Made by a program: the position numbers and the translations under genes. From the NCBI GenBank assembly GCA_026705925.1, contig JAPOZT010000008.1:1-64000 (forward strand): 64,000 nt of DNA, in the 5' to 3' direction. Positions within the stretch are counted from its first letter, which is position 1; each line of letters opens with the position of its first letter. Under the pieces are notes generated by a model. That model was not told the origin of the DNA. It did no database searches and was given only the letters and a program-made list of their open reading frames with translations. Of the stretch, positions 1-64,000 are shown in pieces. The stretch is from Gemmatimonadota bacterium (lineage in GTDB: Bacteria > JAAXHH01).

Positions 1-1
1 C

Positions 2-685
2 GACGTCGGCCGGTTGCTGGACCGGCTCGATCATCACGGCATCCGGGAAGACACCCTGGTGGTCTTCCTGAGCGACAACGGTTTCAGCCTGGGACACCAC
101 GGGTTCTGGGGCAAGGGCAACGGAACCAGCCCGTTGAACATGTACGAGAACTCCATTCGGGTGCCTGCGCTCGTCAGCCACCCCGGACGCCTGCCCGAAG
201 GCGCCGTGCAGCCGGCGATGATCAGCGCCTACGATTTCATGCCCACGCTCCTGTCCTACCTGGATCTGCCCGTGCCCTGGGACCGCAACCTGCCGGGGCG
301 TAACGCCCTGGACGCCTGGATGTGCGGGGCGGCACGGGACGAGGCGTCCGACGCCGGCCGGGACCACGTCGTGGTATTCGACGAATACGGCGGCACGCGC
401 ATGATCCGCACCGAATCGTGGAAATACATACACCGGTATCCCGACGGACCCGACGAACTGTACGACCTGGAAAACGATCCCGACGAACGGGCGAATCTTG
501 CGGACGATGCCGGTTATGCCGGCAGGCGCCGGTCGCTCCACGGCGAGTTGGAGGGCTGGTTCGAACGTTATGCCGACCCGGACCGGGACGGCCGCACCAG
601 GCCGGTCTCCGGCGCCGGTCAGCTGCGACCCGTGGGCGGCGCATGGGATGGCGAATCGCCGGATTTCGAACAACTGAAATTGTGA
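2..685 (+). CDS. Sulfatase, C-terminal part (5' end outside window)
   Basis: The reading frame is open from the first base, so the gene is truncated by the window edge. About 227 residues are visible. Residues SDNG (after VVFL) match the sulfatase metal-binding Asp-Asn pair near the end of the alkaline-phosphatase-like fold. The C-terminal LYDLENDPDERANL is the usual sulfatase ending. The N-terminal half, with the Cys or Ser converted to formylglycine, is not in view, so substrate and activity cannot be judged. It probably hydrolyses a sulfate ester of a carbohydrate or small organic molecule. No signal peptide can be assessed. The next gene starts 11 bases after the stop, so an operon with the sugar isomerase is likely. 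Confidence 0.9.
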   Translation, partial: DVGRLLDRLDHHGIREDTLVVFLSDNGFSLGHHGFWGKGNGTSPLNMYENSIRVPALVSHPGRLPEGAVQPAMISAYDFMPTLLSYLDLPVPWDRNLPGRNALDAWMCGAARDEASDAGRDHVVVFDEYGGTRMIRTESWKYIHRYPDGPDELYDLENDPDERANLADDAGYAGRRRSLHGELEGWFERYADPDRDGRTRPVSGAGQLRPVGGAWDGESPDFEQLKL

Positions 686-696
686 AGGAGAACTCA

Positions 697-1458
697 ATGG
701 CTGCCACCAAAATCGCCGTTACGCTCTATACGTTGCGCGACTTCGTGCAGACGCCGGCCGACATCGCGGACACCCTGAAGAAAGTCAAGTCCATCGGTTA
801 TGACCATATTCAGCTTTCGGCCCTCGGTCCCATCGATCCCGCGGAACTCGGCAGCATGATCCGCGACGCCGGCCTGCACGTCTGTGCCACGCACGTGCCC
901 TTCGAACGGCTGCAGAACGAACCGAATCAAGTCATCGAGGAACACCACCTCTGGGGTTGCGAGCATATTGCCGTCGGGTCCATGCCGCGGTCCTACTGGG
1001 ACGATCCGGACGGGTTCTCCCGGTTCGCGGTGGACGCGTCGGTCGTGGCGCTCAGGCTGAAGAAAGCCGGCATGTCCTTCAGCTACCACAATCACCATAC
1101 GGAACTCGTGCGAGTCGGCGACCGGACGGGCCTGGCCATCCTGGTGGAGGACAGCGACCCCGCCCTGTGCTTCGAGATCGACACCTACTGGATCCAGTAC
1201 GGCGGAGGCGATCCGATTCACTGGATCGAACGGGTAAGCAACCGGTGCCCGGTCATCCACTTTAAGGACCTGGGCGTGTCGGGCAGGGAGCAGGTAATGG
1301 CCGAGATCGGTGAGGGGAACATGAACTGGCCCGGCATCGTCGCCGCCTGCGAGACCGCCGGGGCCCAGTGGTACGTGGTCGAGCAGGATACCTGCGCCGG
1401 TGATCCCTTCGACAGTATCGCCATCAGCTATCGCAACATGAACGCCATGGGACTGTGA
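697..1458 (+). CDS. Sugar phosphate isomerase/epimerase (xylose isomerase-like TIM barrel)
   Basis: The product is 253 residues. The start is the ATG at 697, preceded by AAGGAG; a longer open frame upstream overlaps the sulfatase and is not used. The sequence fits the AP endonuclease 2/xylose isomerase-like TIM-barrel family: YHNHH near the middle, EIDTYW with an acidic metal ligand, HFKD, EIGEGNMNW, and a late VVEQD. These are the usual positions of the metal-binding His, Glu and Asp residues. The family isomerises or epimerises sugars or inositol derivatives; the substrate is unknown here. It is soluble with no signal peptide. It lies between a sulfatase and an SDR in one orientation, suggesting a small carbohydrate-catabolic operon. 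Confidence 0.88.
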   Translation: MAATKIAVTLYTLRDFVQTPADIADTLKKVKSIGYDHIQLSALGPIDPAELGSMIRDAGLHVCATHVPFERLQNEPNQVIEEHHLWGCEHIAVGSMPRSYWDDPDGFSRFAVDASVVALRLKKAGMSFSYHNHHTELVRVGDRTGLAILVEDSDPALCFEIDTYWIQYGGGDPIHWIERVSNRCPVIHFKDLGVSGREQVMAEIGEGNMNWPGIVAACETAGAQWYVVEQDTCAGDPFDSIAISYRNMNAMGL

Positions 1459-1498
1459 AACAGCTTCCGGTCACCACGTATACCGGTACGAGGACAAC

Positions 1499-2278
1499 AT
1501 GATCGACCTTTCAGGCAAGACGGCCCTCATCAGCGGTTCCTCCCGCGGGATCGGCAAAGGGATCGCACTGGAAATGGCACACGCCGGGGCGGACGTCGCC
1601 GTCAACTACTTCCGACACCGGGACGACGGCGAGGCCGTAGCGGACGAAATCCGCGCCATGGGGCGGCGGGCGGTCGTCATCGGCGCGGACGCGTCGGACC
1701 GGTCCGCCGTGGACGAGATGGTGGAACGGACTGCCGAGGATCTCGGCGGGCCCGATATCGTCGTGGCCAACGCCTACTATTCCACGCGGGAGCCTTTTCT
1801 CGAGATGGACGTGGATGAACTGCGGAAAACCTACGATGTCAGCCTCTTCGGTGCCTTCCACGTCGCCCAGGCCGGTGCCCGGAAGATGGCGGCCGGGGGG
1901 AAGGGCGGCAGCATCCTCTTCATCAGTTCGGTCATGTCCTTCCTGCCTTTCCCTACGTCGCTCGCCTACTCTTCGGCCAAGGCCGGCATGAACCACATGG
2001 CGGCCATCATCGCCCTGGAGCTGCTGGAGCACCGCATCCGCGTGAACGTGATCGAACCCGGGTGGACCGACACGCCCGGCGAGCGCCAGTACTCCACGGA
2101 GCAGGAACTCGAGGAGGGCGGCAGGAGGCTTCCCTGGGGCCGGATGGGCACCATCGAGGACCTGGGCAAGGCCGCTACCTTTCTTTGTTCTGACGCCGCG
2201 GACTACATCACCGGGGAAGTCCTGCGCGTAGACGGTGGATTCTGGCTGAAGCGCGGGACGGCCTCCATCAAAGAGTGA
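1499..2278 (+). CDS. Short-chain dehydrogenase/reductase (SDR)
   Basis: The product is 259 residues, a classical SDR length. The NAD(P)-binding motif GSSRGIG lies near residue 13. The catalytic Ser is in ISSV and the Tyr/Lys in YSSAK, and the C-terminal segment ITGEVLRVDGG is typical of the family. It should oxidise an alcohol or reduce a ketone with NAD(P); the substrate cannot be deduced. One oddity is the segment VVANAYYS, where most classical SDRs have NNAG. The start ATG has GAGGA just upstream. It probably belongs to the same operon as the sulfatase and the sugar isomerase. Confidence 0.9.
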   Translation: MIDLSGKTALISGSSRGIGKGIALEMAHAGADVAVNYFRHRDDGEAVADEIRAMGRRAVVIGADASDRSAVDEMVERTAEDLGGPDIVVANAYYSTREPFLEMDVDELRKTYDVSLFGAFHVAQAGARKMAAGGKGGSILFISSVMSFLPFPTSLAYSSAKAGMNHMAAIIALELLEHRIRVNVIEPGWTDTPGERQYSTEQELEEGGRRLPWGRMGTIEDLGKAATFLCSDAADYITGEVLRVDGGFWLKRGTASIKE

Positions 2279-2330
2279 TTTACAGCGCGGACGGGCTGGA
2301 TCACTCGGGCCAAGCCCGCATAGGGCCGGG

Positions 2331-2416
2331 GCTGCCCCGGCCAGGCCAGGACTGCCCAGGCCGGGCATGACCAGACTTAAACATGCCAGACCAGGCTAGA
2401 CCAGGCATGACCAAGC
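2331..2416 (+). repeat. Degenerate short direct repeats between SDR and membrane-protein gene
   Basis: The gap and the first codons of the next gene are built from imperfect copies of CCAGGC and GGCATGACCA; the latter occurs near 2364 and 2404. The repeats run across the start region of the downstream gene, so the start codon there is uncertain (2383 or 2407). No terminator with a T-run was seen. Confidence 0.5.
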
Positions 2417-4356
2417 TGACCACGAAACCCATTTCCCTTAAAACCGCCGCCCTGGGTCTGGCCTTCGCCTGCTTCGTCGCCTTCTGGGGACAGTACGCCT
2501 CCGCACAGCTTAACTACAACTATCTGACCTTCCCCCAGATGCCGCTGTGCCTGGTCATTCCCTTCGTCTTCCTGGTCCTTCTTCCGAACGTACTGATCCG
2601 CGCCATAGACCGGGACGCCGGGCTCACGAGGCCGGAACTCCTGGTCGTCTTCGCCATGGGGATGATCGGGGCCATGGTCCCCGACTGGGGCATGGTCCGC
2701 TATCTCATCAGCGTCATCACCGCGCCGCACTACTTCGCCAGCCCGGAGAACCAGTGGGAGGCGCACTTCTTCGCTTACCTGCCGGAATGGGCGGTCATTC
2801 CCAATGACAAGGGGCAGGTTTCCGATTTCTTCGCGGGACGGCCATCCGGTCTGCCCATACCCTGGCAGGACTGGGTCATCCCGCTCTTCTGGTGGATGTC
2901 GGCCCTGGGCGCGCTGCTCTTCATCGGCGCCTGCCTCGTCGTGATCTTCCGGAAGCAGTGGGTGGAACACGAACGGCTTCAGTTTCCCATGGGCGAGGTG
3001 GTGCTGCGCCTGCTCGAGACCGAACAAGGCGCATCCGGGCCGTCCGGAAGGTGGCCGGCCCTCTTCGGGAACCGGCTGTTCCAGGTCGGTTTCGCGGCCA
3101 GCCTGGCCGTCATGTCCTGGAACATCATCGGCTTCTGGGACGTGCTGCCCCACATCCCCCTTCCCGGTCCGGTATTCAACGTGGTCATCGATCCGGCCTA
3201 CCCGCCCATCGCCATCCGGCTCGTGCCCTACGTGCTGTGTTTCGCCTTCTTCGTCAACGTCGAGATCCTCTTCAGCGTCTGGTTCTTCCAGGTGCTGGGC
3301 ATCCTGGAAACCGGTCTGCTCAACCGTTTCGGCGTGGTTTCTCCCGCGGAGACGATCGTGCCCCGCGGCCTGGTGTCCATCCAGTTCTGCGGCGGACTGA
3401 TCATGTTCGCCCTGATCAGCGTCTGGATGGCCCGGAAACACATCCGAAACGTCCTTCGCAAGTCCCTCGGCAGAGAGAACGACCTGCGCGACGAGAACGA
3501 AATGTTCTCCTACCGCACGGCGGTCATCGGCCTGCTGCTGGGTCTGCTCTTCATGACTGCCTGGCTGCACGCCATCGGGTTCACCGTCCCCGTCGCCCTG
3601 CTCTTCCTGTTCCTCCTGCTGGTCTTCTACTTCGGCATCGCGCGCATCCTCGCCGAAGCAGGCCTGATCAACCTCGACCTGCCGATCAACGCCCACGCCT
3701 TCACGGTGGGGATGATGGGTTCGGCCAACCTGTCGGGGTCGACGCTGACGGGTCTCGGACTGACCAACGCCTTCGCGCGGAACTGGCGGACCTTTACGAT
3801 GGTCGGGCTTTCACACGTCGCCTTCTGGCGGAACTATCTCGGGGAGAACCGCGGACGGCTGTTCCTGCTCGTGATGCTCGCGTTCGTCTGCGGGTCGGCG
3901 ATTTCGTCGGGGTACGTCGTCTACTCAGGTTACGCGGAGGGGGCGGACAACCTGCATATCAACCTGCGCAACACGGGGAACCTGTTCTTTGACCTGGTAG
4001 TGAAGTGGATGAAGAACGCCACGCAGGTCACCGCCCTCGAAATCCTGTTTCTAACGGTCGGCATGGCCGTAAGCAGCCTGCTGGCCCTGGGCCGGTACCT
4101 CTTCTACTGGTGGCCGCTCAATCCCATCGGGTTCGCCATCGGGGCCTCGGCGCCCATACGGGGGCTCACCTTCACCCTCTTCGTCGCCTGGCTCGTTCAG
4201 GTCATCCTGCTCCGCATCGGCGGCGTAAGGCTGTACCGGAAAGCGCAACCGCTGTTCCTGGGCATCCTCGTCGGATACGTAGTCGGGGTCCTGGCCGCCT
4301 ACATCGTCGATACGATTTACTTCCCGGACACGCCGCACATCACCGAGATCTTCTAG
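2407..4356 (+). CDS. Large multi-pass membrane protein, DUF6785/DUF6784-like
   Basis: The product is about 649 residues (657 if the ATG at 2383 is used). It has roughly a dozen hydrophobic segments, beginning with one near the N-terminus. Conserved-looking blocks are ENQWEAHFF, DWVIPLFWW, VEHERLQFP and the stretch around RILAEAGLINLDLP, all of which recur in the paralogue at 4363-6321. From memory the architecture matches proteins described as DUF6785 (N-terminal) plus DUF6784 (C-terminal), common in uncultivated lineages. The fold has a transporter-like look, but no substrate can be named. It is the last plus-strand gene of the first cluster and ends 6 bases from the stop of its paralogue. 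Confidence 0.8.
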   Translation: MTKLTTKPISLKTAALGLAFACFVAFWGQYASAQLNYNYLTFPQMPLCLVIPFVFLVLLPNVLIRAIDRDAGLTRPELLVVFAMGMIGAMVPDWGMVRYLISVITAPHYFASPENQWEAHFFAYLPEWAVIPNDKGQVSDFFAGRPSGLPIPWQDWVIPLFWWMSALGALLFIGACLVVIFRKQWVEHERLQFPMGEVVLRLLETEQGASGPSGRWPALFGNRLFQVGFAASLAVMSWNIIGFWDVLPHIPLPGPVFNVVIDPAYPPIAIRLVPYVLCFAFFVNVEILFSVWFFQVLGILETGLLNRFGVVSPAETIVPRGLVSIQFCGGLIMFALISVWMARKHIRNVLRKSLGRENDLRDENEMFSYRTAVIGLLLGLLFMTAWLHAIGFTVPVALLFLFLLLVFYFGIARILAEAGLINLDLPINAHAFTVGMMGSANLSGSTLTGLGLTNAFARNWRTFTMVGLSHVAFWRNYLGENRGRLFLLVMLAFVCGSAISSGYVVYSGYAEGADNLHINLRNTGNLFFDLVVKWMKNATQVTALEILFLTVGMAVSSLLALGRYLFYWWPLNPIGFAIGASAPIRGLTFTLFVAWLVQVILLRIGGVRLYRKAQPLFLGILVGYVVGVLAAYIVDTIYFPDTPHITEIF

Positions 4357-4362
4357 GCAGGC

Positions 4363-6321
4363 CTACCAGTTGTGCACGTTGTGACCCTGGCCCGGGAACC
4401 AGATAACATCGACGACCAGCGAGAGGGTCACGCCCGCCGCGTAACCCAGCAGCACGCCGATCACCGCCGGCTGCATCCTCCGGTACATTTCGAACCCGCC
4501 CAGGCGCAGCAGCAGCGCCTTGATCAGCCAGATCGTGAAGATCGATGTGATTTCGAAGTTGATGATGTCCGCGAAGGCTACGACGTAGCCGATGGGATGG
4601 AGGGGCCAGCCCGGGAAGCGGTACTGCATGAACAGGAGACCCGTGGTGATCCCGGCGCCCAGGAAAAGGAAGTAGATCTCCTCGTAGGACAGGGTATAGG
4701 GATTGTTGAACCACGTGGCCAACTGGTCGTAGAACCCTTCCGCCCTGAGCGGCGCGAAATCATGGGCGCCCGTCCCGGATGCCCCGGCGTAGATCGTATA
4801 GCCGTTCGTGACGATGAAGGTCAGCACCAGCACCGCGCCGACCACGGCGAACAGGCCCTTCCTGGACCGGGTAAACCCTTCGGAGACCTTCAGGCCGTGT
4901 ATCAGTGACGAAAGACCGATTCCCCGGTGGTTATGGGAGATGGCGTGGGTGAGTCCCAGGGCCGTGAGATTCGAGGGCGAGAGGTTGGTCGATCCGATGA
5001 CGCCCACCGTCATTTCGTTCGAATTGACCGGCAGGTCGAGAAAGACCAGCCCGGTCTCGGCGACGATGCGCGTGACGCCGATATACAGCGCCAGGGTAAT
5101 CGCAAGGAAGAGTACTGCCACGTCGACCGACATGCCCATGCGGTTCAACCAGAACAGCAGGTAGCCCAGGCCCCCTGCTAGTCCCAGCAATGCCGTGCGG
5201 TAGGACAGCAGTTCCCTGGAGTCGTCGAGTTCGGGCGCCCGTCCGATGGCCTTTCGCCACACGGCCTTCAGGTGATGCCTCCCGATCCATAGTCCCCAGA
5301 GCACGAATACCCAGAATCCGCCGAAATGCTGGGTCTTCACGATAAACTGGGAGCCGCCCGCCATGCCGGACGCCGATACGCCCAGCTGGTTGAGCAGGCT
5401 GATTTCCAGCAGTGCGATGAGGTGGAAGAACCATATGCTGAAGAGCACCTTGAGGTCGGCGAAGTAGGCGAAGCACATCATGAAGATGTTGAACTGCACC
5501 TGGGTCTCGGGAACGGATTGCGCCAGCTGGATCTGCGTTCGGAAGGGCGCGCCGACGGGTATGGCCGGCACGTATCCGAAATAGGCCAGGCAGTTCCAGG
5601 CCAGCAGGGCGAACGTGAGCCCGAATCCCACCTGGAAGTACCGGTTCGTCATGAACGCCGGCACCAGACCGCCCCGGGTCGTTCCCTCGATGAGCATCGA
5701 AGGTATCTGTACCGCGGGGAAGGACAGCCGCTCGTGCTCGACCCACTGCCGGCGGAAAACCACCGCAATGCAGGCCATGACCAGGAACAGCGCCGCAAGC
5801 ATGCACATCCACCAGAAGAGGGGAACGATCCAGTCGAGCCACAGCAGGACGCTCTGGCCGGCGCCTTCGTAGAACCCCGTCGCGGCCCCGAGGTCGTCCC
5901 GGACGACCAGCCAGCCCGGCAGATGGGGGAAGAAGGTATCCGCCCACTGGTTCTCCGGCGTGGCGTAGTAGAACGGTGATGCCAGGATGCCGACGAAGTA
6001 GTCCACGAAGGCCTTGCCCGGTATCGTCGACGAAACAAGGCAGAAGAGGAAGAGCACGGCCAGTTCACCCGCCGAAAACGCTTGTTCGGGCCGCCACCTG
6101 CGCAGGGGGATCTGCACGCAGAAGATCACGACGAGAAAGGAAACCAGCGCCGCGATCGAGAGATGGCTCAGGGTGAGCCTCGGGCCGTGCATGACGTAAT
6201 TGGTGTGGGGCGTCCAGATCGCGATGAACACGGCGAGCGCGCTGCCCAGGATGAGCACCCGGGGGGTCAGGCCGTTCGCGGTTTGGGTGGGAGGTGAAAC
6301 CTGGTTTGAATCGGTCGGCAT
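4363..6321 (-). CDS. Large multi-pass membrane protein, DUF6785/DUF6784-like (paralogue of 2407-4356)
   Basis: The product is 652 residues with many transmembrane segments. Matching blocks to the convergent neighbour are ENQWADTFFP, DWIVPLFWW, VEHERLSFP and RIVAETGLVFLDLP, in the same order and spacing, so the two are paralogues. Divergence is considerable outside these blocks, so the duplication is not recent. The role is unknown; a transporter or permease-like function is an inference from the many helices. It is transcribed away from the sdh operon and shares that operon's upstream region. Confidence 0.8.
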   Translation of the reverse strand: MPTDSNQVSPPTQTANGLTPRVLILGSALAVFIAIWTPHTNYVMHGPRLTLSHLSIAALVSFLVVIFCVQIPLRRWRPEQAFSAGELAVLFLFCLVSSTIPGKAFVDYFVGILASPFYYATPENQWADTFFPHLPGWLVVRDDLGAATGFYEGAGQSVLLWLDWIVPLFWWMCMLAALFLVMACIAVVFRRQWVEHERLSFPAVQIPSMLIEGTTRGGLVPAFMTNRYFQVGFGLTFALLAWNCLAYFGYVPAIPVGAPFRTQIQLAQSVPETQVQFNIFMMCFAYFADLKVLFSIWFFHLIALLEISLLNQLGVSASGMAGGSQFIVKTQHFGGFWVFVLWGLWIGRHHLKAVWRKAIGRAPELDDSRELLSYRTALLGLAGGLGYLLFWLNRMGMSVDVAVLFLAITLALYIGVTRIVAETGLVFLDLPVNSNEMTVGVIGSTNLSPSNLTALGLTHAISHNHRGIGLSSLIHGLKVSEGFTRSRKGLFAVVGAVLVLTFIVTNGYTIYAGASGTGAHDFAPLRAEGFYDQLATWFNNPYTLSYEEIYFLFLGAGITTGLLFMQYRFPGWPLHPIGYVVAFADIINFEITSIFTIWLIKALLLRLGGFEMYRRMQPAVIGVLLGYAAGVTLSLVVDVIWFPGQGHNVHNW

Positions 6322-6468
6322 CTGGGGACGTTGATTCCAAAACTAAGGGGTGAACCGATACGCATGGCGTGCTGGGACGGCGTCGCGAACACGGGTTTTC
6401 AATATATCCCCGTACCGCCGTTTTCGGCTAATGTTTTATGCGGGCATATGGGGTCGAAAACCGCCGGG

Positions 6469-6506
6469 ACGGGTCTCGCGGCCATGGCATGCAGACCCGT
6501 TTTTTT
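6469..6506 (+). terminator. Intrinsic terminator-like hairpin upstream of sdh operon
   Basis: An 8-base perfect stem, ACGGGTCT (6469-6476) with AGACCCGT (6493-6500), encloses a 16-base loop and is followed by seven T residues. It is correctly oriented for plus-strand transcription and lies about 95 bases before the sdhC start. No plus-strand gene lies between it and the divergent gene start at 6321, so it could attenuate a transcript starting further upstream. Alternatively it could shield the operon from read-through. Confidence 0.65.
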
Positions 6507-6509
6507 CTA

Positions 6510-6538
6510 TTGCCTTGCGGCCGCTCATCATCTACTTT
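6510..6538 (+). promoter_or_regulatory. Possible sdh promoter
   Basis: TTGCCT at 6510-6515 and TACTTT at 6533-6538 are separated by 17 bases and lie just after the hairpin. Matches to the sigma-70 consensus are modest, so this is a weak call. The rest of the 280-base gap holds no convincing gene. Confidence 0.25.
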
Positions 6539-6601
6539 GCGCTAATGTGTTTTATCTGTGAAATTCGGCCGATTCACGATCTGGTTTCAAGAGGATAACC
6601 T

Positions 6602-7405
6602 ATGTCGACAACCGGTGTTTCGCTGAAGACCAGCGGTTTCGGCCAGACGCGCCGCAGAGACGCCTGGTGGGTGCAGCAGTTGGTGACATTGGGCGTGTTC
6701 TCCGCCTTCGTCGTCTACTCCACGTGGGCGGCCTTCCAGGGCGAGTTCTACGCCTGGGGGCCCTATCTTTCGCCCTTCTATTCACCCGAACTATTCGGCA
6801 GTTCGTCCCATGCCCTGTTCGGTCCCAGGCCCGAATGGTGGCCGGCCATGCTCCCGTTCTCGCCGGCCTTCCTGATCCTCTGGGCGCCGGCCGGATTCCG
6901 CATCACCTGCTACTACTACCGGGGCGCCTACTACAAGGCCTTCTGGGCCGACCCGCCTTCATGCAGCGTTTCCGAACCGAGAAAGAAATACCGGGGCGAA
7001 CAGTCCTTTCCGCTCATACTCCAGAACATTCACCGGTACTTTCTCTACGCGGTGTTCATCATCTGGATCTTCCTGGCTCACGACGCGTGGAAGGCCCTGT
7101 GGTTCACGGACGCGGCGACCGGTGATACGACCTTCGGCATCGGAATCGGCACCCTGGTGTTGACCCTTAACGTCATCCTCCTGGGCGGCTACCAGTTCGG
7201 CTGCCACTCCCTGCGCCACCTGATCGGCGGCAACCTGGATCTCCTTTCGAAAGCGCCCGTGCGGCATGCGGGTTATAACTGCGTTTCGTGCCTGAACAGA
7301 GGACACATGAACTGGGCCTGGCTCAGCCTGATCTGGGTCGCATTCGCGGATGTATACGTACGCCTCGTGGCCATGGGCGTATGGACGGATTGGAGAATTC
7401 TTTAA
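6602..7405 (+). CDS. sdhC: Succinate dehydrogenase membrane anchor, Sdh1 type
   Basis: The product is 267 residues with about five transmembrane helices (approximately 27-44, 83-99, 136-158, 177-198 and 238-256). Length, gene order (anchor, flavoprotein, iron-sulfur) and the single large anchor match the actinobacterial Sdh1 type rather than the heme-b SdhC/SdhD pair. It should hold the quinone site and pass electrons between quinone and SdhB. Notable residues are H144, H160, C201-H202, H206, C227, C230 and H235. The mycobacterial Sdh1 complex has been reported to carry a membrane-embedded Rieske-type cluster, so these Cys/His residues are candidate ligands. The start has AAGAGGA upstream. 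The stop overlaps the sdhA start by one base. Confidence 0.85.
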   Translation: MSTTGVSLKTSGFGQTRRRDAWWVQQLVTLGVFSAFVVYSTWAAFQGEFYAWGPYLSPFYSPELFGSSSHALFGPRPEWWPAMLPFSPAFLILWAPAGFRITCYYYRGAYYKAFWADPPSCSVSEPRKKYRGEQSFPLILQNIHRYFLYAVFIIWIFLAHDAWKALWFTDAATGDTTFGIGIGTLVLTLNVILLGGYQFGCHSLRHLIGGNLDLLSKAPVRHAGYNCVSCLNRGHMNWAWLSLIWVAFADVYVRLVAMGVWTDWRIL

Positions 7406-9219
7406 TGGCGGAATACCAGAGCCACGAACATGACGTGCTCGTGATCGGCGCCGGCGGCGCCGGACTCCGGGCGGCCATCGAAGCCTCGGCCGCCGGGGTA
7501 TCGGTGGGATTGGTTTGCAAGTCCCTGCTGGGCAAGGCCCATACGGTCATGGCCGAAGGCGGCGTGGCGGCGGCGCTGGCCAACGTGGACGACCGGGACG
7601 GATGGAGCGTCCACTTCGCCGACACCATGCGGGGCGGCCAGTACCTGAGCAACTGGCGCATGGCCGAATTGCACGCCCGGGAGGCGCCGGACCGCGTACG
7701 GGAGCTGGAAGCCTGGGGCGCCCTTTTCGACCGGACGACCGACGGCCGCATCCTGCAGCGCAACTTCGGCGGCCACAAATATCCCCGTCTCGCCCACGTG
7801 GGCGACCGCACCGGCCTGGAAATGATCCGCACCCTCCAGGACTACGGGATCCACCAGGGCATGGAAGTGTACATGGAGCACGCCATCGTGGCCCTGTTGA
7901 AGGACGGCGACCGGGTCGTGGGCGCCTTCGGCTACGACCGTGAGCGGGGACGGTTCCGGGTCTTCCGCGCGAAGGCGGTCATCCTGGCCACGGGAGGCAT
8001 CGGCCGGGCCTTCAAGATCACGAGCAACAGCTGGGAATACACGGGGGACGGCCACGGACTGGCCTACGACGCCGGGGCCGCGCTGCTGGACATGGAATTC
8101 GTGCAGTTCCATCCCACGGGCATGGTCTGGCCGCCGAGCGTGCGGGGCATCCTGGTCACGGAGGGCGTCCGCGGCGAGGGCGGCGTCCTGACGAACAGCG
8201 AAGGCAACCGGTTCATGTTCGACGACATCCCCGACCTCTACAAGAACTCGACGGCGGACAGCCCCGAAGAAGGTTGGATCTACACACAGGGCGACAAGGA
8301 AGCCCGCCGGCCGCCCGAACTGCTGACGAGAGACCACGTGGCCCGGTGTATCGTACGGGAAATCCGGGAAGGCCGCGGATCGCCCCACAACGGAGTCTAC
8401 CTCGACATTTCGTGGATCAGGGAGAAGCTCTCCAACGCCGAAGAGCATATCAAGCGCAAGCTGCCGAGCATGTACCACCAGTTCAAGCAGCTCGCCGACA
8501 TCGACATCACGAAGGAGGCCATGGAAGTGGGTCCCACGACCCACTACGTGATGGGCGGCGTGCTCGTGGACGCAGACACGCAGATGTCGACCGTGCCCGG
8601 ACTCTTTGCGGCCGGAGAATGCGCGGCGGGCCTGCACGGGGCCAACCGGCTGGGGGGAAATTCCCTTTCCGACCTGCTGGTCTTCGGCCAGCGCGCCGGC
8701 AAGTACGCCGCGGAGTTCGCGCGGGAGAACGGCAACGGCGCCATCGACGACGGACAGATCGACGCGGCCGTAAGCGAGACCCTGGCTCCCTTCGACCGCG
8801 AGCAAAGCGGCGAAAATCCCTTCGAGATTCAGTACGAATTGCAGGAACGGATGCAGGAACTCGTCGGCATCGTGCGCAACGAGGGCGACATGCAGCGGGC
8901 CCTCGAGGTCGTCAACGATCTGCGTCAGAGGGCCGAGAAAGTCTCCGTGGTCGGCAACCGCGAATACAACCCGGGATGGCACACCGCGCTGGACCTGAAG
9001 TTCCTGCTGATCGTCTCGGAGGCGGTTGCCCGGGCCGCGCTGGAAAGAAAGGAAAGCCGCGGCGCCCACTTCCGGGAAGACTACGAAGAAAAGGACGAAG
9101 CCTTCGGCAGCCTCAACGTCACCCAGCATAAAGGCTCCGACGGCGAGATGGTGATCAACCGCGTTCCGGTCACACCGCTCCGGGAGGACCTGGCAACGAT
9201 CATCGAGGAGAACAGATAA
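7405..9219 (+). CDS. sdhA: Succinate dehydrogenase/fumarate reductase flavoprotein subunit
   Basis: The product is 604 residues. The start is the ATG at 7405 in TAATG, overlapping the sdhC stop. The N-terminal FAD site is VIGAGGAGLRAA. The covalent flavin His is H46 in KAHTVMAEGG. Later family landmarks are FVQFHPTGM, HYVMGGV and GANRLGGNSLSD. It catalyses succinate/fumarate interconversion with SdhB and the SdhC anchor at the inner membrane face. Length agrees with the Sdh1-type flavoprotein. It is translationally coupled to both neighbours by one-base overlaps. Confidence 0.95.
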   Translation: MAEYQSHEHDVLVIGAGGAGLRAAIEASAAGVSVGLVCKSLLGKAHTVMAEGGVAAALANVDDRDGWSVHFADTMRGGQYLSNWRMAELHAREAPDRVRELEAWGALFDRTTDGRILQRNFGGHKYPRLAHVGDRTGLEMIRTLQDYGIHQGMEVYMEHAIVALLKDGDRVVGAFGYDRERGRFRVFRAKAVILATGGIGRAFKITSNSWEYTGDGHGLAYDAGAALLDMEFVQFHPTGMVWPPSVRGILVTEGVRGEGGVLTNSEGNRFMFDDIPDLYKNSTADSPEEGWIYTQGDKEARRPPELLTRDHVARCIVREIREGRGSPHNGVYLDISWIREKLSNAEEHIKRKLPSMYHQFKQLADIDITKEAMEVGPTTHYVMGGVLVDADTQMSTVPGLFAAGECAAGLHGANRLGGNSLSDLLVFGQRAGKYAAEFARENGNGAIDDGQIDAAVSETLAPFDREQSGENPFEIQYELQERMQELVGIVRNEGDMQRALEVVNDLRQRAEKVSVVGNREYNPGWHTALDLKFLLIVSEAVARAALERKESRGAHFREDYEEKDEAFGSLNVTQHKGSDGEMVINRVPVTPLREDLATIIEENR

Positions 9220-9980
9220 TGGCGACGGCCAACTTCCGAATCTGGCGGGGCGATGGCGAGAGCGGCGGGTTCGAGGACTATTCCACCGAGATCGACGAGG
9301 GCATGGTAGTACTGGACGCGGTGCACCAGATCCAGGCGGAGTCGGCCCCCGACCTGGCGGTGCGCTGGAACTGCAAGGCCGGCAAGTGCGGGTCCTGTTC
9401 CGCCGAGGTCAACGGCAATCCCAGGCTGATGTGCATGACGCGCATGAGCGACCTGCCCGAGGACGAAACCATCACCATCGAACCGATGAAGGCCTTCCCT
9501 ACCATCCGGGACCTGGTGACGGATGTATCCTGGAACTTCGAGGCCAAGATGAAGATCAAGCCCTTCAGGCCCCGCAAGCCCGACGCCGAGGACGGTACCT
9601 GGCGCATGGACCAGGACGACATCGAACGGGTGCAGGAGTTTCGCAAGTGCATTGAGTGCTTCCTCTGCCAGGACGTCTGCCACGTATTGCGGGAACACGA
9701 CCTGCACGAGGAGTTCATCGGGCCGCGCCTCATGGTGCACAACGCCGCCCTGGAGATGCATCCCCTCGACACCGAGGACCGGCTCGGCGACCTCAAGGAA
9801 GACCAGGGCATCGGCTACTGCAACATCACCAAGTGCTGCACCCACGTCTGCCCCGAAGAAATCACCATCACGGACAACGCCATCATTCCCCTGAAGGAAC
9901 GGGTCGTCGGAGAGTTCTACGACCCGCTCAACCGGCTGCTGCGCATCTTCAAGTCGAAGGACAGCGACGAGCCGACCTAG
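9219..9980 (+). CDS. sdhB: Succinate dehydrogenase/fumarate reductase iron-sulfur subunit
   Basis: The product is 253 residues. The [2Fe-2S] ligands are C52, C57, C60 and C72 (WNCKAGKCGSC). Ferredoxin-type cluster ligands are C144, C147, C150 and C154 (CIECFLCQDVC). A second set is C201, C206/C207 and C211, with CC in CNITKCCTHVCP. It carries electrons from the flavin of SdhA to the quinone site in the membrane anchor. The start ATG overlaps the sdhA stop by one base. The gene ends the operon; 8 bases later a minus-strand small gene ends. Confidence 0.95.
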   Translation: MATANFRIWRGDGESGGFEDYSTEIDEGMVVLDAVHQIQAESAPDLAVRWNCKAGKCGSCSAEVNGNPRLMCMTRMSDLPEDETITIEPMKAFPTIRDLVTDVSWNFEAKMKIKPFRPRKPDAEDGTWRMDQDDIERVQEFRKCIECFLCQDVCHVLREHDLHEEFIGPRLMVHNAALEMHPLDTEDRLGDLKEDQGIGYCNITKCCTHVCPEEITITDNAIIPLKERVVGEFYDPLNRLLRIFKSKDSDEPT

Positions 9981-9988
9981 CTTTCGGT

Positions 9989-10186
9989 CTACTCCGGATC
10001 GGTCTTATTGGTACGGCGTAAGGCCATTCCCCTTAGGACGCCCTCCTGTTTTGCCATGCGTTCTCTCAGGTCTGACTGACCCTGCTCCAAAGCGACAAGA
10101 CGAAGATTAATCTCCCGCTTCGACGCCAGAATAAGTCCGGCCAGGGCAACACCTACACTGATTATCCCGATCAACTCGATGCTCAT
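9989..10186 (-). CDS. Small single-pass membrane protein with coiled coil (65 aa)
   Basis: The protein has one N-terminal transmembrane helix (about residues 4-21) followed by a charged heptad-like stretch (ALEQGQSDLRERMAKQEG) that should form a short coiled coil. A good ribosome binding site, GGGAGG, lies 7 bases before the ATG, which supports a real gene despite its size. Small proteins with this helix-plus-coil layout are frequent in uncultivated marine lineages, but I know of no assigned function. It faces the end of the sdh operon. Confidence 0.65.
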   Translation of the reverse strand: MSIELIGIISVGVALAGLILASKREINLRLVALEQGQSDLRERMAKQEGVLRGMALRRTNKTDPE

Positions 10187-10407
10187 ATCAAATCCTCCCG
10201 GCGTTCCGGTGTGTTTGTCATACGGTCGAAACGATCACGATGCTCAGATCGTGGTTTCACGACCGCATCTGAAACAACTACATCATTTGCAATAGTCGCA
10301 ATCATCTGCGGGCATATCGTATGAAATAAACAGACCTGATGAGAGATCGAGATAAAGTCTGCGGCAGTTCGGGTGCGCCACCATAACCGTACAATTTCCT
10401 CCTACGC

Positions 10408-11199
10408 CTACGCCCATGCCCCCCGGGCCATCAAACCCCCGTCCACGTTCACGAACTCACCCGTGATGAAGGAAGCCCGGTCGCTCGCGAGGAAGAGCAC
10501 CGCGTTGGCGATATCCTCCGGACTGCCCAGTCGGTTCACGGCGTGCCGGGAAGCCATGTCCGTCCGGATTTCACCCTCGTCGCCGCCGATCGAGTCGATG
10601 GCTTCCTGCAGGAGCGGCGTTTCGATGGTGCCCGGGTTGACCGCCACCACGCGAATGTTGTCCTCGGCGTAATCCAGGGCCAGTTGGCGCACCAGCGACA
10701 GGTCGCCTCCCTTGCTTGCCGCGTAGGCTGAGATGCCTTTGGCCGACTGCAGACCCTGCACGCTGGCCGTGTTGATGATAACGCCGCCTCCCCGCGCCTT
10801 CATCACGGGCACACAGTACTTCACCATCAGAAACCGGCTCTTGAGGTTCACGTCGATGATCCGGTCCCACTGCTCCTCTGAGAGCTCATGGGCGGGCAGG
10901 TAGCTTGAGGTGGGCTGAATCCCCACGTTATTGCACAGGATGTCCACCCCGCCCCAGGTATCCGTGGCCGTTTCCACCAGGGACCGGCACACGTCGCTCG
11001 TGGTCACGTCCGCATGGACGTAGCGGATGTTGTCGTTCTCGGCGGCGATTTCAGCGCCGGCGGCATCGTCGATGTCGGTGCAAAGAACATGGGCTCCCTC
11101 ACCGGCAAAGGCGCGGACGATGCCCCCTCCTATGCCCTTTGCGCCGCCGGTCACGATGACCACTTTCCCTTCGAATGCTGCTTCAGATTTACTCCCCAT
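10408..11199 (-). CDS. Short-chain dehydrogenase/reductase (SDR)
   Basis: The product is 263 residues. The cofactor motif is GGAKGIG, the NNAG-equivalent is NNVG, the catalytic Ser is in NTASVQG and the Tyr/Lys in YAASK. The ending ITGEFVNVDGG is typical of classical SDRs. It should be a soluble NAD(P)-dependent alcohol dehydrogenase or ketoreductase of unknown substrate. It is only distantly similar to the SDR at 1499-2278. It is transcribed divergently from the HNH lipoprotein gene across a 240-base, relatively AT-rich gap. Confidence 0.9.
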   Translation of the reverse strand: MGSKSEAAFEGKVVIVTGGAKGIGGGIVRAFAGEGAHVLCTDIDDAAGAEIAAENDNIRYVHADVTTSDVCRSLVETATDTWGGVDILCNNVGIQPTSSYLPAHELSEEQWDRIIDVNLKSRFLMVKYCVPVMKARGGGVIINTASVQGLQSAKGISAYAASKGGDLSLVRQLALDYAEDNIRVVAVNPGTIETPLLQEAIDSIGGDEGEIRTDMASRHAVNRLGSPEDIANAVLFLASDRASFITGEFVNVDGGLMARGAWA

Positions 11200-11288
11200 G
11201 ACCTACCTCCATTCGTGATCCATACCGCATCCCGTTCACGTGTTTCACTCCTTCGATTACGTAAGGTAACGCGCCTTAGCACAAGGTG

Positions 11289-11368
11289 AACAGTTTAAAA
11301 CGTCGTTAACTGTTGGTGAAGTGGAATAAGTACTTGACGGGGTAAAATGTATCGGTAGTGTAACTGTT
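11289..11368. promoter_or_regulatory. Repeated AACTGTT boxes and possible promoter in divergent gap
   Basis: AACAGTT (11289-11295) and AACTGTT (11308-11314) form an inverted repeat with a 12-base spacer; AACTGTT recurs at 11362-11368. A TTGACG at 11334-11339 could be a -35 element for the HNH gene, with a poor -10 around 11356-11361 (TAGTGT). The arrangement would suit an operator, but no regulator gene is adjacent. Confidence 0.3.
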
Positions 11369-11439
11369 CGTTTTGTAAACATGTAGTACAGAGTGTGTAC
11401 CAATGGCACGGGTTCTCTCAAGCCGCTGGAGGTGTAAAA

Positions 11440-12495
11440 TTGGTGAGGGTATCAGTTTTATCGATTTGTGCGGTAATCCTGGCATGCACTGGTGATTCCA
11501 ACCCCATAGCCGACTCAGTTACCGTACCCCTGGAACGTACGGTGCAAACCTTACATCCCGTACTTGGTGTCCGTATCGCTGCAGAGGTCGATGACGGTTC
11601 CTATGACAGAGATGAATACGATTACCCGAATTCAATTGAGGCTGATATCGTAAATCGACAGGGAGGGTTGTATTCTCCCTACTCGCTCAACTGCTTCGAT
11701 TCCGCTTCCGAAACGGATATAGAGCATATCGTCGCAACCGCCGAGGCACATGCCAGCGGCATGTATGCCAGGACCGAGGAAGATCGCAGTGCCTACGGCA
11801 AGGACCTGGACAACCTCACCCTGGCTGCGCCGAGTGTAAACAGAAACCAGAAATCCGACAAGGATCCGGCAGAATGGATGCCGGATAACAACAGATGCTG
11901 GTATGTGGGCAAGTGGGTGGAAATCAAAAAGAAGTACAATTTGACCATGGATCAGGCCGAAGCAGATTCCGTTGTTGCAGTCTATCAGGAATGCGATTCC
12001 TTCGAAATGATTGTGCCTGTCTGTGCCTCGGGTCTGGCCGAGTCTGACTACTATGATTTCAGATGGAGCAGGTGGGGCGACAGCAAGGAGGAAGTACAAT
12101 CGACGGAACTCGACACCCTGACATACAGCCAGGTAGATTCCACGCAGGAAACCGGATCGGTCAGGGGAGTGTTGCAGTTCAGTGATGAGATGTCCGACAC
12201 CGTAACCGTATCATACGTGTTTACGGACAACGCCCTCAGTTCAGGATCGTATGCGTTTGAGACGGATGTGCCATCCAGCAGGCTGGACTCCATTAAAACC
12301 GTTCTCGACGAACGTTACGGTGTCAGTGAAGAGTCAGAGGGATATACCGTTTGGAGGCGAAATGAACGCACGTGGGTACGCTTATATGCCGCAACACAAG
12401 ACGACCCCATGCGTATCGACTATATAGAACGGTCAACAGGCAGCGATTCCAAATATAGCGATCTTCCGTTGCGCGTTGTTATACCTGATAAATAG
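11440..12495 (+). CDS. Lipoprotein with HNH endonuclease domain (DUF1524-like)
   Basis: About 351 residues. A GGAGG at 11428-11432 points to the TTG at 11440 or the GTG at 11443, not the GTG at 11395. The N-terminus is a short hydrophobic signal ending in the lipobox ILAC. Roughly residues 75-190 resemble secreted HNH nucleases: DIEHIVATAEAH with the catalytic His, NLTLAAPSVNRNQKSDKD with the Asn, PAEWMPDNNRCWYV, and KKKYNLTMDQAE. The last 130 residues are a separate acidic domain of unrecognised family (VSYVFTDNALSSGSYAFE). Base composition is visibly AT-richer than its neighbours, which suggests transfer. It stands alone on the plus strand. The nuclease assignment is by motif only; the target, and whether it digests DNA outside the cell, are unknown. 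Confidence 0.75.
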   Translation: MVRVSVLSICAVILACTGDSNPIADSVTVPLERTVQTLHPVLGVRIAAEVDDGSYDRDEYDYPNSIEADIVNRQGGLYSPYSLNCFDSASETDIEHIVATAEAHASGMYARTEEDRSAYGKDLDNLTLAAPSVNRNQKSDKDPAEWMPDNNRCWYVGKWVEIKKKYNLTMDQAEADSVVAVYQECDSFEMIVPVCASGLAESDYYDFRWSRWGDSKEEVQSTELDTLTYSQVDSTQETGSVRGVLQFSDEMSDTVTVSYVFTDNALSSGSYAFETDVPSSRLDSIKTVLDERYGVSEESEGYTVWRRNERTWVRLYAATQDDPMRIDYIERSTGSDSKYSDLPLRVVIPDK

Positions 12496-12521
12496 ACAGT
12501 TTGACTAAACACCCTCTTAAT

Positions 12522-13508
12522 CTACCTGATAGCGATCGGGCGGGCCGGCGATCCCGTCGCTCCCTTGAAGCGGATGGGCGTGTGGATGAAGAGGAACTCG
12601 TAGACACCGTCCCCTGAAAGTTCGTCGAAGTTCATGTTCTCGAGGTTCCAGACGCCGTTCCGGGTGATGAGCTCCTGGTGGACCGGAAAGGCTTTGCCCA
12701 TATCCGGATTGGGTACGACCTCGGTGGTCCACTGGTCCGAGCCGACCATGGAAGCCTGCTTTTCCACCACCCAGCGTGCGACGGCCATGCCGATGCCCGG
12801 CGGGCTGGCGTTGTACGTACCGGGATCGTTCCAGTGGCGAGCCCATCCGTACCGAAAAAAGTAGGCGTCGCCCGGCTCAAGACTGTCCAATGCGATGCCC
12901 TGCAGTTCCAACGCACCTTCCACGTCTTCCACGGTGACCTCGTAACCGTGATCGAGGGATTCCACGCCCTTGTATGCGGCCACGTCGACCAGGATGCCGC
13001 GGGTGATGAAGGGTCCCACGTGCTCGACGCCCAGCTTTACCAGGCCGTAAGGTCCCTTGATTTCCTCATTGGTGAATCCGTTGTAGAAGACGTCCTTCTC
13101 CGTTCCGTCCGCCATGGTCATCCGCTCTCCGATGTGGCCCGGACCGTCGAACTGCGTGCCGACCTGGCCGATTTCGGCCACCAGGAACTCGTCGTAGTAG
13201 ATCAGCTTGTTCGTCCCCATGGGCTCGCCCGTGGGAGATCCGGGCAGCACCAGGGAATATGTGCGCTGGCCGAAGAGGGGCATGTCGGCGCTGTACACCT
13301 GGCCGATTTCGTAGATCTGGCCCGTCTTGACCAGGGTCAGGGCCTTCAGCACCTTCTCCGGCGTAATCCAGTTGGAACCGCCCGACTGATCGTCCTTGCC
13401 CCAGATGGGATGGGGCCACCACGGGCCTTCTTCCCGCGTCTGGGCGGGAGCCGGGAGAGCGAACAGGACGGTCAAAAGGAAAACGATAACGTAGTTCGCG
13501 GATTTCAT
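12522..13508 (-). CDS. Secreted cyclase family protein (kynurenine formamidase-like)
   Basis: The product is 328 residues from the ATG at 13508, which has a perfect AGGAGG upstream. A signal peptide (about 22 residues ending PAPAQ) implies export. The motif GTQFDGPGHIG corresponds to the HxGTHxDxPxH metal site of the cyclase superfamily, with Gln in place of the second His; D and the last H are kept. HGYEVTVEDVEGAL and DAYFFRYGW are typical of the longer bacterial subgroup. It probably hydrolyses a cyclic amide or ester, but the substrate is unknown. The same region holds a phytanoyl-CoA dioxygenase and an SDR on the same strand. Confidence 0.85.
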   Translation of the reverse strand: MKSANYVIVFLLTVLFALPAPAQTREEGPWWPHPIWGKDDQSGGSNWITPEKVLKALTLVKTGQIYEIGQVYSADMPLFGQRTYSLVLPGSPTGEPMGTNKLIYYDEFLVAEIGQVGTQFDGPGHIGERMTMADGTEKDVFYNGFTNEEIKGPYGLVKLGVEHVGPFITRGILVDVAAYKGVESLDHGYEVTVEDVEGALELQGIALDSLEPGDAYFFRYGWARHWNDPGTYNASPPGIGMAVARWVVEKQASMVGSDQWTTEVVPNPDMGKAFPVHQELITRNGVWNLENMNFDELSGDGVYEFLFIHTPIRFKGATGSPARPIAIR

Positions 13509-13596
13509 GGTATACCTCCTGAATGAATCTGACCGCTTGGTCTTACGTAGCTGGAATGCGACCCTGGAAGGTTGAATCGGTTCCGTTGGTCCAAAA

Positions 13597-14400
13597 TCAG
13601 TCGTAATTGCTCTGTACATGCTCGCCCAATAGCCGGCGCTGGCGGCCCGTGGCGCGGGACAGGATGGCCGGATCGAACCTGAACCGGTTCAGGTAGGGCG
13701 GGAACTTCTGCGTTATCATGCGCTGGGCGTAGTGCACCTGGAGCAGGTAGCGCACCTGGCCGCTCGTGTTCGCCGTCCCGCGATGCCAGACTTCGCAGCG
13801 GAAAAGTACGGCGTCGCCGGCCGAGCAGAACACGCTCCGTGGCTCGACCCCGCGCCAGGTGATTTCCCCACGGGTGGGACCGCGGCCGGCGCGGTGGCTG
13901 CCCGGAATGAACTGCGTGGGACCCAGTTCCCTGTAGATGTCATCGAGATAGTAGTGGGCCGTGGTGATGTACACCGGCAACTCGACCCGGGGATCGTCCA
14001 TAATGTCCTCCGGCAATTCCAGCGGCTGCCAGTCAACGTGGATGCCCTGGTCCGGCCGGCCCGGACCCGTCATCCACGCCGTCATGCCGATGACGTGACA
14101 GTCCGCCCCATGGGCGGCTTCGACTACGTCGATGACTTCCGGGCGGTCCAGATAGGGCAAGAACACAGGATCCCGGTTAAACACGTTGTTGATGGACTTG
14201 TTGAGAAAACCGTGGGTATCGGCGTCCGTATGCCGGTCGAACTCCTCGGGACGCGCTTCCAACCGGTCCATGGCATCGCGCAATTCCACAACTTCATCAA
14301 CTGTAAGCACGCCCGGGAAATAGACATAGCCGTCCTGCTCCAGGGCTTCAACCCGCTGTTCCAGCGTTTCTCTCGCGACCAGTTTCAGTCCTTCCGCCAC
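13597..14400 (-). CDS. Phytanoyl-CoA dioxygenase family protein
   Basis: The product is 267 residues, usual for the family. It is an Fe(II)/2-oxoglutarate oxygenase by motif: H121-x-D123 (GIHVDW) and the distal H206 (VWHRGT) form the iron triad, and R217 in QVRYLL is placed to bind 2-oxoglutarate. QFIPGSHRAGRG is the common family core. It should hydroxylate a small organic substrate in the cytoplasm; the family is broad and the substrate is not predictable. It starts 11 bases after the stop of the HsdR-N-like gene upstream on the same strand. Confidence 0.9.
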   Translation of the reverse strand: MAEGLKLVARETLEQRVEALEQDGYVYFPGVLTVDEVVELRDAMDRLEARPEEFDRHTDADTHGFLNKSINNVFNRDPVFLPYLDRPEVIDVVEAAHGADCHVIGMTAWMTGPGRPDQGIHVDWQPLELPEDIMDDPRVELPVYITTAHYYLDDIYRELGPTQFIPGSHRAGRGPTRGEITWRGVEPRSVFCSAGDAVLFRCEVWHRGTANTSGQVRYLLQVHYAQRMITQKFPPYLNRFRFDPAILSRATGRQRRLLGEHVQSNYD

Positions 14401-14411
14401 GCTCGAACTCC

Positions 14412-14870
14412 TCAGGCTCCTCCGCTACCCCCGAATTCGGGCAGTTCCGGCAGAAAGTCATATCCCCCGCCGGCTTTGTGCTCGCAGCAGAAGTGCGACT
14501 TGCCGTTGGTGGCCACGAGAAACCGGGCGTTGATGACCGAATTGTACCGGGCCAACTGCTCGAATACCGCTTCGGTCACCCGGACGTCCGGCGCCTTGCA
14601 TTCGCCCATGAGCACCGGCCGTCCCTTCAGGTCGTGCATGATCACGTCGGCGCGAACGGCCGTCCCGGCGTATTGGAATCCCTTTTCCACGGCGGCAAAA
14701 CCCGCTGGAAAGCCCCGGTCCTCCACCAGGTACCGCACCAGGTGCTGACGGACCCACTCCTCGGGCGTCAGCCGGACGAACCTTCGCCGGATCGGGTCGA
14801 AAATGATCCTGCGGCCCGCTTCATCCGAATCGATTTCGAATCCGTATTCCGGGAAATTGAGCCGTTCCAT
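14412..14870 (-). CDS. HsdR N-terminal-like PD-(D/E)XK protein, stand-alone
   Basis: The product is 152 residues. It matches the HSDR_N_2 type found as single-domain proteins in Bacteroidota and relatives: LTPEEWVRQHLVRYL, then KRAD-like VRADVIMHD and GECKAP, which together give the D...E-x-K nuclease core, and finally RFLVATNGKSHFCCE. No helicase or specificity subunit lies nearby, so it is not part of a type I restriction system. The biological role of these lone proteins is unknown to me. The gene is followed by the phytanoyl-CoA dioxygenase gene. Confidence 0.85.
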   Translation of the reverse strand: MERLNFPEYGFEIDSDEAGRRIIFDPIRRRFVRLTPEEWVRQHLVRYLVEDRGFPAGFAAVEKGFQYAGTAVRADVIMHDLKGRPVLMGECKAPDVRVTEAVFEQLARYNSVINARFLVATNGKSHFCCEHKAGGGYDFLPELPEFGGSGGA

Positions 14871-14971
14871 GATGTAGGCGGTCCGTCACTCGGGGACGGT
14901 GACTAGCCGCGATGCCGGTCCGCGATGCCTGGCCGGGGCGGCGCGCATGACCGATGCGGCCGGGGCGACGC

Positions 14972-15925
14972 CTAGTCGGGGCGCTGTCCCGTTTCGATCC
15001 AGTCCACGAGCCGGATGGTATGTATGACGTCCCGAAGATCGCTGACGGGGATGGTCTGGTTCCGTATGGATTCCACGAAATGTTCGTGCATGGCAAGCGC
15101 ACCCTCGTAACGGGGCGTATCTTCCGGGTCGTCGCCGTTGATCTCCCAGCCCTGCAGTACGGTCTGCTGATCGTCCTCACGTATGTCGATTTCCTCGGGC
15201 AGCTTCATGTAGCAACCGACTCCAACGCCATGCAGCTCCGCGCTCAACACCCGGCCACCGGAAGCGCGGTTTCCGAATACGACCCCCGTGGCCCCACTGG
15301 CGAAGCGGACGAGGGCAGTGTAGTGGTTCCAGTCGACCGAATCAAACTTGTCGCGGTAACGGGTTACCTCGACGGGTTCGCTGCCCACCATGTACCTCAG
15401 CAGGTCCACCACGTGGGTCACATCGTTCCACAGCGTCGTCGTGTACTCCGGCCTTTCGAGCAGCATTTTCTTGTTGAAGGTGGTCACGGCATGAGAGACC
15501 GGTCCCCGCGCGCGTATGCGGCGCATGGCCTCGCGGACCACCGTGGTGTACCGTCGTTGATAGCCCACCATGGCGTACACGTTCCGATCCACGGCCGCGT
15601 CCAGCAGCCGGCGCGTTTCATCGCTGTTCTTCCCGGGAGGTTTCTCGATGAAGATGTGCTTTCCGGCCTGAAGGCAGTCCATGGCGGGTTGGAGCAGCCA
15701 CTTCTCATGCATGACGCAGTAGACCACGTCCAGCTCCACTTCCGCCAGCATGGCGCGGTGGTCGGTATAGACATGGGGAAAGCCGTAGCGTTCGGTGACC
15801 TGCGCCAGGCGCGTCTCGTCCAGTTCGCACACGGCGGTCATCTCCACGTCCGGCAACCGGGCGACCGACGGATAGTGGGCGCTCTGGGAACGGCCCCCGG
15901 CGCCGATAAAACCTGCACGCAGCAT
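14972..15925 (-). CDS. Gfo/Idh/MocA family oxidoreductase
   Basis: The product is 317 residues. The N-terminal Rossmann motif is GFIGAGGRSQ, followed by the family signature EKPPGKN at the end of the NAD(P) domain. The C-terminal half (from about residue 125) has the alpha/beta substrate domain with NDVTHVVDLLRY. Such enzymes oxidise or reduce sugars, inositols or related compounds. It sits between a sulfatase gene and the HsdR-N-like gene on the same strand. The region after its stop, 14881-14971, holds imperfect GGCCGGGGCG repeats. Confidence 0.9.
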   Translation of the reverse strand: MLRAGFIGAGGRSQSAHYPSVARLPDVEMTAVCELDETRLAQVTERYGFPHVYTDHRAMLAEVELDVVYCVMHEKWLLQPAMDCLQAGKHIFIEKPPGKNSDETRRLLDAAVDRNVYAMVGYQRRYTTVVREAMRRIRARGPVSHAVTTFNKKMLLERPEYTTTLWNDVTHVVDLLRYMVGSEPVEVTRYRDKFDSVDWNHYTALVRFASGATGVVFGNRASGGRVLSAELHGVGVGCYMKLPEEIDIREDDQQTVLQGWEINGDDPEDTPRYEGALAMHEHFVESIRNQTIPVSDLRDVIHTIRLVDWIETGQRPD

Positions 15926-16023
15926 GGACTTTCCTCCCTGGGGATGCCCGCTCGGACCCGCGGGCTGGGTCCGCCCTTTACGACGGGCTGGGCCCGTCCG
16001 TCAGGTTGGGGCGGTTACGGGTT

Positions 16024-17541
16024 TCACTGTTGCCCGGACGGCGGCACGTACTGGTTCATGGCGCCGCGCCGGTGATCGAATTCCGGATCATGACTCCACG
16101 TCCGTCCGTGACGCGCCATGGTGTCCCGGATCAGACGCCGTCGGTACAGGCTGGACAGGTTCGCGTCCGCGATGGCATCCGGATCGAAGCGTTCGAGGAT
16201 CCGCTCGCGAAGCCGGGATTCCACCTGGCGGTGCGCGTCGTCGCCCGCGAGATCATGCCATTCGCCCGGATCGTCGTCCAGATCGAAAAGACGGGGCGCG
16301 TACCCGTGGATGTACTGGTACTTGTACCGTCCCTGCCGTGCCATGATGCAGGGCATGCCCACGGCCTCGTGGGCCTGGGCGAAGACCACGCGGTCCGCTT
16401 CGTCCGGGGAGGACGATACCAGGCTCTCGCCGTCGTGGGGCAGCCGTTCCTCGACGCCCGCGATATCGCAGAAGGTCGGCAGCAGATCGACCAGGGACAC
16501 GGGATGGGCACAGGTCGTCCCCGCCCGCCATCCGTCCGGATAGCGGACGATGAGGGGCACCCGGCAGGACCTCTCGTAGAAACACCGCTTCTGCACCATG
16601 CCGCGTTCGCACAGCATGTCGCCGTGATCGCTGGCGAATACCACCACCGTGTTTTCCGCCAGGCCGGTCTCGTCCAGGGTGTCCAGCAGGCCGCCGACCT
16701 TGTCGTCCATGTAGCTCACCAGCGCGTAATAGGCGCGGCGAAGACGGTAGAGGCCCTCTTCGTCCCGCAGGTCGTAACGGCCGGTACCATGATAGGCGTT
16801 CAGGTTCCGGTCCATCATGGAATGGCGTTCATCCAGGTCGGCCGGAAGCCAGGGCAGTTCGATGTCCGCACCTTCGTACCGGGCCCAGTAGGACTCGGGC
16901 GGCCAGAACGGTTCATGGGGATGGTGATAGGACGCGCACAGCAGGAACGGTTCTTCCGCCCCGCCCGGTTTCCTGGACCGCAGGTATTCGACCGCGCGGA
17001 AATGCGTTTCCTCGTCGTAGCTGAGGGCGTTGTGCCAGACGCCTATCCGCACGCCGTCGCCCGTGTACCCCGCTGCGTTGTAAGCCGGCCGGGCGGCCAT
17101 CACCTGCTCGCAGTCCTCGCCCCCGGTCTCCTTCAGGCGGATCCACTCCGGCTTGACCCAGTCGAAATCCGAGGAATAGATGTCGGTGGTCAGCCGCATT
17201 CTGAAACCGTGCAACTGGTCCGGACCGATGAAGTGCATCTTGCCGGACAGCACGGTATCGTAACCCGCGCGAGCCAGGTAGTGGGCAAAGGTCGGCTGGT
17301 CGGCGGCCAGCAATGCGCCATTGTCCCATGCGCCGATTTCCGATGCATGCCTTCCTGTCATCAGGCAGGCCCGGCCGGGCGCGCAGAGGGGAAAGGCGGT
17401 GTAGGCGGCGTCGTAACGCACGCCGGTTTCCACCATGCGGTCCAGGTTGGGGGTCCGTACGACGGGATGGCCATATGCACCGGTCAAAGCGGCAACCATC
17501 TGGTCGGACACGATAAGGAGGATGTTGGGCTGGTCGGCCAT
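16024..17541 (-). CDS. Choline-sulfatase-like sulfatase
   Basis: The product is 505 residues with a complete sulfatase core. The metal Asp pair is in LLIVSDQM; the formylglycine Cys is C53 in CAPGR (C-x-P-x-R). The blocks SGKMHFIGPDQLHGF and RLTTDIYSSDFDW are the features I know from choline-sulfatases (BetC type), as is the RGMVQKRCFYE region. It therefore probably cleaves choline-O-sulfate or a similar small sulfate ester in the cytoplasm; there is no signal peptide. No betaine synthesis genes are adjacent, so the substrate remains an inference from family resemblance. Confidence 0.88.
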   Translation of the reverse strand: MADQPNILLIVSDQMVAALTGAYGHPVVRTPNLDRMVETGVRYDAAYTAFPLCAPGRACLMTGRHASEIGAWDNGALLAADQPTFAHYLARAGYDTVLSGKMHFIGPDQLHGFRMRLTTDIYSSDFDWVKPEWIRLKETGGEDCEQVMAARPAYNAAGYTGDGVRIGVWHNALSYDEETHFRAVEYLRSRKPGGAEEPFLLCASYHHPHEPFWPPESYWARYEGADIELPWLPADLDERHSMMDRNLNAYHGTGRYDLRDEEGLYRLRRAYYALVSYMDDKVGGLLDTLDETGLAENTVVVFASDHGDMLCERGMVQKRCFYERSCRVPLIVRYPDGWRAGTTCAHPVSLVDLLPTFCDIAGVEERLPHDGESLVSSSPDEADRVVFAQAHEAVGMPCIMARQGRYKYQYIHGYAPRLFDLDDDPGEWHDLAGDDAHRQVESRLRERILERFDPDAIADANLSSLYRRRLIRDTMARHGRTWSHDPEFDHRRGAMNQYVPPSGQQ

Positions 17542-17601
17542 GATACTCTTTGCGTCCGCGAAACGGGTTCCCTGGCGGGCGTTAACCGCCTCATCCAGGC
17601 C

Positions 17602-18453
17602 CTACCGCTGCCGGCGGCCTCCACGCCGGGTCGGTGTCACGGCCTCGAAATGGATGTTCCGTGTCATCTCGGCGAGCGGAATCGCCGACATCAACACGGC
17701 GCAAGCGCTCGCGGGACCGCCGACCATCAGAAACAGGCCGAAATCGCGCAGTGTACCGTCTGTGACGACAGCCAGCGGGGCGGCGATCAACAGGACGGCC
17801 AGCCCGGCCAGCACCAGGAAGGGCATAGCCTGCACCATGCCGGTACGTACGGAATGGCTGACCGGTTCCCGCCGCGCGGTTTCAATCTTGCATCTGACCA
17901 GGCTGTATCCCAGGAAGGCCATGACCACCGCCAGTGCCCCCGTGGACGTGAGCGTCAGTATGCCCGGTACGGTAATCCGGTCTGCCAGGCCAAGGGTGAT
18001 CCCCGCCGTGACGAACATGGTGTAAAGGGCGCAACCCATGGCCGCCACGGCGAAACGGGCGCCTATGCGGAGCGACAGGTAGAGGGTGATGATCATGATA
18101 CCGAGCATGGCCCCGTTCCATTCTGCCAGCCAGTCGATCGAACGGGCAAAGGGGAGCAGCATCCGCACGATAGATCCGGCCGCCAGTACACCGAGGGTCA
18201 GCGCGATGCATTTGCCCGGCCGGTCGTCGATCCGCGCACCGACGATGACCAGCACGATCAGCATGGTCACGAAAAGGCCGAAGAGCAGGTCGCCGGACAG
18301 CAGCAGCGCCACCAGGCCGTCGTCGACGGCATGTTCCGCCTTCATCGCCGTTGCGGCAATCCCCGCCGCGGCCAGTATGGCGGCGAAAGTGTAGACGACA
18401 CCCGGTCGGTCGATCAGGTTTCCATACAGTACGGCAAGGCCGTTTACCATCAT
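17602..18453 (-). CDS. SecF-like membrane protein lacking the periplasmic domain
   Basis: The product is 283 residues from the ATG at 18453, whose ATGA overlaps the stop of the SecD-like gene. About eight hydrophobic segments are seen. The last five (from about residue 112) resemble the TM2-TM6 half of SecF. Where SecF has GYSIND, this protein has GYSLVR (182-187), so the conserved Asn and Asp are V186 and R187. The usual periplasmic P4 domain after the first helix is absent and replaced by two extra hydrophobic stretches. Identification rests partly on the overlap with the SecD-like gene. It may be an accessory paralogue of SecF; no standard secDF genes are in the window. Confidence 0.6.
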   Translation of the reverse strand: MMVNGLAVLYGNLIDRPGVVYTFAAILAAAGIAATAMKAEHAVDDGLVALLLSGDLLFGLFVTMLIVLVIVGARIDDRPGKCIALTLGVLAAGSIVRMLLPFARSIDWLAEWNGAMLGIMIITLYLSLRIGARFAVAAMGCALYTMFVTAGITLGLADRITVPGILTLTSTGALAVVMAFLGYSLVRCKIETARREPVSHSVRTGMVQAMPFLVLAGLAVLLIAAPLAVVTDGTLRDFGLFLMVGGPASACAVLMSAIPLAEMTRNIHFEAVTPTRRGGRRQR

Positions 18454-20105
18454 ACGCTCAACTTCCTTATCTGCCAGTCCGCAACCAGGGAGGACAGCAG
18501 CATGTTTGTCCAGCACATACAGGTGAGCAGGCTGCCGGCCGCGCCGGAAAACAGCACGAGGCCGAAATTGACGACGGCGTCGGTGCCGACTACGACCAGG
18601 CTCACCGATACGAGCAGCAGCATGACATGGGTCCAGACCAGGACGGGCCGGATCTTCTCGAGCGAGCCCATGACGTCCTGGCGGACTGAAGACTCCGTTC
18701 CGGATTCCGCCCGAAGGTATTCGAAGATCCAGAGATGCACGGAGACGAAGACGAGGGCCGCTCCGAGTAAACCCACTGCGCCGGCGAGGGTGAAATAGGG
18801 CGCAATCCCGGCGATGTTCCACAGCCTCAGCACCGCTCCGGTCATGATCAGGTAGTGCAGCATCCCCGTGACGAATAGCAGGCCGGCGGCCCGGTACCGG
18901 ATAACGAACATTGCGCAAAGCAATCCGAGACCAATCGCGCCGGCGCCGGCCGCGCTGGACACGGCCCCTTCACCGAGCGGGGAAAGCGCCTCCGCCGCCT
19001 GATCCAGCTGCGCCACGTCCAGGGCCGGCGACGCGGATTCCAGGATGACCGCCAGGGCGCGGGCCTCTTCCAGTGCGTCTCCGCCAGGCACTTCTATCCG
19101 TCCGTCGGGTATTCTGCCCTGTATATTCAACGTCACGTAGACCTGGCCGTTCATCTTGATGGCCACACGGTTTCCCGCGTTGGCGCTGGACACGTTGGCC
19201 AGACTCTCCCTGCCCTCGTCCTGCAGGAACAGGCGTACCGCGTATGCGCCCCGGTTCGCCGTTACCGAAGCGTCGCTGACCACGGCGGACGCCACCGGCT
19301 GCACGTTGAGGTCTACATCCTGGTTGATGAAGTAAAGCGGATGGAACAGCCTGCCTCCCCGTTCCACCGGTTCGGAAGCCCATGCGAAGGCGCCGGCGGG
19401 CGGATTGGCCAGGTTGAAGGCCCGAATCCCGGCCTGTACCGTCGAATCGGCCAGGATGGCCATTACGGCATCCAGGTTGTCTTCACTGACCGCGATGTCC
19501 CCGAACCCTTCCTCCACCGTAATGCGTGCAAGCAGCGCGCTGAATGCGCCAGGTCCGTCCGATGCCGATCCCTCGGGGCCCTCCGATACCGATCCTCCGC
19601 GGTCCGCCGGTTCCTGACCGCCATTTCCGGCGTCCGATGCCGCGACGTCCGAGGCGCGCTCACGAAGGGCATCGTCAATACGTTGCCGCAAGGCCTGTAC
19701 TTCCGCGCCGTCCTTGAATAAATGCAGTGTGATCTCGCCGGATTCCCGGATTATCCTGCTTACGAGCCCGGTGTCCGCGCTCCGGGGCACGACGATTTCG
19801 AACGTGTCGTTCTCCCGCGCGGTAATGACCGGTTCGGAGATCCCGAATGCGTTAAGGCGCCGCCGCCAGTTCTCGACCAGGCCTTCCACCGCCCGCGCCC
19901 TGCCCCGTTCCGTGTACCGGGACAGGTCCATGCCTGCAACCAGGCGATAACCGCCGGCCAGGTCGATGCCCGGTACCGTGGACTGGCCGTAAAGCACTTT
20001 TCTTTCTTCAGGCGATAGCGCTTCGACGGACTCGGGAGATGAAAACCACAGCCTGATGGTCGGGGAGACAAGGACCGCGCCAAGCAGGGTGACGGCGAGA
20101 AACAC
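18450..20105 (-). CDS. Divergent SecD-like protein translocase subunit
   Basis: About 551 residues from the GTG at 20105. The open frame extends to 20156 without ATG, GTG or TTG. The extension adds YKRISFL, which suits a SecD N-terminus, so a rare start such as ATC at 20129 after AAAGGA is possible. GIDLAGGYRLVAGMD (46-60) matches the SecD GLDLxGG block, and five C-terminal helices follow. The SecD proton-relay motif VDANVLIFER reads VSVHLWIFEY: Asp is S455 and Asn is H457. A Gly/Ser/Asp-rich linker lies near 150-188. It probably sits in the inner membrane with the SecF-like protein. Whether it can use the proton gradient is doubtful. Confidence 0.7.
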   Translation of the reverse strand: MFLAVTLLGAVLVSPTIRLWFSSPESVEALSPEERKVLYGQSTVPGIDLAGGYRLVAGMDLSRYTERGRARAVEGLVENWRRRLNAFGISEPVITARENDTFEIVVPRSADTGLVSRIIRESGEITLHLFKDGAEVQALRQRIDDALRERASDVAASDAGNGGQEPADRGGSVSEGPEGSASDGPGAFSALLARITVEEGFGDIAVSEDNLDAVMAILADSTVQAGIRAFNLANPPAGAFAWASEPVERGGRLFHPLYFINQDVDLNVQPVASAVVSDASVTANRGAYAVRLFLQDEGRESLANVSSANAGNRVAIKMNGQVYVTLNIQGRIPDGRIEVPGGDALEEARALAVILESASPALDVAQLDQAAEALSPLGEGAVSSAAGAGAIGLGLLCAMFVIRYRAAGLLFVTGMLHYLIMTGAVLRLWNIAGIAPYFTLAGAVGLLGAALVFVSVHLWIFEYLRAESGTESSVRQDVMGSLEKIRPVLVWTHVMLLLVSVSLVVVGTDAVVNFGLVLFSGAAGSLLTCMCWTNMLLSSLVADWQIRKLSV

Positions 20106-20179
20106 CAGGAATGAAATGCGCTTGTAGATAGTGCTGTTCCTTTCGGTACCGCTTCTTTAGTGCGGCGTGGCCGCACGGG

Positions 20180-20938
20180 TTACCATTCTGCCTGGGACCT
20201 CGGCGCGTGGCGGATGATGCCGATCATGTCGCGGACGGCTTGCTCGAACCCGATGGTCATCGCCCGCACGGCCACGGCGTAGCCCACCACCATTTCCTCC
20301 ACCTCGGCGATCCCCGCCAGGTCCGCCGCCGTCCGGTAATCGACGCCGCGTCCCAGGGAAACGCCCATGTTCAACCGTGCCGCGGTCCGGGCCGTACCGG
20401 CGATTTCCTGGAACATCCGGCCCTTCTCTTCGGGACCGGCGGCCTGTACGAACCGGCTTGCGTCAAGATGGACGTAGTCTGCCTTGAATTCGGCGCATTG
20501 CCTGACATGCGACGCGGTGGGCGTGATCAATATACTCGTCAGGATCCCTTTATCCTGCAGGGCCTTCAGCATGCGTTCCACCGGCCGTTCCAGGGAATCG
20601 CCTTCGGGCCATGGCGTATCGGACCAGTCGTTATTCAGGCCGGCGTGCCCGTAGCCCTCGGGAACAAGGGTAACCATATCGGGCGAAATCGTCAAGATAC
20701 TACGCAGGGCTTCCAGGTCCGGCGGCACGATCACGTTAAGGTGCGTGTGCACGAGCTGCCTGATGATGTCATATTCCCCGCCGAGGTAGAGCGAATCTTC
20801 GGCAGCCCACGAAATCGTTACGGCGTCCGCCCCGCTCACCTGGGACATCATGACCGCGGTCATGGGATCGGGTTCCCCCCGTTTCGCGATATTCCGCAGG
20901 GCGGCGACCTGGTCTACGCATACACTCAGTTTTACCAT
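20180..20938 (-). CDS. PdxJ-like TIM-barrel protein lacking active-site residues
   Basis: The product is 252 residues, slightly longer than the usual 240 of pyridoxine 5'-phosphate synthase. The order of blocks follows PdxJ: LSVCVDQVAALRN, PDMVTLVPEG, SLGRGVDY, and VVGYAVAVRAM with a C-terminal AVRDMIGII. Expected catalytic positions are changed. HLRED-RRH is replaced by SWAAEDSLYL, NLEMA by NVIVPP, the His of AGHG by Arg, and the His of IGHA by Tyr. I infer that it does not make pyridoxine phosphate by the known mechanism. It lies 15 bases upstream of nothing recognisable as vitamin B6 metabolism; neighbours are the SecD-like and YibQ-like genes. Confidence 0.7.
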   Translation of the reverse strand: MVKLSVCVDQVAALRNIAKRGEPDPMTAVMMSQVSGADAVTISWAAEDSLYLGGEYDIIRQLVHTHLNVIVPPDLEALRSILTISPDMVTLVPEGYGHAGLNNDWSDTPWPEGDSLERPVERMLKALQDKGILTSILITPTASHVRQCAEFKADYVHLDASRFVQAAGPEEKGRMFQEIAGTARTAARLNMGVSLGRGVDYRTAADLAGIAEVEEMVVGYAVAVRAMTIGFEQAVRDMIGIIRHAPRSQAEW

Positions 20939-20953
20939 GGGTGATCTCCGGTG

Positions 20954-22234
20954 TCAGTTGTCCACGAGGTCGGAAACCCGAACGAACTCGATCCCTCTGA
21001 TTTCAAGATACCTCATCCGGTCCATCAGCACCTGAAGGGTGTGGAGCCTGGCATCGGCGATGACGACGGCGCGGGTGTCGTCCAGGGCGGACAGCGACGC
21101 GCGGTCCAGGTTCATGGATATGATTACGGGGTTGTACAAGGGATCGAGCACACCCCAGGCCCGAAGGCGGCCGCTTTCCCCGTCCCGGTCCTCCGGCCCG
21201 CCTCCGCCTGGTCCGCCTGGTCCGCCTGCGTTGGCCGAACCGGCTGATGCGCCCGGCCCTCCCGCCCCGCCCGGGTTGTCCAGGTAGTACAGGTTCCGCT
21301 TGGCCAGTTCGTCCAGCACGGGAGCCAGCACCTCGGCTTCATTTTCTGTGCGACCGGCAGGATACCGAAGTACACCCTGAGCCCCGGGTAGCGTGGCAAG
21401 GGCGTCTTCCACGACGCGGCGGTTGGTGAGCTCCGAATGCGTGGGCGACACGGATCTCCTGCGTGGCAGACCGGCGGCGTCTGACGCCGGTTGAACGGGC
21501 AGCAGCGCCATGACCTCGTGATCGCCGCGCGTGAGTTCGGCGGCCATTTCGTTTACGCCGTCTGCCCAGGGAAACAGGGCGAAAGTGAGGGGCCTGGTGA
21601 AATCGGAAAGTCCCTCGACCACGGCCCGCTGATCGCCGTCCGTATACGCAATCACGACGGCAAGACGACCCGTTTTTCGCTGGATAGCCGGGTCGCGGGT
21701 TATATTGAGGCGATGGGTTACGTCGTCATCGAAGGTGATGTCGAGCATCAACTCCCCGGACCTGGTCCGTTCCTCCGCACGGGATACCTTGCCGCCCGCC
21801 CGGACGACCGCCCTGGCGATCTCGAGATTGCATTCGGTAAGCGAATAAGTACCCGAAACGATGATCCTTCGTTCCAGGGGCCTCCAACGGCCAGTGGCCG
21901 TCGCGGTGCGTGGCGCGGTGTCCCGTATCTGGTCCGGTGTGACCTGCAGATTCATGAACGCACCGTACAGGGCCGCTTCCATTGCGTGAAACGCCTCCTG
22001 GTCCGTTTTCCAGGCAGACGTTCTTTCGAGCCCGGGCACGGCAACCGGGATGGGCCGGTCCAGCAGCCAGTCCACGACCTTCCTGGCCTGGTTTTGGTAC
22101 AGCATGATCCACACGGCGAGGGCCAGCAGCACGACCGCGGCCGTTCCGAGGAGGGCGTTCCGGGCGTACGACCGGCGCTGGCTCTTGGTGATCGCCATCC
22201 GGGTTCTGGCCGAATGTGAATAGCGAAAGCGCAT
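20954..22234 (-). CDS. YibQ-like divergent polysaccharide deacetylase-fold protein
   Basis: About 426 residues (or 414 from the ATG at 22198). A basic N-terminus is followed by one transmembrane helix (about 27-46), so most of the protein is periplasmic. From about residue 195 the sequence follows the YibQ fold: RLAVVIAY, PLTFALFPWADGVNEMA, HEVMALLPVQP, NLYYLDNP. The metal and catalytic motifs of the family are not kept: DDFG reads YTDG, HLPM reads LLPV, and NNHMGS is missing. A Gly/Pro/Ala-rich insert with short repeats lies after YYLDNPG. It may bind peptidoglycan or glycan without cleaving it. The gene starts 11 bases from the rsmA stop, probably one operon. Confidence 0.65.
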   Translation of the reverse strand: MRFRYSHSARTRMAITKSQRRSYARNALLGTAAVVLLALAVWIMLYQNQARKVVDWLLDRPIPVAVPGLERTSAWKTDQEAFHAMEAALYGAFMNLQVTPDQIRDTAPRTATATGRWRPLERRIIVSGTYSLTECNLEIARAVVRAGGKVSRAEERTRSGELMLDITFDDDVTHRLNITRDPAIQRKTGRLAVVIAYTDGDQRAVVEGLSDFTRPLTFALFPWADGVNEMAAELTRGDHEVMALLPVQPASDAAGLPRRRSVSPTHSELTNRRVVEDALATLPGAQGVLRYPAGRTENEAEVLAPVLDELAKRNLYYLDNPGGAGGPGASAGSANAGGPGGPGGGGPEDRDGESGRLRAWGVLDPLYNPVIISMNLDRASLSALDDTRAVVIADARLHTLQVLMDRMRYLEIRGIEFVRVSDLVDN

Positions 22235-22245
22235 ATCGCGGCCCG

Positions 22246-23118
22246 TCAGCAGTCGTCCTGGTGTTGGTCCCGGAACGCCCGAAGCGCGTCGGCAAGCAGC
22301 GCGAACTCGTTCAGGTCCAGGGTTTCACCGCGTCGTTTCAGATCGATGCCGGTATGGTCCGAAAGATAACCGGCGGAACCGGGAACCAGGCGATTCATCG
22401 CGTGGTGCAGCATCTTGCGCCGGTGTTGAAAGGCCGACTTGATCACGACGTTCAACAGGCCGGCATCCCTGACCGTAACAGGCGGCCGTTCATGGGGCGT
22501 CAACCGGAGGACGACCGAGTCCACCGCCGGACGGGGAACGAACCGGTCGCCGCCCACCCGGAACAGCGATTCCACGCGGTAATGGTACGCCATGATGGCG
22601 GTTATCGCGCCGTAGGCTTTCGTACCCGGATGCGCCGTCAGGCGTCCGCCCACTTCGTGCTGAACCATGATGACCGCGCAACTGATCTTTCCGCGATGGG
22701 CGATCAGCCGGTCGAGGACGGGCCCCGTTATCCCGTAGGGCAGATTGGCCACGAGCACGAACCCGGTCTTGCCATAGTTCCCCATCAGGTCGGACAGGTC
22801 CAGGTCGAGCACGTCCCCGTTCACGATGGTCAGGCGGTCGTATCGGCCATAGGCTTCCTGGAGGACTCCCGCCAGCCTGGAATCGATTTCCACGGCGGTC
22901 ACGCCGCCGGCCAGGGTGACGAGGTGACGGGTCAACGCGCCGGCCCCCGGACCGATTTCGAGTACGGCCGTATCCTTCGTTACGCCCGCCGATTCGATGA
23001 TGCGGCGCGCGATGGACGTATCGTTCAGGAAATGCTGACCCTTCGATCTGGATGGACGAAATTCCGATCGGCGCAGGCTGGCCAACAGGTCTTCAGGAGG
23101 ATCGAGCACCGTACTCAA
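22246..23118 (-). CDS. rsmA: 16S rRNA dimethyladenosine transferase
   Basis: The product is 290 residues, typical for RsmA/KsgA. The SAM site is EIGPGAGALT, the acidic end of the second strand is VEID, and the catalytic NLPYGIT is present. QHFLND near residue 29 is the standard N-terminal motif, and FVPRPAVDS the standard linker. It dimethylates two adjacent adenosines in the helix 45 loop of 16S rRNA during small-subunit maturation. Its start overlaps the tatD-family stop by four bases (ATGA), which indicates co-translation. Confidence 0.95.
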   Translation of the reverse strand: MSTVLDPPEDLLASLRRSEFRPSRSKGQHFLNDTSIARRIIESAGVTKDTAVLEIGPGAGALTRHLVTLAGGVTAVEIDSRLAGVLQEAYGRYDRLTIVNGDVLDLDLSDLMGNYGKTGFVLVANLPYGITGPVLDRLIAHRGKISCAVIMVQHEVGGRLTAHPGTKAYGAITAIMAYHYRVESLFRVGGDRFVPRPAVDSVVLRLTPHERPPVTVRDAGLLNVVIKSAFQHRRKMLHHAMNRLVPGSAGYLSDHTGIDLKRRGETLDLNEFALLADALRAFRDQHQDDC

Positions 23119-23879
23119 TGGATTCGAAACACCTTGTTCGCGTTCTGGGTTGTGGTCCGTGCCAGTTCATCCACGGAAACGGCCCGGTGACGGGCGACCG
23201 CTTCGGCAGTGCTTACGAGGTATGATGGTTCGTTCCGGCGTCCGCGGTGGGGTACGGGCGCGAGCCAGGGTGCGTCCGTTTCGACAAGGATGCGTTCCGG
23301 CGGCAACCCGGAGACCACCTCGCCCACCGTCGAATTCTTGAATGTGGCGATGCCGCCGAACCCCAGGAAGCATCCCATGGAAACAGCCCTTTCGGCCATG
23401 GTGGCGTCCCCGGTAAAGCAGTGCAGGATCGCGGTCGTTTCCTCCCCGGGAAACTCGTCCAGCATGGCCATGACCTCGGCATGGGCGTCCCGGTCGTGCA
23501 CGATAACCGGCAGTCCCGTGCTTCGGCCCCACTCCATGTGTCTTCTGAACGACGTTTCCTGCAGCGGATAGGTGGACCGGTCGTAATGCAGGTCGATGCC
23601 GGTTTCGCCGACGGCGATGACGGACGGATGTTCCAGCAGTTTCTCGATTTCCCGGTAGTCCTCTTCACGGGCTTCGTGGACGTGGCAGGGATGGATGCCC
23701 GCGGCGGCGTACACGGAATCGCAGGTTTCGGCGAGCGCCATGGCGGACCTGCTGCTCTCCAGATCGTACCCCACGGCAACCATGCGTTCCACGCCCGCGT
23801 CCAGCGCCCGTTGGATCACCTCGGCGCGGTCGTCGTCGAATGCTTCGTCCGTGAGATGGGTATGCGTATCGAACAGCAA
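23115..23879 (-). CDS. TatD family metal-dependent hydrolase
   Basis: The product is 254 residues. All family landmarks are seen: DTHTHL with the two metal His, GETGIDLH with the bridging Glu, VHDRDAH, HCFTG and ETDAPWLAP. TatD proteins are metal-dependent nucleases, with proposed roles in DNA repair or RNA quality control. The product is cytoplasmic with no signal peptide. It is followed by rsmA with a four-base overlap, an arrangement common in many bacteria (metG-tatD-rsmA), which is also seen here. Confidence 0.93.
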   Translation of the reverse strand: MLFDTHTHLTDEAFDDDRAEVIQRALDAGVERMVAVGYDLESSRSAMALAETCDSVYAAAGIHPCHVHEAREEDYREIEKLLEHPSVIAVGETGIDLHYDRSTYPLQETSFRRHMEWGRSTGLPVIVHDRDAHAEVMAMLDEFPGEETTAILHCFTGDATMAERAVSMGCFLGFGGIATFKNSTVGEVVSGLPPERILVETDAPWLAPVPHRGRRNEPSYLVSTAEAVARHRAVSVDELARTTTQNANKVFRIH

Positions 23880-23955
23880 GGCAGCGAATGGGTGCAGGTG
23901 ATCGTTTTACGTACGTTCCGTGTGGCCGGCCTGGCCTCGCCCGGCATGTCGGCTT

Positions 23956-26100
23956 TCAGGAAACTGGCGAACCGGATCGGACTCGTGCGTCCGGACCGAG
24001 GAGGATGGGGGCGCCGCCGTCGTCTTCGGCCGCGAGCAGCATGCCCATGGATTCCACGCCGCGGATAGTCGCGGGCTCCAGGTTCGCCACCACCACGATC
24101 TGCCGGCCGACCAGTTTCTCCGGCGTGTATCCGGGGGCAATCCCGGACACGATTTGCCGCTCTTCCGTACCGATGCGCAGCTGCAGCCTGAGCAGCCGGT
24201 CCGTTCCGGCTACCGGTTCCGCCGCCACGACATCTGCGATGCGTAAATCGATCTGACGGAAATCGTCGATCGATATAAGTTCGTTTCGCTCGGACGTAGT
24301 TGATTCCGACCCGGCCGGGGCCGCTTCCACGGACGCCGCCTCGGTGGGCGCCGCTTCCGCTTCGTCGGATTTCGACCCGGCGGGCGCGGCTTCCCTGGAC
24401 TGCGTCCCGCCGTCTCCCCGTTCATCGGACCGGCCCAGTCTCGCGATCTGCGCGTCGATCGCGTCGTCCTCGATCTTGTGAAACAGAATCTCGATTTCGC
24501 CGATGGGACGGCCGGAAAGCGACGCATCGATTTTGATTTCGTCCCAGTTCTGCTCATCGACGCGCCCTTCCAGGCCTACCATCTTCCACAGCCGCTCGGC
24601 GCTGAACGGCAGGATGGGCGACATGACCACGGCGAGGACCCTCACCGCCTGCACGCAAACGTGGAGCGTGGCGGCGCAACGCGCCCGGTCGGTCTTGCGC
24701 GTGTTCCAGGGCGCCTGGTCGTTGAAGTACCGGTTGCACTGGTTTCCCAGGGCGATCAGCTCCCGTACGGCACCCCGCACCTGGAACGATTCGAAACAAG
24801 CGCCCACACGTTCCGGCGCGCCGGCCACCGACGACAACATCTCCCGGTCCTCCGGCGAAAAGGTCCCCGGTTCCGGGATCACGCCGTCGAAATACCGGTT
24901 GATGAAGGTCAGCGTCCGGTTCACGAAATTCCCGAAGATATCGGCCAGTTCGTTGTTGTTGCGCGCCTGGAAGTCCTTCCAGGTAAAGTCGGAATCCTTG
25001 GTCTCGGGCGAAATCGACGCCAGGCAGTAACGCATGGGATCGGGCGGGAAGTCCTCAAGGTATTCGTCCAGCCAGACCGCCCAGTTCCGGCTCGTGGACA
25101 GCTTCTGGCCCTCGATGTTGAGAAACTCGTTAGCCGGGATCTCCGAAGGCAGGACGAAATCACCGTGCTCCATGATCATGGCCGGCCAAAGGATCGCGTG
25201 GAAGACGATGTTGTCCTTGCCGAGGAAATTGACGAGCTTGCAGTCCGGGTTCAGCCAGTAGTCCTTCCACCGGTCGGGGTCGCCCTGCGCCACCGCCCAT
25301 TCCCGGGTGGACGACACGTAGCCCAGCGTGTTCTCGAACCAGACGTACATGACCTTGCCCACCGCTTCCTCGATCGGCAGTTCCACGCCCCAATCCAGGT
25401 CCCGGGAGATGGGCCGGTCGGACAGCCCTTCGTTGAACCAGCCCTGGCAGTAATTGCGCACGTTGACCTTCCAGTGCGTCTTCGTATCGATCCAGGCCTG
25501 CAGCCGGTCGGACATGCGGGCGAGCTTGAAATACCAGTGGTTGGCCGGTCTGACCTCGAGCGGTCCTTTGCAGACATCGCTGTGGGGATCGATAAGCTGC
25601 GTGGCGTCCAGGATGGTGCCGCAGGCCTCGCACTGGTCTCCCCGGGCCCGGTCGGAACCGCAGTGGGGACAGGTGCCCTCCACGTAGCGGTCGGGCAGAA
25701 AGCGGCCGTTTGCCGGACAGTAGATCTGGTCGACCTCGCGCACGTCGAAACAGCCCTTCTCCTCCAGGCGGCAGAAATAGTCCCGGGCTGTCTCGTGGTG
25801 GATCGGGCGGGAGGTCTGGGAGAAATTGTCGTAGACGATGCCGAAGTCTTCGAGCGCGCCCCGGATGACGGGATAGTACTTGTCCACCAGTTCCTTGGGC
25901 GTGATCCCCTGCTTCTCGGCGGCCAGGGTGATGGCCACGCCGTGGTCGTCCGATCCGCTGACGTGCACGACGTCCCGGCCTTTCAGCCGCTGGTAGCGCA
26001 CGTAGATGTTGCCGGGCAGATGGACGCCTGCGATATGGCCGATATGCAGCTTGCCGTTCGCGTAGGGCAACGCGTCTGTAACGAGTATTTTCTGTGCCAC
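23956..26100 (-). CDS. metG: Methionyl-tRNA synthetase
   Basis: The product is 714 residues. The start is taken as the GTG at 26100, five bases after GAGAGG; a GTG five codons upstream is less well placed. The HIGH motif is HIGH in NGKLHIGHIAG. The Zn-binding knuckle includes CPHCGSDRARGDQCEACG. The KMSKS loop reads KLSTSRNWAVW, a form I associate with the Bacteroidota/FCB lineage enzyme, not a defect. After a Glu/Ala/Ser-rich linker (about 560-610) comes a C-terminal OB-fold tRNA-binding domain (IVSGIAPGYTPEKLVG). It attaches methionine to tRNA(Met). It is upstream of tatD and rsmA in the same run. Confidence 0.95.
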   Translation of the reverse strand: MAQKILVTDALPYANGKLHIGHIAGVHLPGNIYVRYQRLKGRDVVHVSGSDDHGVAITLAAEKQGITPKELVDKYYPVIRGALEDFGIVYDNFSQTSRPIHHETARDYFCRLEEKGCFDVREVDQIYCPANGRFLPDRYVEGTCPHCGSDRARGDQCEACGTILDATQLIDPHSDVCKGPLEVRPANHWYFKLARMSDRLQAWIDTKTHWKVNVRNYCQGWFNEGLSDRPISRDLDWGVELPIEEAVGKVMYVWFENTLGYVSSTREWAVAQGDPDRWKDYWLNPDCKLVNFLGKDNIVFHAILWPAMIMEHGDFVLPSEIPANEFLNIEGQKLSTSRNWAVWLDEYLEDFPPDPMRYCLASISPETKDSDFTWKDFQARNNNELADIFGNFVNRTLTFINRYFDGVIPEPGTFSPEDREMLSSVAGAPERVGACFESFQVRGAVRELIALGNQCNRYFNDQAPWNTRKTDRARCAATLHVCVQAVRVLAVVMSPILPFSAERLWKMVGLEGRVDEQNWDEIKIDASLSGRPIGEIEILFHKIEDDAIDAQIARLGRSDERGDGGTQSREAAPAGSKSDEAEAAPTEAASVEAAPAGSESTTSERNELISIDDFRQIDLRIADVVAAEPVAGTDRLLRLQLRIGTEERQIVSGIAPGYTPEKLVGRQIVVVANLEPATIRGVESMGMLLAAEDDGGAPILLGPDARVRSGSPVS

Positions 26101-26190
26101 GACAACCTCTCGCACACGGGTGAATCATTCCTGGCGGACCGGTTTTGTTCCAGCATCAGAATAGGGTGTGGAAGGGGGTTTGTCAACGGA

Positions 26191-27474
26191 TCAATCGGCG
26201 GCGGGCAGGGCATGGGACGATGTTTCACCGGATGGTCTCTTGCGGGATGGCGCCTGGGTGGCAGGCGTCTGCGGGGGACCCGTGTATCTACGGTTCATTC
26301 TGAGTCTGAGGACGAGTACGAGGAGGGCCAGTTGGACGTGGGCGTTGCGCGCGATGTCCCGCCTGGCTTCCTCGACGGCGGCGATGCCCTTTTCGATTTC
26401 CTCCGCGTTCATCGCGGATGCCCGTTCCCGCAGCGACTCCGTGCAGTCCGCGTTCGAAAGCGTCGGGGACCCGCTCGCCGAGGAGAGGACGAACAGGTCG
26501 CGGTACAGCGAAAGCAGATGGTCGAGTATCTTCTCCCCGACCGGTTCTTCGCGATGAGACGCGGCGAGGGATTCCACCTGCTCGAACAGGTTCAGCGGTG
26601 TCCCATCGTATATACATTCGAGCAGGGCGAAGGCATCTTCACGGATCTTCGAACCCCGCTCCGAACTGGCCGTCAGCGCTTCGGAAATGCGGCCTTCGGA
26701 ACGGCGCGCGAGTTCCCCGGCTTCCTCCGGAGCAACGTCGTATCGCTCGATCAGCGCCGATTTCACTTCGTCTTCCCGCAGGCGCGTAAGAAAAACGGGT
26801 TGGCAACGGGACACGATGGTCGGCAGCAGCCTGCCTGCCCGGGACGCGGTCAAAATGAGCATCAGGGATCCCGGTGGCTCTTCCAGCGTCTTGAGCAGCG
26901 CGTTCGAGGCCGCGGCGTTCATGCGGTCCGCCGCGACGATGATCGCGACCTTCCTCCGTCCTTCGTAAGGTTTGGCCGATGCCTCCCTTCGCAGCGACCG
27001 GACGTCCTCCACGGAAAGCATGTCGTTCATTCCGAAGGGCGGGGCGCCGTAGGGGTCTTCGGCCAGCCGGTCGGCCAGGCCCTGCCTGCGTTCCTCCCGG
27101 GCGTTCGCGCGGCTGGATGAGCCTTCGCCACGGCCGGACGAGCCTTCGCCACGGCCGGACGAGCCTTCGCTGCGGCGGGAAGAACGATCCGGGGGCGGGG
27201 CGGAAGAGGAAGGAACCAGAAGGTGAACGTCGGGGTGCTGCAGCATGCGTATCCGCCGGCAATGGCGGCACGGGGTATGCTCACCAGGCTGGCTGCAGGG
27301 TTCTCCAGGGCCGTTTTCGCAGTTGACCGCGCAGGCGAGCTCAATGGCCAGCGCCTCGGCGCCCTCGCCGGGCGGTCCGGTGAACAGGTACCCGTGGGCC
27401 AGGCGGTCCTTCTTTACGGCCTCCATGAGCCGCTGCCGCTGCCGCTCGTGACCTATAATGCGATCGAATGCCAT
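26191..27474 (-). CDS. holB: DNA polymerase III delta' subunit
   Basis: The product is 427 residues. GHERQRQRL and LAHGYLFTGPPGEGAE open an AAA+ clamp-loader domain with the degenerate P-loop normal for delta'. A Zn module has cysteines in CENGPGEPC and CRHCRRI. NALLKTLEEPP and ILTASRAGRLLPTIVSRCQ are the sensor blocks. It is a structural part of the clamp loader for the replicative polymerase. A low-complexity linker near residues 95-125 carries three 7-residue repeats. The C-terminal 30 residues are also of low complexity. It ends 90 bases before metG and begins 12 bases after the methyltransferase stop. Confidence 0.93.
   Translation of the reverse strand: MAFDRIIGHERQRQRLMEAVKKDRLAHGYLFTGPPGEGAEALAIELACAVNCENGPGEPCSQPGEHTPCRHCRRIRMLQHPDVHLLVPSSSAPPPDRSSRRSEGSSGRGEGSSGRGEGSSSRANAREERRQGLADRLAEDPYGAPPFGMNDMLSVEDVRSLRREASAKPYEGRRKVAIIVAADRMNAAASNALLKTLEEPPGSLMLILTASRAGRLLPTIVSRCQPVFLTRLREDEVKSALIERYDVAPEEAGELARRSEGRISEALTASSERGSKIREDAFALLECIYDGTPLNLFEQVESLAASHREEPVGEKILDHLLSLYRDLFVLSSASGSPTLSNADCTESLRERASAMNAEEIEKGIAAVEEARRDIARNAHVQLALLVLVLRLRMNRRYTGPPQTPATQAPSRKRPSGETSSHALPAAD
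27115..27177. repeat. Three 21-bp tandem repeats inside holB
   Basis: Units begin at 27115, 27136 and 27157; the first two differ at one base and the third at a few. They encode a seven-residue Gly/Glu/Ser/Arg unit (GRGEGSS type) in the linker after the Zn module, so the duplication keeps the reading frame. Confidence 0.85.
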
Positions 27475-27486
27475 AGTGACGGTTCG

Positions 27487-28263
27487 TCAGGCGGGGCGGA
27501 CCACGTAGTGGACCCTGTTGGATCGCTCCGACGCTCCCTGGAAACTGAAGCCGTCGAATGCGCCGAGTACGCGATAGCTCGACTGCCGGCAGATCTCCGC
27601 CAGCCGGGCGACGGGATAGATCCGCTGTTCGTGGCGTTCCCGGGTGGAATACCGCTTCCCGCCGCGGTGGAAGGTTAACTGGAATTCATTGACCTGCACG
27701 CGCGACTCGGGGACATACTCGCAGCGCCGGACATAGGAGTAATCCCCGTTGCTTTCCTGGTCGACCTGGTTATGGAAGTACCGGCGCGAGTTGATTTCCG
27801 TGCAGACGTCGAATACGAAGAGGCCGCCGGAGTTCAGCACTCCGCGCAACCCGTTCAACATGGCGGCGATGTCCGCTTCATCCATGATGTAGTTTATGCT
27901 GTCGTACAGGCACAACACCGCGTCGTAGCTTCCCGATACAGGCATGCTTACCATGTCGCCGGCCTGAAACGCGATGGGCCGGCGGCCGTCCTGGGCTTTC
28001 TGCCTGGCGACGGCGATCATGTTCTCCGACCGGTCCATGCCCGTCATCCTGTATCCGCGGTCATTGAGGATACACGCCATGACGCCGGTACCACAGGCCA
28101 GTTCAAGTATTTCCTTCGGCGTTGCTCCGAACCGTTCGAATATCGACTGTATGTAGTCGGCCCACCGGTCATAGTCCACGTGACGCATCACGTGATCGTA
28201 TATCGGGGCCAACTGGTTGTAGGGAAGCTCAGGATCGGCCGGGTGTGTTTTGCTGTGGCGCAT
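27487..28263 (-). CDS. Class I SAM-dependent methyltransferase
   Basis: About 258 residues from the ATG at 28263; a TTG two codons upstream is an alternative. Motif I is ILELACGTGVMA, the acidic residue of motif II is in GMDRSENM, and FQAGDMVSMPV and SYDAVLCLYDSINY are the following strands. This is the broad methyltransferase type 11/25 family; the substrate is unknown. The YNQLAPIYDHVM start is typical of the family. It lies between the S4-domain gene and holB on the same strand, with short gaps, so it is likely co-transcribed. Confidence 0.88.
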   Translation of the reverse strand: MRHSKTHPADPELPYNQLAPIYDHVMRHVDYDRWADYIQSIFERFGATPKEILELACGTGVMACILNDRGYRMTGMDRSENMIAVARQKAQDGRRPIAFQAGDMVSMPVSGSYDAVLCLYDSINYIMDEADIAAMLNGLRGVLNSGGLFVFDVCTEINSRRYFHNQVDQESNGDYSYVRRCEYVPESRVQVNEFQLTFHRGGKRYSTRERHEQRIYPVARLAEICRQSSYRVLGAFDGFSFQGASERSNRVHYVVRPA

Positions 28264-28296
28264 GCTCAAGGGATTTCGCGTCCGGGCGGGCGTTCA

Positions 28297-28581
28297 TCAG
28301 GCTTCGAAGTCTGAATCGTCATCGCCCATGTGTTCATCGCTGAGGACGAGGTACATGGATTGCGCCCGGTCTTTCGAGACGTTTCCTTCCGGGACGTCCA
28401 GCACTTCGAACTCCAGCCTTCTGTCGGGCCACGCCACAACGACGACGTCCTTCGCCGCGACCTGGTGGCCGGGTTTCGCGGACCTTCCGGAAATGGTCAC
28501 CATACCCCGGTCGCAGGCCTTCTTGGCGGCGTCCCGCTGTTTGATGATGCGGGACCGTTTCAGGAAGAGGTCTATTCTCAT
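28297..28581 (-). CDS. S4-domain RNA-binding protein (Hsp15-like)
   Basis: The product is 94 residues. An S4 RNA-binding domain starts at once: MRIDLFLKRSRIIKQRDAAK, then VTISGRSAKPGHQV. The C-terminus is acidic (DEHMGDDDSD). In the Hsp15/RqcH-associated group such proteins bind stalled 50S subunits with nascent chains, which is a plausible role here. Length is shorter than E. coli Hsp15 (133 residues) and closer to RqcP-type proteins (about 90 residues). Confidence 0.85.
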   Translation of the reverse strand: MRIDLFLKRSRIIKQRDAAKKACDRGMVTISGRSAKPGHQVAAKDVVVVAWPDRRLEFEVLDVPEGNVSKDRAQSMYLVLSDEHMGDDDSDFEA

Positions 28582-28676
28582 CTCTCAGATTGTCGCGCGC
28601 AAGTCAAACGCTAGAAGCGCGTTGCGGATCTCGATTCAGGGCCGGGCGTCCAGGACTCGGTGGTCAGGATTGGGCG

Positions 28677-28732
28677 TTCAGAACTGGGCGTTCAGGGCAG
28701 AGGGTTCAGGGCAGAGGGTTCAGGGCTGGGTG
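28677..28732. repeat. Four 14-bp tandem repeats across the surA-like stop codon
   Basis: Copies start with TTCAG at 28677, 28691, 28705 and 28719; the middle two are identical. The TGA of the minus-strand parvulin gene (28722-28720) lies in the last copy, so the repeats extend from the end of the coding sequence into the gap. Confidence 0.8.
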
Positions 28733-30039
28733 TCCAGGCCGCGCTCGTCTATGTACAACTCGCGGCGAAGATCCTTGAGCCACCGTTCCCTCTCCTCACT
28801 CCACTTGGCGAATTTGGCCAGATTCGTGATTTCCTGAAAGTGGTCGTCCAGGGTGTACTTGTCGCCCCCGGTCCGGTCGTTCAGCCTCATGATGTGATAG
28901 GAGACCGCGCCCTGGTCCACCACTTTGATAGGTTCGGTCATCTCGTCGATGGATATGGTGTTGAGGGCGTCCTGGTACTGGGGCAGCAACTGGTCGAGCA
29001 TGAACTCCCCGATGTGTCCGCCTTCGGAAGCGGAGGCCAGGTCTTCCGAGTACTTCGAGGCGGCATCGGAAAAAGTCTCGTCGCCGTCGAGTATCCGCTG
29101 GCGCAGCATGGAAATCGTCTCCATCGCCCGATCATCGTCGTCATCCGTCTTCGGGATCTGGATTAGGATGTGCCGCACGCGGATCTGGTCGTCCCTTCGT
29201 TCCTCCAGCTTGATGATATGCAGGCCCACGTCTGTCTGAACCGCAGGGCTGACGCCGCCCGTTTCCAGGGCGAAAGCCGCTTCTTCGAAATCGGCCATGA
29301 ACGTGCCGCGGCTGAAGAATCCCAGGTCTCCGCCGTTTCTGGCGCTGTTCAGGTCTTCCGAGTACCGCCGCGCCATCTCGCCGAAATCCTCCCCTTCCGC
29401 GATGCGGCGCCGGATCTCCTCGATCCGCGCGTTCATGGCGGCCACGACTTCCGGGTCCGGGCGCGACGTGATCATGATATGGCTCAGGTCGAGTTGGACA
29501 GGGTTCGACGGTATGGTTTCGTAGTGGGTCTCATAATACCGGGCCACTTCCAGGCCGGTAACGCGGACTTCACCGAAACGGTCTTCCTCGAGCCTGCGCT
29601 GCAGCAGTTCTTCTTCCTTCTGGCGCCGGAGCAGCCGGTTCCAGTCCCGCATGTTCATGCCAGAATTGGCCACCAGTTGTTCCAGGGCTTCTTCGGAACC
29701 AAGCCGTTCCGTGTACTGGTCGATGATCTGGCGCACCGCGCCGTTCACCTGTTCAGCAGGTACCCGCACGCTGTCCCTGCGCGCGTACGCGAGCACCACG
29801 CGCGTGTCGATCATGTCCTTCAACAACTGGTTCGGGAGGTCTTCCGGCTCCTCCTCCGTCTCCTGCATGCGATACATCTTCAACGCTTCGAGGACGTCGG
29901 AGTAGAGAATGATCTCGTTGTCCACGACGGCGACGACGTAGTCCACCAGTTGTTGCTGGCCCTGGACCGGGCGTCCGGCCAGAACCAGGGCAAGTAACAG
30001 CAGCAGCGGGAAATACCGGGGGATCGAATGAATGGTCAT
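28720..30039 (-). CDS. SurA-like periplasmic peptidyl-prolyl isomerase
   Basis: The product is 439 residues. A signal peptide of about 26 residues is followed by VVAVVDNEIILYSDV, the standard SurA N-terminal start. Two parvulin (PpiC) domains follow, at about 180-285 and 290-395, each with the GGDLGFF or GGHIGEF type block. It should be a periplasmic chaperone that assists folding of outer-membrane proteins. It is paired with a second parvulin, a lipoprotein, transcribed just before it, and the two are probably co-expressed with mfd. Confidence 0.9.
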   Translation of the reverse strand: MTIHSIPRYFPLLLLLALVLAGRPVQGQQQLVDYVVAVVDNEIILYSDVLEALKMYRMQETEEEPEDLPNQLLKDMIDTRVVLAYARRDSVRVPAEQVNGAVRQIIDQYTERLGSEEALEQLVANSGMNMRDWNRLLRRQKEEELLQRRLEEDRFGEVRVTGLEVARYYETHYETIPSNPVQLDLSHIMITSRPDPEVVAAMNARIEEIRRRIAEGEDFGEMARRYSEDLNSARNGGDLGFFSRGTFMADFEEAAFALETGGVSPAVQTDVGLHIIKLEERRDDQIRVRHILIQIPKTDDDDDRAMETISMLRQRILDGDETFSDAASKYSEDLASASEGGHIGEFMLDQLLPQYQDALNTISIDEMTEPIKVVDQGAVSYHIMRLNDRTGGDKYTLDDHFQEITNLAKFAKWSEERERWLKDLRRELYIDERGLDTQP

Positions 30040-30112
30040 GCTCCTCCTGTGCCGGTCTGCGGCGCCCCGTTCGAGGCACCCGGACTACGGCGCCAGGTCC
30101 GCGGCGCCCTGT

Positions 30113-30991
30113 CTATGGCCCGCCGGGTTCCGGCCGCATCAGGTTTCCGTCGTGGATTTCCACGTCGGCCGCCTGACGCAACGTATCGACGTACCGCCGG
30201 ACCAGTTCGCGGCGTTTATCCCGCAATACCCTGTTGACGATCTCGCCTCGGACCTCGTCCAGCGGCGGCAGCGTGCCGGCCTCGCGACGCTCCGCGACCC
30301 TGAATATGAACGAACCGTTTTCCGAAAGGACGGGCCGCGAAACCTGTCCGGCACTCAGGGAAAAGACGATTTCCTGCACCGAAACGTCGCTGATATCCGT
30401 CCTTTTCAGGAATCCCAGGTCCCCGCCATCGACCGAAGAGGCGTGAATGGACCGCGTTCGTGCCAGTTCCTCGAAGGTAGCGCTCCGGCGTGCCAGCTGA
30501 TTACGGACCTGCCGGGCCGTGGTCTCGTCAGGTAGAACGATCACCGAGACCCTGAGTTCCGGTTCGAGGTAAACGAATTCCTGCCGATTGCCCTCGAAAT
30601 AGGCCTCCACCTCTTCGTCGGACACCACGATCGCCGAATCGGCGGCCATGTGTTCCAGCACGACGTTTGCCAGGTGCTCCCGCCGCATCCTGTCCAGGTC
30701 CCGGACCGTCTTGTCGTCGCTGTCCAGATTCTGCCGCTGGGCTTCCTGGTAGAGCAACTCGGTCCGGATCCAGTCGGACACCCGGTCCCTTCTCATCTGG
30801 GGCGTGGGGGCGAATAGCGCAGCGGCATCCAGTTCGGCATCCAGTTCATCGACCGTCAGCGTGGACTGGTTCACCCTTGCGACAACCGAATCGGGGTCTT
30901 CTGGTATCGAGCTGCACTGGCACTGTGTCAAGACAAGCGCCACGTTCAGCATTACGGTACAACAGACCGCGGATTTCATGCTGATCTTCAT
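30113..30991 (-). CDS. Parvulin-type isomerase lipoprotein
   Basis: The product is 292 residues. The N-terminus has a signal peptide ending in Cys-rich TQCQCSS, a probable lipobox. VVARVNQSTLTVDELDAEL is the SurA/PrsA-type N-terminal helix region. One parvulin domain lies near 145-250, with VDGGDLGFLKR. It is likely a membrane-tethered periplasmic foldase, comparable to PrsA. It lies between mfd and the SurA-like gene, all on the minus strand with gaps of 50-75 bases. Confidence 0.87.
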   Translation of the reverse strand: MKISMKSAVCCTVMLNVALVLTQCQCSSIPEDPDSVVARVNQSTLTVDELDAELDAAALFAPTPQMRRDRVSDWIRTELLYQEAQRQNLDSDDKTVRDLDRMRREHLANVVLEHMAADSAIVVSDEEVEAYFEGNRQEFVYLEPELRVSVIVLPDETTARQVRNQLARRSATFEELARTRSIHASSVDGGDLGFLKRTDISDVSVQEIVFSLSAGQVSRPVLSENGSFIFRVAERREAGTLPPLDEVRGEIVNRVLRDKRRELVRRYVDTLRQAADVEIHDGNLMRPEPGGP

Positions 30992-31042
30992 ACTCCAGCG
31001 GGCGGGTCTAACTTCGGCAACCGGGCATGTATCATTAACAAA

Positions 31043-34000
31043 TTACAGGAGCTTGAGCAACAGGTTTTTGGCCAGATCGACCCGTTCGGCTTCCGTTTCG
31101 CCGGTCAGTCCGGCCCTGATCCGGAAACCGTCCCCGTGGGGGAATTCGATGTCCAGCGCGGGATCGTCCGTCACGCTGGCGATACGGTCCCGCGATGGAT
31201 AGAGACCGTTCCGGTAGGCCACGGTCATCTCGTTCCCGCGCACCCTGAGCTGCTGCAGTCCGATCCTCGCCGCGATCTGCCGAATGGAAACCAGGTCGAA
31301 GAGGACGCGCACCGGATCGGGCAACCGGCCGAACCGGTCCTCCATCTCTTCACGCAGCGAGTCGACTTCCTGCTCGTCTTCCACCCGGGAAAGCCGCTGG
31401 TAGAAGCCGACCTTGAGCTTCCGGTCCGAGATATAGTCATCCGGGATGAAAGCACCCACCTGCAGTTCGACTTCGGCTTCGGGCGACGCTTCCCGCGTCT
31501 CGCCCTTGAGGTCCTGCATCGCCTCTTTCAACAGACGGCAGTACAGATCGAATCCGATGGAGGAGATGAACCCGTGCTGCTCAGTGCCCAGCAGGTTGCC
31601 GGCGCCCCGGATCTCCAAGTCCCGCATGGCGATGTGGAACCCCGACCCGAGCGCGGTATACTCGGCGATCACGGCCAGCCGCTTGCGGGCGTCGGGGGTC
31701 ACCGTGCCGGCGGCGGGTATCATCAGGTAGGCGTAGGCCCGGTGATTGGACCGCCCTACGCGTCCCCGGAGCTGGTACAGCTGGGCTAGTCCGAACCGGT
31801 CCGCGCGGTTGACCAGGATGGTATTCACACTGGGGATGTCCAGTCCGGATTCGATGATCATGGTGGACACGAGGCAGTCGTACTTGCGGTCCAGGAAATC
31901 GATCATGACCTGTTCCAGTTCCCTTTCCTGCATCTGTCCGTGGCCCACGACGAAAGACACCTGGGGCAGAAGGCGCCGGAGAAACTCGGCGACCGCCTCG
32001 ATGGACTGGACCCGGTTGTGGACGAAGAAGACCTGTCCGCCGCGGTCCACCTCCCGCATGATCGCCTCGCAGATCACCTCCTCGTTGAAACGTACCACCT
32101 CGGTGTGTACCGGCAGCCGGTCCCTGGGCGGGGTGGTGATGAGGGACATGTCGCGGGCGGAGACCAGCGACATGTGGAGCGTCCGCGGGATGGGCGTTGC
32201 GGTCATGGTCATGACGTCCACAGAGGTCTTCAGCTGCTTGAGCCGTTCCTTGTGGACCACGCCGAACCGCTGTTCCTCGTCGACCACGAGCAGCCCCATG
32301 TCGCTGAAGTCGATGTCGCCGGATATGAGCCGATGGGTGCCGATGACGATATCCACTTCGCCCTTCCTGAGCCCCGCGACAACGGCCTTCTGCTCTTTCG
32401 GCGGGACGAACCGGCTCAGCATGCGGATGTTCACCGGATAGTCCGCGAGCCGTTCGGTGAAGGTGGTCAGGTGCTGTTGCGCCAGGATGGTGGTCGGCGC
32501 CAGCACCGCGACCTGCTTCCCGTCCTGAACCGCCTTGAACGCGGCGCGGATCGCCACTTCGGTCTTCCCGTAGCCCACGTCGCCGCAGATCAGCCGGTCC
32601 ATGGGCACCGCCTTCTCCATGTCCGACTTCACGTCCGAGGAAGCCTGCTCCTGGTCCGGCGTATCTTCGTAGATGAAGGAGTCTTCCATTTCCCGCTGCC
32701 AGGGGGTGTCGGCCGAGAAGGCGAACCCGGGGCTGGCCTGCCGGGCCGCATAGAGCTTGACCAGGTCTTCGGCGATGGCCCGGACCGCCTTGCGCGTACG
32801 CTTCTTGGCCTGTTCCCAGGCTCTCCCGCCCAGTTTCGACAACGTGGGCGCTTCGCCGTCGGATCCGACGTACTTCTGGACCTGGTGCAACTGCTCGATG
32901 GGGATAAAGACCCGGTCGTCTCCGGCGTAGATCAGGGTCAGGCAGTCCCTTTCCCGTTCATCCACGTTAATGCGCTTCAGCCCGACGTACCGTCCGATGC
33001 CGTGATCGATATGGACGACGAAGTCCCCCTCTTTGAGGCTGGTGAAATCCTCGATCACCACGCCTTCCTTGAAGACCTTACGGCGGCGTCTCCTGTACCG
33101 GTTGAAGATCTCCGCGTCGGTGAGCACGACGAGCGGCAGGTCAGGCAGCATGAACCCGGCGTGCATCGGCCCAACCGGCATGTCGATATCCGGGGCGTCC
33201 GGGCCCAGGATCTCGCGCAGCCTTTCCGCCTGGCCTTCGTTGTCGCAGACCACCACGACCCGGGCGCCAGCCGCCTTCCATTCCTGCAGCCGGGACTTCA
33301 GTACGTCCATCGCCCCCTGGTACACGCCGGAGGCCTCGGCGCCGACCGCGAGCCACCCATCGGCCGACCGCGTGCCGCGCACCATGTCCATCGTGCCGTA
33401 ATAGGTCGACTCCTCCGTTATACCGGGCCAGCCCAGGATCGCCTGCTCGGGTCCGGGGACCAGGTCGTCCGCCACTATTCTTCGCTGGTGGGTGTCTTCG
33501 TATTCCTCCTCGAACGACTCGGCTTCGCGCGCCAGTTCATCGGGTTCGCAGCGGACGATCAGCGTACGGTCCGGCAGGTAGTTCATGATGGTGGCGGCGG
33601 AAGGATGGAAGTAGGGAAGGTAGCGTTCACTGCCTTCGAACAGGCCGCCGTCCTCGATATGCGCCACCAGTTCGGACGCGTCGATCGAATGCGATTTTCC
33701 GGCCAACTTCACCCGTTGTATCACGTCGTCGCGCGTTTCCGGATCGTCGATCATCTCCCGGTTCGGGAGCACCGTCATCTCGCTGATGTTTCGCGACGAC
33801 CGCTGGGTGTAGATATCGAAGAGGCGGATCGATTCCACTTCGTCGCCGAAGAACTCGATTCTGCACGGCTGTTCCATCCCGTGGGGATAGACGTCGACGA
33901 TACCTCCTCGCACGCTGAAGTGGCCCGGCGCCTGCACCATGTCCGTCCGCTCGTAACCGAGCCGGTTGCACCGCGCCGTAAGTTCGTTCAAGGGAATGGT

Positions 34001-34444
34001 GGCGCCCGCTGCGACCTGGAGGACGGCCCCGGCGAGCACGGACGGCGGCATGGTGCGCTGCATGACGGCCCGGACCGTCGCGACGACGAACAGCGGCCGG
34101 TTGTTCATCAGGGCGTGCAGCGCGCCCAGGCGCCTTCCCGACAGGTCCCCCGGCGGCGATACCTGGTCGTAGGGCAGCACCTCCCAGGGGGGAAACAACG
34201 CCACGTCATCTGGGTCCAGCAGGCTGGAGACATCCTCGTACATCTCCTCGGCGGCGTCCGTGTCCTCCACGATGACCAGCGTCGCGCCGCCCCGTTTCCG
34301 GTACGCGTGGGCGAGCAGCAGAGACCGCGCAGAGCCGGCGAGCCCCGACACCCGCGCGGTGCGGGTGTCATCGGCAGCCAACGCGAGATAGCGCTGTACG
34401 GCGGGGGATGCTTCCGTGATGTCCAGGAGGGTTGGCAGGCGCAT
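31043..34444 (-). CDS. mfd: Transcription-repair coupling factor
   Basis: The product is 1133 residues, the usual Mfd length. The N-terminal UvrB-homology modules are followed by the RNA polymerase-interacting domain (DFVVHIDHGIGRYVGLKRI). The SF2 translocase carries Walker A GDVGYGKTEVA, the DEEQ box and TATPIPRTLHMSL. The C-terminal domain closes the protein. It removes RNA polymerase stalled at lesions and recruits UvrA. The purC stop lies 15 bases away on the same strand. Confidence 0.97.
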   Translation of the reverse strand: MRLPTLLDITEASPAVQRYLALAADDTRTARVSGLAGSARSLLLAHAYRKRGGATLVIVEDTDAAEEMYEDVSSLLDPDDVALFPPWEVLPYDQVSPPGDLSGRRLGALHALMNNRPLFVVATVRAVMQRTMPPSVLAGAVLQVAAGATIPLNELTARCNRLGYERTDMVQAPGHFSVRGGIVDVYPHGMEQPCRIEFFGDEVESIRLFDIYTQRSSRNISEMTVLPNREMIDDPETRDDVIQRVKLAGKSHSIDASELVAHIEDGGLFEGSERYLPYFHPSAATIMNYLPDRTLIVRCEPDELAREAESFEEEYEDTHQRRIVADDLVPGPEQAILGWPGITEESTYYGTMDMVRGTRSADGWLAVGAEASGVYQGAMDVLKSRLQEWKAAGARVVVVCDNEGQAERLREILGPDAPDIDMPVGPMHAGFMLPDLPLVVLTDAEIFNRYRRRRRKVFKEGVVIEDFTSLKEGDFVVHIDHGIGRYVGLKRINVDERERDCLTLIYAGDDRVFIPIEQLHQVQKYVGSDGEAPTLSKLGGRAWEQAKKRTRKAVRAIAEDLVKLYAARQASPGFAFSADTPWQREMEDSFIYEDTPDQEQASSDVKSDMEKAVPMDRLICGDVGYGKTEVAIRAAFKAVQDGKQVAVLAPTTILAQQHLTTFTERLADYPVNIRMLSRFVPPKEQKAVVAGLRKGEVDIVIGTHRLISGDIDFSDMGLLVVDEEQRFGVVHKERLKQLKTSVDVMTMTATPIPRTLHMSLVSARDMSLITTPPRDRLPVHTEVVRFNEEVICEAIMREVDRGGQVFFVHNRVQSIEAVAEFLRRLLPQVSFVVGHGQMQERELEQVMIDFLDRKYDCLVSTMIIESGLDIPSVNTILVNRADRFGLAQLYQLRGRVGRSNHRAYAYLMIPAAGTVTPDARKRLAVIAEYTALGSGFHIAMRDLEIRGAGNLLGTEQHGFISSIGFDLYCRLLKEAMQDLKGETREASPEAEVELQVGAFIPDDYISDRKLKVGFYQRLSRVEDEQEVDSLREEMEDRFGRLPDPVRVLFDLVSIRQIAARIGLQQLRVRGNEMTVAYRNGLYPSRDRIASVTDDPALDIEFPHGDGFRIRAGLTGETEAERVDLAKNLLLKLL

Positions 34445-34459
34445 ACGAGAGCGGTTCGG

Positions 34460-35419
34460 CTACATGGGGTTCCGCAGCCGGTGGGTGATCCGCTGCAACA
34501 CGTCCTCGTTCCGGGCTTCGAAAGACCTGGCGGTGATCATCTCGTAGGCTGTAATGTACCGGCGGGCGGCTTCGATCCTGATCTCGTCCGGGATATGCGG
34601 TATGGGCCCGTCGCCGCGAAAACCGCGGTCCGCGAGCCATCCGCGGACGTATTCCTTGTCCATCTTCTCCGGTTCCTCGCCGAGGCGGAAACGATCTTCG
34701 TACGTATCTTTGATCCAGAACCTGGAGGAATCGGGGGTGTGGATCTCGTCGATCAGCACGACCCGGTCCTCGAAGAGCCCGAATTCGTACTTGGTGTCCA
34801 CCAGGATCAGGTTGTTGGCGGCCGCCCGTTCGGTTCCGAAGGCGAAAAGCGCCAGGGCCGCCCTTTCCATCTCCCGGTATGTCCCTTCATCCACGAGGCC
34901 CCTGCGCAGAACCTCTTCCGCCGAGATGGACTCGTCGTGCGCGCCTTTCTCCGGCTTCGTCGAAGGGGTAACGATGGGCCGTTCGAAGGCCTGGTTCTTT
35001 TTCATGCCGTCCGGCAGCGCGTTGCCGCAGAAGTCGCGGCTGCCCCGGGAATAGTGGTACCAGGCCGACGTCGTGGTCACGCCGGTCAGATACCCACGGA
35101 CGACCATCTCGACCGGGATCAACCGGCATTCCCTGGCCACGAGCACATTCGGATCTGGCACGTCGATCAGGTGGTTTTCAATGATATGACGGGTCCGTTC
35201 GAACCAGTAGACCGCAGTCTGATTGATGACCTGGCCCTTGAACGGAAGGGCGCACAGCACCCGGTCGAAGGCGGAAATCCGATCGGTGGTCACGATGATC
35301 CGTTTCCCGTTGAGCCGGTAGTTGTCCCTGACCTTGCCTTCGAATTTCACGCCCAGGTCGAAGCTGGTGTCTTGCAGCACGAATTCCAATTGCCTCCTGA
35401 TGAGGTCTTCAGACACCAT
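34460..35419 (-). CDS. purC: Phosphoribosylaminoimidazole-succinocarboxamide synthase
   Basis: The product is 319 residues from the ATG at 35419, the first start that gives the family N-terminus; an upstream frame opening to 35470 adds unrelated residues. GKVRDNYRL, RISAFDRVL, ECRLIPVEMVVRGY and DTKYEFG are the SAICAR synthetase blocks. It joins aspartate to CAIR in purine synthesis. Length is closer to the longer (about 300 residue) group than to the E. coli enzyme. It is the first gene of the long minus-strand run and opposes the lipoprotein gene across a 364-base gap. Confidence 0.95.
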   Translation of the reverse strand: MVSEDLIRRQLEFVLQDTSFDLGVKFEGKVRDNYRLNGKRIIVTTDRISAFDRVLCALPFKGQVINQTAVYWFERTRHIIENHLIDVPDPNVLVARECRLIPVEMVVRGYLTGVTTTSAWYHYSRGSRDFCGNALPDGMKKNQAFERPIVTPSTKPEKGAHDESISAEEVLRRGLVDEGTYREMERAALALFAFGTERAAANNLILVDTKYEFGLFEDRVVLIDEIHTPDSSRFWIKDTYEDRFRLGEEPEKMDKEYVRGWLADRGFRGDGPIPHIPDEIRIEAARRYITAYEMITARSFEARNEDVLQRITHRLRNPM

Positions 35420-35654
35420 GTTACGCGTTGGTCCTTTCGGGGTATGGACAGCTGCACAAGGTCCGGCCATCGAGACGAAACCGCTTCCGATGCGAATACC
35501 AAATCGAACCCTTCACACTAAGGTCAGGGGGCCGGAAAGTCAAGGGCAATCACGGCCCCGTTCACCCCTTCGGCGGACCTGCCAGCCGCGGACCTCGCCC
35601 GCCGGGGCCGTCCTCGGGTCAGGCCACGTTTTTTCCGCCTGACGCCTTTTTTGC

Positions 35655-35682
35655 TGGACACGTTTTCGAACCGCTCTATTAT
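35655..35682 (+). promoter_or_regulatory. Candidate sigma-70 promoter for the 35784 lipoprotein
   Basis: TGGACA (35655-35660) and TATTAT (35677-35682) are separated by 16 bases in an AT-rich patch. The 364-base gap 35420-35783 also includes a second possible -10 (TATACT, 35690-35695). No gene or terminator was recognised in it. Confidence 0.55.
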
Positions 35683-35783
35683 ATTGAGTTATACTGCTGA
35701 AGTAGTGCCTTACCCGGTCGATTCGATACCGATTCAAGCGATCTGACATACTTCATTTACCGGTTCGAACAGGAGGTTCTATC

Positions 35784-36326
35784 ATGTCCAAGCAGGCCTA
35801 TCTGACCGCGCTGAGCGTCGTCGCATGCCTCTTCGTGGCCGCTGCATGCGCGGGACCGCCCACCGAGGCCATGGACGGGGCGGAGAATGCCATGGCCGCC
35901 GCCATGGAAGCCGAGGTCGACAAGTACGCTCCGGCTGAATACGAAGCGGCGGCTGCCGAGCTCGAGATGGCCAGGACGCACATGGCCGCGGAGGAGTACG
36001 GCGACGCGAAAACCGCCGCCGAAAACGCCATGGCGCTCTTCGAATCGGCCAGCCAGGAATCCGTGGTGCAGAAGGAGTTGACCAAGCGCGAGGTCGATGA
36101 AGCCCTGCCGGCTTTCCTGGAACGCTGGGGGGAGATTTCGGGCAGCATCGAGCAGGGACGCGGCCAGGCCGCCCGCGCACTCGCCCAGGAAGCCTCGGCA
36201 TTCGCCGACTCGCTGACGGTGCAGCTGAATGAACTGAATTCGGCCGAGAAATGGCATGATCTCAAAATGCTGCTCGAGTCAGCCAACATGACGGCCGACA
36301 GTTTCGCGGAACGGGCCGGCGGCTGA
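35784..36326 (+). CDS. Alanine/glutamate-rich lipoprotein (DUF4398-like)
   Basis: The product is 180 residues, preceded by a strong AGGAGG. The signal peptide ends at a probable lipobox before C21 or C22 (AAACAG). The mature part is almost all helical, with YAPAEYEAAAAELEMAR, the kind of repeat found in DUF4398-type envelope lipoproteins. It probably lies on the periplasmic side of a membrane as an extended helical rod. It is alone in its transcription unit: a good promoter precedes it and a good terminator follows. The stop lies in a 9-bp tandem repeat. Confidence 0.8.
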   Translation: MSKQAYLTALSVVACLFVAAACAGPPTEAMDGAENAMAAAMEAEVDKYAPAEYEAAAAELEMARTHMAAEEYGDAKTAAENAMALFESASQESVVQKELTKREVDEALPAFLERWGEISGSIEQGRGQAARALAQEASAFADSLTVQLNELNSAEKWHDLKMLLESANMTADSFAERAGG

Positions 36327-36356
36327 ACCGGCTGAACCGGCTGAACCGGCTGAACC
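36321..36356. repeat. Four 9-bp tandem repeats covering the stop codon
   Basis: The unit GGCTGAACC is repeated exactly at 36321, 36330, 36339 and 36348. The gene's TGA is in the first copy and, because the period is nine, each later copy supplies another in-frame TGA. Confidence 0.9.
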
Positions 36357-36388
36357 GGCGCCTTGCCGAGGATTGCCAGGAAACACGA

Positions 36389-36420
36389 AGCCGTCTGACG
36401 ACGTGGTCAGGCGGCTTTTC
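36389..36420 (+). terminator. Rho-independent terminator after the lipoprotein gene
   Basis: An 11-base stem, AGCCGTCTGAC with GTCAGGCGGCT (one G-T wobble), closes a six-base loop and is followed by TTTTCT. It is oriented for plus-strand transcription and separates the lipoprotein gene from the ptsN-like promoter at 36466. Confidence 0.85.
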
Positions 36421-36465
36421 TAATGTCCGCCTCAATGCCGGGCCGGGATACCATCCAAATCGTTA

Positions 36466-36494
36466 TTGACAATTCCGTGGCGGGTACATAGAAT
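36466..36494 (+). promoter_or_regulatory. Sigma-70 promoter of the ptsN-like operon
   Basis: TTGACA (36466-36471), a 17-base spacer and TAGAAT (36489-36494) form the best promoter in the window, about 60 bases upstream of the start codon at 36554. Confidence 0.75.
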
Positions 36495-36553
36495 CACACA
36501 GGTTTTTGTAGCGATTCCGTTTTACAGGATAGATCGGGATACAGGAGCACGGC

Positions 36554-37015
36554 ATGAGCTTGACGGAACTGTTGGACGAAAAGGCTATCCTGGTCAACCT
36601 TAAGGCCACGCAGAAACAGGAAGTGATCGAGGAACTTGCCGCGGCGCTGACCTCTTCCGGCCGGATCAGCGACAACCGTGAAGTGCTCCAGGCTGTTCTG
36701 GAACGCGAGAAGATCATGAGCACCGGGATCGGCAAGGGCGTCGCCATTCCCCACGGCAAGTGCAAGGCCGTCGACCGGCTGGTCGGGGTGCTCGGGATCA
36801 AGAAGGAGGGCGTGGATTTCCAGTCCCTCGACGAACAACCGGTACACCTCTTCTTCCTTCTCGTGTCGCCTCTGAACGTCTCCGGTCCCCATATCCGGGC
36901 GCTCGCCCACATTTCCCGTCTGCTTCGGCACGACAACCTGCGAAAGCGGCTGATCGCCACGGAAGACCCCCGCGACGCCCTCGCGCTCATCGCGGAAGAG
37001 GAAGAGAACATGTAG
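36554..37015 (+). CDS. PTS EIIA-like (PtsN/fructose type) protein
   Basis: The product is 153 residues with one EIIA type-2 domain. The phosphoryl-accepting His is in GVAIPHGK, near residue 68. The gene has AGGAG before the ATG and a clear promoter. No EIIB, EIIC or sugar permease is next to it, so a regulatory role like that of EIIA(Ntr) is more likely than sugar uptake. The downstream neighbours are rph and rdgB, within 60 bases, so it may be in an operon with them. Confidence 0.88.
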   Translation: MSLTELLDEKAILVNLKATQKQEVIEELAAALTSSGRISDNREVLQAVLEREKIMSTGIGKGVAIPHGKCKAVDRLVGVLGIKKEGVDFQSLDEQPVHLFFLLVSPLNVSGPHIRALAHISRLLRHDNLRKRLIATEDPRDALALIAEEEENM

Positions 37016-37072
37016 CGCGGTCTCCGTGCTGCGGTACCGTCCGTACATTCACACAAAACAAAGGAAGAAGCC

Positions 37073-37804
37073 GTGGCGTCTTCGTCCAGGATCGATGGCC
37101 GGGAGACCGACCAGTTGCGTCCTGTCGAGATCCGGCGCAACTACCTGCGTCATGCGGAAGGATCCGCGCTGATTTCTATGGGCGGCACGACTGTGCTCTG
37201 TTCGGCGAGCGTGGACGAAAGCGTACCACCTTTTTTGAAAGGGAGCGGCAGGGGCTGGGTCACGGCGGAATACGGCATGTTGCCGCGCAGCACGAACACG
37301 CGGGTGTCCCGCGACGGCCGCCGCGGCGGCGTCTCCGGTCGCACGCAGGAGATCCAGCGGCTCATCGGGCGGTCGCTTCGCGCCGTTTTCGACCTGGACA
37401 GCCTGGGTGAACGGTCCATCCTCATCGATTGCGACGTCATCGAAGCCGACGGGGGAACACGGACCGCTTCGATCACGGGCAGTTACGTGGCGCTTCGCGA
37501 CGCGGTGTCATGGCTTACGAGGCAGGGACTGATCGATCGCGACCCCGTCCGGGACGCGGTCGCCGCCATCAGCGTGGGCATCATCGGCGGCGTGCCCATG
37601 CTCGATCTGTGCTACGACGAGGACTCCACGGCGGACGTGGACATGAACCTCGTCATGACGGGCGAGGGCGACCTGGTGGAAATCCAGGGCACCGCCGAGC
37701 ACTACCCCTTCTCGACGGATCAACTGGCCGCCATGCTAGACCTCGGCAAACAGGGCGTAAACCGGTTGATCGACCTTCAGAAACAGGCGCTGGCCCGGGA
37801 CTAG
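37073..37804 (+). CDS. rph: Ribonuclease PH
   Basis: The product is 243 residues from a GTG start with AAGGAAG upstream. Family motifs are [51 protein letters not shown] and [16 protein letters not shown]. It trims the 3' ends of tRNA precursors by phosphorolysis. It is followed after 9 bases by rdgB, the common rph-rdgB arrangement. Confidence 0.96.
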
Positions 37805-37813
37805 GCCACGAAC

Positions 37814-38410
37814 ATGACCCTCGTCCTGGCCACGCGCAACCCCGGTAAGATCTCCGAGATCAAGGCCTTGCTTTCAGGCGTGCGGGTCGTGCCGGCGGCG
37901 TCTTTCGCCGGCTGTCCCGAACCGGAAGAGACGGGCCGCACCTTCGAGGAGAACGCCCTCATCAAGGCACGGGCCGTCTCGCGGTATACCGGAAGGACCG
38001 CGCTGGCGGACGATTCGGGCCTGGAGGTGGACGCCCTGGACGGGGCGCCCGGCGTCAGGTCGGCACGGTATGCCGGGACGGACGCCACCGACCAGGACAA
38101 CATCCGGCGCTTGCTCGATGCACTGGACGGGATCTCCGACGCCGACCGTACGGCGCGGTTTCGATGCGTCGTGGCCGTCGTGGTTCCCGATGGGCGCTCC
38201 TGGACCGCGGAAGGGGCCTGCGAAGGCCGGATCCTGCAGGCGACACGGGGCGACGCGGGATTCGGCTACGATCCGCTGTTCGTACCCGCGTGCTACGAAA
38301 GCACCTTCGCCGAACTGGACGCAGGGGTTAAAAACCGGATCAGCCACCGGGCGCAGGCACTTGGGCGGATCACGGACGTGCTGAAGGGCCTTGCAGATCT
38401 TACGGACTGA
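37814..38410 (+). CDS. rdgB: Non-canonical purine NTP pyrophosphatase
   Basis: The product is 198 residues. The RdgB/HAM1 motifs are LATRNPGKISEI at the start, TFEENALIKAR, ADDSGLEVDAL with the catalytic acidic residues, GDAGFGYDPLF, and NRISHRAQA near the end. It removes dITP/XTP-type nucleotides from the pool. It starts 10 bases after the rph stop, so translation is probably linked. Confidence 0.96.
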   Translation: MTLVLATRNPGKISEIKALLSGVRVVPAASFAGCPEPEETGRTFEENALIKARAVSRYTGRTALADDSGLEVDALDGAPGVRSARYAGTDATDQDNIRRLLDALDGISDADRTARFRCVVAVVVPDGRSWTAEGACEGRILQATRGDAGFGYDPLFVPACYESTFAELDAGVKNRISHRAQALGRITDVLKGLADLTD

Positions 38411-38497
38411 AGGCGCTGCCGGACGTGCCGGAATGTTGCTGCCGATGAACGTGTATAAAACCGATCTTCAGATTCGTGATCAAAGGACTGGGACGCC

Positions 38498-39490
38498 ATG
38501 ACCAGATGGTCTATTGAGAAAGCCCACGCCTGGTACCGCGATACGGGTGTGATCCGCGGATGCAACTACCTGCCGCGCACGGCCGTGAACATGACCGAGA
38601 TGTGGCAGGCGCCCACTTTCGACCCCGAAACCATCGACCAGGAACTGGGCTGGGCCGCGGCGGCGGGCTACAACAGCGTGCGTATATTCGTGCAGTACCT
38701 GGTCTGGGAAGACGACCCCGAGGGCCTGAAGGAGCGGTTGGACCGCTTTCTGGCCATCGCGTCGCGGCACGGCGTCAGCACCATGGTCATTCTCTTCTGC
38801 GATTGCTTCTTCGGGGGACGCGACCCCTACCTGGGACCCCAGGACGGCCCGGTGCCCGGTGTGCACAACAGCCAGTGGGTGCCGAGTCCGGGGTTCGAAC
38901 GCCTGGCCGACCGGGATGCCTGGCCGGGCCTCGAGCGCTACGTGAAGGACATTGTCGGCAGTTTCGGATCGGACCCGCGCGTGCTCGTGTGGGACCTGTA
39001 CAACGAGCCGGACGACGACCTGCGGAGCCAGCCGCTCGTCGAGGATGCCTTCGCCTGGGCCCGTTCGGTCGACCCCGTGCAGCCGCTTACCACGGGACCA
39101 TGGACCTGGAACGCCTTCGAAGACGACCTTTCTGCATTGCTGTTCGAGCTGTCCGATATCGTCACCTTCCACTACTACGGAGCGGCCGAAGACATCGGTC
39201 CCAGCCTTGCCCGTTGCAATGTGCACGGTCGGCCCGTGATCTGCACCGAGTGGCTGCGGCGGCATCACGGCAACACCTTCGCGGAGATGCTCCCCGTGTT
39301 CGCGGAAAACCGGATCGGGTGGTACAACTGGGGGCTCGTGGCGGGGAGGACGCAGACCTACCTGGCCTGGGAGTCGAAGCAGGGCGATCCCACTCCGGCG
39401 GTCTGGCAGCACGACATGATGCATCCCGACGGCACCCCGCTCGACCCCGGGGAGCTGGACCTCATCCGGCGGTTTGAGTTTGCCGGGTGA
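38498..39490 (+). CDS. GH5-like (cellulase-superfamily) glycoside hydrolase
   Basis: The product is 330 residues in a TIM-barrel glycosidase fold. The acid/base is E170 in DLYNEP and the nucleophile E251 in CTEWLRR, the usual spacing for clan GH-A. There is no signal peptide, so it acts inside the cell, presumably on imported oligosaccharides. The specificity is unknown; related proteins are often labelled beta-xylanase or mannanase without proof. A possible -10, TATAAA, lies at 38454. The gene converges with the six-hairpin-type gene, with 4 bases between stops. Confidence 0.8.
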   Translation: MTRWSIEKAHAWYRDTGVIRGCNYLPRTAVNMTEMWQAPTFDPETIDQELGWAAAAGYNSVRIFVQYLVWEDDPEGLKERLDRFLAIASRHGVSTMVILFCDCFFGGRDPYLGPQDGPVPGVHNSQWVPSPGFERLADRDAWPGLERYVKDIVGSFGSDPRVLVWDLYNEPDDDLRSQPLVEDAFAWARSVDPVQPLTTGPWTWNAFEDDLSALLFELSDIVTFHYYGAAEDIGPSLARCNVHGRPVICTEWLRRHHGNTFAEMLPVFAENRIGWYNWGLVAGRTQTYLAWESKQGDPTPAVWQHDMMHPDGTPLDPGELDLIRRFEFAG

Positions 39491-39494
39491 TCGC

Positions 39495-41426
39495 TCAGGC
39501 GGTTTCGTACCGCGGCCGGTTGACGTACCGGGCCATCTCCAGGTCCAGGTAGATCCGGGTGGCCGGCGGCAGCACCACGCACAGGCGCGAATCGTCGACC
39601 CGCAGCGTCCGGCGGCGCACCGTGGCCTTCGGCGCCGCGTAGGCCCCGGTGGGGCCGGGGTACGGCGTGTCGGTCGCCTCGTAGGATATGCCGCGAAAGG
39701 CGTGCTCGGACAGGGCGCCGGCCTGCAGAATGACCCTTCTCGTTTCCGTGTGATGCAGGTTGAGCAGATGCACACCCACGCGGGACGGTTCGATCCGGTC
39801 GACGAGGGCGGCCGTGTCGGCCGGCAGGCCCGGCCTTTTGCGGTCGGCGTCGTAGTACCGGAGCCGCGCGTTGGGGAGGCCGCCGTAGTAGATGACCTGC
39901 GGACATCCCATGGTGAGCTGCACGAGGGCCTCGGTGGTCACGGGCTGCACCTGCTGCCACAGATGAATGTACGGCCCGGCCTCCAGTTCTGAATCGTCGG
40001 CGCGGATCTGCGCCAGACGGTGGCAGATCTGGGCGTGGGCGGCCCCCAGCATCCGTTCCGGGTAGTCCGGATTCTCTCCCCGCAGGTAGAGCAGCCACGG
40101 CTCGTCGTGATGCATGTCGCCCTTGTCCCGGAAGGGCACCACGGCCGACCAGTCATAGCCGCTGCGCTCGCGCAGGAAATCCATGCGCGCCCGGTCCTCG
40201 TCGGCCTCCGACACGTTCCACACGTTCAGGGGATAGGTCACTGGCATGGGCTGGTAGTCCATCCAGCCCTGGTCGCCGTAGCGGTACGGCGTGAGGAAGG
40301 TCCGCCGGTCAGGACCGAGGCTGCGATCGACGCCGATGTAATGATCCCGTATGCTGATCTGGGCCGCCATTTCGTCGAAATCCCCGTCGATCCCCTCCTC
40401 CAGCACGCGGTCGATCATGCCCCGCGGCAGGTCGAACCAGCCTGTGTCCCCGGAGAGCATATAGGCGTTGTTGGCCGCGGTGATGGCGGCGAACCCCAGG
40501 TTGTAGAACCCGTGGGGCCACGTCCAGCCGTACAGGCCGCCGTACCACTTTCCGTTGTGCAGGGTCCCCACGCGTCCGTCCAGGCCCACGTTGTCCGGCA
40601 TGAGCCCGCCGTTGTCCCTAGCCCGGTCCAGCCAGGCCCCGGTATACTCCAGCAACCAGTCCCGGTACTTGTCGTCGCCGGTCATCAGATAGGCGTTCAT
40701 AATGAGACCGTTGACGCTCAGGTTGTTCCCCACGTCGCCCTCGCGGAATCGCTCGGCCATGGCCCTGCCCATGGCCCGTGCCTTCGACGGGTCCTGGAGA
40801 TCGTCCACGTGCGTGATCCCCGGGACGTCGCTTAGCGGCAGGCCGTAGACTCGCATGCCGGCGCCGGGATTGTACGTAAGCCCGCTGTCGTCCTCGCTCA
40901 TCCCCCAGGCGGGTCCGCCGCTGCCGTTGTGGGGCGCCCGGATGATGCGATGCACCGGATCATAGTTCATTGCGTCGGGAAATTCGTTCAGGTAGAAGCC
41001 GGCGAATCGCCGGGCCCGGTCGTGCAGCTTGGGATTGGCGGGATCGGCAAGGCAGAGGTGGTAAAAGTAGATGTAGCTTTCGCTCTGGTGGAACTGGTCG
41101 TATCCCCGTTCATACTCCCGGTAGATCCGCCCGAAGCGGGTCAGTTGCCGGGTGATGGCGTCCCAGTGCCGATCCGCGGCTTCCAGTAGATGGTCGCCGC
41201 CGCCCAGCCCGTAAAACTGGGCAAAATTGGTGAAGGCTTCGTAGAAATCATCCATCCCGTCCCGGCTTCCGGACCAGGTGTCCGCCCAGATCAGCGACCC
41301 ATCCGGGCGGGTGTACTTCTCGATGTAGGGATGAACCGCCTCGTCTATCGTGTCGATGAGCTTGCGTTCGAGGATCGCCCACGGCGGCGTGATCTCGTAG
41401 TGGACGCTTGCCGTTACGGTGTGCAT
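39495..41426 (-). CDS. Six-hairpin glycosidase-like protein of unknown function
   Basis: The product is 643 residues. The first 500 residues have the aromatic-rich helix-hairpin pattern of (alpha/alpha)6-barrel glycosidases and lyases: DTWSGSRDGMDDFYEAF, GYDQFHQSESYIYFYHL, NGKWYGGLYGWTWPHGFYN. The last 120 residues look like a beta-sandwich (LCVVLPPATRIYLDLEM). No signal peptide is seen. I cannot match it to a named family; the catalytic residues could be the acidic ones near YYDADRK or SRDGMDD. It faces the GH5-like gene end to end, so the pair may act on related substrates. Confidence 0.65.
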   Translation of the reverse strand: MHTVTASVHYEITPPWAILERKLIDTIDEAVHPYIEKYTRPDGSLIWADTWSGSRDGMDDFYEAFTNFAQFYGLGGGDHLLEAADRHWDAITRQLTRFGRIYREYERGYDQFHQSESYIYFYHLCLADPANPKLHDRARRFAGFYLNEFPDAMNYDPVHRIIRAPHNGSGGPAWGMSEDDSGLTYNPGAGMRVYGLPLSDVPGITHVDDLQDPSKARAMGRAMAERFREGDVGNNLSVNGLIMNAYLMTGDDKYRDWLLEYTGAWLDRARDNGGLMPDNVGLDGRVGTLHNGKWYGGLYGWTWPHGFYNLGFAAITAANNAYMLSGDTGWFDLPRGMIDRVLEEGIDGDFDEMAAQISIRDHYIGVDRSLGPDRRTFLTPYRYGDQGWMDYQPMPVTYPLNVWNVSEADEDRARMDFLRERSGYDWSAVVPFRDKGDMHHDEPWLLYLRGENPDYPERMLGAAHAQICHRLAQIRADDSELEAGPYIHLWQQVQPVTTEALVQLTMGCPQVIYYGGLPNARLRYYDADRKRPGLPADTAALVDRIEPSRVGVHLLNLHHTETRRVILQAGALSEHAFRGISYEATDTPYPGPTGAYAAPKATVRRRTLRVDDSRLCVVLPPATRIYLDLEMARYVNRPRYETA

Positions 41427-41512
41427 CGATGGCTCCGTGGGTTCCGTTGAAATAAACCTGCCCGGACTACCTGGGCGACCATAGGGCAGTCGGATGGATC
41501 CCGGCCGGACGA

Positions 41513-42073
41513 TCAGGGCACGTCGGATTCCGCCGGCGTTGCCACGCCCACCTGCACGATGCGCGCCTGGTCCACCCCGGCCGCGCCTACGTACTTGAAG
41601 ACCATGCCGTCCAGTTCGCGGGGCATGAAATCCTGGTCGACGACCGCCTGTTCACCGGTCAGCAGCGCCGCGAACGGCGCCGCCTGGGATTCGTCGTCCG
41701 GATCGGTGGGGAAGGCGAATTCCACGCCGGGCATATTCGTATACACCACCCGGCCGGTCTCGTCGCTGACCCAGAATTCACTGATGACGGACCCATCGGC
41801 GACCGAGGTCAGTGCTCCGTTTATCTCCTCCGTGCTCATGCCCGCCTTCACCGCGGCCGCCACGAAGTGTGCCGTCAGCATGGCTTCGGCGGCCATGTGA
41901 TCTGACAGCAGGCCATCCGCCGCCGTGACGGACGTCGCGCCCGCGTCCGGGGCCGTCGCACCTGCATCCGGGGCCGTCGCCGCCTCTTCCACGGGTGGGG
42001 TATCTTCTGCGCAACCGGGCACGAAGAGGGCGATGCAAAGGGCCAGTGTCCAGGTCAGGGGAGATCGTCTCAT
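41513..42073 (-). CDS. Lipoprotein with a Cache/PAS-like sensor domain
   Basis: The product is 186 residues. The lipobox is VPGC at about residue 21. A linker with two copies of APDAGAT follows, encoded by 21-bp direct repeats (41934-41975). From about residue 85 the sequence ISEFWVSDETGRVVYTN followed by GVEFAFP and QARIVQVGVAT resembles a single Cache-type extracellular sensor fold. It has no transmembrane helix or kinase domain, so it could be a ligand-binding lipoprotein rather than a receptor. No partner is evident. It lies upstream of nothing on its strand until the next gene 85 bases later. Confidence 0.7.
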   Translation of the reverse strand: MRRSPLTWTLALCIALFVPGCAEDTPPVEEAATAPDAGATAPDAGATSVTAADGLLSDHMAAEAMLTAHFVAAAVKAGMSTEEINGALTSVADGSVISEFWVSDETGRVVYTNMPGVEFAFPTDPDDESQAAPFAALLTGEQAVVDQDFMPRELDGMVFKYVGAAGVDQARIVQVGVATPAESDVP

Positions 42074-42100
42074 TTTAAATACGCTCCTTTTAAAGGTGAT

Positions 42101-42808
42101 TTATTTACAGGCGTCAAGACCGATGACCAACTCCGACAATTCCCTGAGATCGGTGACGACCAGGTCACACAGGGCGTCATCGACATCTTCCGTTTTTCCT
42201 TTACTGATGTAGACCGTCATCATCCCGGCGTTCCTGGCGCCGGCTATATCGTGTTCCACGCTGTCCCCCACGAAAACGGACTGACCGGGCGCAGCGTTCA
42301 GGCGGGACAGCGCCAGCCTGAATATGCGGGGATCCGGCTTGGCGATGCCCACTTCCCCGGAAATGAGTACCGCATCAAAATACCTCGATGCATAAAGAGC
42401 TTCGATTTTATCACGCTGGGATTTCGAACCATTGGTGATAACCGCCATGGGGTGTTTTCTGGCCTGGAGGCATCTCAGCAGTGGCTCGGCTTCGTCCGAC
42501 CAGGACGTGTAGCTTGCGAGCCTGCTGCGCATGAGCTCGACAAAGGTCGTAACCGGCATGACCGGGCGATCACCGAAAAGATAGTCGTGGATCGCGGCCT
42601 TGCTGCCCCGGCCTCCCCGATCGAGGCCGCGCAGCATGTCCATGCGCTCGGCCCAGGGGGTTCCTTCCGGCTTCAGATCCGGGAAGTACGTGTTCAGCAG
42701 AAACGAAAAGAACCGGTCTCGCGCCCGGTCGCGGTCGACGAGGGTGTCATCGAGATCGAACAGGACCGCGTTGCCTGCATTGAAAACCGAACCCGCCGGG
42801 CGCGCCAT
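42101..42808 (-). CDS. HAD superfamily hydrolase (YjjG-like phosphatase)
   Basis: The product is 235 residues from the ATG at 42808; it has AGGAAGG upstream and lies 2 bases after the plsC stop. Motif I is FDLDDTLVD, motif II ITNGS, motif III the Lys in GIAKPD, and motif IV VGDSVEHDIAG. A helical cap lies between motifs I and II. Members are phosphatases of nucleotides or small sugar phosphates. It is translationally close to plsC, so co-expression is likely. Confidence 0.9.
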   Translation of the reverse strand: MARPAGSVFNAGNAVLFDLDDTLVDRDRARDRFFSFLLNTYFPDLKPEGTPWAERMDMLRGLDRGGRGSKAAIHDYLFGDRPVMPVTTFVELMRSRLASYTSWSDEAEPLLRCLQARKHPMAVITNGSKSQRDKIEALYASRYFDAVLISGEVGIAKPDPRIFRLALSRLNAAPGQSVFVGDSVEHDIAGARNAGMMTVYISKGKTEDVDDALCDLVVTDLRELSELVIGLDACK

Positions 42809-42810
42809 CC

Positions 42811-43530
42811 CTACCGGCCTTCCTGTCGCAGGCATTCTTCGACGGCCTCCCGCGCCTGCTCGGCCAACCCGCGCCGGTCCTTCGTCGTATAGCCTTCGGT
42901 CGCGATGGGCCTGCCGATGCGCACGGCGACCCGCGCGTCAGGCCGGATTTTCATGCTGCCGCGCACGAGGATGTCGAAGCTGCCGGAGATCCCCACGGGC
43001 ACTACGGGCACGCCGGATTCTATGGCCAGCAGGAAAGCGCCGGCCTTGAAGGGCTGCAGTTCGCCGGTCCGTGTTCTTGTGCCTTCCGGGAAGACCACCG
43101 CGGGGAATCCATCCCTGATCTGCCGGGCCGCCTTCTTGAGACTCCGCATGGCTTTCTTCGGATTGGTGCGGTTGATGCTGATGTAGCCGGCCAGCCGCAT
43201 GCACCATCCCAGGACCGGAATGTGGAACAGGGAATCCTTGGCGATGATCCTGAATTGGATGGGCAGCGAACCGAACAGGATGGGTATGTCCGCCGCGCTC
43301 GCATGATTGGAAACCAGCACGCACGGCTGCTCTCCGGGGATATTGTCCAGCCCTTCCAGGCGGACCGGTACGCGACCCACCCACAACAGGGTTCGCGCCC
43401 ACCAGCGGGCGAACCAGTGTACCAGGCGGCCCGAAGGATTGAATGGGGACAGCAACATGGCCGACAGCCCGAACAACAGGGTGAAGACCAGCACGCTGAT
43501 GATCTGCAGGATGGAATAGGCTGCGGTCAC
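42811..43530 (-). CDS. plsC: 1-acyl-sn-glycerol-3-phosphate acyltransferase
   Basis: About 239 residues from the GTG at 43530; the frame is open up to 43695, but the extra part overlaps a promoter and has no family similarity. One N-terminal transmembrane helix precedes the NHASAAD (NHxxxxD) catalytic motif, followed by the FPEGTRTRTG block. The enzyme adds the second acyl chain to lysophosphatidic acid at the inner membrane. It is followed by the HAD hydrolase gene. Confidence 0.92.
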   Translation of the reverse strand: MTAAYSILQIISVLVFTLLFGLSAMLLSPFNPSGRLVHWFARWWARTLLWVGRVPVRLEGLDNIPGEQPCVLVSNHASAADIPILFGSLPIQFRIIAKDSLFHIPVLGWCMRLAGYISINRTNPKKAMRSLKKAARQIRDGFPAVVFPEGTRTRTGELQPFKAGAFLLAIESGVPVVPVGISGSFDILVRGSMKIRPDARVAVRIGRPIATEGYTTKDRRGLAEQAREAVEECLRQEGR

Positions 43531-43588
43531 GCGGTCACCGGACTCGTGAGTTTCGAATGGTCGTAAGGCGCTTCTTGGCTTTAACCGG

Positions 43589-43594
43589 ATTATA
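43589..43594 (-). promoter_or_regulatory. TATAAT box upstream of plsC
   Basis: A perfect -10 box (TATAAT on the minus strand) lies about 60 bases before the plsC start. The matching -35 (CTGGTT, 43612-43617) is poor. It lies in the divergent gap between plsC and the DUF2851 gene. Confidence 0.45.
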
Positions 43595-43785
43595 ACCCCA
43601 TCGCCAGAAAAAACCAGTGCCATTTGTATGATGTTCCGGTCAACCGAAGGACCGCGCTTGGCCTCGCGCATCGCCCCGCCCTTCGCCCCGCCCATCGCCC
43701 ACGGGCTGCGGCATGCGAGAATGGCAGTTTTCTTCCGACTATTGGATTAGAGACCAGGCATTTTGGATTACTCCTCACAGGTAAC

Positions 43786-45258
43786 ATGCTTCAAATCGCC
43801 GATTCGGATATCGCGGAAGCGCTCATCTGGCATCTGTGGCAGAATGAACTGTCGCGGACCGGGCGGACCGGGCAGTCCGGAAGACTCCGGCTCACCGACG
43901 GCCGAACACTCAGGGTCCATCATCCCGGCACCTTGAATCCCGACAGCGGCCCCGATTTCCTCCAGGCGGTCCTGTCCTTCGGACCCGGGAAGCGCCTCAG
44001 GGGAGACGTGGAAATCCATATCAAACCCGCCGACTGGCGGCGGCACGGCCATACGAGCGACCCGCTTTACAACAATGTCATGCTGCACGTCGTCCTGTGG
44101 CACGACGAGAAGCTTCAGGCCGTCAGGAAGCAGAACGGACAGTACATCCCTACGCTGGTGCTATCCGAACACTTCAGGCACGGCCTGGACCGGATTCGTA
44201 AAGAATACCGGCGAAAAACGGAGGACCCGGCTCCTGCCAACTACCCCTGCCAGAACCTGATGAAGCGGCTGTCGGTCGAGCGCGTTCACGCGTTGCTGGA
44301 CCGGAAAGGCTCCGACCGGTTCCGGAAGAAAGCGGCGGAAATGTCCCGGAGGATGAAACAGGTTTCGGCGGAACAGACGCTTTATGAATTTGCCATGCGG
44401 GCCGCGGGTTACACGAAGAATACCGATGCCTGCCAGGCACTTGCAAGGCGCCTGCCCCTGGCGACGATCCGCGCACTGATCGGCACGGGGGGCGGTCTTC
44501 GTATCGTCGATCTGCAGGCCTTGCTCCTGGGGGCAGCCGGACTGCTGCCTTCACAGCGGCTTTCATACGGCGGTGAAGTCCCGGACGACCCGTACGTCAG
44601 AGAAATCGAAATGCGCTGGGAAGCCTTCCGACCGTCCATTTCCACCCGGCCCATGAAGGAACATGACTGGTTGTTTTTCCGGCTGAGACCCTTTAACTTC
44701 CCCACGGTCCGGCTGGCCGCCATGAGTTATTTCATCGCGTCGGGCCTGCGGGACGGACTGGACACGCTGATCGCCGGCCCGATGAACGGCGGTCCGATGA
44801 ACGGCGGCGCCGACCGGGGACCCATCGCCTTGCTGCGGCAGACCGCACGGAAGCTCGAGGAAATGATCCGGCCGCTACCCGGCGACTACTGGTTGAAGCA
44901 TACGGTGTTCGGAGAAACATCGCGAACGGCTCGCAAAGCGCTGATCGGCCGAGACCGCCAGCGGGGCATGATGATCGACGTGATCCTGCCGTTCATCTAT
45001 GCCCTGGCCGACCGGGACGGCCAGTCGGACAGGATGAATCTCGTCCGGGAAATGTACACCGGATACGGCAGGCAGGCCAACAACAGCGTGATCCAGGCGA
45101 TGACGAACCTGCTATTCATCGATACGCCCGAAAAGAAGGACTCCATCGACCGGGCGGTCCTTCAACAGGGCCTGTTGCAGATCGATCTCGAGACCTGCCG
45201 AAACAAGGACTGCGGCCAATGCGTGATGAACGGTACGACGCGCTTCACACGGAGTTGA
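43786..45258 (+). CDS. DUF2851 family protein
   Basis: The product is 490 residues from the ATG at 43786; the frame continues upstream, but with no homologous-looking residues. The N-terminal HPGTLNPDSGPDFLQAVL, GDVEIHIKPADWRRHGH, NNVMLHVVLWHD are the characteristic blocks, and the C-terminus ends with the Cys pattern CRNKDCGQC. This family occurs mainly in Bacteroidota and Chlorobi-type bacteria and has no known function. The repeat GPMNGGPMNGG (15-bp units at 44776-44805) lies in a probable loop. It appears to be in one unit with the 91-residue gene 6 bases downstream. Confidence 0.9.
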   Translation: MLQIADSDIAEALIWHLWQNELSRTGRTGQSGRLRLTDGRTLRVHHPGTLNPDSGPDFLQAVLSFGPGKRLRGDVEIHIKPADWRRHGHTSDPLYNNVMLHVVLWHDEKLQAVRKQNGQYIPTLVLSEHFRHGLDRIRKEYRRKTEDPAPANYPCQNLMKRLSVERVHALLDRKGSDRFRKKAAEMSRRMKQVSAEQTLYEFAMRAAGYTKNTDACQALARRLPLATIRALIGTGGGLRIVDLQALLLGAAGLLPSQRLSYGGEVPDDPYVREIEMRWEAFRPSISTRPMKEHDWLFFRLRPFNFPTVRLAAMSYFIASGLRDGLDTLIAGPMNGGPMNGGADRGPIALLRQTARKLEEMIRPLPGDYWLKHTVFGETSRTARKALIGRDRQRGMMIDVILPFIYALADRDGQSDRMNLVREMYTGYGRQANNSVIQAMTNLLFIDTPEKKDSIDRAVLQQGLLQIDLETCRNKDCGQCVMNGTTRFTRS

Positions 45259-45264
45259 GTAAAT

Positions 45265-45540
45265 TTGGCGAATCCGGAAGGTGTCGAATGCAGGGCGGAA
45301 TTCAGAGGCCACGAGATCAGGGCGTTCAGCACCTGGACCCAGGACGCCCGGCTGTATATCGACGGAGTCTGCAGGGATCGCAGCATCCGCCGCGTGTCGC
45401 TGCGGAAAACGCGCATTTTGAGCACGAGTCTCCGGATCGGCACTGACGAACACCGCGTGGAAGTGTTTGCCAAAGCCCTGTTGAGCGTTAGATTACAGTT
45501 GCGAATTGACGGCAGGCAGGTAGCCGGAGACGTATTCTAG
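45265..45540 (+). CDS. Small conserved-looking beta-rich protein (91 aa)
   Basis: The start is a TTG at 45265, preceded by GGAG. The sequence has alternating hydrophobic strands (ARLYIDGVCRD, HRVEVFAKALLSVRLQL) with two DG turns, suggesting a small beta-sandwich. There is no signal peptide or membrane helix. I do not recognise the family. Its closeness to the DUF2851 gene suggests that the two act together or are co-expressed. Confidence 0.6.
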   Translation: MANPEGVECRAEFRGHEIRAFSTWTQDARLYIDGVCRDRSIRRVSLRKTRILSTSLRIGTDEHRVEVFAKALLSVRLQLRIDGRQVAGDVF

Positions 45541-45621
45541 GAAACGACGGAAGATCCGAACTCGAAAACGGGCCGGAACGCGAGCTAGCGGGCAGGTTTT
45601 CAATAAGCGCGGGAGGAGAAG

Positions 45622-46542
45622 ATGCCGGAAACGCAGTGGATGACCTTGAGGGAAACTGCGGATATAATGAAGACGTTGCCCGAACAGGTGACGCAGATGT
45701 GCGAAGACGGCAAGCTGGAGTACTACATGGAGGACGGCAGGTACTTCGTGTCCAGGGAATCCATCGATGTGTTCATGCATCCGCCGATCGGCCAACCGGC
45801 GACGGCGAATCCTGATACGAACGGTACGCCGCGCCGGCAGTACGGCCGGGCGCCCCACGATATCGAGCCATCACCGGAGCCTGCGTCCGAATCGCGAGCC
45901 GTAAACGGAACGGACGAGGTAGTCGCCGATGATGGCTTGAAGTCGGACGACGGCATGGACGAAACGCCCGGACGGGGCATGGAAGAAACGCCCGGTCATG
46001 GTGACGAAGTCGCGGAAACGGCAGAGACAGACGACCTAGTGGAGGCGGAAGTCGAGGAAACGGCGGAAGACGCGCAACTGGCGGAAGTCCGTGAGGCGGA
46101 AGGCGCGCAGCCCGTGGACGACCTTGCGGTGGAAGTAGTGCCGCCCGTGGACGACCTTGCGGTCACGAATCACGTGGAAACGGACGATGAACCGTTGGAA
46201 GTAGCTGAAGAGGTGCGGCCCAAGGAAGGCCTGGAGGAAGCGGAAGAAGAGCATCTCGAGGAAGCCGCGGAAGATTTCGGCGAGCTCGAGGAAACCGTGG
46301 AAGATCCCGGCGAGCTCGAGGAAACCCCGGAAGATCCCGGCAAACCCGATGCGAGGGTGGCGGAGATTCTCGCCGACCTGCGCGCCGCGCTTTCTAGACA
46401 TGCCCGGGAACACAAGGCTTTTTGCGATGAGATCGCCGCCCTGGCGGACGCCCTTGAAAGCACGCTGTCGCGCGACGGCGACAAGACGAGCGAACTGACC
46501 CGGGAGATCTCGAGTCTCCTGGCGCGGTACACCCGGCGATAA
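45622..46542 (+). CDS. HTH (excisionase/MerR-like) domain with acidic repeat linker and C-terminal coiled coil
   Basis: The product is 306 residues, preceded by GGGAGGAG. Residues 5-50 (WMTLRETADIM, YFVSRESIDVF) match the helix-turn-helix of excisionase/MerR-type proteins. Residues about 60-235 are low complexity, very rich in Glu, Asp and Ala, with internal duplications. The last 65 residues form a likely coiled coil (ILADLRAALSRHAREHKAFC). I know of no described protein with this combination. It is unlikely to be an integrase partner, as no integrase or attachment site was seen. A DNA-binding scaffold or nucleoid-related role is possible. Stop-codon repeats follow. Confidence 0.75.
   Translation: MPETQWMTLRETADIMKTLPEQVTQMCEDGKLEYYMEDGRYFVSRESIDVFMHPPIGQPATANPDTNGTPRRQYGRAPHDIEPSPEPASESRAVNGTDEVVADDGLKSDDGMDETPGRGMEETPGHGDEVAETAETDDLVEAEVEETAEDAQLAEVREAEGAQPVDDLAVEVVPPVDDLAVTNHVETDDEPLEVAEEVRPKEGLEEAEEEHLEEAAEDFGELEETVEDPGELEETPEDPGKPDARVAEILADLRAALSRHAREHKAFCDEIAALADALESTLSRDGDKTSELTREISSLLARYTRR
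46270..46344. repeat. 30-bp tandem repeats inside the acidic linker
   Basis: Units begin at 46270 and 46300, with a partial third at 46330. They keep the frame and encode a Glu/Asp-rich decapeptide. The phrase VDDLAV of the same linker is also duplicated about 30 residues earlier. Confidence 0.8.
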
Positions 46543-46579
46543 CGGCCGCTTAAGGTTACACCCGGCGGTAGCGGCCGCT
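46528..46579. repeat. 29-bp-spaced direct repeat across the stop codon of the HTH/coiled-coil gene
   Basis: A 23-base segment starting TACACCCGGCG at 46528 recurs at 46557 with two changes. The first copy carries the TAA stop at 46540-46542; the second carries TAG at the same place. The palindrome AGCGGCCGCT ends the second copy (46570-46579). Confidence 0.85.
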
Positions 46580-46594
46580 CAGCCGCCCAGGCGT

Positions 46595-47563
46595 TCAGGC
46601 GCAGGGGATGTCCAGGTTTTGGAGGGCCTCTCGCAGCGCTTCCCGGTGCGCCTCGTCCCGCCTCAGGGGATTGTCGGGCAGCACGTAATCCGTGGGGTAC
46701 CAGCCGCGCATCTTCTTCACCATGGCCGCGCTGTGCTTATAGGCCGGCACGGGCGGCTGGAACGCGACCCGTCCCAGGAACTCCATCCGGTTCCCCAGGT
46801 CGTGGTACCGCGCAAGTTCGCCGTCCCGCAAGGCATCCCCAAGCGCTCTGAACTTGTCGGGCATGAAGGTCGCGATACCCAGCAGCGCGTCGCTTCCGTT
46901 GAAGATCATGGAGGCGAAATCGTAGTCGTTCCCCGTGTACAGCATCTTTCCGATGCGATGAACCTTCCGCAGCAGCACCCATTCCATGGACGGATCCAGG
47001 GACGAGTGTTTCGCGCCCGCCCATTTTTCCCCGGCCAGGATCTCGATCAGCGCGTCATCCGGGAACATCCAGCCGTTCGGTGCGAAGACCGGGCTTAGTT
47101 CGAATGCCTTGAGGCCGCCGCGTGAGGCTTCGGCCAGCCCTTCGTAGACGCGGACAACGGTGGCGGCGTCCGCGTCTTTCAACCGCTCGCTCTGAAATAC
47201 GATCGGGCTCGCGCCGTAACGGTTCTCCAGCTGCTCTATCTTGGCCTGGTACGCGCGGATGATGTCCTCGATACCGTCTCCGCGGATTTCGTCCTCCACG
47301 TAGACGCCCGCAGTGAACGCCCGCCCGTTCATGACCTCCCGCGTCGTTTCCAGCCCCCTTACCTGATCATCCAGCGTGCAATGGTTGATCTGGTAGGTAT
47401 CCAAGAGCACCGCGGGTTCTATCCCGTATCCAGCGGTTCTTTCCAGGTCCCGGGCGAAGACTTCAAAGTCGATTTCACCCGCTTCGCTCACGGGTACGGA
47501 CAACGCCGCGATGATATGAGGCGCGCGGCCAAGTCCCCTGGGTGTATTCAGTGATGCTTCCAT
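46595..47563 (-). CDS. Dihydrodipicolinate synthase (DapA) family lyase/synthase
   Basis: The product is 322 residues, longer than DapA proper (about 290). The Schiff-base Lys is in GAKHSSLD, after KAFELSPVFAP. The N-terminal IIAALSVPVSEAGEIDFE follows the family pattern of a class I aldolase barrel. The usual YY(N) dipeptide of DapA is not seen; the equivalent region reads ELSP. It probably cleaves or forms a keto acid such as a 2-keto-3-deoxy sugar acid. No dap genes are nearby. It is alone between the HTH gene and nth. Confidence 0.83.
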   Translation of the reverse strand: MEASLNTPRGLGRAPHIIAALSVPVSEAGEIDFEVFARDLERTAGYGIEPAVLLDTYQINHCTLDDQVRGLETTREVMNGRAFTAGVYVEDEIRGDGIEDIIRAYQAKIEQLENRYGASPIVFQSERLKDADAATVVRVYEGLAEASRGGLKAFELSPVFAPNGWMFPDDALIEILAGEKWAGAKHSSLDPSMEWVLLRKVHRIGKMLYTGNDYDFASMIFNGSDALLGIATFMPDKFRALGDALRDGELARYHDLGNRMEFLGRVAFQPPVPAYKHSAAMVKKMRGWYPTDYVLPDNPLRRDEAHREALREALQNLDIPCA

Positions 47564-47605
47564 TGATTCCTCTCCTCCATGAAACCGGATACGCGGATTC
47601 CGCCG

Positions 47606-48265
47606 TCACCTGTGTTTCTCCACGCCGATCCGTTCACAGTAGGGCGACAGGCGACAGCGGCTGCATAAGGGCGAAACGGGCTTGCACAGGTTCTGACCAT
47701 ACATGACGAGCAGGTCATTATACCGGATCCAGTATTCGGAAGGCAACTTCTCTCTCAAGGCGAATTCCGACTGGTCTGGATTCCGGGTGGCGATATACCC
47801 CCAGCGATTGGAGATGCGGTGCACGTGGGTGTCGACGCAGATGCCCGGCTTGCCGTATCCGATCGTGACCACGAGGTTTGCGGTCTTCCTGCCCACGCCG
47901 GGGAGCGTGACCAGCGTGTCGATCTCGTCCGGCACAATACCCCGATACTCCTCCACGAGGATCCGGCAAATCTGCAGGATGTTGCGCGCCTTCGTGGCAT
48001 GGAACCCCACGGGATAGATGGCGCGGTCCACGGTCTCCTCGGGCAGGGCCCGCATGGCCGCGGGCGTGTCGGCCAGCCCGAAGAGCCGCTCGCAGGCCGC
48101 CGCGGTCGTCTCGTCCTTCGTCCGGAGGCTGAGCACGGTGCCGATCAGAATGCGGAACGGATCGCGCCGGGTCTGCTCGGCCACCAGCGTCAATGCCGTT
48201 TCGGTCCACCTGGAAGTCTCGTCTTCAAGGATGGAGATCGCCTGGTGAATATCCCGATCTTTCAT
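47606..48265 (-). CDS. nth: Endonuclease III
   Basis: The product is 219 residues. The helix-hairpin-helix is TLPGVGRKTAN; the catalytic Lys lies in it and the Asp in CVDTHVHR. The C-terminal [4Fe-4S] site is C-x6-C-x2-C-x5-C (CKPVSPLCSRCRLSPYC). It is a DNA glycosylase/AP lyase acting on oxidised pyrimidines. The start overlaps the ubiX stop by four bases (ATGA). Confidence 0.95.
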   Translation of the reverse strand: MKDRDIHQAISILEDETSRWTETALTLVAEQTRRDPFRILIGTVLSLRTKDETTAAACERLFGLADTPAAMRALPEETVDRAIYPVGFHATKARNILQICRILVEEYRGIVPDEIDTLVTLPGVGRKTANLVVTIGYGKPGICVDTHVHRISNRWGYIATRNPDQSEFALREKLPSEYWIRYNDLLVMYGQNLCKPVSPLCSRCRLSPYCERIGVEKHR

Positions 48266-48885
48266 TCCGCGGATTCCCTTTCGCCGGATGTCGCGTCCCA
48301 GGGGGTAAAGAGGCTCTGATCGATGCCGAGCAGGTTCAACACCCGTCCTGCTATGAAGTCGGCCAGGTCGTCAAAGCTGGCAGGCTTCTGGTAGAACGCC
48401 GGCATGGCCGGCACGATGCGGGCGCCCGCCTCCGCTGCGGCGAGCAGGTTGCGCAGGTGGATGACGTTCAGGGGCGTTTCCCGGGGTACCAGCACGAGGG
48501 GCCGGGCCTCCTTGAGTGTGACGTCCGCGGCCCGCTCGATCAGGGAGGAAGAGGTGCCGTGGGCAATGGCTGACAGCGTCTTCATGGAGCACGGTATGAC
48601 GACCATTCCGTCGGTGCGCACCGACCCGCTTGCGATCGACGCCGCCAGGTCCCCGATCTTGAATTCCGTGAGCGTGCCCTTCCTCACCTGGTCGCCGTAG
48701 AGGCCGGCCAGTCCGTCCTGCAGACTGTCGCCCGTCCCCAAGCCGGTTTCTTCCCGGAGTACGTACCGGCCGAAGCCGGACAGCACGACGCTCACCCGGT
48801 GGCCGTCGGCCAGTAGCGCGCGTAGAAGCCGGAGCGCGTACAGGCCGCCGCTGGCACCGGTGACGGCGACGATGACATGTTTCAT
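48262..48885 (-). CDS. ubiX: Flavin prenyltransferase UbiX-type
   Basis: The product is 207 residues. AVTGASGGLYALRLLRAL binds FMN; VVIPCSMKTLSAIAHG and PLVLVPRETPLN follow the family. It makes prenylated FMN, the cofactor of UbiD-type decarboxylases. With the UbiA-like and UbiE/MenG genes next to it, it probably serves menaquinone synthesis, where decarboxylation follows prenylation in the futalosine-linked route. The UbiD partner is not in the window. It overlaps both neighbours by four bases. Confidence 0.94.
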   Translation of the reverse strand: MKHVIVAVTGASGGLYALRLLRALLADGHRVSVVLSGFGRYVLREETGLGTGDSLQDGLAGLYGDQVRKGTLTEFKIGDLAASIASGSVRTDGMVVIPCSMKTLSAIAHGTSSSLIERAADVTLKEARPLVLVPRETPLNVIHLRNLLAAAEAGARIVPAMPAFYQKPASFDDLADFIAGRVLNLLGIDQSLFTPWDATSGERESAE

Positions 48886-49595
48886 GACCGCTTGTCTCCC
48901 CAGTAGACCGTGGCCACCCCCAGCGTAAGATCACGCCAGCCCGTGCCTACGAAACCCGCGTCCTCCATGAGCGATCGGAAGCGCTCACGCTCCGGGAACG
49001 CCTCCACGGAAACCTGCAGGTACCGGTAAGCGTCCGCGTCTCCCGAGATCATGCCGCCGATCCAGGGTATGGCATGCGCGGCGTAGAGCCGGTACAGCTG
49101 GCGAATCAACGGATACCGTGGAACGGAAAGCTCCAGCACCACCAGCCTGCCCCCGGGCTTCAATACACGCTGGATGCACCGCAGGCCCGCCGCGCGGTCG
49201 GTGAAGTTGCGCACGCCGAAGGCCACCATCGCGCCGTCGAAGATCCCGGACCGCAGGGGCAGGGCTTCGGCGCTTCCCCCGACGAACCGGATGGCCCGCC
49301 CCACGGAATGCGCCGACTTCTCCCGGCCGATCCGCATCATCCCCATCGCCGCGTCCACCCCCACGATCAACCGCGGCTTCCGCCGGCCCTTCAGCGCTTC
49401 CAGCGCCAGATCACCCGTGCCGATACCCACGTCGAGCAGCAGGTCGTCCTCGGACGCGTTCAGCGCGCGGACCGCGGCCCTGCGCCACCGCACATCGCCA
49501 TATCCGCTCAGCAGACGGTTGAGCAGGTCGTACCGGTGCCCGATGCGATCGAACATGCGCCGGATGTGCCGGGACTTTTCGTCTGTGGTACTCAT
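48882..49595 (-). CDS. ubiE: Demethylmenaquinone/ubiquinone methyltransferase
   Basis: The product is 237 residues from the ATG at 49595. MFDRIGHRYDLLNRLLSGY is the standard opening, DVGIGTGDLAL motif I, and FDGAMVAFGVRNFTDR and LKPGGRLVVLELSVP the following family motifs. It C-methylates the demethylated quinone ring. The start overlaps the ubiA stop by four bases. With a menaquinone-type succinate dehydrogenase in the window, MenG activity is more likely than ubiquinone synthesis. Confidence 0.93.
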   Translation of the reverse strand: MSTTDEKSRHIRRMFDRIGHRYDLLNRLLSGYGDVRWRRAAVRALNASEDDLLLDVGIGTGDLALEALKGRRKPRLIVGVDAAMGMMRIGREKSAHSVGRAIRFVGGSAEALPLRSGIFDGAMVAFGVRNFTDRAAGLRCIQRVLKPGGRLVVLELSVPRYPLIRQLYRLYAAHAIPWIGGMISGDADAYRYLQVSVEAFPERERFRSLMEDAGFVGTGWRDLTLGVATVYWGDKRS

Positions 49596-50482
49596 ATCGG
49601 CCACAGGATATCGCCCAGCAGGAAAACGAAAAAGACGACACCGACCAGACCGTTCGTGTTGAAGAAGGCGACATCGATCTTCGAAAGGTCGTCCGGCTTG
49701 ACGAGCGTGTGTTCGTAAACCAGCATCCCGGCTGCCAGCACGGTGCCGCACAGATAAAGCGCGTGCAGATCGAAAACCTGATGGACGGCCAGCAGGAACA
49801 CGACCGTGGCCGCGTGGAGCAGGCGGGCCGCCACCAAAGCCGGCCGGATCCCGAAGCGGCGGGGTATCGAGTGGACGCCCTGCGCAACGTCGAATTCATA
49901 GTCCTGGCAGGCGTATATTATATCAAAGCCCGCCACCCAGGTCAACACGGCCGCCGCCAGCCAGAGCGGTGCGGAATCGAAGGTGCCGGTCACGGCGATC
50001 CACGCGCCTACCGGAGCGATGGCGAGTGCAAGGCCCAGGACCAGGTGGGTGGCCCAGGTGAAGCGCTTGAAATAGGAGTACGACAGGATCACCAGCAGGG
50101 CAACGGGCGACAGCTTGAAGCACAGTTCGTTGAGCTGGTAGGCGGAAAAGACGAACAGTGCGCAGCACGCTACGATGATGAAAGCGACGGCGCGGGGGGC
50201 GATCCGTCCCCTCGGCAACGCCCGGTCCCGCGTGCGGGGGTTCTCCGCGTCCATCGCACGGTCGGCCAACCGGTTGAATCCCATGGCCGCGCTCCGGGCG
50301 GACACCATGGCGATGACGATCCACACCAGCTGTTGCGCTTCGATCCCGTGACTCCGGGCGGCCAGGGCCACGCCGGCCATAGCGAAGGGCAGCGCAAAAA
50401 CACTGTGGGAAAGCTTGATCATCCTGCCGAATACGACCACGGATCCAATTGCGGACATGGGCGTTGATGATTTCGGGTTCAT
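49592..50482 (-). CDS. ubiA: UbiA-family polyprenyltransferase (MqnP-like)
   Basis: About 296 residues from the ATG at 50482; ATGs at 50458 and 50509 are also possible. About eight transmembrane helices. The two Asp-rich prenyl diphosphate sites are NRLADRAMDAENPRTRDR and ACQDYEFD. The start FGRMIKLSHSVFALPFA is the form I know from the UbiA-like group linked with the futalosine menaquinone route (MqnP). It attaches the polyprenyl tail to the ring precursor in the membrane. It is first of a four-gene chain joined by ATGA overlaps. Confidence 0.9.
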   Translation of the reverse strand: MNPKSSTPMSAIGSVVVFGRMIKLSHSVFALPFAMAGVALAARSHGIEAQQLVWIVIAMVSARSAAMGFNRLADRAMDAENPRTRDRALPRGRIAPRAVAFIIVACCALFVFSAYQLNELCFKLSPVALLVILSYSYFKRFTWATHLVLGLALAIAPVGAWIAVTGTFDSAPLWLAAAVLTWVAGFDIIYACQDYEFDVAQGVHSIPRRFGIRPALVAARLLHAATVVFLLAVHQVFDLHALYLCGTVLAAGMLVYEHTLVKPDDLSKIDVAFFNTNGLVGVVFFVFLLGDILWPI

Positions 50483-50525
50483 ACCGTGCAACCTGTGTAG
50501 ACCGTGCAACGTGCGTATACGCTAC

Positions 50526-50618
50526 GACCTACGTGATGAGAGAGCCGCGTATACCTAGCGACCTACGTGATGAAAGAGCCGCGTATACCTGGCGACCTAC
50601 GTGATGAGAGAGCCGCGT
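50526..50618. repeat. Three 34-bp tandem repeats spanning the dinG stop codon
   Basis: Copies begin with GACCTACGTGATGA at 50526, 50560 and 50594. The third includes the last codons and the TAG of dinG (50599-50597). A further 13-base direct repeat, ACCGTGCAAC-type, lies just beyond (50483 and 50501). There are no unique spacers, so it is not a CRISPR array. Confidence 0.9.
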
Positions 50619-53596
50619 TCGACCCGGCGCTTGTCTCTCGCGCTGAACCAGTAGGTTACCCCTTCCACCAGCTGGTCCGCGTCGGGGTAGATCTCCGATC
50701 CCGCAGGCAGGGATTCCAGGAACAGGCGTCCGTACGCCGTACTGACGACGCGCTGGTCCAGAATCGTGACGACGCCGTAGTCCCGGGTGGAACGGATGAG
50801 TCGGCCGAAGCCCTGCCTGAACTTGATGACCGCCTCCGGTACCTGAAATTCGAAGAAACTGTTGCGCCCCGCGTCTTCCAGGCGTTCCACCTGCGCCTGG
50901 ACCAGCGGTTCGGTCGGCACCGCGAAGGGGAGCTTGACCAGGATGACCATCTCCAGCGCCTTCCCCGGCACATCGACCCCCTCCCAGAAGCTGTCGGTGC
51001 CCAGTAGAACGGCGGTATCGGACCTGCGGAAACGATCCAGCAGTGCCGATCGCGGTCCGGACGTGCCTTGCGCCAGCACGGACACGCCGTGTTCCGCCAG
51101 GTCCGGTTCGATGTCCTGGAAGGTCCGGTTCAACTGGGTGTACGAGGTGAACAGGACCAGGGTGCTCCGCTTAGTGGAAACGACCAGGTCCAGGATAAGC
51201 CGGCTGGCCGAGTCTTGAAAAGCATCGGATCTGGGCATCGGAAAGGCGGCGGGCACGCAGACCAGCACCTGGTCCGCATAATCGAAGGGCGAACCGATTC
51301 CACGCACCTGGATCCGCCGGGGATCGATGCGGTCGAGCCCCAGCCGTTCGATCTGGTAGTCGAATCGGTCCCCGACCATCAGCGTTGCCGACGTAAGCAC
51401 AGCCGTTCGCAATGGCCGGAACAGGTCGTCGTGCAGCCGGTCCGCCACCCGCAGCGGCGCGGCGGTCAGGACGCAGGACAAAGGTTGGGACCTGATGGCT
51501 TCGACCCAGTAAACCCGTTCTTCCTCGTTCGCCTCCGTCAGCACGAAAAGGGCCGCTTCCATTTCCATGCAGAAGTCCATAGCGGCCACTATGGCGTTCC
51601 CCCGTGATTCCCGGTCGTCCAGCCACGAATCGTGGACCTGGTCCAGCGTCGCGTGGAGCATGCCGAGGGACTCGCGCAGCACGGAAAGACCCTCGATGAG
51701 CACCTGCGCCGATGACCTCAGGATACCGGCATACTCGTCTTCGGCCCGGTACCTCAGTTTGGTCCGCCGGGCCGATCCGTCGTCCGACTGGCCGAACGCC
51801 TCTTCGCTGGCGATGCGGAAAAAGTCCTCGATCCGGCGGTTCACCTCCGTGATCCGGTCGATAGCCATGCGGGTGCCCGCCGTCAACGGCGCCTTCCATT
51901 CCAGGTTCTCCGCCGCTTTTTCGGCCAGCCGGTCCAGCCCCGCCAGCACACCGGTCCCGCCCCATTCGGGCGCGTGCATCCTGCTCAATACGCGGCGCAT
52001 GCGCCAGCCTCCGACCTCCAGGGTCAGGTGCTGCACGGCGGCACGCTCCAGGTTGTGGGCCTCGTCGATGATGAGATGGCTGTACCGGGACAGCACGGCA
52101 TGGTCGGACTGGAGATCGGCGAAGAGCAGGGCGTGGTTGATGATCACCATGTGAGAAGCCATGGCCGCCCTTCGGACACGGTTGACGAAACACGCTTCCT
52201 TGAGCACGCACCTGGGGCAGGCGGTCCCCTCGCCGTTGATTTTATCCCACAGGCCGGCTCCGGCGCCCCGGTTGAATCCCGCGTGCTCTGAAATGTCCCC
52301 CGTCTGCGTTTCCCGTGCCCACACGGCCAGGGGAATCGCGGCCTCCCGTTCTTCCGCGGTCAGATGGTCCGCGGGCCGTCGGGTGACCTGCCGCCACCGG
52401 TCCAGGCACAGGTAGTTGGACCGGCCCTTGAGGAGGGTGGCGCGGAAGGGCAGCCCCAGGTTCTCCAGCAGGAAGGGCAGGTCCTTGTAGAACAGCTGTT
52501 CCTGCAGGTTCCTTGTGTTGGTGGATACGATGACCCGCTGATCGTTCCGCACCGCCCAGATCAGGGCCGGCGTCAGGTACGAGAGCGATTTCCCCGTTCC
52601 CGTACCCGCTTCCACCAGCAACACCTCGCCTTCGTTGAACGCGCCGGCGACGCTGCGGACCATGGATACCTGTTGCGGCCGTTGCTCGTAACCATCCATG
52701 CTGCTTTCGAACAGTCCGCCGGTCTCAAAAAGACGGGCCAGTTCCTCAGTGTCCATGGGATCTAGATCGCCGTCCGCTTCGGACGCGTCGCACGAGCCGT
52801 CGCCGATCGTGGGCGGGCCAAGCGCGGTATGGACAATCTGCGGTCCTTCCTTCGAATTGGACGAAAGGACCGCCAGGGACCCTGTATCGCCGCGGTTGGC
52901 CGTCGGGACCGTCCCGGCCGGCGGGGCCGTCCCGGCTGTCCCTGCCATCATCCGGACAAGCAGGCGATCGAGGCCGGATCCGGTACCCTCCGCGAGAAGG
53001 ATCAGCGTTTCCATGGTATCGGGACCCTGGGACGCCAGCAGATCCAGCAGTGTTCGGCACAGCACAGCGATTTTCAGCACGTCACTGGTCCCGGCCTCTG
53101 CTGGGCTCGCGTCATAGGCCCCGGCCTCCGCAGGACGCACGGTAGCACCCCCGGTCTCTACAGAACCCGCTACGCCGGTCTCATACTCCGCAAGGCGCGC
53201 GGCCCCATCCCCGGTCTCCACAAGTCCCGGGTCGACGTATCGTTCGACCGTTGCGCGTTCGTAGTCCCTCAGCCCGGGCAGCAGGATCCGGGCGAGCAAG
53301 CCCACGTCCAGCACAACGGCGTCGATGCCGGCCGCGATCCGCCAGAGACGCTCGACCAAGTGGTCTTCCGGCCCATAGGCGGCGAGCAGGGAACCGGAAA
53401 CGTGGGCAGCAGCGAGGCACCCGATCGCTTCCATATCCAGACCCGCGCGCACCTCCGGTTTTTCATCGTGTCCGAGGATCGCCACCGCAAAGGACTCGTC
53501 CTGCGGCGAGGACAGGTCATCCGGTTGGATCGCCAGAATGGTATAGGGCAGGGGGAATCCGCTGGCGGGCGTGGTGTTGGGCGTTCGAACAGACAT
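50597..53596 (-). CDS. dinG: DinG-family ATP-dependent DNA helicase with eroded exonuclease-like N-terminus
   Basis: The product is 999 residues. The helicase starts near residue 300: Walker A is EAGTGTGKSLSYL, DEAH is IIDEAHNLERA, and the FeS cysteines are in CPRCVLKEACF plus an upstream Cys. The C-terminal QGFGRLIRSTRDYG is motif VI. The first 240 residues still show DnaQ-like traces: VVLDVGLLARILLPGLRDY, then LCRTLLDLLASQGPDTMETL. The DEDD first motif (DxE) is not visible, so nuclease activity is doubtful. A Gly/Glu/Ala-rich repeat (PAEAGAYDASPAEAGTSD) splits this region. It is a 5'-3' helicase for R-loops and damage-related structures. Stop-codon repeats follow. Confidence 0.9.
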   Translation of the reverse strand: MSVRTPNTTPASGFPLPYTILAIQPDDLSSPQDESFAVAILGHDEKPEVRAGLDMEAIGCLAAAHVSGSLLAAYGPEDHLVERLWRIAAGIDAVVLDVGLLARILLPGLRDYERATVERYVDPGLVETGDGAARLAEYETGVAGSVETGGATVRPAEAGAYDASPAEAGTSDVLKIAVLCRTLLDLLASQGPDTMETLILLAEGTGSGLDRLLVRMMAGTAGTAPPAGTVPTANRGDTGSLAVLSSNSKEGPQIVHTALGPPTIGDGSCDASEADGDLDPMDTEELARLFETGGLFESSMDGYEQRPQQVSMVRSVAGAFNEGEVLLVEAGTGTGKSLSYLTPALIWAVRNDQRVIVSTNTRNLQEQLFYKDLPFLLENLGLPFRATLLKGRSNYLCLDRWRQVTRRPADHLTAEEREAAIPLAVWARETQTGDISEHAGFNRGAGAGLWDKINGEGTACPRCVLKEACFVNRVRRAAMASHMVIINHALLFADLQSDHAVLSRYSHLIIDEAHNLERAAVQHLTLEVGGWRMRRVLSRMHAPEWGGTGVLAGLDRLAEKAAENLEWKAPLTAGTRMAIDRITEVNRRIEDFFRIASEEAFGQSDDGSARRTKLRYRAEDEYAGILRSSAQVLIEGLSVLRESLGMLHATLDQVHDSWLDDRESRGNAIVAAMDFCMEMEAALFVLTEANEEERVYWVEAIRSQPLSCVLTAAPLRVADRLHDDLFRPLRTAVLTSATLMVGDRFDYQIERLGLDRIDPRRIQVRGIGSPFDYADQVLVCVPAAFPMPRSDAFQDSASRLILDLVVSTKRSTLVLFTSYTQLNRTFQDIEPDLAEHGVSVLAQGTSGPRSALLDRFRRSDTAVLLGTDSFWEGVDVPGKALEMVILVKLPFAVPTEPLVQAQVERLEDAGRNSFFEFQVPEAVIKFRQGFGRLIRSTRDYGVVTILDQRVVSTAYGRLFLESLPAGSEIYPDADQLVEGVTYWFSARDKRRVERGSLIT

Positions 53597-53692
53597 GAAA
53601 CCGCGCAGTAAGGTGGAAAGACATGTTCAACGAAAGGGACGGGCAATGGAAGATAGGCGGCGGGGAGGGATTTGTCAAAGCAACGGGCCGCT

Positions 53693-54574
53693 TCAACTTT
53701 CCGGAATGACGATGAAGCCGAAGGTATCCAGGGAGGCCGACCCGAATACGCCGATACCGCCTTCGAGATTGAAAACCGGTCTTTCGAAGGTATCGCCCGC
53801 CAGGTTGCCGAAGCCGAAGGCGTTCTGTCCGGATGCCTGCACGCTTCTCAGGAAGTCGAACAGGTTCCGGTCCAGCGCGTACACTTCGACTTCGTGTTCT
53901 CCGGAGGAACCGATGGCGAACCAGGGCAGCAGCAACCGGCCGTCCCGCGCTTCCAGGGGTGGAGACCCCCCGTCCTCGGAACCAGGTTCCAGGACGATCA
54001 CCTGGTAGGCTTCCACGTCCAACGGATCGAAACGGACCTCGATCAGGCCCTCCCGGTACCGGACCCTGTTCCCCGCGGCGGAATCGGGATCCAGGCGGCG
54101 GATAACCTCCATGGAAGGCTCTTCGAGGACGGCGATCTCATCGATTACCAGGGGGGCCGGTGTGCTCGTGACCCCGCTTACTTCCTCTCCCAGTGCCTGC
54201 ACGTGAAGCCGGTATTCGGTGTTGGGCCGTACCCTCGGCGCGCCGGGCGGCGGGAGGTAAAGGCCCCGGCGGCCGGCACTCGCGTACCTGTACTCCGCAA
54301 GTCCTTGTATGACGGTGACTTCGGCATCGTTCACCGCGGAAGCGTCCCCGGTGGACACCGCATCCGCCGAACGGGTCCGGGTGACGAAGATCTCCGGCAG
54401 CGTACGATCGACATACAGGACGGCGTCAACGACAATGGTCTCATGCTCGTCCGGACCGAAGAGCGTCGCCGGATCCCGCTCTCCCGAACAACCCGGATGG
54501 GCGGCGATACCGGCGAGCAGGGCGACCGTCAGTACGGGCGTAATGCATCGGAGCAGCCTGGCCGTTTTATACAT
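53693..54574 (-). CDS. DUF4249-type lipoprotein, partner of a TonB-dependent receptor
   Basis: The product is 293 residues. A signal peptide ends at the lipobox HPGC (about residue 29). ETIVVDAVLYVDRTLPEIFVTRTRS is the family N-terminal pattern, in which an Ig-like beta domain follows. The gene begins 2 bases after the stop of the TonB-dependent receptor, so the two are surely co-expressed. DUF4249 lipoproteins next to such receptors are common in FCB bacteria and are presumed to help capture the substrate at the cell surface. No substrate can be assigned. Confidence 0.88.
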   Translation of the reverse strand: MYKTARLLRCITPVLTVALLAGIAAHPGCSGERDPATLFGPDEHETIVVDAVLYVDRTLPEIFVTRTRSADAVSTGDASAVNDAEVTVIQGLAEYRYASAGRRGLYLPPPGAPRVRPNTEYRLHVQALGEEVSGVTSTPAPLVIDEIAVLEEPSMEVIRRLDPDSAAGNRVRYREGLIEVRFDPLDVEAYQVIVLEPGSEDGGSPPLEARDGRLLLPWFAIGSSGEHEVEVYALDRNLFDFLRSVQASGQNAFGFGNLAGDTFERPVFNLEGGIGVFGSASLDTFGFIVIPES

Positions 54575-54576
54575 GG

Positions 54577-56808
54577 TCAGAAGTTGTAGTTGAGCCCTAT
54601 GGTGGGCACGATGGGCAGCATCTTCACGACTTCCGCGGTAGTAACCTCTTCGTCTTCCGTGTCATACTGGACAAACCATTCGTTGCGATGGTTGTACGCG
54701 TTGAACACCTGCAGATACCACTGGAAATCCCGGTCGAACAGCCGGAAGTCCTGCTTTACGCTCAGGTCCATTCTGTGGTATGGCAACAACCGCGAGGTGT
54801 TTCGGTCCGCGGGCAGGAAGTAGTCCTCCCGTATGCCGGTCCGCGCCGATTCCCGCAACTCGTACCGGGCGGAAGCGGGCGTGAAAGCCTGTCCGGTAGC
54901 GAAGATCACGTTGCCGCCGAATGACCAGCGGCCAACCCGGTAGTTGGCCGAAACCACCAGATCGTGGCGCCGGTCGTATTTCGGAGGAAACCAGTTGCCC
55001 TGGTTCACTTCAGGGAATTGCCTTCGCGTCCACCCGAGCGTGTAGCCGATCCAACCGGTCAGCCTGCCCGACAGGCGCTCCACGAACGCCTCCACGCCCG
55101 CGGCATAGCCCTTGCCACCGGTGATGAACACATCCTCCGACCGGGTTTCGTCGCCGCCCACCGCCCGCGTGTTGTCCACGACCACCAGGTTGCGCAGCCG
55201 CTGGTAGTAGGACTCTAGCGAGAGACGGTAACTCGGCGCCGGATCCCAGTTCGTGCCGATAACGAAGTGCCACGCCTGCCCGGGGGACACGCTCCCGTCG
55301 AGCGGCACCCAGAAATCACCGCCGCTGAAGCCTTCCGTCGTGATCAGCTGCAGGTACTGGTGGTACCTCCCGCCACCGGCCTTCAGGCGCAATCCGTCTG
55401 ACAGCCGGTGACTGATGGACATGCGAGGCTCCAGGTCGATCGTTTCGCGCTCGCTGTAGTAGTTCGCGCGCAGACCGAGACGTACCGAGGTGGAAGTCCG
55501 CGCCTGCCACTGGTCCTGGGCATACACAGAAATTACATAGGGTTGCTGCCGGAGGTCGAGCTGGGCATCCTGGTTGAAGCTTCTGGTGAATCTGAACCGG
55601 TAGGCCGTAGCGCGGAACCCTCCCTTCAGCGCGTGTTCTCCACCGGCGACGTAGTCCAGGTCGCCCTTGACGCTGATGTCTCGAATGCTGTTCCTGAACA
55701 GGATCTCCGTGCCGTCGAAATTCGCCGAAAGCCGGCTCGCGTAATCGCTGCCGGATACCATGAAATTGCCGAAGAGCGTCGGCGAAAACAGGTGCGTCCA
55801 TTTGCCCGTGACCGCCGAGTTTCCCCAGCGGACGTTGAAGATATCGGCCTCGCTGGTCTCGAGATTGAGATCGTCCCGGCCGAAGTATCCGCTCAGGACC
55901 AGGTTGTCGGAATAGGACAGATTCTGGTTGATTTTCGCGTTTACATCATAGAAATAGTATCCGGGGATGTCCTCCACGCGCGACCGGATATAGGCCAGGA
56001 TCGGTTCCAGGTACGTACGCCGTCCCGAGACCATGAACGAGCCGCTCGCAAGGGGACCTTCGATCATGGTGCGCGCCGAGATGAGGCTGATTCCCCCTGA
56101 TCCGGCGAAGTCGTTGCGGTTTCCGTCGCGGTTCGTCACGTCGAGCACCGCGCCGAGGGCGCCGCCGTAGTGGGCGGGATAGGCGCTCTTGTGAAGGCGC
56201 ATGTCCTTGATGGCTTCCGGGTTGAAGATGGAAAAGAACCCAAAGGCGTGCGAGGGATTGTAGAGGGGGATCTGGTCGAGCAGGATCTGGGTCTGGTCGG
56301 GGCCGCCGCCCCGTACGTAGAGCCCGCTGCTGATGTCGGAGGAGGCCTGGATGCCCGGGAGGAGCTGCAGGCTGCGCAGCAGATCCGTTTCCCCGATGGC
56401 GGGCAGCTCTTTCAGTACCGCGGCCTGTAGGGCGACGAACCCGGGCTGCGCAAGCCGCTCGTCTCTGTTTCTATCGGCCTCGACCACGGCAGTCTCGCCG
56501 ATCAGTACAGTCGGTACGAGTTCCACGTCCCGCCGGAGATAGGCTTCGGGACCGATACACAGCGTGTCCCGATACGTTTCGTATCCGATGTAGGACACGA
56601 CGAGTACGTAGGAACCCTCGGGAATCCCGGTAATCGCGTAGAAGCCGTTATCGTTGCTCAGGGCGCCGAGGGACGTGCCGCTCAGGAATACGTTGGCGGC
56701 AAGCAGGTACTCGCCGCTGTCGCGGTCCGTGACGAATCCGCTGATCGTAGCGGCTTTCGCCGAGGCGGGAATCAACAGCAGGGAAAACAGTACCGCGAAG
56801 CACTTCAT
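54577..56808 (-). CDS. TonB-dependent receptor with N-terminal carboxypeptidase-regulatory-like domain
   Basis: The product is 743 residues from the ATG at 56808, which gives a proper signal peptide (to about residue 19, SAKA). Residues 22-100 form a CarboxypepD_reg-like beta domain (ISGFVTDRDSGEYL, GFYAITGIPEGSYVL). The plug starts near 130 (PAIGETDLLRSLQLLPG, YVRGGGPDQTQILLD). The rest is a 22-strand outer-membrane barrel ending in aromatic residues. It imports a large ligand using TonB energy. It is followed by the DUF4249 lipoprotein gene. Confidence 0.93.
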   Translation of the reverse strand: MKCFAVLFSLLLIPASAKAATISGFVTDRDSGEYLLAANVFLSGTSLGALSNDNGFYAITGIPEGSYVLVVSYIGYETYRDTLCIGPEAYLRRDVELVPTVLIGETAVVEADRNRDERLAQPGFVALQAAVLKELPAIGETDLLRSLQLLPGIQASSDISSGLYVRGGGPDQTQILLDQIPLYNPSHAFGFFSIFNPEAIKDMRLHKSAYPAHYGGALGAVLDVTNRDGNRNDFAGSGGISLISARTMIEGPLASGSFMVSGRRTYLEPILAYIRSRVEDIPGYYFYDVNAKINQNLSYSDNLVLSGYFGRDDLNLETSEADIFNVRWGNSAVTGKWTHLFSPTLFGNFMVSGSDYASRLSANFDGTEILFRNSIRDISVKGDLDYVAGGEHALKGGFRATAYRFRFTRSFNQDAQLDLRQQPYVISVYAQDQWQARTSTSVRLGLRANYYSERETIDLEPRMSISHRLSDGLRLKAGGGRYHQYLQLITTEGFSGGDFWVPLDGSVSPGQAWHFVIGTNWDPAPSYRLSLESYYQRLRNLVVVDNTRAVGGDETRSEDVFITGGKGYAAGVEAFVERLSGRLTGWIGYTLGWTRRQFPEVNQGNWFPPKYDRRHDLVVSANYRVGRWSFGGNVIFATGQAFTPASARYELRESARTGIREDYFLPADRNTSRLLPYHRMDLSVKQDFRLFDRDFQWYLQVFNAYNHRNEWFVQYDTEDEEVTTAEVVKMLPIVPTIGLNYNF

Positions 56809-56870
56809 AGATGCCGATCGGACCTGCACCAGGTTCGTCGATTCGAATATACCAAGTAACCGGACCATCC

Positions 56871-57890
56871 ATGCCCCGGGAAGCATTCAAAAGAAACCTA
56901 AGCCATCTTCGTCTCGAAGTCAACGAAGGGAAGGGCTTCGAGGTCTACGCGGGTCGGACCGGCCAGGCGGACCGCCAGTTGCTGTGTCGGTACAACGCCG
57001 CGACCGACCATCTGCCGAAGGACGAATCGCCCAAACCCTGTTTTCATCCGGTTTACACCCCTTCCGGCGGTATGATCAGTGAATACCGCCCCGAAGACCA
57101 CACCTGGCACACGGGGTTGTATTTCGGGTGGGTACACGTAAACGACTCGAATTTCTGGGGCGGTGCCTGGTACCTTCCGGAGCAGGGCAAATACGTTCCC
57201 GTTCCCGGCAGCCACGGCGTGCAGCGCCACGATGGATTCACCGAGATATCCGACCCCGCGACCGACACCGGGTCCGGTTCCGACCCCGCGGCCGGCGGTG
57301 TCGCAGTCGGCGAGCAGCTCACCTGGCTGGACCGCAACGGCCGCCCGGTGATCCGGGAGACGCGCCGGTTCGAGTTCCTGGAAATTGCCGCGGTCAGCGA
57401 GGCTGGCCAGGCTGACCGCGCTGGCCAGGCTGACCGCGTTGGTGGCTGCCTCTGGCTTATCGACTCGGTGATCATCCCCGTCGAGGAAGACGTCACCCTG
57501 GGTGCGTCGCGCGCCGCCCGCTACAGCGGATTGATCCTGCGCATGGGGCCGCCCTTCGCCGATGCGCACCATACCAGCGGCAGCGGCCTCATCGGCCACG
57601 AAACCATCATGAGAACGCGGGACCGATGGGTCGCCGCCGCGGGCGACCAGGGCGGCACGGTGGTGATGATGGACCATCCGCGCAACCAGCGCCACCCGGT
57701 GCAGTGGTTTACCCGCCGCAATCTCCTGGGCACCGGACCGCTCATGGAAGAAGACCTTACGATCCCCGCATCGGACAGCCTCCATATCCGTTACGGATTC
57801 CTGGTGCTTGACGACGCGGCCGACGCTGTAGCAATCGAAGAACTGTACCGTTCCTACGTGGCGGCATCCGACGAACGTTCTCCGACGTAA
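56871..57890 (+). CDS. DUF6807 (PmoA-like) family protein
   Basis: The product is 339 residues from the ATG at 56871; the frame upstream overlaps the receptor gene's leader. KPCFHPVYTPSGGMISEYRPEDHTWHTGLYFGW is too long to quote in full elsewhere, but its core DHTWHTGLYFGW is diagnostic. GSGLIGHETIMRTR and MMDHPRN follow. Despite the name PmoA used for this family in databases, there is no membrane segment and no link to methane oxidation. It may act on sugars. A linker has two 18-bp repeats (57402-57437). The gene faces the TonB receptor head to head, 62 bases apart. Confidence 0.82.
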   Translation: MPREAFKRNLSHLRLEVNEGKGFEVYAGRTGQADRQLLCRYNAATDHLPKDESPKPCFHPVYTPSGGMISEYRPEDHTWHTGLYFGWVHVNDSNFWGGAWYLPEQGKYVPVPGSHGVQRHDGFTEISDPATDTGSGSDPAAGGVAVGEQLTWLDRNGRPVIRETRRFEFLEIAAVSEAGQADRAGQADRVGGCLWLIDSVIIPVEEDVTLGASRAARYSGLILRMGPPFADAHHTSGSGLIGHETIMRTRDRWVAAAGDQGGTVVMMDHPRNQRHPVQWFTRRNLLGTGPLMEEDLTIPASDSLHIRYGFLVLDDAADAVAIEELYRSYVAASDERSPT

Positions 57891-57960
57891 CGCCGCCGCG
57901 CGCCTGTCGTCCGACGAGCGTTCTCCTATGCCATAATGTGCGCGTACCGTTCATTCTTGC

Positions 57961-57989
57961 TTGACATGCGGCCGGTAACGGCCGATTAT
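57961..57989 (+). promoter_or_regulatory. Sigma-70 promoter for the HU-TPR gene
   Basis: TTGACA (57961-57966), a 17-base spacer and GATTAT (57984-57989) lie about 80 bases before the start at 58070. The rest of the 179-base gap has a duplicated copy of the DUF6807 gene end (57867 and 57910) and nothing else recognisable. Confidence 0.65.
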
Positions 57990-58069
57990 CGGATTCACGA
58001 CAGATTCACCCCACAGCCCAATGATTCATACAAGCGTTCGCGACCTGACCCCGGCGTAATCGGAGCATC

Positions 58070-59044
58070 ATGAACAGAGATTCGCTTGTAAAAGAAGTGG
58101 CATCCAGCCTGCAGGTATCCAGGCACAAGGTAAGAGTGGTGCTGAACGGATTGCTGTCGGAGGTTACCGAGGCGATGCACCGGGACGAGAAGGTGAATCT
58201 GCACCGTTTCGGCGCCTTCAACGTGAAGGTCAGGAAAGCACGGACGGCACGCGACCTGAATACCAACGTGGAACTGCGCCTGAACGACCGCCACATCCCC
58301 CACTTCATGCCCTTCGATACGTTAAAGGACATCGTCGCGCAGCAGTCTTCCGTTTCCGGGGAGCAGACCGGACCGGTGGCCGTCGACCCGGTGCAGCAGG
58401 TCGAAGAGACGCCCAGAGAGCGGTCCGACGAAATCTCGGCCATGATGAACCGGGCTGAAGTCCTCGCGAACAAGGGCAAAATCGAGCAGGCGATCCAGCA
58501 GTACAGTCGTATACTCGAACGGCAGCCGAGACATGCCACCGCGACGGGCAGCCTGGGCAGGATGTTCTTTCGCCTCGGCGCGCAGGAAACCGCCCTCGAG
58601 CACTACAACCGCGCGCTGGGAAACGATCCCGGCCACCTGGACACGCTGGCCGACCGGGCAGAGTTGTTCGTGGAGACAGGACAGTACGAGGATGCCAGGA
58701 CCGACCTGCTTCGCGTCCTGGAACACGACCCCTATTCCTACCGGGCCTGCTACCTGCTCGGTGTGCTCTACATTACCATCGGTACGTACGACGACGCGAT
58801 CAGGGTGCTTTCCCGCGCGCTGGACGTGGACCGGACGAAAGCCGAGGTTCACCTCCAGTTGGGCAAGGCTTACTGTCACGTGGAGAAGCACACGGAAGCG
58901 ATCGAGCACTTCGAAGCCCTGCTGCGACATGATCCGCGCAACGAGCAGGCGTACCGGTATCTCGGAACGATCTACGACAAAATCAAACAGGCCGACAAGG
59001 CGCTCGAGATATACCGGAAATCCAACGAAATCGGCCTGGTCTGA
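58070..59044 (+). CDS. HU/IHF DNA-binding domain fused to TPR repeats
   Basis: The product is 324 residues. Residues 1-92 are a whole HU-type domain: MNRDSLVKEVASSLQ, KVNLHRFGAFNVKVRKARTAR and the IPHFMPFDTLKDIV end. The DNA-binding arm lacks the GRNPxT form but keeps basic residues. From about 120 to 320 there are about five tetratricopeptide repeats (for example TGSLGRMFFRLGAQETALEHYNRAL, split here). TPRs usually bind proteins, so it may link the nucleoid to another factor. The promoter at 57961 and the next gene, an ECF sigma factor, suggest it may belong to a stress regulon. A fusion of this type is unusual. Confidence 0.85.
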   Translation: MNRDSLVKEVASSLQVSRHKVRVVLNGLLSEVTEAMHRDEKVNLHRFGAFNVKVRKARTARDLNTNVELRLNDRHIPHFMPFDTLKDIVAQQSSVSGEQTGPVAVDPVQQVEETPRERSDEISAMMNRAEVLANKGKIEQAIQQYSRILERQPRHATATGSLGRMFFRLGAQETALEHYNRALGNDPGHLDTLADRAELFVETGQYEDARTDLLRVLEHDPYSYRACYLLGVLYITIGTYDDAIRVLSRALDVDRTKAEVHLQLGKAYCHVEKHTEAIEHFEALLRHDPRNEQAYRYLGTIYDKIKQADKALEIYRKSNEIGLV

Positions 59045-59163
59045 TTTTCGATACCACTGATGGGCTTTGGTCCGGCTGAATTGTTGAAGATAACGAATCA
59101 AAATATGTATACGGGTTTAAATAACGGGCAGGAAAGAGAAGGATCGGGAGGGTCTGTAACCGG

Positions 59164-59835
59164 ATGAACACCGTTAACAACGTGCGACCGGTCGAGGGAC
59201 GGACAAAACCGGCTGCGCACGGCGCAGGCGAAGACCGGCGCGAGGAAGAACGCAGGTTGATGGAACGGGCCAAAGCGGGTGATGGCCCGGCCTTCGACGA
59301 AATGACGCGGCGCTACAGCGAGAAGGCCTATTCCGTGGCATACCAGATGCTCGCGAGCCACGATGACGCGCGCGACCTCGTCCAGGACGCGTTCCTCGAA
59401 GTATTCAGAACGCGGGAGCGGTTCAACACGCAGTACCGGTTTTCGACCTGGCTGTACCGCATACTGATCAACAAGTGCATCAACTTCCGCAAGCGGGAAG
59501 CCCGTCGCCGCATGTTCTCGTTTACGGATTACGGCTCACGGAACGGCGGCGCCGGACAACAGTTCCTGGTTTCCAATCTGCCCTCTTCGGAGAAGAACCC
59601 GCACGAGGTGCTGGAAAGCGATGAATTGAAGCGGTCCATCATGGCCGCGCTGGATACCCTGTCGGAGCGGCACAGGACCGTTGTCGTGCTGTTCGACCTG
59701 GAAGGGCTCTCCCACAGGCAGATCGCGGAAATCCTCCAGTGTCCCGAGGGTACGGTGATGTCCCGGCTGCATCACGGACGGCTCAAATTGAAGCGCGTGC
59801 TGTCCAAGCGACTGTCCGGATACCTTGATCTATAG
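59164..59835 (+). CDS. ECF-type RNA polymerase sigma factor (SigE/RpoE-like)
   Basis: The product is 223 residues. Region 2 has AYQMLASHDDARDLVQDAFLEVF and STWLYRILINKCIN; region 4 has LSERHRTVVVLFDLEGLSHR and GTVMSRLHHGRLKLK. An extra N-terminal 35 residues are charged. The following gene encodes a Zn-type anti-sigma factor and the one after an RseB-like protein, so this is an envelope-stress sigma module. A weak promoter-like pair (TTGTTG at 59081 and TATGTA at 59104) lies upstream, of unknown sigma class. Confidence 0.93.
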   Translation: MNTVNNVRPVEGRTKPAAHGAGEDRREEERRLMERAKAGDGPAFDEMTRRYSEKAYSVAYQMLASHDDARDLVQDAFLEVFRTRERFNTQYRFSTWLYRILINKCINFRKREARRRMFSFTDYGSRNGGAGQQFLVSNLPSSEKNPHEVLESDELKRSIMAALDTLSERHRTVVVLFDLEGLSHRQIAEILQCPEGTVMSRLHHGRLKLKRVLSKRLSGYLDL

Positions 59836-59844
59836 GATTGCGCC

Positions 59845-60336
59845 ATGAACTGCAACCAGATAAAGAAGCGGCTTACCCGGTACCTGGAGCGCATGTGCGG
59901 CAACGAGGAATTCGCCGAGATTGCGCGCCATATCGAGTCTTGCCCCGATTGCGCACGGGAATTGCGCGGATTGCAGTCCGTCCGCGGCATGTTGCGTTGC
60001 TGCCGCGCGGAGAAACCCGCGCCTGTTGAGGTTGCGGAGGTCCAGACCGCGGTGCTCGAGCGCACGACGCACGCCCATATGGTGCCGGGCATGAAGGGAA
60101 GGGTTGCGCCCGTTCGCGAGCAGCCCGGCCGGTTCATCGCAGCGGCGGCCGTGTTGCTGCTGGTGGCCGGAGGGCTGATCTGGCAGTCGTTCCAGCCGGT
60201 CGAGCCTCCGTCCGTCCAGCGCACGCTTTCGGACGACGATATGTTCTTCATCCTGCAGGAACACGCCCTGATCGAGGACCAGAGCGTGTTTACCAGCGGT
60301 ACCCTGGGTTCCGTCATGGTCAACTACAAGGAATAG
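59845..60336 (+). CDS. Zinc-finger anti-sigma factor
   Basis: The product is 163 residues. The cytoplasmic ZAS motif is H29-x3-C33-x2-C36 (HIESCPDC). A single transmembrane helix lies at about 97-113. The short periplasmic tail (about 50 residues) ends in YKE. It should sequester the sigma factor of the preceding gene until the periplasmic part is cleaved. The gap to that gene is 9 bases and to the next 10 bases, so the three genes form an operon. Confidence 0.9.
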   Translation: MNCNQIKKRLTRYLERMCGNEEFAEIARHIESCPDCARELRGLQSVRGMLRCCRAEKPAPVEVAEVQTAVLERTTHAHMVPGMKGRVAPVREQPGRFIAAAAVLLLVAGGLIWQSFQPVEPPSVQRTLSDDDMFFILQEHALIEDQSVFTSGTLGSVMVNYKE

Positions 60337-60346
60337 GTGATACGAG

Positions 60347-61486
60347 ATGCGGTTACGGCCTGTATTCCTTTGTTTCGTCACGACGGCGTGTATCGCGATG
60401 ATCGCGCCGGCTCGCGGCGTCGATCCGGACATCACCTTTCAGAAGATCATGGAAGCCCCGGACCGGGTGAGTTACCGCGCCACCCTGACGAAACAGCGGT
60501 TCAGCGCGGACGGGGACACCGCCCGGTACGTCCAGATCATCACTCACCAGCGTCCTGACCGGGACCGCATCGACATCCCCGATGCCGAAGGCCGGATCCG
60601 CGAGATCATCATCCGCGTCGACCATGACATATACCGGCGTACGGCTTCGGGGGATTCGCTCTCCTACTCGCATCGCCGCCAGTCGAACTCGAACGTGCTC
60701 GACATGAACCTGGAGTTCAGCAGTCTCGACCTGCTCCAGACCAACTACGACCTCGAGATCGCCGGCGCCGATCGGTTGCTCGACCGTCCGGTGGCCGTCC
60801 TGGCCTTCAAGCCCCGCCATCCCGGCAGGATGACCCTGACGGCCTGGATCGACGAGGAGACGGGCCTCGTGATGCGCACGGAAGAACGCAACGAGGCGGG
60901 CGTGCTGGTCGAAGAAGTCTTCCTGACGGAATTCGAGCAGGACCCGCGGATTTCACCGGACCTCTTCGATACGGAGGAATGGACCGGCAAGTCTGTCGAA
61001 ACCAACCAGGTCATCGCCTGCGGTTCCATCAGCGAAGTGCAGAAGGAGGCGAATTTCAAGCTGAACGCCCCGGTCTACGTTCCACCGGGGTTCATCCTGC
61101 AGCAACGCCGCGTCATGCAGCACCACGGCCAACCGCTCGTGCATTTCATGTACAGCGACGGCCTCTCGCGCATCTCGCTCTTCCAGCGGATCGCTTCCTC
61201 TGAATCGTCGCACCGGTCTCCCAGAGGCACGCCCGAAATGCATGGCGACGTGCGTATCTGGGAACGAGGTCCCTATTCCATTCTGCGGCGCCATTACGAT
61301 GGAAAGCTCTTCACCCTGATCGGCGACGTGGCCGTAAGCGAATCCGTCGAACTGCTCACTTCGCTCTGCACGATCAATCCCACGGTCACCGCATCTCCGG
61401 TTCCCACGGGCTACACCTCGTGGATCGGTGCGGGCGCGGGCCTCCTCGCGGTCGGCCTGTGGATTCTCTGGCGTCGCCGCATGTGA
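60347..61486 (+). CDS. RseB/MucB-like sigma regulatory protein with C-terminal membrane anchor
   Basis: The product is 379 residues. A signal peptide (to about residue 23) is followed by a LolA/RseB-like N-terminal domain (YRATLTKQRFSADGDTARY, RPVAVLAFKPRHPGRMTLTAWID). The C-terminal domain (about 230-340) matches the MucB/RseB second domain, VPPGFILQQRRVMQHHGQ. Unusually, a transmembrane helix and RRRM tail close the protein (about 355-379). In E. coli RseB is soluble and protects the anti-sigma factor from cleavage; here it may do so while anchored. It is the third gene of the sigma operon. Confidence 0.83.
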   Translation: MRLRPVFLCFVTTACIAMIAPARGVDPDITFQKIMEAPDRVSYRATLTKQRFSADGDTARYVQIITHQRPDRDRIDIPDAEGRIREIIIRVDHDIYRRTASGDSLSYSHRRQSNSNVLDMNLEFSSLDLLQTNYDLEIAGADRLLDRPVAVLAFKPRHPGRMTLTAWIDEETGLVMRTEERNEAGVLVEEVFLTEFEQDPRISPDLFDTEEWTGKSVETNQVIACGSISEVQKEANFKLNAPVYVPPGFILQQRRVMQHHGQPLVHFMYSDGLSRISLFQRIASSESSHRSPRGTPEMHGDVRIWERGPYSILRRHYDGKLFTLIGDVAVSESVELLTSLCTINPTVTASPVPTGYTSWIGAGAGLLAVGLWILWRRRM

Positions 61487-61547
61487 CGGGTCTTGCCCTT
61501 CCTCTGCTTCTCAGTTACCCGGAAACCTTACGCTCCGACTGTGGTCT

Positions 61548-61567
61548 AACAGATAAACCGATCTGTT
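61548..61567. promoter_or_regulatory. Inverted repeat upstream of the TolC-family gene
   Basis: AACAGAT (61548-61554) and ATCTGTT (61561-61567) are exact inverted copies around AAACCG. There is no T-run right after, so an operator is as likely as a weak terminator of the RseB-like gene. A -10-like TATAGG lies at 61603. Confidence 0.45.
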
Positions 61568-61656
61568 GCGCGGGATTTCGGTTTTAATTTCGTCTAATCC
61601 AATATAGGGCACTTCCATAAAGGTCTTCTTCAACCACCGTTACAAGGAGCTATTCA

Positions 61657-63018
61657 ATGAAGACGCGACATGCCATCGGCTGGGCCGTCCTGATCGCGGC
61701 CGGCCTGTTCACCCGGGGAGAAGCGGCGTTCGGGCAGGTGTCCGGGTCCGCAGCGACCGCGGCCGGTCCGTACACGCTGGAGCAGTGTATTCAGATCGCA
61801 ATGCAGAACAATCCCCAGATCGAGATCGCCCGGAAACAGGTGGAGGTTCAGGAGGCGGCCGTCTTCAGTTCCTACTCGGGCGTCATGCCCACGTTGAACG
61901 CCACCATCATGGGCGCCAACCGGACGACTTCGGGCGATAGGGACATTATCGTCGAAGGCGTTGTGCTCCGGGAAGCACCGGGAAGTACCCGTACGAACTA
62001 CCGGAATGGCGTATTCCTGAATATGAACCTCTACAATGGCGGCCGGAACTGGAACACGATCCGGCAGGCGAGACAGGAAACCGAAACCGAGGCATTCGCC
62101 CAGACCAGTACCGAGAACCAGGTCGTCGTGGATGTGAAGACCGGTTATTATGGCCTGCTGCGGGCCCTGAGGCTCAAGGAAGTGCAAGAAGAAAACGTCC
62201 GCCTAAACGAGGAACAACTGCGCCGGACCCAGAGCATGTACGAGATCGGTTCAGTGGCCCGCGTGGAGGTGCTTCAGACCACGGCGGCGCTTGGCGCGGC
62301 GCGGATTACTTTGCATAACCGAGAGAAGGACGTATTGCAGGCCCAGGCCGGACTGGCCAACGTCATGGGCATCGGGTCAAACGAAGCCTTCGAGATCGTA
62401 GATCCATTGGCAAGCGGGTCGCTCGATACGGCAGCGCTCATGTCCCTGCAGGACGCGCTTCGGATGGCCAACCTCACCAATCCCGCCATCCAGCGGGACG
62501 AGGGACGCATTCGTTCCGCGATGCTTGGGACCAAGATGGCCAGGGGATTGCTCTGGCCCACGGTATCCGGCAACATAGGCTACAGCCGGACCGGCGTCCG
62601 GTTTCAGGACGTGTACGGCACCTATGACAAGAACTGGAACCTGTCTTTCGGCGTGAATCTGAGCCTGCCGCTCCTGAATGGCACGCAGACCTACGCTGAT
62701 ATCTCGAGAGCGCAGGCGCAGCAGTTGATCGCGGAGGAAACGCTGCGCCAGACGCGCAGGACGACCTCGCTGACCATCCGGAACGCCTTGCTCGACCTGG
62801 AAACGGCCCGGGAAGTCATCACGCTCAGCAATGACAACATCGTGGCCTCGGAGGAGAGTCTCAGGCTGGCGGAAGAACGGTACCGGGTGGGTTCCGGCAC
62901 ATTGCTGGAAGTGTTTACGGCACAGGAAGCCCTGGTCCGGGCGAAATCCGACCTGGCCGGCGCGCAGTACGATTACCTGATCGCCCAGGCCAGGCTGGAC
63001 GGCGCCCTGGGAAAGTAA
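61657..63018 (+). CDS. TolC-family outer membrane efflux protein
   Basis: The product is 453 residues. A signal peptide (about residues 1-24) is followed by YTLEQCIQIAMQNNPQIEIARKQ, the standard TolC-family start. Two repeats of helix-strand-helix structure fill the rest, ending with TLLEVFTAQEALVRAKSDLAG. It should form a trimer in the outer membrane as the exit duct of a tripartite efflux pump or type I secretion. No inner membrane pump or adaptor gene is present in the window. It follows the sigma operon by 170 bases and may belong to its regulon. Confidence 0.92.
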   Translation: MKTRHAIGWAVLIAAGLFTRGEAAFGQVSGSAATAAGPYTLEQCIQIAMQNNPQIEIARKQVEVQEAAVFSSYSGVMPTLNATIMGANRTTSGDRDIIVEGVVLREAPGSTRTNYRNGVFLNMNLYNGGRNWNTIRQARQETETEAFAQTSTENQVVVDVKTGYYGLLRALRLKEVQEENVRLNEEQLRRTQSMYEIGSVARVEVLQTTAALGAARITLHNREKDVLQAQAGLANVMGIGSNEAFEIVDPLASGSLDTAALMSLQDALRMANLTNPAIQRDEGRIRSAMLGTKMARGLLWPTVSGNIGYSRTGVRFQDVYGTYDKNWNLSFGVNLSLPLLNGTQTYADISRAQAQQLIAEETLRQTRRTTSLTIRNALLDLETAREVITLSNDNIVASEESLRLAEERYRVGSGTLLEVFTAQEALVRAKSDLAGAQYDYLIAQARLDGALGK

Positions 63019-63050
63019 ACGCACCCGAACGTTAACACTGGAACGCCCGT

Positions 63051-64000
63051 ATGCCCGCGGATATCCAAACGGATTCCCTGATCTGGATCCTCATCGCCTT
63101 CATCCTCTCCGGCATCCTGATCTACGGGCTTTCCCGGCGGCTGTTCGGCCTGGTGTCACCGGCCGCTGCCTGGGGTCTCATCGGACTGCGGATCGCGGCC
63201 GCCGCCGTGGCGCTGGCGGTCCTGAGCGATCCCGTCTCGAGAATGGTGCTGGAAAGGATCGAGTCACCCCGCCTGGCCGTACTCGTCGACACCTCGGCCA
63301 GCATGGGCCTGACGGACCAGTTGGGCAGGCGGGGCGAAATCCTGGCCTCGGTCCTTTCCGGTGACGCGTTGCATGCCCTGGAGACCCGACACCGTGTCCA
63401 TCGCTACCGGTTCGCGGAAGACCTATCGCCCCTGCCCGATGGCGCGATCGATTCCCTTTCCGCTGACGGCACGGGTACCGACATCGGCGGCGCCATGTCC
63501 TTTCTCGAAGGCGGTTCGGGCGCCGGCCGTTACTCCGCCGCCATCCTGGTCACCGACGGAAATTTCACCGCCGGGCGCGATCCGCTCAGGGTCGCCGAGG
63601 ATCTCGATATGCCCCTGTACACCGTGGGCATCGGCGACACGCTGGGCGTCCGGGACATCAGCGTGGCCCATTTGACGGTGAACGAAGTGGTTTACACCGG
63701 GAGCAACGTCCCCGTCGAAGTCGGCGTGCGCGGCCGGGGGTTCGGCAGCGTGCGCGTACCCGTCACCCTGCGGGAAGAGGGACGCATCCTCCGAAGCGAG
63801 GAAGTCACGCTGGATGGACGGGAAGAGGAACGGTCCGTCGTTTTCCACGTCGTCCCCGAGACCGAAGGCGTTCACCGGTACCAGGTGGAAGTACCCGAGC
63901 TGGATGGCGAAATCACCGCGGGGAACAACCGCCGTGAATTCGCGATCAAGGTGCTGAAATCCCGATTGCGGGTGCTCTATATCGAAGGCGCATCCCGCGC
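63051..64000 (+). CDS. von Willebrand factor A domain membrane protein (3' end outside window)
   Basis: The frame starts at the ATG at 63051, 32 bases after the TolC-family stop, and stays open to the window edge (about 316 residues visible). Two N-terminal transmembrane helices (about 9-27 and 40-60) are followed by a vWA domain: MIDAS DTSASMG, then GTDIGGAM and LVTDGN. A beta-domain follows (YTGSNVPVEVGVRGRGF). Related proteins of this layout often end in a glutamine amidotransferase-like domain, which would be beyond the window. The role is unknown; a substrate-binding or assembly role in the envelope is an inference. Confidence 0.85.
   Translation, partial: MPADIQTDSLIWILIAFILSGILIYGLSRRLFGLVSPAAAWGLIGLRIAAAAVALAVLSDPVSRMVLERIESPRLAVLVDTSASMGLTDQLGRRGEILASVLSGDALHALETRHRVHRYRFAEDLSPLPDGAIDSLSADGTGTDIGGAMSFLEGGSGAGRYSAAILVTDGNFTAGRDPLRVAEDLDMPLYTVGIGDTLGVRDISVAHLTVNEVVYTGSNVPVEVGVRGRGFGSVRVPVTLREEGRILRSEEVTLDGREEERSVVFHVVPETEGVHRYQVEVPELDGEITAGNNRREFAIKVLKSRLRVLYIEGASR

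Follow-up and report, generated by a model that had tools for sequence, protein, structure and literature searches.

Four adjacent genes related to secF, secD, pdxJ and yibQ but lacking key residues, probably repurposed from an ancestral housekeeping run

Four adjacent genes on the minus strand of the window (the whole stretch of 64,000 nucleotides analysed, from contig JAPOZT010000008.1) code for relatives of SecF, SecD, PdxJ and YibQ in which key residues have been replaced, and purifying selection keeps all four genes intact. The explanation that we favor, with a probability of about 60%, is that an ancestral cluster was inherited vertically, repurposed stepwise and kept by purifying selection, while copies elsewhere in the genome do the classical PdxJ and SecDF jobs; all four proteins probably have new jobs now. 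The set (17602-22234, minus) lies directly downstream of holB-metG-tatD-rsmA, as follows:

16024..17541, minus strand: sulfatase gene, after the four-gene cluster
17602..18453, minus strand: SecF-like membrane protein gene, 283 aa
18450..20129, minus strand: SecD-like membrane protein gene, 559 aa counted from AUC
20127..20129, minus strand: probable non-canonical start codon AUC of the SecD-like gene
20138..20143, minus strand: AAAGGA Shine-Dalgarno-like motif, 8 nt before the AUC of the SecD-like gene
20180..20938, minus strand: PdxJ-like protein gene, 252 aa
20954..22234, minus strand: YibQ/SddA-like protein gene, 426 aa
22246..23118, minus strand: rsmA, 16S rRNA adenine dimethyltransferase, ordinary; same run, upstream of the four-gene set
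23115..23879, minus strand: tatD-family nuclease gene, ordinary
23956..26115, minus strand: metG, methionyl-tRNA synthetase, ordinary
26191..27474, minus strand: holB, DNA polymerase III delta' subunit, ordinary

The sequence-only reading had described the four open reading frames as neighbors on one strand, with a four-base overlap between the SecF-like and SecD-like genes; all of them are where it placed them, and the overlap is real (ATGA, 18450-18453). Comparison with orthologs, canonical homologs and PDB sequences has also upheld its claim that key residues are gone from all four proteins, including the missing P4 domain of the SecF-like protein, the change of VDAN to VSVH in the SecD-like protein, and the absence of catalytic residues and motifs from the PdxJ-like and YibQ-like proteins. 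The P1 head of the SecD-like protein, the TIM-barrel Gly/Pro/Asp framework of the PdxJ-like protein and the PF04748 core of the YibQ-like protein are still recognizable. Against the NCBIfam equivalog models, the SecF-, SecD- and PdxJ-like proteins fall well short of the cut-offs. The neighboring sulfatase gene occurs there in the same genus only and therefore falls outside the conserved gene set; the ten annotated genes of the neighborhood do not include envC.

The membrane pair was compared with Thermus SecDF (3AQP; D340, D637, R671) and with E. coli SecD/SecF, with which it shares the P1 base and head, an RND-type membrane part and the adjacent secD-secF arrangement; of the hallmarks of this translocation factor, P1 is present, and the proton path and P4 are lacking. 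The SecD-like protein keeps P1 base and head, as indicated by SecDF_P1_head (PF22599; 47.4 bits, cut-off 27) and by structural similarity to the P1 entry 3AQO (TMt 0.65-0.67), taken from a weak predicted model (pTM 0.43) that was used for this domain only; the Pfam match to SecD_1st is sub-threshold (23.5 bits). Unlike in SecDF, the equivalents of D340, D637 and R671 are replaced. The D340 position holds Ser in the window protein and Ser or variable residues in its relatives, the N342 position holds His in all of them, and the DAN motifs of TM4 and TM5 read xxH, this intramembrane His being invariant in TM4 and frequent in TM5. In the SecF-like protein (SecD_SecF_C, 25.6 bits), the proton-path Asp and Arg are absent, with non-ionizable residues at the D637 and R671 equivalents. 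The loss of Asp read earlier as GYSLVR in place of GYSIND stands, but the register was wrong: that GYS aligns to a segment of the VSDRIRE type, and GALAVVM stands at the true GYSIND site. Instead of the periplasmic P4 domain, the protein has a hydrophobic hairpin, segment 45-105 being helical with two extra hydrophobic helices at 55-74 (KD 2.58) and 79-98 (KD 1.45), against KD <=0.35 for canonical P4; a fold search matched nothing beyond membrane halves of RND proteins and SecDF, at E values (0.006-0.05) that are compatible but weak.

No in-frame ATG, GTG or TTG is conserved at the 5' end of the SecD-like gene, and in one genome (G004) none occurs between the upstream stop and codon 60. Translation most likely begins at the AUC at 20129-20127, which precedes the GTG in the list of open reading frames by 8 codons, as judged from the occurrence of AUU or AUC at this site in 14 of the 15 loci holding the 5' end and from the conserved position of the AAAGGA motif upstream. 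The earlier reading of the sequence had overlooked this start. An AUU start codon is that of infC. There, as in the GTC start of Streptomyces sigR and in the present gene, a non-canonical codon follows a good Shine-Dalgarno motif and is kept between species, although here the gene codes for a SecD-like membrane protein and the start is a prediction. The sigR start is repressed by IF3 (PMC5472188). An AUU/AUC start would keep the output of the SecD-like gene low.

The PdxJ-like protein is homologous over its full length to pyridoxine 5'-phosphate synthase (PF03740, 136.4 bits, E about 1e-39), with which it shares the TIM-barrel framework residues, including the glycine framework. Its best NCBIfam match, NF003625, stays below equivalog level (128.8 bits, cut-off 190); this model is also the best one for the PdxJs of the canonical clusters in the unrelated genomes G081, G151 and G163, whereas the other PdxJ of the same genome belongs to NF003626 (345 bits, cut-off 222). 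The active-site residues H45, E72, E153, H193 and T102/T103 have been swapped for S, I, H, R and G/L, respectively, which are invariant in 15/15 PdxJ-like orthologs. Among near-invariant canonical PdxJ positions (n=64), 21 are kept and 25 are replaced in every one of the 15 orthologs, and at 13 of these 25 one new residue is invariant; the active-site loop region is 6 residues longer, and identity across families is 48-57%.

The YibQ-like protein shares with the denuded-glycan deacetylase YibQ/SddA the Polysacc_deac_2 domain (PF04748, 83.9 bits, cut-off 27.5) and matches no NCBIfam model. It differs from YibQ/SddA in having an N-terminal hydrophobic segment and a Gly-rich insertion, which splits the PF04748 match, and in being linked to rsmA-pdxJ-secD-secF rather than to envC. 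All four Zn ligands (D31, D32, H78 and H123 in E. coli SddA numbering) are replaced, by A, Y, L and Y. In E. coli SddA, alanine in place of these ligands abolishes activity, and they are lacking from Agrobacterium ATU2773 (2QV5), which resembles the window protein in the loss of the whole set (PMC12440217). Among the relatives, the ligands are all intact only in the outgroup G014, and their decay is stepwise through G014, G015, G013 and genus g1. No second YibQ was found elsewhere in the genome.

When the neighborhood was looked for in related genomes, as had been suggested, the order RsmA-YibQ-PdxJ-SecD-SecF was found in 14 of 16 genomes from this group of uncultured bacteria (phylum Latescibacterota), across three families (G000-G011, G013 and G015). 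In G012 the SecD/F-like pair is at a contig end, and PdxJ-like and YibQ-like genes were not detected, owing to a fragmented assembly or to loss; in G014 the order is kept up to secD, after which no SecF-like gene was found. Since G014 also has complete YibQ Zn ligands, despite the changes already present in its PdxJ and SecD, the four genes were not altered in lock-step. The search for standard copies was equally positive: a canonical fused SecDF and a second PdxJ coexist with the altered cluster in these genomes. Reading frames are open in all genomes and dN/dS is 0.11-0.45 for the four genes, values that rule out pseudogenes. The idea of a fast-evolving set is not supported: for the PdxJ-, SecD- and SecF-like genes, the dN/dS range overlaps to a large extent with the one seen for rsmA, tatD and holB, the YibQ-like gene alone being clearly looser (up to 0.45).

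With regard to origin, yibQ-pdxJ-secD-secF with canonical residues occurs in the unrelated genomes G081, G132 and G151, and holB-x-rsmA-pdxJ-secD-secF, also canonical, in G163; the shared order points to the repurposing of an ancestral cluster and not to a new assembly. A recent duplication of the genome's own PdxJ was ruled out because the copies are 25% identical and belong to different NCBIfam subfamilies. A tree of PdxJ sequences recovers the PdxJ-like clade firmly (100/100) but does not fix where it attaches, and in the SecD tree the divergent clade sits on a long branch and could not be positioned among canonical SecDs; descent thus rests on synteny and PdxJ subfamily, by which ancestry from rsmA-yibQ-pdxJ-secD-secF is shown.

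Several other explanations bear on the same data. Neutral decay, in genes heading for loss, agrees with the missing residues and with the loose constraint on the YibQ-like gene, but it is scarcely credible in view of the open frames, of dN/dS well below 1 and close to the ordinary neighbors, and of the identity kept by the PdxJ-like protein across families together with its new invariant residues at replaced canonical sites. SecDF, PdxJ and the deacetylase might instead be divergent yet functional, carrying out the same reactions via alternative residues; the recognizable folds and P1 head, the His residues of TM4 and TM5 and the glycine framework fit this, although we regard it as quite unlikely because the genomes also hold canonical SecDF and PdxJ and the Zn ligands were lost one by one, a kind of change that inactivates E. 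coli SddA (PMC12440217). A serious contender, which we rate somewhat below even odds, is that of four independent relics, i.e., separate losses of function, some after a replacement copy appeared, each gene being kept for an unrelated reason and with no joint system. The ancestral neighbors serve unrelated functions (vitamin B6, secretion, cell wall), their order is older than the changes, and the changes are staggered, as seen in G014; on the other hand, among neighboring genes only these four lost key residues, and they remain side by side across three families with few exceptions.

Under the favored reading of stepwise repurposing, the classical SecDF job would be done by the fused SecDF elsewhere in the genome, and that of PdxJ, in most families, by the PdxJ of a different subfamily, while the old cluster genes were given new uses step by step. 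A similar two-form layout exists in Streptomyces coelicolor, whose genome encodes SecDF both as one fused protein and as separate SecD and SecF, the latter pair being considered vertical, and deletion tests show that both forms contribute to secretion (PMC4139356); the pair described here has lost the proton-path residues. From sequence, we infer the following biochemical roles for the four proteins. The SecD/SecF-like pair, with its P1 polypeptide-binding domain and RND-like membrane part, would most likely be a receptor or modulator at the translocon exit, independent of the PMF because the known proton path has been lost; alternatively, the invariant TM4 His may give a new coupling. In E. 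coli, SecD D519N cannot move protons, and HTL-BAM contact does not need the proton wire (PMC7695460). The YibQ-like protein may be anchored in the membrane and, without deacetylating, act in cell-wall binding or regulation, a role proposed for ATU2773 (PMC12440217), and the PdxJ-like protein may be a TIM barrel that keeps the glycine loops, its pocket rebuilt for another, probably phosphorylated, ligand.

The proposal of a non-catalytic envelope system derived from standard parts therefore survives as four adjacent, conserved, catalytically altered genes of standard origin. The word non-catalytic is not borne out, as the 13 new invariant PdxJ residues and the invariant SecD His make new chemistry possible; "envelope" is only partly justified, since the PdxJ barrel is cytosolic and other genomes have ordinary genes in this order, so that adjacency alone does not prove joint action. 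It is rather unlikely that all four proteins work as a single new envelope module, in which a PdxJ-fold cytosolic ligand sensor would be coupled to a SecD/SecF-derived membrane pair, whose intramembrane switch is based on His, and to a YibQ that is catalytically silent and reports on the cell wall, the level being set by an IF3-discriminated AUU/AUC start.

No published PdxJ or SecD relatives altered in this manner were found in a literature search covering few subscription journals. Under automatic annotation these genes may be labelled as PdxJ, SecD and SecF, and genomes thereby be credited with misplaced functions, and a conserved AUU/AUC start would be miscalled by standard gene finders. 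The cluster contributes a PdxJ-fold protein whose pocket has been rebuilt and would test whether the periplasmic domain of SecDF has a role apart from proton coupling; it would be a clear case of a housekeeping gene run changing function, together or in sequence, with intermediates visible in living relatives.

The four residue-altered genes lie in a minus-strand run that reads methyltransferase, holB, metG, tatD, rsmA, YibQ-like, PdxJ-like, SecD-like, SecF-like and sulfatase, on contig C29; the genome (G000, 3.77 Mb) has close named relatives among MAGs of 'Candidatus Latescibacterota' and others labelled Gemmatimonadetes. The five genes upstream of the cluster are all ordinary, and the sulfatase holds its position in the same genus only. 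The four adjacent altered genes seen in the sequence-only reading are real in order, coordinates and strand, including a 4-nt secD/secF overlap:

20954-22234 (-), YibQ-like gene
20180-20938 (-), PdxJ-like gene
18450-20129 (-), SecD-like gene
17602-18453 (-), SecF-like gene

This overlap and the short gaps (rsmA-yibQ, 11 nt; yibQ-pdxJ, 15 nt; pdxJ-secD, about 50 nt) are consistent with a single predicted transcript. This genome also has numerous long ORFs of RND type, about 800-1270 aa, with weak SecD_SecF_C matches (contigs C13, C18, C35 and C30, and C29:103937-107579), two of them on the cluster's own contig, about 85 kb away.

Co-occurrence in relatives, proposed earlier as a check, has been found: the full order after RsmA is present in 12/12 genus members, in G013 (another genus) and in G015 (a third family). 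In G014 (a second family) YibQ-PdxJ-SecD is followed by an unrelated gene, enolase-superfamily-like as read from its sequence, and in G012 the SecD/F-like pair stands at a contig end. Selection is evident from dN/dS when each gene of the window is paired with its counterparts in ten congeners (PdxJ 0.11-0.34, SecD 0.14-0.32, SecF 0.20-0.38, YibQ 0.23-0.45), the neighbouring genes giving 0.15-0.31 (rsmA), 0.16-0.30 (tatD) and 0.15-0.26 (holB). Standard copies of secDF and pdxJ, also sought, occur elsewhere in the genome: a fused SecDF of ~900 residues on C11 (SecD domain 486 bits, cut-off 244; SecF domain 351 bits, cut-off 160) and a PdxJ of subfamily NF003626 on C35 (345 bits, cut-off 222). 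Canonical SecD and PdxJ are present in 16/16 phylum genomes of the collection, some as fragments at contig ends. The canonical PdxJ of G014 (L062, G014:C321) differs in type from the NF003626 of other families, which suggests that this function was re-supplied there independently.

The homology of the PdxJ-like protein, whose best NCBIfam fit is NF003625, was shown independently against PDB chains. Its residues were compared between 15 orthologs and 16 canonical PdxJs, numbered by what we take to be the E. coli sequence, with the active-site roles of individual residues presumed. Among 64 near-invariant canonical positions, every ortholog retains 21, chiefly framework Gly, Pro, Asp and Ala (G192, G194 and G215 among them). 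Another 25 are replaced in every ortholog, and at 13 of these the new residue is always the same (H45S, L46W, D57E, E72I, T102G, T103L, L107W, F133L, E153H, T156A, H193R, I214V and I218V). The loss of presumed catalytic residues is confirmed at H45, E72, E153 and H193. Because the glycine loops are kept, the protein would be expected still to bind a phosphorylated compound. The loop near residue 105 carries six additional residues and an invariant Trp; the active-site loop of PdxJ comprises residues 95-105 (PMC10471632). PdxJ homologs lacking active-site residues have also been found in unrelated genomes (L114:5890-6597 in G069, L120:5788-6519 in G068 and L121:5363-6169 in G089), each the sole PF03740 match of its genome and that of G069 adjoining yibQ, so PdxJ pseudoenzymes may have more than one origin.

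The SecD-like protein keeps the P1 base and head, and the equivalent of Thermus D340 is replaced; a His occupies the N342 position in 16/16 sequences, and TM5 often has one of a similar kind. In the SecF-like protein the equivalents of D637 and R671 are lost (the roles of these three residues are those presumed for Thermus SecDF), and a hydrophobic hairpin stands in place of P4, whose absence had been noticed correctly. The proposed replacement of GYSIND by GYSLVR proved out of register, although the Asp is indeed missing. The role of E. coli SecD D519, at the D340 position, is documented: D519N abolishes proton movement, yet contact with BAM is independent of the proton wire (PMC7695460), so a SecD/F that moves no protons can still engage other proteins. 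A receptor or modulator role would be the most economical reading of the pair.

No conserved ATG, GTG or TTG start was found in the SecD-like frame across 15 loci, nor any standard start from the upstream stop to codon 60 in G004 or ahead of codon 44 in G005 (both genomes of the phylum). At 14 of the 15 loci the 5' end shows AAAGGA or GGAGG, then 7-8 nt, then ATT or ATC; G014 has ATG at this site. The apparent start codon is a conserved AUU/AUC preceded by a Shine-Dalgarno motif (20127-20143 (-), and loci L043-L054 and L056), and standard gene finders would truncate the gene. The ATT of infC is the classical IF3-discriminated start, and because infC of this genome (L124, G000:C36) also has an apparent ATT start, GGGAGGAAAGCC-ATT-CAA-AAG, AUU initiation appears usable here.

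In the YibQ-like protein, the Zn ligands D31, D32, H78 and H123 of E. coli SddA (PMC12440217) are A, Y, L and Y, bearing out the reported loss of key motif residues. Zn ligands are likewise absent from ATU2773, a YibQ for which a regulatory role has been suggested (PMC12440217). A Gly/Pro-rich low-complexity insertion (21151-21275 (-)) splits the PF04748 match, and no second PF04748 protein was found in the window's genome. The decay is staged, with all ligands kept in G014, some motifs in G015 and none in G013 and the genus, and PdxJ and SecD are already altered in all of these, whatever the YibQ stage. Such staggered loss among the four genes is a point for independent relics without joint action, an explanation to which we give somewhat below even odds, and counsels caution about joint action. 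The relic explanation overlaps the preferred one, a repurposed ancestral cluster, since in both the genes are repurposed descendants of an old cluster.

The positions of PF04748, PF03740 and TIGR01129 matches, compared by eye in 191 sampled genomes, bear on this origin. Here yibQ adjoins pdxJ in at least 12 genomes outside the host's order; G081, G132 and G151 each carry yibQ-pdxJ-secD-secF as one run and G163 carries holB-x-rsmA-pdxJ-secD-secF, all four being unrelated outgroups whose cluster PdxJs carry canonical residues (G151 has F for the last His). Because unrelated genomes carry such canonical clusters, the cluster is judged from its gene order to be old and formerly ordinary, the Latescibacterota members being its positional descendants. 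In trees each divergent set forms one clade (100/100), with an attachment point that the trees do not fix. The four-gene order recurs with canonical residues in several unrelated genomes (L059, L104-L107 and L115), linking cell-wall, B6 and secretion genes. The sequence-only interpretation was therefore half right: a set altered from standard parts and under selection stands, and it is best read as a repurposed ancestral cluster, built from known parts, whose members have putative functions.
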